A stretch of 11,073 bases of DNA from Candidatus Jorgensenbacteria bacterium CG23_combo_of_CG06-09_8_20_14_all_54_14. Lineage in GTDB: Bacteria > Patescibacteriota > Minisyncoccia > UBA6257 > GWB1-50-10. The stretch covers positions 599-11,671 of the forward strand of contig PCRZ01000029.1 of assembly GCA_002772205.1 (NCBI GenBank), in the 5' to 3' direction. This document shows positions 1-11,073 of the stretch, piece by piece. A model generated the notes under the pieces. The model had not been told where the DNA came from and did not search any database. It saw only the letters and a list, made by a program, of their open reading frames with translations. Every line of letters starts with the position of its first letter. Positions within the stretch are counted from its first letter, which is position 1. The translations under genes were made by a program, and so were the position numbers.

Positions 1-1
1 C

Positions 2-439
2 ATCTACCGCATTCGGAAACGCAATCTCAAGAAGCCGGTCATTGTGCTCATTGGTGACCTCGCCGATCTGGCGCGCTTCGGCATCAAACCGACCCCGCGC
101 GTGAAGACCTTTTTTGGGAAAATCTGGCCTGGGCCGTATAGCGTCGTCTTGCCGTGCCCTTCCGTAGCTTTACGCGGAGGTGGGCCGTGTCCGGGCAAAA
201 AATTTGCCTATCTCCACCGCGGGACCGAGACACTCGCGTTCCGGCTCCCGAAGCCCCAGTGGCTCCGGGCGCTTCTCCGCGCGACGGGGCCGCTCGTGGC
301 GCTGAGCGCGAATCCGGAGGGAAAACCACCGGCCAAGACGGTCGCGGGAGCGAAGAAGTACTTCGGCACAAAGGTTGATTTCTATGTGAGCGGCGAAACC
401 CGCGCCGCCGCCTCCACGCTCCTTGAGGTGAAAAGGTAA
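2..439 (+). CDS. tsaC: Threonylcarbamoyl-AMP synthase (TsaC/Sua5/YrdC family), 3' part only
   Basis: The reading frame is open from the left edge to TAA at 437-439, so the 5' end lies outside the window. Visible family features are a basic K-R motif near the start (IYRIRKRN) followed by a hydrophobic strand (PVIVLIGDL), then WPGPYSVVLP, LAFRLPKP, the signature LSANPEGKPPAKT (the family's SAN-x-SG-x-P region), and a closing VDFYVSGE...STLLEV. The family makes L-threonylcarbamoyl-AMP from threonine, bicarbonate and ATP, the first step toward t6A37 in ANN-decoding tRNAs. The WPGPYSVVLP stretch differs slightly from the usual WPGPLTLVLP, and SANPEG replaces SANLSG, but the order of motifs is intact. 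The family call is firm. The choice between the TsaC (short) and Sua5 (with an extra C-terminal domain) forms favours TsaC, because the protein stops right after the YrdC domain. Confidence 0.85.
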   Translation: MYRIRKRNLKKPVIVLIGDLADLARFGIKPTPRVKTFFGKIWPGPYSVVLPCPSVALRGGGPCPGKKFAYLHRGTETLAFRLPKPQWLRALLRATGPLVALSANPEGKPPAKTVAGAKKYFGTKVDFYVSGETRAAASTLLEVKR

Positions 440-446
440 ATTCTCA

Positions 447-504
447 GCACCACAAAGAGAGCTCATCGCCAACACACTTTGGGCTCCGATTCTCTTTGTG
501 GTGC
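447..504. repeat. 14-bp perfect inverted repeat, intergenic hairpin
   Basis: GCACCACAAAGAGA (447-460) is matched exactly by its reverse complement at 491-504, around a 30-nt loop. The loop can pair further (459-464 with 481-486, one G-U). No T-run follows on either side, so it is not a standard intrinsic terminator, although its place 7 bases after the tsaC stop would suit a transcript 3' end. It may belong with the other palindromes of this window, but no sequence is shared with them. Confidence 0.6.
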
Positions 505-594
505 AGAAGTAGGGTGGTGGTAGATGGAATGTGCTGTAACGGTACAAAAAGGTCCAACAACTGTTTTGATGTGGTATTAGCAATGAATGGGCAT

Positions 595-600
595 TATAAT
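595..600 (+). promoter_or_regulatory. -10 box for the VirD4-like gene, near-leaderless start
   Basis: A consensus TATAAT ends 7 bases before the ATG at 608, so transcription would begin at or just before the start codon. The hexamer 17 bases upstream (TGGTAT, 572-577) is a poor -35, and no Shine-Dalgarno sequence is present. The -10 match is seen directly; the start point is inferred from normal spacing. Confidence 0.55.
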
Positions 601-607
601 TTAACCA

Positions 608-2539
608 ATGGCCGAGGAGAACGAGCATAACGTGGTGTATTTCGGACGTGTGGACTTCCGGAGTTCCGAGCGGCTTTTCGGCGTCCGGCGGGAGGACCGT
701 CGGCAGCACATGTATGTCATCGGGAAGACCGGTACTGGGAAGAGCGCCATGCTTCACAACCTCATCGTGCAGGACATCGCGAACGGCGAGGGGCTCTGCG
801 TGGTGGACCCCCACGGCGATCTCGTGGAGAGCATCCTGCCGAAGATCCCAAAAGAGCGCATGGACGATGTCATCTATTTCAACCCCGCGGACGCCGACTT
901 CAACATCGGTTTCAACGTGCTGGAGCTTCCGGACCCCAAATACAAACACCTTGTGGCCTCCGGGCTCATGGGAATTTTCACCAAAATTTGGTCTAACGTC
1001 TGGTCCGCGCGGATGGAGTACATCTTAAGCAACGCCATCCTCGCACTCTTGGATACGCCCGGCACGACGCTCCTCGGGGTGAGCCGCATCCTCGTGGACA
1101 AGGAATTCCGCCAGAGGATCCTCGCCAACGTGAAGGACCCGGTGGTGCGTTCGTTCTGGTTGAACGAATACGAGGAGTGGCGGGACCAGTTCAGGAACGA
1201 GGCCATCGCGCCCATCCAGAACAAGGTGGGGCAGTTCCTCTCCACGGCGCTCGTGCGGAACATCGTGGGGCAAGCGAAGAGTACCATTGATATTTTCAAC
1301 ATCATGAACGATGGGAAGATCTTCCTCGTGAATGTCTCCAAGGGGCGCATCGGCGAGGACAACTCGGCGCTCCTCGGCGCCATGCTCATCACCAAGATCC
1401 AGCTTGCGTCCATGGAACGGGTGCGGGTGCCGGAGGAGGAGCGGGTGGATTTCTACCTCTACGTGGATGAGTTCCAGAACTTTGCGACCGATTCGTTCGC
1501 GGGCATCCTCTCCGAGGCTCGGAAGTACCGCCTGAACCTTATCCTCGCCCACCAGTATGTGGGCCAGCTCGTCACGATGGGGGCGGCCGCGACCTCGACT
1601 AAGGTGCGGGATGCGGTCTTCGGGAACGTCGGCACTATGGTGGTGTTCCGCGTGGGTGCCGCCGATGCCGAATATTTGGAGAGCGAATTCAGCCCCGAGT
1701 TTACCCCGGAAGATATTGTAAACCTGCCTAACTACTCGGTGTATCTCAAACTCATGGTGGACGGGGTCACGAGCCGCCCCTTCTCCGCGCATACCCTCCC
1801 GCCGTTCAAGGTGCAGGCCTCGGGAACCGTCAGCGAAGAAATTATCAACAATTCGCGCAAGCGGTATGCGCGCCCCCGCTACGCGGTGGAGGAGGAAATC
1901 GCCGTCTGGAGCGGCATGGCGCCCGGCGCCAGCCATGGCGAGTTTGTGCCGCGCGCGGGCAGGCCTGCGCAGGCAGGGGTGGGGGGAAAGTATCCGACCG
2001 TTTGCTCCTCGTGCAAAAAGGAGACCACGGTTCCGTTCGAACCACAGCCGGGGCGTCCCGTCTACTGCCAGGATTGCCTCGCGAAGATTAAGGCGGGGGA
2101 ATTGGAGCCGGTGCGGGCGATGCCAACCTTTGAGAGACGGGGACCGGTGCAGACGGCGGATATGTCGGCGCTCGCGGGGTTAGGAATTGAGTTTAGTGGG
2201 AAGGCGCCGTCGCGCTCCCAGCGCGAAGAAGGTGGTCCGCCGCCGCGGCGGGAGGGACGCGAAGAAAAGTTCCGCCCGCGCCCACAGGGTGAACAGCAGG
2301 TCCCGCCCGCGAACAGACAGGGACTACGCCCCTCGTTTGAACCGCGCCCTTCCATTCTGCGTGGTGCGAGAACGGAGAGCGCCGTGACATCCGAGGAAAA
2401 AGAGGAGCACGAGCTCCGTTTGAGTGAGCTCACCCCCGCGAACGGCAAGGAGGCGCGTGGTCCCCAGGGGAGCCGCGAGCCGGACATCGTGGGGTTGCGC
2501 GAAGCGCTCCGGAGCGCGCTAGGGAAATTAAAAGAATAA
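608..2539 (+). CDS. VirD4/TraG-type ATPase (type IV coupling protein-like) with C-terminal zinc ribbon
   Basis: This is a 643-aa P-loop ATPase of the VirD4/TraG/HerA-FtsK superfamily. Walker A is GKTGTGKS at residues 39-46. CVVDPHGDL follows at about 70, and Walker B is FYLYVDE at 282-288, followed by FQNFATDSFAGILSEARKY. A late motif (LILAHQYVGQL) matches the sensor/arginine region typical of conjugative coupling ATPases. No N-terminal membrane segments are visible, unlike classical VirD4, so it is probably cytosolic or recruited to a partner. A four-cysteine zinc ribbon follows the ATPase domain (C466-x2-C469-x17-C487-x2-C490, with VPFEP and RPVYC between). The last 140 residues are Pro/Arg/Glu-rich and look disordered, ending in a short helix (DIVGLREALRSALGKLKE). 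The substrate could be DNA (uptake, conjugation) or protein. No relaxase or other type IV secretion gene is in the window, so the role stays open. The start at 608 is set by the -10 box just upstream. Confidence 0.85.
   Translation: MAEENEHNVVYFGRVDFRSSERLFGVRREDRRQHMYVIGKTGTGKSAMLHNLIVQDIANGEGLCVVDPHGDLVESILPKIPKERMDDVIYFNPADADFNIGFNVLELPDPKYKHLVASGLMGIFTKIWSNVWSARMEYILSNAILALLDTPGTTLLGVSRILVDKEFRQRILANVKDPVVRSFWLNEYEEWRDQFRNEAIAPIQNKVGQFLSTALVRNIVGQAKSTIDIFNIMNDGKIFLVNVSKGRIGEDNSALLGAMLITKIQLASMERVRVPEEERVDFYLYVDEFQNFATDSFAGILSEARKYRLNLILAHQYVGQLVTMGAAATSTKVRDAVFGNVGTMVVFRVGAADAEYLESEFSPEFTPEDIVNLPNYSVYLKLMVDGVTSRPFSAHTLPPFKVQASGTVSEEIINNSRKRYARPRYAVEEEIAVWSGMAPGASHGEFVPRAGRPAQAGVGGKYPTVCSSCKKETTVPFEPQPGRPVYCQDCLAKIKAGELEPVRAMPTFERRGPVQTADMSALAGLGIEFSGKAPSRSQREEGGPPPRREGREEKFRPRPQGEQQVPPANRQGLRPSFEPRPSILRGARTESAVTSEEKEEHELRLSELTPANGKEARGPQGSREPDIVGLREALRSALGKLKE
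1959..1974. repeat. Overlapping GC palindromes inside the VirD4-like gene
   Basis: GCAGGCCTGC (1959-1968) and GCCTGCGCAGGC (1963-1974) are overlapping perfect palindromes. They encode the linker peptide AGRPAQAG between the ATPase domain and the zinc ribbon. The linker position and low-complexity peptide fit a small in-frame palindromic insertion, but GC-rich coding sequence makes short palindromes common, so this is the weakest of the in-gene examples. Confidence 0.35.
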
Positions 2540-2607
2540 TCCCGTTAGAAATCCCCGCTAGAGGTAGCGGCGGCATCCGCTTAAGAGCGGACTATTTCTA
2601 ACGGGAT
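2539..2607. repeat. 69-bp element with 14-bp terminal inverted repeats and two internal hairpins
   Basis: ATCCCGTTAGAAAT (2539-2552) is exactly complementary to 2594-2607. Inside are two more hairpins: CCGCTA/TAGCGG with loop GAGG (2555-2570) and TCCGCT/AGCGGA with loop TAAG (2576-2591). The RNA or single-stranded DNA could fold as a multi-branched structure. The left arm begins on the last base of the VirD4-like stop codon. The right arm plus its A-run is repeated 48 bp further on. The A-run follows rather than T, so on the + strand it is not a normal terminator. Confidence 0.7.
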
Positions 2608-2663
2608 AAAAAAATCCGCAGTTCCTCTACTGCAGGGTGCTATTTCTAATGGGATAAAAAAAT
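2592..2663. repeat. 24-bp direct repeat (two copies, one mismatch)
   Basis: Positions 2592-2615 and 2640-2663 are the same 24 bases apart from one C/T change (CTATTTCTAAyGGGAT followed by seven A and a T). Between them sits a small hairpin, GCAGT/ACTGC (2618-2633). The second copy has no left partner arm, so it looks like a decayed second element of the kind at 2539-2607. Confidence 0.6.
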
Positions 2664-2705
2664 TGCAATCATCTGCTGCGGATTATATCTCTTATTCTTA
2701 TATGG

Positions 2706-2744
2706 GGTGCTATAATTAATTATAGCACCTTCTTATTTTTCTGC
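2706..2744 (+). terminator. Perfect 24-bp palindrome plus T-rich tail, copy 1
   Basis: GGTGCTATAATT (2706-2717) is followed at once by its exact reverse complement (2718-2729), then TTCTTATTTTT. On the + strand this has the form of an intrinsic terminator for the VirD4-like gene, though 165 bases downstream of its stop. The same 24 bases recur at 2826-2849. Each arm also contains TGCTATAAT, a consensus extended -10 box, on both strands, so promoter activity is an alternative reading. Confidence 0.55.
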
Positions 2745-2825
2745 ACTCAATGAAAGAAACGGGCGATTTTTCTAAAAAACTCCACAAACTCACGCCCATG
2801 GTTTTCTTTCGGTATACGAAGAGGA

Positions 2826-2857
2826 GGTGCTATAATTAATTATAGCACCCTGCTTTT
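2826..2857 (+). terminator. Perfect 24-bp palindrome plus T-run, copy 2
   Basis: This is identical to the palindrome at 2706-2729 and lies 120 bp downstream of it. It is followed by CTGCTTTTTTATA, a good terminator tail on the + strand. No such T-run follows on the - strand, so it does not look like the efp terminator. The two copies bracket 96 bases that also hold an imperfect inverted repeat (GAAAGAAAC-GGGCG against CGCCC-TTTTCTTTC). Confidence 0.55.
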
Positions 2858-2883
2858 TTATACCTTTTCCACTTACTCCACCA

Positions 2884-2908
2884 CGCACCAAAAGCAAGTG
2901 TTGGTGCG
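2884..2908 (-). terminator. Hairpin downstream of efp
   Basis: CGCACCAA (2884-2891) pairs perfectly with TTGGTGCG (2901-2908) around a 9-nt loop, 17 bases past the efp stop codon. No U-run follows in the efp transcript, so it may be a 3'-end stabiliser or a weak terminator. The rest of the 2540-2925 gap contains only the repeats listed separately. Confidence 0.4.
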
Positions 2909-2925
2909 GGGCAGGCGTATTCTCT

Positions 2926-3513
2926 CTAAGCTTTTTCTACGCGTTCAACATATTCGCCGGTTGTAGTGTTCACTCGCACCACATCCCCTTCGTTGATAAA
3001 AAGCGGGACATTCGCTTTCGCGCCGGTTTCAAGCGTCACCGATTTGGTGCCGCCCTGCGCCGTATCGCCGCGGATGGCCGGCGGCGCCTCCGTCACTTTT
3101 AAATCCATTTTGACCGGCAGTTCTATATTGATGATTTTTTCACTGTCGCCCGCCGCGAACTTGAATACCTTCACCTCGGTGTTGTTTTTGAGATACTGCC
3201 TCACGTCGCCCACCGCTTCGTCAGCGAGGAAAAAGCGCGCCGCCGGTTTGCCCTTTTCGTGGAACCAATACTGGTCCTTGCTGTGGTAGATGAACACGAC
3301 CGGCACCGCGTTGATATCGGCTTCGTAGAAGCTCTCGTTCTGGTGCGCGGCATAATCTTGTACTTTTCCCGTGATGAGGTTTTTGATCTTGAGTTGCGTG
3401 ACCGGCTTCCGCTGCTGCATGCGGATAAAGGCGTACTCCAGAACCTCGTACGGGTCCGGGTCGTCGTTTTTAGTGAAGATCGTGCCGACCTTCAGTTCGT
3501 TGTAGTTCAACAT
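2926..3513 (-). CDS. efp: Translation elongation factor P
   Basis: This is a 195-aa protein with the three-domain EF-P layout and usual length (bacterial EF-P is about 185-190 aa). An N-terminal KOW-like domain (residues 1-63) contains the KIKNLITGK segment. A middle OB domain covers about 64-130, and a C-terminal OB domain ends in VPLFINEGDVVRVNTTTGEYVERV, very close to the family signature. EF-P enters stalled ribosomes between the P and E sites and helps form Pro-Pro bonds. The tip loop that carries the modified lysine in E. coli (PGKG, Lys34) is replaced here by MQQRKP (residues 32-37). Ungapped alignment puts Gln34 at the Lys34 position, followed by Arg35 and Lys36, so the usual beta-lysylation site is absent or moved. 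The gene diverges from murC and has a good promoter 10 bases before its start codon. Confidence 0.95.
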   Translation of the reverse strand: MLNYNELKVGTIFTKNDDPDPYEVLEYAFIRMQQRKPVTQLKIKNLITGKVQDYAAHQNESFYEADINAVPVVFIYHSKDQYWFHEKGKPAARFFLADEAVGDVRQYLKNNTEVKVFKFAAGDSEKIINIELPVKMDLKVTEAPPAIRGDTAQGGTKSVTLETGAKANVPLFINEGDVVRVNTTTGEYVERVEKA

Positions 3514-3522
3514 CGCGGCGCT

Positions 3523-3551
3523 ATTCTAAACAATCGGTTCCAAAAATGCAA
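3523..3551 (-). promoter_or_regulatory. efp promoter, near-leaderless
   Basis: On the - strand, TTGCAT (3551-3546) and TAGAAT (3528-3523) are separated by exactly 17 bases. The TAGAAT ends 9 bases before the ATG at 3513, leaving a 5' leader of only about 2-4 nt and no Shine-Dalgarno sequence. Confidence 0.6.
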
Positions 3552-3557
3552 GATTTT

Positions 3558-3566
3558 TGATACGCT
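3558..3566 (+). promoter_or_regulatory. Candidate extended -10 for murC
   Basis: TGATACGCT has the TG-n extension and keeps the key T, A and final T of a -10 hexamer. It ends 6 bases before the ATG at 3573. TTCCAA (3538-3543) lies 17 bases upstream as a weak -35. The same TACGCT at the same distance from ATG precedes mnmA. It lies back-to-back with the efp promoter. Confidence 0.4.
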
Positions 3567-3572
3567 GTGGGC

Positions 3573-4868
3573 ATGAAGCTCGAGTTAAGGAACGTAAAGC
3601 ATGTTCACTGTATCGGCATCGGCGGCATCGGGGTGTCCGCCATCGCGCGGATGCTCCACCTGCAGGGGAAACGGGTCACAGGTTCCGATATGTCCCGTTC
3701 TCCGATGACGGCGATGCTCCGGAAACTCGGCATCCGCGTCTTTTTTGGCCATCGCGCGGCGAACGTGCCGAAAGACACCGATCTGGTGGTATATACGAGG
3801 GCGGTGAGCCGCGACAATCCGGAGCTCTGCGCCGCCAGGCGCCGCGGTATCCCGTGCCTTTCCTACGCGGAGATGCTTGGTGTTCTCTCGCGCGAGAAAT
3901 ACACCATTGCGGTCTCCGGCGCGCACGGGAAAACGACTACGACGGCAATGATGGGCCACATTCTGCGGAAAGCGAAGCTTCTGCCGACCATCATTGTGGG
4001 CGGCATCATGGCCGATACCGGCACGAACTTCGTCGCGGGGCGGGGGAAGTATCTCGTGGTGGAGGCGTGCGAGTATAAGAAGTCATTCCTTAGCATCCGC
4101 CCACGCATCATCGTTATTACCAATATTGATAATGACCACCTGGACTACTACAAGAACTTCAAGAATATCAGGTGTGCCTTCGCGGAATTTGCAGCGAAGC
4201 TTCCCCGTGGCGGATTCCTCGTCTGCGGCCCGCGCGACCAGAATCTGCGCGAGGCAGTTCGGGGCACCAGAGCTACGGTGGTGGATTTTACCAAGTCGCC
4301 GCGGATTCCCGGATTGAAAGTGTTGGGTGCACACAATACCAAGAACGCGCAGGCGGCGCTTGCCGCGGCGCGCGTGCTCGGGGTGCCCACAAAGACCGCT
4401 GAAAGGGCACTCCGCACGTTCCGCGGTGTGCGGCGGCGGTTCGAGTGCAAGGGTGCGTGGCGGGGCATTCGTTTCTACGACGACTACGCGCACCACCCGA
4501 CCGAGATCAAGGCGACCCTCCGCGCCGCGCGGGAACATTTTGGAAAAAAGAAACGCATTTGGTGCGTGTTTCAGCCGCACCTCTACAGCCGCACGCGGCT
4601 CCTCATGAAGGATTTTGCCCGGAGCTTCAACGACGCGAACGGCGTGCTCCTCGCCGATATCTACGCGGCGCGGGAGAAGGACGACGGGAGAACGAATTCC
4701 CGCACTCTTGCCGAGAAAATCAACGCATATACCCCCGCACTTTATTTAGGAAATTTCCCGCACATCGCTTCGTTTTTAAAAGTGCATGTGGCGAAGGGGG
4801 ACGTGGTGGTGACTATGGGGGCGGGGGAGGCGTACACGGTGTTTGATCTCATTCATAAAAATAAGTAA
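3573..4868 (+). CDS. murC: UDP-N-acetylmuramate--L-alanine ligase
   Basis: This 431-aa protein has the complete Mur ligase plan. The N-terminal UDP-binding Rossmann motif is GIGGIGVS (15-22). The ATP P-loop is GAHGKTTTT (116-124), followed by a central domain with TNIDNDHLDYY and HNTKNAQAALAAARVLG. The C-terminal domain contains FYDDYAHHPTEIKATL, the MurC-diagnostic QPHLYSRTR, and VVTMGAGEAY. MurC adds L-alanine to UDP-MurNAc in the cytoplasm, the first step of the peptidoglycan stem peptide. It is slightly shorter than E. coli MurC (491 aa) but no motif is missing. The ATG at 3573 is preferred over the GTG at 3567 because the putative -10 box leaves only 6 bases before this ATG. No other mur genes are adjacent, so it appears to stand alone rather than in a dcw cluster. 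Confidence 0.95.
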   Translation: MKLELRNVKHVHCIGIGGIGVSAIARMLHLQGKRVTGSDMSRSPMTAMLRKLGIRVFFGHRAANVPKDTDLVVYTRAVSRDNPELCAARRRGIPCLSYAEMLGVLSREKYTIAVSGAHGKTTTTAMMGHILRKAKLLPTIIVGGIMADTGTNFVAGRGKYLVVEACEYKKSFLSIRPRIIVITNIDNDHLDYYKNFKNIRCAFAEFAAKLPRGGFLVCGPRDQNLREAVRGTRATVVDFTKSPRIPGLKVLGAHNTKNAQAALAAARVLGVPTKTAERALRTFRGVRRRFECKGAWRGIRFYDDYAHHPTEIKATLRAAREHFGKKKRIWCVFQPHLYSRTRLLMKDFARSFNDANGVLLADIYAAREKDDGRTNSRTLAEKINAYTPALYLGNFPHIASFLKVHVAKGDVVVTMGAGEAYTVFDLIHKNK

Positions 4869-4940
4869 CCTCATCGTGTGATCTTGTGGTTCCAAATCGA
4901 TGATAAAGTTATTTTTATAAAGGACATAGTGTTGTGGGAA

Positions 4941-5426
4941 TTATCCGAGGATTGCAATGCATTCGTCTCGCATCAGCTGTTGTAGAGTAATATGGATGGT
5001 GTCCGGGCATTGGCGGATGAGCTCGCGCGAACTTATGGGACTTGGCCGATAGCGGAAGGCGGACGTGCTGTGCGTTTTCCCGTGCTCTGCAAGATCGTCC
5101 TGGCTGATGCCGTACACCACACGCGCGATGCCCGCCCAGTGCGCGGCGCCAAGGCACATGAGACAAGGTTCGCAGGTCGTGTAGAGGGTGCAGCCGGTGA
5201 GGTACCGCTCCATGCGTTGCCCCACCGCGTACTGGATGACCTCGAGCTCAACATGCTTTGTCGAGTCGTTCTTTGTCCGTACACGGTTTCCGCCCATAGC
5301 CAAAAGTTCGGCACCGTACGCCACCGCAGCGCCGAAGGCGTAGTCGCCGCGTGCCTTTGATTTTTTTGCCTCGTTGATTGCCACCTCCATGAATTTTCGG
5401 TCGAGTTCCTGCATCATACCGTTCAT
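4941..5426 (-). CDS. Zinc-dependent nucleoside/nucleobase deaminase (TadA/guanine deaminase-like)
   Basis: This is a 161-aa member of the cytidine/deoxycytidylate deaminase superfamily. The zinc ligands and catalytic acid are present as H58-V-E60 and P87-C88-L-M-C91, in the context TTCEPCLMCLGAAHWAGIARVVYG. The normal tRNA adenosine deaminase motif is HAE, and HVE is a tolerable variant. The C-terminal half (from about residue 108) does not follow bacterial TadA closely and looks more like the broader nucleoside/guanine deaminase group. The substrate therefore cannot be fixed from sequence: free guanine, a nucleoside, or A34 of tRNA-Arg are all possible. The start is uncertain. A TATAAT box ends only 3 bases before the ATG at 5426, so translation from Met4 (5417) or Met5 (5414) is as likely. 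The gene is alone on the - strand between murC and mnmA. Confidence 0.85.
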   Translation of the reverse strand: MNGMMQELDRKFMEVAINEAKKSKARGDYAFGAAVAYGAELLAMGGNRVRTKNDSTKHVELEVIQYAVGQRMERYLTGCTLYTTCEPCLMCLGAAHWAGIARVVYGISQDDLAEHGKTHSTSAFRYRPSPISSRELIRQCPDTIHITLQQLMRDECIAILG

Positions 5427-5429
5427 TCT

Positions 5430-5435
5430 ATTATA
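5430..5435 (-). promoter_or_regulatory. -10 box of the deaminase gene
   Basis: A perfect TATAAT on the - strand (5435-5430) lies 3 bases before the first ATG and 12 bases before Met4. TTCAGG (5458-5453) at 17-bp spacing is a weak -35. Transcription would start within or just after the first ATG, which argues for a downstream start codon. Confidence 0.5.
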
Positions 5436-5509
5436 GTACCTATCCGGCCATTCCTGAAAATTAGTGACTGTTTACGGATTCGTGTCGCCCACGAGAAGTT
5501 GTGGCGATT

Positions 5510-5540
5510 CTAAAAATAAAAGGCGCGCCCTCGGGTGCGC
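5510..5540 (-). terminator. Intrinsic terminator on the - strand with no gene behind it
   Basis: An eight-pair hairpin (5523-5530 with 5533-5540; one G-U pair) is followed on the - strand by TTTTATTTTTA (5521-5511), a classic terminator. No - strand gene lies to its right, since mnmA is on +. It may stop antisense transcription coming out of mnmA, or be left over from a lost gene. On the + strand the hairpin is preceded by A-rich sequence and has no T tail. Confidence 0.55.
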
Positions 5541-5603
5541 AAATACTTCACTCCCATTTTCAACCCCTTTTATGAATAGCTCTATTTGTACTACGCTTTC
5601 TCT

Positions 5604-6971
5604 ATGGTGAAGTTAAGGAAACGTGTGTTTGTTGGCATGAGCGGCGGAGTAGACAGCTCCGTCGCGGCGTTGTTGCTTAAAGAACAGGAATACGACGTGA
5701 CCGGAGTGTACCTGAAATGCTGGAGCCAGGAGCGCCTCGACGAGCTGGGCGTGCTTGGGGAGTGCCACTCGGAGCGGGACGCAGAGGATGCGCGGCGCGT
5801 GGCGGAACATATTGGAATCCCGTTCTATGTGTTTGACTTTGAGGAGGAGTACAAAAAGCGCGTGGTGGAGTATATGGTGGATGGCTACCGCGCGGGTATT
5901 ACGCCCAATCCCGACGTGGTGTGCAATCGCGAGATAAAGTTTGGGTTGTTTTTGGAGAAAGCGCTTACGCTGGGGGCGGATTATGTGGCGACGGGGCATT
6001 ATGTGAGGCTACGAAATACGAAAAACATACGAAAGTACGAAAAAGAGATAAAACCAATTTCGTATATTCGTAAAAAATTCGTATTTCGTAGCTTATGGCA
6101 AGCTAAAGATACAAGCAAAGATCAATCCTATTTTTTATGGACGCTTACACAGGAACAGCTGAAGCATTGCCTTTTTCCCATCGGCGATTATTTGAAATCC
6201 GAGGTGCGCGAAATTGCACGGAAGGCGGGGCTTCCCACTGCGGAAAAAAAGGATTCGCAGGGCATCTGTTTTTTGGGCAATGTGGCGCTCGCGGATTTTC
6301 TGAAGCAGTACCTTCCAGAGCGCGAGGGCGAGGTCATTACTGTGGAAGGAAAGAAAATAGGGGAACACGAGGGCGCGCACTTCTACACGATAGGGCAGCG
6401 CCATTTGGGAATATCAAATCTCAAATATCCCACCTCCGCTAAAGCTTCGGCGGGCAGGCAAAAATCAAAAAGCGACGGAAACCAGAAACCGCATTATGTG
6501 GTGGAGAAAGATATTGCGACAAATACCGTGGTAGTTGCGGAGGGGAGCGACAATCCGGCGCTTTTCCGGAAGGAGGTCATATTAGCCAACGTCAATTTTA
6601 TCAACCCCAATGACTACTTTCTTATTCGCGCGAATAAGAAAGCAGTGACTATGAAAGTTTTGGCACGGGTCAGATATCGTCAGCCACTTTTTGAGGCGAC
6701 GCTAATTTACGCCGATGGGGGGTGGATAAATGCTGATGGGAATCCGCATAAATCAGTTTCAAAATCCTCATCAATCCGTATGGTTTTCAAAGACCCTCAA
6801 AAATTTGTAGCCCCCGGTCAGTCGGCGGTATTCTACTTGCCCGCCGGAGCTTCAGCGAAGGAGGGCTTGCCCTCCGACTTGTCTACTAAAGCTCAAAGAG
6901 TGACGGCGGGAGCTTTGGTAAAGGAGGGTCGTGAAGGGTTTGAGATACTGGGTGGCGGTGTGATCGTGTAG
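5604..6971 (+). CDS. mnmA: tRNA-specific 2-thiouridylase MnmA with in-frame palindromic insertions
   Basis: This 455-aa enzyme catalyses ATP-dependent 2-thiolation of U34 in Lys, Glu and Gln tRNAs. The PP-loop is SGGVDSS (13-19). The first catalytic cysteine is C107 in NPDVVCNREIKFG, followed by GADYVATGHY, the tRNA-binding SKDQSYFLW, and the persulfide cysteine C222 in DSQGICFLG. FYTIGQRHLG, HYVVEKD, VAPGQSAVFY and the final LGGGVI complete the C-terminal beta-barrel, so the protein should be functional. It is about 90-100 residues longer than typical MnmA (about 360). The excess lies in foreign-looking stretches at about residues 135-163, 270-290, 338-347 and 412-442, which match palindromic repeats in the DNA (listed separately). 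A further suspect stretch lies at about 363-382 (INADGNPHKSVSKSSS). All keep the frame and fall between conserved motifs. The ATG at 5604 is preferred over TTG 5586: the first six residues from TTG are not conserved and a TACGCT box sits 6 bases before the ATG. Confidence 0.93.
   Translation: MVKLRKRVFVGMSGGVDSSVAALLLKEQEYDVTGVYLKCWSQERLDELGVLGECHSERDAEDARRVAEHIGIPFYVFDFEEEYKKRVVEYMVDGYRAGITPNPDVVCNREIKFGLFLEKALTLGADYVATGHYVRLRNTKNIRKYEKEIKPISYIRKKFVFRSLWQAKDTSKDQSYFLWTLTQEQLKHCLFPIGDYLKSEVREIARKAGLPTAEKKDSQGICFLGNVALADFLKQYLPEREGEVITVEGKKIGEHEGAHFYTIGQRHLGISNLKYPTSAKASAGRQKSKSDGNQKPHYVVEKDIATNTVVVAEGSDNPALFRKEVILANVNFINPNDYFLIRANKKAVTMKVLARVRYRQPLFEATLIYADGGWINADGNPHKSVSKSSSIRMVFKDPQKFVAPGQSAVFYLPAGASAKEGLPSDLSTKAQRVTAGALVKEGREGFEILGGGVIV
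6008..6092. repeat. AT-rich palindromic insert in mnmA (15-bp perfect arms)
   Basis: GCTACGAAATACGAA (6008-6022) is exactly complementary to 6078-6092. The interior continues the pairing imperfectly, with TACGAAAGTACGAAA near 6029 against TTTCGTATATTCGTA near 6058 (13 of 15). The whole 85 bp could form one long hairpin built from TACGAAA-like units. It encodes residues 135-163 of MnmA, a Lys/Arg/Ile-rich stretch between the conserved GHY and KDQSYFL motifs where other MnmA proteins have a short loop. Its AT content contrasts sharply with the gene around it. Confidence 0.8.
6429..6457 (+). repeat. 29-bp palindromic unit in mnmA, copy 1
   Basis: The unit starts CCCACCTCCG, has the middle CTAAAGCTTC and ends GGCGGGCAG. 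It can be aligned without gaps to units at 6837-6865 (- strand), 7664-7692 (- strand) and 8910-8938 (+). Its product is PTSAKASAGR in MnmA, between the conserved GQRHLG and HYVVEKD motifs. AT-rich sequence on both sides (ATATCAAATCTCAAATATC, CAAAAATCAAAAA) also looks inserted. Confidence 0.7.
6617..6642. repeat. Perfect 26-bp palindrome in mnmA
   Basis: CTTTCTTATTCGC (6617-6629) is followed directly by its exact reverse complement (6630-6642), with no loop. It is in frame and encodes FLIRANKKA in MnmA. Thirteen-base arms with no mismatch inside a coding region are very unlikely by chance in 11 kb. Confidence 0.75.
6837..6928. repeat. Composite palindromic insert near the mnmA 3' end
   Basis: Three parts sit in a row. 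(1) The 29-bp unit on the - strand (6837-6865). (2) A tight hairpin GGAGGGC-TT-GCCCTCC (6860-6875). (3) An inverted repeat TACTAAAGCTC (6884-6894) against GAGCTTTGGTA (6910-6920, one mismatch), ending in a degenerate half-copy of the 29-bp unit (6909-6928). The translation (residues 412-442, Ala/Gly/Lys/Ser-rich) separates VAPGQSAVFY from EGFEILGGGVIV, which are adjacent in ordinary MnmA. Confidence 0.75.
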
Positions 6972-6982
6972 CGGTTTTGTGA

Positions 6983-7022
6983 TGTCCTCAATTTTTATGC
7001 ATATGCATAAAAATTGAGGACA
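6983..7022. repeat. Perfect 40-bp palindrome after mnmA
   Basis: TGTCCTCAATTTTTATGCAT (6983-7002) is followed immediately by its exact reverse complement (7003-7022). With 20-bp arms and no spacer it is the longest perfect palindrome in the window. It starts 12 bases after the mnmA stop. No T-run follows on either strand, so it is an unusual terminator at best. A cruciform-forming element or RNA 3'-end hairpin is equally possible. Confidence 0.8.
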
Positions 7023-7041
7023 GGCGCTTTTAGAAAGATTG

Positions 7042-7050
7042 TGATATAAC
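7042..7050 (+). promoter_or_regulatory. Extended -10 for the small Cys-rich gene
   Basis: TGATATAAC (TG-n plus TATAAC) ends 9 bases before the ATG at 7060. There is no recognisable -35 and no Shine-Dalgarno sequence in the short leader. Confidence 0.5.
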
Positions 7051-7059
7051 TAATAAATT

Positions 7060-7308
7060 ATGGGTTCCGAAACCCGCCAGTGCCAGAACTGCCGGTATTA
7101 CCAACGGCTGAAGCAATGCAATTCCTTCAAGCTGTGGAAGCGTAACTGCCAGTGCGCGGGGAAAGGGAGCGAGAACCCGGTCTACCAGAACACCGTGGCC
7201 CACCAGCACGGTACGGGCCGTTGCCCTAACAAGTTCGAGACTAGCTACGCCCCCGAGCGCAAGGAAATCGTCTATTGCGAATCCTGCTATAATGCCGAAG
7301 TGGTCTAG
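7060..7308 (+). CDS. Small Cys-rich zinc-ribbon protein of unknown function
   Basis: This 82-aa protein has eight cysteines (residues 8, 11, 20, 30, 32, 55, 73, 76) and two histidines (48, 50), enough for two metal sites. An N-terminal CQNC and a C-terminal C55-x17-C73-E-S-C76 suggest paired zinc ribbons. The C-terminal block (FETSYAPERKEIVYCESCYNAEVV) resembles, in spacing and in the VYC-x2-C end, the zinc ribbon fused to the VirD4-like ATPase of this window. No signal peptide or membrane segment is seen. A decayed copy of the last 27 codons lies 30 bases downstream, so the gene, or this domain, has been duplicated. The function is not recognised; nucleic-acid or protein binding through the zinc sites would be a guess. 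Confidence 0.75.
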   Translation: MGSETRQCQNCRYYQRLKQCNSFKLWKRNCQCAGKGSENPVYQNTVAHQHGTGRCPNKFETSYAPERKEIVYCESCYNAEVV

Positions 7309-7312
7309 ATGC

Positions 7313-7336
7313 GGTGCTATGACGCGTCATAGCGCT
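7313..7336. repeat. 24-bp palindrome at the duplication junction
   Basis: GCTATGACG (7316-7324) is followed directly by its exact complement (7325-7333). Three further pairs outside, two of them G-U, extend the stem to 7313-7336. It starts with GGTGCTAT, the same 8-mer that begins the palindromes at 2706 and 2826. It sits 5 bases after the intact Cys-rich gene and just before its decayed copy. Confidence 0.65.
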
Positions 7337-7339
7337 ATA

Positions 7340-7429
7340 TCGTGGCGAAATGAATTTGAAACGAGTTATGCCCCCGACCGCAAGGAGATCGTATATTGTG
7401 AACAGTGCTATCAATCAGAGGTTGTCTGA
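7340..7429 (+). pseudogene. Decayed C-terminal copy of the Cys-rich zinc-ribbon gene
   Basis: Read in the frame ending at TGA 7427-7429, this encodes NEFETSYAPDRKEIVYCEQCYQSEVV, almost the same as the last residues of the gene at 7060-7308 (N-x-FETSYAP-x-RKEIVYCE-x-CY-x-x-EVV). Homology fades upstream of about 7346, and no start codon or first half is present. Many of the changes from the intact copy are synonymous, which suggests that the copy coded for protein before it lost its 5' part. It could also be the last domain of a once longer multi-ribbon protein. Confidence 0.75.
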
Positions 7430-7542
7430 TTGACCCTGAGCTATGTCGGAGGGCAACGCAGAGGTGGTGTAATGCATTCCTGGAACATCTTTTTTTCTAA
7501 TTTGAAACCAAAATGTTCTATATCCATCTAGGTGTAAATAGG

Positions 7543-7583
7543 GCGCTATGCTATAGCCATAGCGCTATGACATGTCATAGCGC
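7543..7583. repeat. Two overlapping palindromes of the GCGCTATG family
   Basis: GCGCTATG (7543-7550) pairs with CATAGCGC (7558-7565) around GCTATAGC-type sequence. Overlapping it, GCGCTATGACA (7562-7572) is followed by its perfect complement TGTCATAGCGC (7573-7583). The second has the same GCTATGAC core as the palindrome at 7313-7336, so these are members of one family. The neighbouring 7430-7540 stretch shows no gene. Confidence 0.7.
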
Positions 7584-7645
7584 CCCACTACGATGACCAG
7601 CGGGATGAGAATCTGCCTGGACCGTAAGAACCCGGAGGCGGGACG

Positions 7646-7703
7646 ATTAAACAATTCGCGCGCCTGCCCGCCAGTAGCCAGACGAAGGCGGGAATTGTTT
7701 AAT
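7646..7703. repeat. 58-bp intergenic element: 12-bp terminal inverted repeats around a 29-bp unit
   Basis: ATTAAACAATTC (7646-7657) is exactly complementary to 7692-7703. Between them lies the 29-bp unit on the - strand (7664-7692), which matches the trmD unit at 24 of 29 positions. CCCGCC/GGCGGG forms an inner stem. This shows the 29-bp unit outside a gene, with what may be its full ends. Confidence 0.75.
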
Positions 7704-7785
7704 GGCGTGACAAATGAAGATGTTGCATTTCCGCTATCGCTGAAACGCAACGTCTTTTCAATAATAGGGAAGGAAAGGCGCTTGC

Positions 7786-7814
7786 TTGACTAATTACAAA
7801 TTACTCCCGATAAT
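7786..7814 (+). promoter_or_regulatory. rpsP promoter
   Basis: TTGACT (7786-7791) and GATAAT (7809-7814) each match the sigma70 consensus at five of six positions and are separated by exactly 17 bases. Transcription would start near 7821, leaving a leader of about 48 nt before rpsP. The remaining bases of the 7309-7868 gap hold only the repeats and the pseudogene listed here. Confidence 0.7.
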
Positions 7815-7868
7815 ACCGTGGATTCTCGATGGTAAGGCCATTGGGACAATTACTAATTACTAGTAACC

Positions 7869-8192
7869 ATGTTATCCATCAAACTCAAGCGTGTAGGGAA
7901 AAAGCACCAGGCCTCGTTCCGCATCGTGGTGGCCGAAAAACGTTCCAAGCTCCAGGGCCGCTCCGTGGAGGATTTGGGATGGATGAACCCACGCACCAAG
8001 GAGGAAAAGGTGAACAAGGACCGCGTCAAGTATTGGCTCGGCGTGGGTGCGCAGCCGACTCCCACCGTCTGGAACATCTTGGTCCGCGCGGGCGCCGTGG
8101 AGGGGAAGAAAATTCCCGTGCACAAGAAAGCGAAAACCAAGAAGGGTGAAGCGCCGCCGGCGGCCGTGTCCCCCGCACCCACAGTCGCGTAG
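7869..8192 (+). CDS. rpsP: Ribosomal protein S16 (bS16)
   Basis: This is a 107-aa protein. The S16 fold is clear in the first 80 residues: MLSIKLKRVGKKHQASFRIVVAEKRS, RSVEDLGWMNP, then DRVKYWLGVGAQPTPTVWNILVRAGAV. S16 binds 16S rRNA early in 30S assembly. A Lys-rich then Ala/Pro-rich tail (from about residue 82) makes it longer than the common 80-90 aa, which is not unusual for the family. It opens the classical rpsP-khpA-(rimM)-trmD order, with khpA 84 bases downstream. No clear Shine-Dalgarno sequence precedes the ATG. Confidence 0.96.
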   Translation: MLSIKLKRVGKKHQASFRIVVAEKRSKLQGRSVEDLGWMNPRTKEEKVNKDRVKYWLGVGAQPTPTVWNILVRAGAVEGKKIPVHKKAKTKKGEAPPAAVSPAPTVA

Positions 8193-8199
8193 TACTCGG

Positions 8200-8228
8200 T
8201 TGTCATTCTTTGCGAAAACAGGTATCAT
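8200..8228 (+). promoter_or_regulatory. khpA promoter
   Basis: TTGTCA (8200-8205) and TATCAT (8223-8228), each five of six matches to consensus, are 17 bases apart. This is the best -35/-10 pair in the window. Transcription from about 8235 would give a leader of about 40 nt that includes AGGA 8 bases before the ATG at 8277, one of the few plausible Shine-Dalgarno sites here. Confidence 0.65.
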
Positions 8229-8276
8229 GTAGGGGACGTAAAGAAAGGTCGCCAGCTCTGAGATAGGACGTATGAC

Positions 8277-8552
8277 ATGACGAAGAACGATCAGGAATTT
8301 CTTGAATACCTTGTGAAGTCCATTGTAGATCACCCCGATGACGTGCGGGTGGAGCGGAAAGTGGACGAGATGGGAGTGCTCCTCACGCTCAAGGTGCATC
8401 AGCAGGACATGGGTCAGGTGGTGGGGCGCCAGGGTTCTACCGCAAAGTCGATTCGGACACTCCTCCGCATTGTGGGAGTGAAGAATAACGCGCGGGTGAA
8501 CCTGAAGATTGAGGAACCGGAGGGGAGCACGCACGTGCCGAGAACCGAGTAA
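8277..8552 (+). CDS. khpA: KH-domain RNA-binding protein KhpA
   Basis: This 91-aa single KH-domain protein has the GxxG loop GRQG at residues 50-53, in the context MGQVVGRQGSTAKSIRTLLRIVG. The length, the N-terminal FLEYLVKSIVDHPDDVRV and the place between rpsP and trmD all match KhpA (YlqC/KH_4), a small RNA chaperone that in Firmicutes pairs with KhpB and affects cell division and sRNA function. No khpB is in the window. The ATG at 8277 is preferred. An ATG at 8272 is out of frame and stops after two codons (ATGACATGA), so it overlaps the real start and could lower initiation slightly. Confidence 0.93.
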   Translation: MTKNDQEFLEYLVKSIVDHPDDVRVERKVDEMGVLLTLKVHQQDMGQVVGRQGSTAKSIRTLLRIVGVKNNARVNLKIEEPEGSTHVPRTE

Positions 8553-8575
8553 ACTTTTCTCATTTTTGTGAGGCC

Positions 8576-8598
8576 GCACCCCAGTTCCACTGGGGTGC
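8576..8598 (+). terminator. Hairpin between khpA and trmD
   Basis: GCACCCCAG (8576-8584) pairs perfectly with CTGGGGTGC (8590-8598) around TTCCA. A weak T-rich tail (TGTGTTT) follows. It lies 24 bases after the khpA stop and 13 bases before the trmD -10 box, consistent with termination or attenuation followed by a new start. Confidence 0.55.
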
Positions 8599-8610
8599 TG
8601 TGTTTGGGGG

Positions 8611-8616
8611 TATAAT
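8611..8616 (+). promoter_or_regulatory. -10 box for trmD
   Basis: A perfect TATAAT ends 13 bases before the ATG at 8630, so the leader would be about 6-7 nt with no Shine-Dalgarno sequence. No convincing -35 is visible because the upstream position is taken by the hairpin. Confidence 0.5.
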
Positions 8617-8629
8617 ATTTAGAAACCGT

Positions 8630-9361
8630 ATGATTACCTTTCATATCATCACGCTTTTCCCAGAGGCGATAGAGGCCTACCTGCGCGCCTCCATTTTGGG
8701 CCGTGCGGAAAAACGTGGGGTTCTAAAGTTCAATTTAGTGAACCTGCGGCCGTTCGGCCTGGGAAGGCACCGCGTCGTGGATAATTCTCCCTACGGCGGC
8801 GGCGCGGGGATGGTAATAAAAATTGAACCCATGTATCGCGCTATCCAATCTATCAAACGAAAACTAAAAGCTTCCGCCAAAGGCGGATCCGCCTCAGGCG
8901 GAAACAGCTCCCGCCTTCGCCCAGCTACGGACGGGCAGTCAAAGCTACTAAAAGCTCGGACTATCCTCTTTTCCACGCGCGGGAAGGTTTTTGATCAAAA
9001 AGCCGCCCGGCGCCTCGCGCGTTATGACCACCTCATTCTCATCGCGGGACGCTATGAGGGGGTGGACGAACGGGTGGCAAGGTATGTCGCGGACGAGGAA
9101 ATTTCCATCGGCGAATTTGTGCTCTCCGGCGGCGAACTTCCCGCGCTCGTGGTTACGGAAGCAGTCGCGCGCCATATTCCTGGGGTGCTTGGGAAACAGG
9201 AATCGCTTGAAGAGTGGAAGGGTTCGTATCCCGTCTACACGAAACCGGAAGCGTTCGTGCCCGATTCGCGGAGGAAGGGGACGGCGTGGCGCGTGCCGAA
9301 GGTTTTGCTCTCCGGCAACCATAAAAACATTGCCGCGTGGCGGCAGAAGATGGGAAAATAG
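8630..9361 (+). CDS. trmD: tRNA (guanine-N1)-methyltransferase TrmD with a 28-codon insertion
   Basis: This is a 243-aa SPOUT methyltransferase that makes m1G37 in tRNAs using SAM. The N-terminus ITLFPEAIEAYLRASILGRA, PYGGGAGM (54-61), the knot motifs AGRYEGVDERV (139-149) and SIGEFVLSGGE (159-169), and the C-terminal EEWKGSYPVYTKPEAF are all intact. The ATG at 8630 is chosen over 8600, because the family starts with M-x-F-x-IxTLFPE and the -10 box lies between the two. Residues 82-109 are an insertion absent from normal TrmD, encoded by 84 bp of palindromic sequence and bounded by the same LKA (ACTAAAAGCT) on both sides. Without it the sequence reads KRKLKARTILFSTRGKVF, a normal TrmD segment. 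The rimM gene usually upstream and rplS usually downstream are absent. Confidence 0.95.
   Translation: MITFHIITLFPEAIEAYLRASILGRAEKRGVLKFNLVNLRPFGLGRHRVVDNSPYGGGAGMVIKIEPMYRAIQSIKRKLKASAKGGSASGGNSSRLRPATDGQSKLLKARTILFSTRGKVFDQKAARRLARYDHLILIAGRYEGVDERVARYVADEEISIGEFVLSGGELPALVVTEAVARHIPGVLGKQESLEEWKGSYPVYTKPEAFVPDSRRKGTAWRVPKVLLSGNHKNIAAWRQKMGK
8873..8956. repeat. 84-bp in-frame palindromic insertion in trmD, flanked by a 10-bp direct repeat
   Basis: The insert begins with a double hairpin, TTCCGCC-AAA-GGCGG and CCGCC-TCA-GGCGGAA, a near-perfect palindrome centred on GGATCC (8872-8903). The 29-bp unit (8910-8938) follows. ACTAAAAGCT occurs at 8863-8872 and again at 8947-8956, the last ten bases of the insert. 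The unit from 8873 to 8956 is 84 bp, exactly 28 codons, and its removal leaves one copy of the direct repeat and an uninterrupted canonical reading frame. The direct repeat is what a target-site duplication, or a recombination footprint, would leave. Confidence 0.8.
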
Positions 9362-9370
9362 CCGCGGCGC

Positions 9371-9399
9371 TTGCGTGTAATAAACCCACGGGGTATACT
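9371..9399 (+). promoter_or_regulatory. rpsB-tsf promoter
   Basis: TTGCGT (9371-9376) and TATACT (9394-9399) are 17 bases apart. Transcription from about 9406 gives a leader of about 44 nt before rpsB that can fold as TCCCC (9417-9421) with GGGGA (9428-9432). A role in S2 autoregulation is possible by analogy with other rpsB leaders but is not shown by the sequence. Confidence 0.6.
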
Positions 9400-9449
9400 G
9401 ACCCCACCCTCGGATTTCCCCGGGAAGGGGGATTTCGAGTGTCAATGCT

Positions 9450-10208
9450 ATGGAAACAGGTTCCACGGTAAACAACGAGACGGTACTCGAGATGGCCAAC
9501 CTCGGGGTGCTCTTCGGGCACAAGAAATCCAAGACGCACCCGCGCATGCGGCCTTTCATCGCGGGGACGAAAAATGAGATAGAGCTCATTGACCCGGAGG
9601 CGACCCTTGTCACTTTGGAGGCGGCCGCGAAGGCCGTGGAGGAAGTGGTGGAGCGCGGCGAATCCGTGCTCCTCGTGGGCACCTTGGCGCCGGCGCGGGA
9701 GGCAGTGGCGCTTTTCGCCCGCACATTCCAGTTTCCCTACGTGACCAATCGCTGGCTTGGCGGGACGCTCACTAATTTTAAGGTGATAAGCGATCGCATG
9801 AGGTATTACCAAGAACTCAAAGAAAAGCGCGCGGCGGGGGAATTCGCCAAGTACACCAAAAAGGAACAGTCGAAGCTCTCAAAGACCATCGGAAAACTTG
9901 CCAAGAACTTTGAGGGGCTCGCGGGGTTCACCAAGCTCCCCGCCATACTCCTCGTAGTGGACCCCAAGGCGCACGCGACCGCGGTTGCCGAGGCGCACCA
10001 CACCGGTATTCCCGTGGTGGCGATACTTGACACCGACGACGATCCGCAGGGTATCACGTATCCCATCTATGCGAGCGATCGGGCGAAGTCGAGTATTGAG
10101 TGGGTGATGAAGGTACTCACCGAGCGCGCCGCGGCAAAGCAAGCTCGCCTCGCTGAAGCTCCGGCGGAGCGGGCGGTGCGGCCGCCGGTGGGTGAAACTG
10201 CCGTATGA
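9450..10208 (+). CDS. rpsB: Ribosomal protein S2 (uS2)
   Basis: This is a 252-aa protein with the full set of S2 motifs: LGVLFGHKKSKTHPRMRPFI near the start, VTNRWLGGTLTNFKVI in the middle, VVDPKAHATAVAEAHHTGIPVVAILDTDDDP, then ITYPIYASDRAKSSIEWV. S2 binds late in 30S assembly near S1. In place of the usual DTN the motif is DTD. The last 20 or so residues (RLAEAPAERAVRPP...) lie beyond the conserved fold. Part of that tail (10150-10167) is identical over 18 bp to the palindromic unit in mnmA. The ATG at 9450 is chosen because the one at 9445 is out of frame. There is no clear Shine-Dalgarno sequence. The stop overlaps the tsf start (ATGA), indicating coupled translation. Confidence 0.96.
   Translation: METGSTVNNETVLEMANLGVLFGHKKSKTHPRMRPFIAGTKNEIELIDPEATLVTLEAAAKAVEEVVERGESVLLVGTLAPAREAVALFARTFQFPYVTNRWLGGTLTNFKVISDRMRYYQELKEKRAAGEFAKYTKKEQSKLSKTIGKLAKNFEGLAGFTKLPAILLVVDPKAHATAVAEAHHTGIPVVAILDTDDDPQGITYPIYASDRAKSSIEWVMKVLTERAAAKQARLAEAPAERAVRPPVGETAV
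10150..10167 (+). repeat. Fragment of the 29-bp palindromic unit in the rpsB tail
   Basis: TCGCTGAAGCTCCGGCGG is the exact reverse complement of 6841-6858 in mnmA. It encodes LAEAPA in the nonconserved C-terminus of S2. An 18-base identity between two unrelated genes is hard to explain by chance and suggests the tail grew from the same repeat family. Confidence 0.6.
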
Positions 10209-10645
10209 AGGAGGATGTGCAAAAACTGCGCGTGGAGACCGGCGCCGGCGTGATGGAGTGCAAGCGGGCGCTTGAAGACGCAAAGGGAGGTTTTGAAAAA
10301 GCGGCGGAGCTTATCCGCGCGCGCGGCTTGGAGAAAGCCGCCGCCAAAAAGAGCCGGGCCACCGGCGCGGGGCTCTTGGAGGCGTACATTCACCAGAACC
10401 GCGTAGGGGTGCTCCTCGACGTGCACGCGGAGACGGACTTCGTGGTGCGCTCGGAGCCGTTCCGGAATCTTGCCCATGAACTTGCCATGCAGATTGCTGC
10501 CATGGACCCCAAAGACCCCGCCGCGCTTTTAACCCAACCCTACATCAAGGATTCCGCGATGACCGTGGAGGCGCTGGTGAAAGGGGTGGTGGCGAGGGTG
10601 GGAGAGAACATCACCGTGGAGCGCTTCGTGCGCTACGAGCTCTAG
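10205..10645 (+). CDS. tsf: Elongation factor Ts, short form
   Basis: This is a 146-aa EF-Ts, the nucleotide exchange factor for EF-Tu. The N-terminal UBA-like domain reads VQKLRVETGAGVMECKRALEDAKGGFEKAAELIRARGL (residues 5-42). The exchange motif is T77-D-F-V80 followed by RSEPF. The C-terminal EALVKGVVARVGENITVERFVRYEL closes a single core subdomain. It is much shorter than E. coli EF-Ts (283 aa) and shorter than the Thermus form (about 196 aa), so the second core subdomain and the coiled coil are missing. The motifs and the frame are clean, so this looks like a native short form rather than a truncation. The start overlaps the rpsB stop. Confidence 0.95.
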   Translation: MKEDVQKLRVETGAGVMECKRALEDAKGGFEKAAELIRARGLEKAAAKKSRATGAGLLEAYIHQNRVGVLLDVHAETDFVVRSEPFRNLAHELAMQIAAMDPKDPAALLTQPYIKDSAMTVEALVKGVVARVGENITVERFVRYEL

Positions 10646-10650
10646 ACCTT

Positions 10651-10998
10651 ATGGCCGCGTTTCTCCTTGAGATGCTGATGGTGGTAAGTATAGGGGTAGT
10701 GCTCTACCTCCTCGCGCGGGCGCTCCCGCGTGTGAGCGATGTTGATACCTCGCCCACGCCTGACACCCCCGCGCCCAACTGGCTCATGGATCGGCTTGAA
10801 AAAATGGATGAGGAGATCCTCTCCGTCGCGGAGAAATTTCTCCGTCGGCTGCGGGTGGCGCTCCTAAAACTTGACAACACGATGACGGGAAAGCTCAAGC
10901 GGTTCAAGAAAGAGGTTTCTACGGAGACAAGTTTCTCGCTGGAGGGGGAAGAGGGAGAGCGCAAGAACGGTAACGGAAAAACAAAGGGCGGAGTATAA
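10651..10998 (+). CDS. Hypothetical single-pass membrane protein
   Basis: This 115-aa protein is not recognised. One hydrophobic segment (FLLEMLMVVSIGVVLYLLA, residues about 4-22) can act as a signal anchor. It is followed by a Pro/Thr/Asp linker (about 30-43) and a charged, probably helical region rich in Arg, Lys and Glu up to the end, with a low-complexity tail (EGEEGERKNGNGKTKGG). With Arg and Lys mostly after the segment, the bulk should face the cytoplasm. It starts 5 bases after tsf and is probably co-transcribed. No catalytic motif is visible. Confidence 0.75.
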   Translation: MAAFLLEMLMVVSIGVVLYLLARALPRVSDVDTSPTPDTPAPNWLMDRLEKMDEEILSVAEKFLRRLRVALLKLDNTMTGKLKRFKKEVSTETSFSLEGEEGERKNGNGKTKGGV

Positions 10999-10999
10999 T
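10994..10999 (+). promoter_or_regulatory. -10 box for tRNA-Tyr, overlapping the upstream stop codon
   Basis: A perfect TATAAT overlaps the TAA (10996-10998) of the membrane protein gene. Transcription from about 11006 would begin 4 bases before the mature tRNA 5' end at about 11010. No good -35 is seen. Confidence 0.45.
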
Positions 11000-11009
11000 A
11001 AAATAAGTT

Positions 11010-11073
11010 GCGCAGGTGGCAGAGCGGTCAATTGCACGAGTCTGTAAAACTCGCGCCCTATGGGCTACGGAGG
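11010..11073 (+). tRNA. tRNA-Tyr (GUA), 3' end cut off by the window
   Basis: The acceptor 5' strand is GCGCAGG (11010-11016). The D-arm is GCA/TGC (11019-11021, 11033-11035) with GAGCGGTCAAT in the loop. The anticodon stem is CGAGT/ACTCG (11037-11041, 11049-11053) with loop CTGTAAA, giving anticodon GTA at 11044-11046. A long variable arm GCCC-TAT-GGGC (11055-11065) follows, as expected for bacterial class II tRNA-Tyr. The window ends in the T-arm, so the 3' acceptor strand and any encoded CCA cannot be judged. Confidence 0.9.

Follow-up and report, generated by a model that had tools for sequence, protein, structure and literature searches.

Introduction

To our knowledge, palindromes in protein-coding DNA are known mainly from Rickettsia, and a mobilising partner has not been established for them. 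ArsR-family repressors have palindromic operators. In what follows, a metal-sensing cysteine motif is taken to be a feature of ArsR family regulators, and palindromes of the REP/RAYT system are taken to bear an unpaired tag, GTAG or CGTC, at one end. Insertion of Rickettsia palindromic elements (RPEs) into protein-coding genes has been described (Ogata et al. 2000, as cited in an excerpt of PMC6649704), and the same excerpt describes the coding palindromes of nematomorphs as distinct from these Rickettsia selfish elements. Among the literature matches listed, whose scope left subscription journals and preprints outside, no title or opening of an abstract described such palindromes in Patescibacteria/CPR.

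Here, the mnmA gene was analysed in a stretch of 11,073 nucleotides (the window) lying on contig C30, in a genome of 508,565 bases in 47 contigs, 94.6% complete. Palindromes are dispersed, recur in one loop of MnmA and are tied to HTH genes both by position and by genome. With a probability of roughly 0.6, the element in this loop (loop 3) is the palindrome of an ArsR-fold protein, and MnmA has gathered copies of dispersed repeats in its exposed loops, mostly as passengers.

An over-long MnmA with inserts in predicted loops

The gene mnmA (5604..6971, forward strand) encodes a tRNA 2-thiouridine synthase with several loop inserts, in a single open frame of 455 codons. The 455-aa protein scored above the cut-off of NF001138/TIGR00420 (E 5e-116 for NF001138, model length 345). 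The named entries among its best matches listed came from uncultured Patescibacteria/Parcubacteria, including Jorgensenbacteria, Liptonbacteria, Colwellbacteria and others. A first alignment under a strict motif comprised 60 sequences, the window included, of 344-458 aa with a median of 374.5; the window protein was the second longest, in agreement with an earlier reading of the letters alone (the sequence-only reading), which had called this MnmA longer than the family norm. The same reading had held that the inserts keep the frame and leave the PP-loop and both catalytic cysteines in place. Indeed, the PP-loop SGGVDSS together with C107 and C222, which we take to be the catalytic cysteines, was invariant in the 52 alignment rows used for structure comparison.

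An AlphaFold model of the protein reached a mean pLDDT of 85.5 and a pTM of 0.86, and the best Foldseek matches were 2hma, 2det, 2deu and 2der, with TM 0.88-0.90 by target length. Alignment and model together show that the MnmA fold, the PP-loop and the two conserved cysteines are retained despite the inserts. Structure prediction had been proposed as a check on loop placement. In the model, residues 280-286 (insert 2), 373-387 (insert 4) and 429-440 (insert 5), all with pLDDT <50, coincided with inserts, and blocks 141-150 (mean 53) and 151-160 (mean 60) coincided with insert 1. Around insert 3, the blocks averaged 84 and 71. The added length is confined to loops, and the core they surround is intact.

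Inserts in the window MnmA

Palindromy was assessed as the inverted-repeat score against 300 codon shuffles of mnmA, and dispersed relatives were counted by blastn on 236,634 bp of the own genome (the own-genome sample) against one shuffled copy, with the piece itself included among its matches. Four of the five insert pieces tested had dispersed relatives, against 0-2 matches in the shuffle.

Insert 1 (6008..6092, forward strand) is an AT-rich inverted repeat of the TACGAAA type with arms at 6008-6042 and 6058-6092, located in the loop preceding KDQSYF. Its score of 21 (shuffle mean 8.8) was reached by 0/300 shuffles, it gave 35 matches against 2 in the shuffle, and an element of its type is also present in an orthologue from genome G011 (L016). 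Insert 2 (6429..6457, forward strand) is one copy of a dispersed, GC-rich repeat (CCTCCGCTAAAGCTTCGGCGGGCAGG) and gave 11 matches against 1; its palindromy was not significant, 160/300 codon shuffles reaching its score. Insert 3 (6613..6646, forward strand) is a loopless 34-bp palindrome with one mismatched pair, centred on ATTCGCGCGAAT and encoding DYFLIRANKKAV, and its score of 15 (shuffle mean 6.6) was reached by 0/300 shuffles. The 26-bp loopless palindrome previously noted at 6617-6642 is therefore real, but its extent had been set too narrow. Insert 3 was identical over 27/27 nt to the palindrome upstream of an ArsR-like gene on contig C27 of the own genome, and it agreed at 33/34 nt with a palindrome that flanks such a gene in G005, which belongs to another genus.

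Insert 4 (6717..6764, forward strand) is an extra loop (GGWINADGNPHKSVSK) of low alignment occupancy that is not palindromic; KSVSxSASIRV-type stretches resembling it were seen in L035, L016, L017 and L021. The stretch INADGNPHKSVSKSSS, reported before as a further nonconserved segment, proved in the alignments to be an extra low-occupancy loop, but not a palindrome (114/300 codon shuffles reached its score). Insert 5 (6837..6929, forward strand) lies near the C-terminus. A GC-rich repeat of the dispersed kind makes up its first half (9 matches against 0 in the shuffle), whereas its second half (about 6901-6931), alike by eye, gave 5 matches against 5. Palindromy of 6837-6928 was not significant (20/300 shuffles). 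Among the 33 orthologues shown, a long insert at this position occurred only in L020, and short ones in four. Directly after mnmA lies a perfect palindrome of 40 bp (CCTCAATTT...CATATG...AAATTGAGG; 6983..7022, without strand), which belongs to a different family with six sites in the own-genome sample.

Of the four palindromic inserts first put forward, those at 6008-6092 and 6613-6646 were thus upheld, while 6429-6457 and 6837-6928 did not exceed their shuffles. The assignment of the inserts to different families was correct. For the two GC-rich ones, likeness to dispersed repeats was confirmed for 6429-6457 and for the first half of 6837-6928, the second half failing at 5 versus 5.

GC-rich repeat-like stretches were also observed elsewhere in the window, namely in trmD (8866-8950; 42 matches including itself versus 2 in the shuffle, own-genome sample), in rpsB (10146-10170; 25 including itself versus 1), in a VirD4-like ATPase gene (1953-1980; 14 including itself versus 2) and in a tsaC-like gene (150-195), the sole match of which in the own-genome sample was itself. 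Two palindromes of the GCTATGACryGTCATAGC type (7310-7338 and 7559-7587) bracket one stretch of the window that opens, by eye, with a truncated second C-terminus of the CxxC protein gene at 7060-7308.

Recurrent elements in loop 3 of MnmA orthologues

The collection started from 110 MnmA loci. Removal of the own copy (L015), seven duplicates (L065, L067, L069, L074, L087, L092 and L101) and three partial loci (L119, L120 and L141) left 99, which were joined with the window to a set of 100. Palindromes were searched as inverted repeats with a score of at least 12 and a loop of at most 20. As a result, 27 were identified in 22 of the 100 genes, whereas 20 codon shuffles gave 0.95 on average and 3 at most. 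Of the 27, twelve, in 11 genes, share the loop of insert 3 (window residues 341-345), and they belong to at least four palindrome families.

After four sequences had been added, 23 of 104 MnmA carried a palindromic or direct-repeat element in loop 3: 11 of type A (ATTCGnnCGAAT), 6 of type B (ATTCTnnAGAAT), 3 direct repeats and 3 others. Eleven rows of this tree set were left unlabelled by pattern; L114 was set to 'other palindrome' and ten to 'none'. On the MnmA tree, which holds one genome per species and has many weak branches (44/101 open), the 23 carriers required 21 changes, and type A required 11 changes for its 11 carriers. Under an earlier labelling (22 carriers, L214 set to none), 20 changes were needed compared with 19-22 in 200 shuffles, so that the loop-3 carriers show no phylogenetic signal. 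Near neighbours also carried different families (L042 and L066; L080 beside L017 and L022; L019 beside the window and L018). Together, the missing signal and these differing neighbours indicate that loop 3 is a recurrent acceptor.

A single ancestral insertion into this loop of MnmA, passed on by descent and subsequently lost or changed in the majority of lineages, would fit the likeness of several type A peptides (SLIRANRRI). It is nevertheless very improbable given the change counts, even on a tree with so many open branches, and given the families that differ between near neighbours.

The length of loop 3 was counted against the favoured reading: its median was 21 residues with type A and 16 without, a gain smaller than the palindrome. 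In a same-genus pair, the loop of G124 lacked the element seen in G132; the net difference was 4 aa, and the boundaries were not clean. No empty site with exact boundaries or a target duplication was found.

Two further loci contained repeated elements in coding DNA. In L241 (contig C30 of G132), a 481-aa ORF, NifS-like by eye, carries three translated copies of a VRNVQNVLTDKNKRANASDR... repeat resembling the first MnmA insert of G132. In the MnmA gene of L114, a GTGGATAAACGACTT palindrome occurs twice, at 2113-2155 and 2934-2972, in two loops.

Distribution of the loop-3 palindrome among genomes and coding hosts

The core of the loop-3 palindrome family is ATTCG-nn-CGAAT. Of 150 genomes of the order, 39 contained its exact 12-mer ATTCGCGCGAAT, with 146 copies in total and no more than 14 in any one genome (summed by hand). 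The reversed 12-mer, also a palindrome, occurred 14 times in 13/150 genomes, so lone copies of ATTCGCGCGAAT can be due to chance. For the elements as a whole, an origin in chance, codon usage or assembly artefacts is barely credible. Two of the four palindromes originally reported in mnmA do lie within chance, but inserts 1 and 3 fail this explanation in the codon shuffles (0/300), the same core is spread over many genera (39/125), and the reversed-pattern controls gave 14 versus 146 here and 0 versus 36 for the Trp-type palindrome described below.

For 38 copies gathered by their centre alone, complementarity of the arms was compared with the column expectation at the 11 distances 7-17; it was higher at ten of them and equal at distance 12. 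The paired positions were made up of several pair types, indicating that the arms vary yet stay paired.

Solo copies were found between genes and also in frame inside genes. When 75 copies were listed by place, 4 of the 74 other than the window's own lay in mnmA (binomial p about 1e-5, taking 1.3 kb per 700 kb, for copies that are not independent of shared history). With 12 of 27 palindromes in one loop and carriers unclustered on the tree, this enrichment supports the proposal of the sequence-only reading that the gene is a tolerant hot spot. In-frame hosts comprised MnmA orthologues, a glycosyltransferase of the own genome, UvrC, YchF, an IPP transferase (MiaA-like), a formyltransferase, PGK, TatD, TruB, a class V aminotransferase and an O-antigen ligase; hosts were assigned by Pfam, except that, apart from the window and L179, those that are MnmA were recognised by similarity. 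As an impression, tRNA-related enzymes (MnmA, MiaA-like, TruB, formyltransferase, class V aminotransferase) seemed over-represented among the coding hosts of the ATTCGCGCGAAT palindrome.

Reading frames were compared at 28 sites in open frames of at least 200 codons, and the 20 with an identified host (10 of them MnmA) were counted. Fifteen were read as ATT-CGC-GCG-AAT (IRAN), five in the SRE frame and none in the third. The eight sites left out, unidentified or core-only (L060 at 13523, L110, L183 twice, L185, L190, L211 and L225), were read twice in the first, twice in the second and four times in the third frame. The suggestion that the elements have been selected to be harmless when translated is thus favoured by the identified hosts but opposed by half of the left-out sites; since removal of bad insertions explains the frame bias equally well, selection on the element itself is only partly supported.

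ArsR-like genes enclosed by palindrome copies

Copies of ATTCGCGCGAAT were often paired. Eight pairs were examined, with members 314-383 bp apart, and seven of them enclosed an ORF of 86-104 aa. All seven enclosed proteins matched Pfam HTH_5 (PF01022, ArsR family) above the curated cut-off, and the ORF within the eighth pair (L172) matched a model built from these seven ArsR-like proteins. Not a single cysteine was present in the seven, which thus do not have the metal-sensing cysteine motif. The fetched loci, which had partly been chosen by palindrome, contained 19 distinct ArsR-like genes. Within 400 bp, 16 of these were flanked by palindromes upstream and downstream, and the other 3 on a single side. 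By raw count, 16 of 18 upstream palindromes were followed at 19-44 bp by a -10-like hexamer.

Because these first loci were partly palindrome-selected, 20 more ArsR-like genes were picked by protein search alone from strong matches not yet included, two of which were left out. The core ATTCGnnCGAAT occurred within 150 bp in 15 of the 20 genes, on both sides in 13, while two control patterns of the same size were found in 0/20. The other five had no core even within 400 bp. The exact 12-mer of the MnmA copy was present in only 2 of the 20, with centre and arms varying between genes; the cognate link is therefore to a family of cores.

At the level of genomes, the 12-mer was found in 23 of 27 with a strong ArsR-like match and in 16 of 123 others (Fisher p 5e-13), as tallied by hand with strong meaning E 1e-22, a threshold set at a gap seen in the list. 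At the search cut-off of 1e-8, the figures were 32/73 versus 7/77. The own genome has three such ArsR-like genes. One genome (G118) carried 8 palindrome copies and no ArsR-like match at E 1e-8.

A link by gene neighbourhood was rejected, since no more than 3 of 102 loci had an ArsR-like gene close to mnmA. In one of the three (L132), the palindrome in mnmA differs in type from that beside the neighbouring winged-helix gene. In L111, two CATTCTnnAGAATG palindromes (1071-1106 and 1577-1614) enclose a winged-helix gene that precedes mnmA, and a like palindrome (3034-3067) is in frame in mnmA, in a loop different from loop 3.

These neighbours bear on the idea of an intragenic operator, by which the palindrome in mnmA is selected, a bound ArsR-like protein blocks transcription of mnmA, and separate lineages have re-evolved the arrangement with different paralogues in the single tolerant loop. 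It would account for the 4/74 copies in mnmA, for the 17/104 orthologues with one of the two ArsR-related types in loop 3, for the three loci with an ArsR-like gene close by and for L111, where neighbour and mnmA share the CATTCTnnAGAATG type, though in another loop. Against it, 81/104 sequences are without a loop-3 element, the three neighbours are near what the density of ArsR genes predicts (about 1 by rough estimate), and in-frame copies also occur in the unrelated UvrC, PGK, YchF and TatD. Loop-3 copies as passengers are preferred because most MnmA lack the element and unrelated genes carry it; the enrichment in mnmA keeps the operator alive as an unlikely alternative.

Other palindrome families and adjacent HTH genes

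In the own-genome sample, 106 inverted repeats with a score of at least 12 and a loop of at most 60 were detected, compared with none in one first-order shuffle. Fifteen lay inside genes, 8 at an edge and 83 between genes, according to a home-made gene caller that covered 76% of bases. By the same caller, the neighbourhoods of palindromes in the own-genome sample were mixed (5' ends, 3' ends, convergent) with no single pattern, which is unlike a plain regulon and was counted against the favoured reading.

Two palindromes of a Trp-repressor type lie in the window, GGTGCTATAATTAATTATAGCACC at 2706..2729 and a second at 2826..2849 (both without strand). They belong to 35 sites of the pattern GTGCTNNNNTTAANNNNAGCAC in the own genome, whereas 38 relatives combined had 1; the reversed-pattern control gave 0 versus 36. 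Although four arm positions are free in the pattern, 34 of the 35 sites were fully complementary, in four arm versions (by hand). In 19 own-sample copies, hardly any information was left further than about 14 bp from the centre when both orientations were pooled, a procedure that would weaken a one-sided tag. The palindrome therefore looks like the whole element.

A Trp_repressor gene (L045, contig C1) is bracketed by GGTGCTACAGTTAACTGTAGCACC palindromes, the first at the start of the gene and the second about 170 bp past its end. Similarly, a PaaX_M gene (L064, contig C33) lies between two palindromes of the TTATCACATG...CATGTGATAA type, and a second PaaX_M gene (L061, contig C28) starts at a palindrome of a third type. 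In the gene listing, no HTH gene was recognised alongside most other palindromes of the own-genome sample. L061 also contains two near-identical 110-bp blocks (5206-5315 and 7975-8086); both blocks hold two palindromes centred on CCATGG, the type at which a PaaX-like gene starts.

Alternatively, the elements could be conventional mobile palindromes, akin to Rickettsia palindromic elements or REPs, that a transposase moves in trans, with HTH genes as passengers; this would have precedents. RPEs enter coding genes without loss of activity (excerpt of PMC6649704), and REP-flanked transposase genes are known (excerpt of PMC3733652). For the present elements this explanation is quite improbable. 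The Y1_Tnp profile (PF01797) matched nothing in the own genome, 94.6% complete, although 16 of 39 genomes have a match, and a transposase link through this family was ruled out for the own genome. Moreover, no conserved end tag was apparent in the pooled orientations of the Trp-type palindrome, its conservation ending about 14 bp from the centre, and three classes of HTH protein, each next to a palindrome of its own, can hardly be called passengers.

A further possibility is a selfish unit made of a minimal repressor-operator pair, in which a small HTH gene bounded by two copies of its own palindrome lets that palindrome multiply across the genome, coding DNA included, with no encoded transposase. 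ArsR-, Trp-repressor- and PaaX-like genes would have arrived at this independently, with the mnmA loop as a shared landing place. We regard this as tentative and somewhat unlikely.

Discussion

Under the favoured reading, several short dispersed repeats would accumulate in exposed loops of MnmA. One of them would be the palindrome that an ArsR-fold (winged-helix) protein binds as operator, repressing its own gene, and this palindrome may spread as a non-autonomous element of 24-44 bp. Most intragenic insertions would be purged, the survivors being stop-free frames in loops, and the loop palindromes in MnmA would essentially be passengers. Binding, autoregulation and movement of the palindromes are what we infer from these patterns. 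DNA resembling a protein-binding site thus seems to have spread into the core enzyme MnmA.

The candidate partner, a DNA-binding protein, is encoded between two copies of the palindrome, which offers a testable link from a dispersed coding repeat to a protein. If the reading is true, translation of binding sites has made proteins of streamlined bacteria longer, with consequences for annotation, for the prediction of structures and for our view of how proteins evolve.

The layout shared with RPEs, which alone was compared, is palindromic DNA translated in frame and tolerated in ordinary enzymes (excerpt of PMC6649704). Unlike RPEs, the present elements, from a different phylum, are short loopless palindromes with a fixed core and variable complementary arms, and their copies bracket genes of DNA-binding proteins. 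Nematomorph mitochondria likewise contain inverted repeats inside protein genes, which there are perfect and have been gained and lost between species; these reach 284 bp, and the excerpt of PMC6649704 describes no linked DNA-binding protein, in contrast to the elements of the window. ArsR repressors share the HTH_5 winged helix and the palindrome upstream of their own gene, followed by a -10-like box, whereas the seven proteins examined here had no cysteines, a second palindrome lies downstream, and copies occur within coding genes. As in the REP/RAYT system (excerpt of PMC3733652), short palindromes of 20-40 bp exist in many copies, a gene is flanked by copies, and some are intragenic; however, the flanked gene is here ArsR-, Trp-repressor- or PaaX-like instead of a tyrosine transposase, and Y1_Tnp was not found in the own genome. 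The nearest known kinds are RPEs and REPs with their RAYTs, from which the present elements differ in having an HTH gene where a transposase would be.
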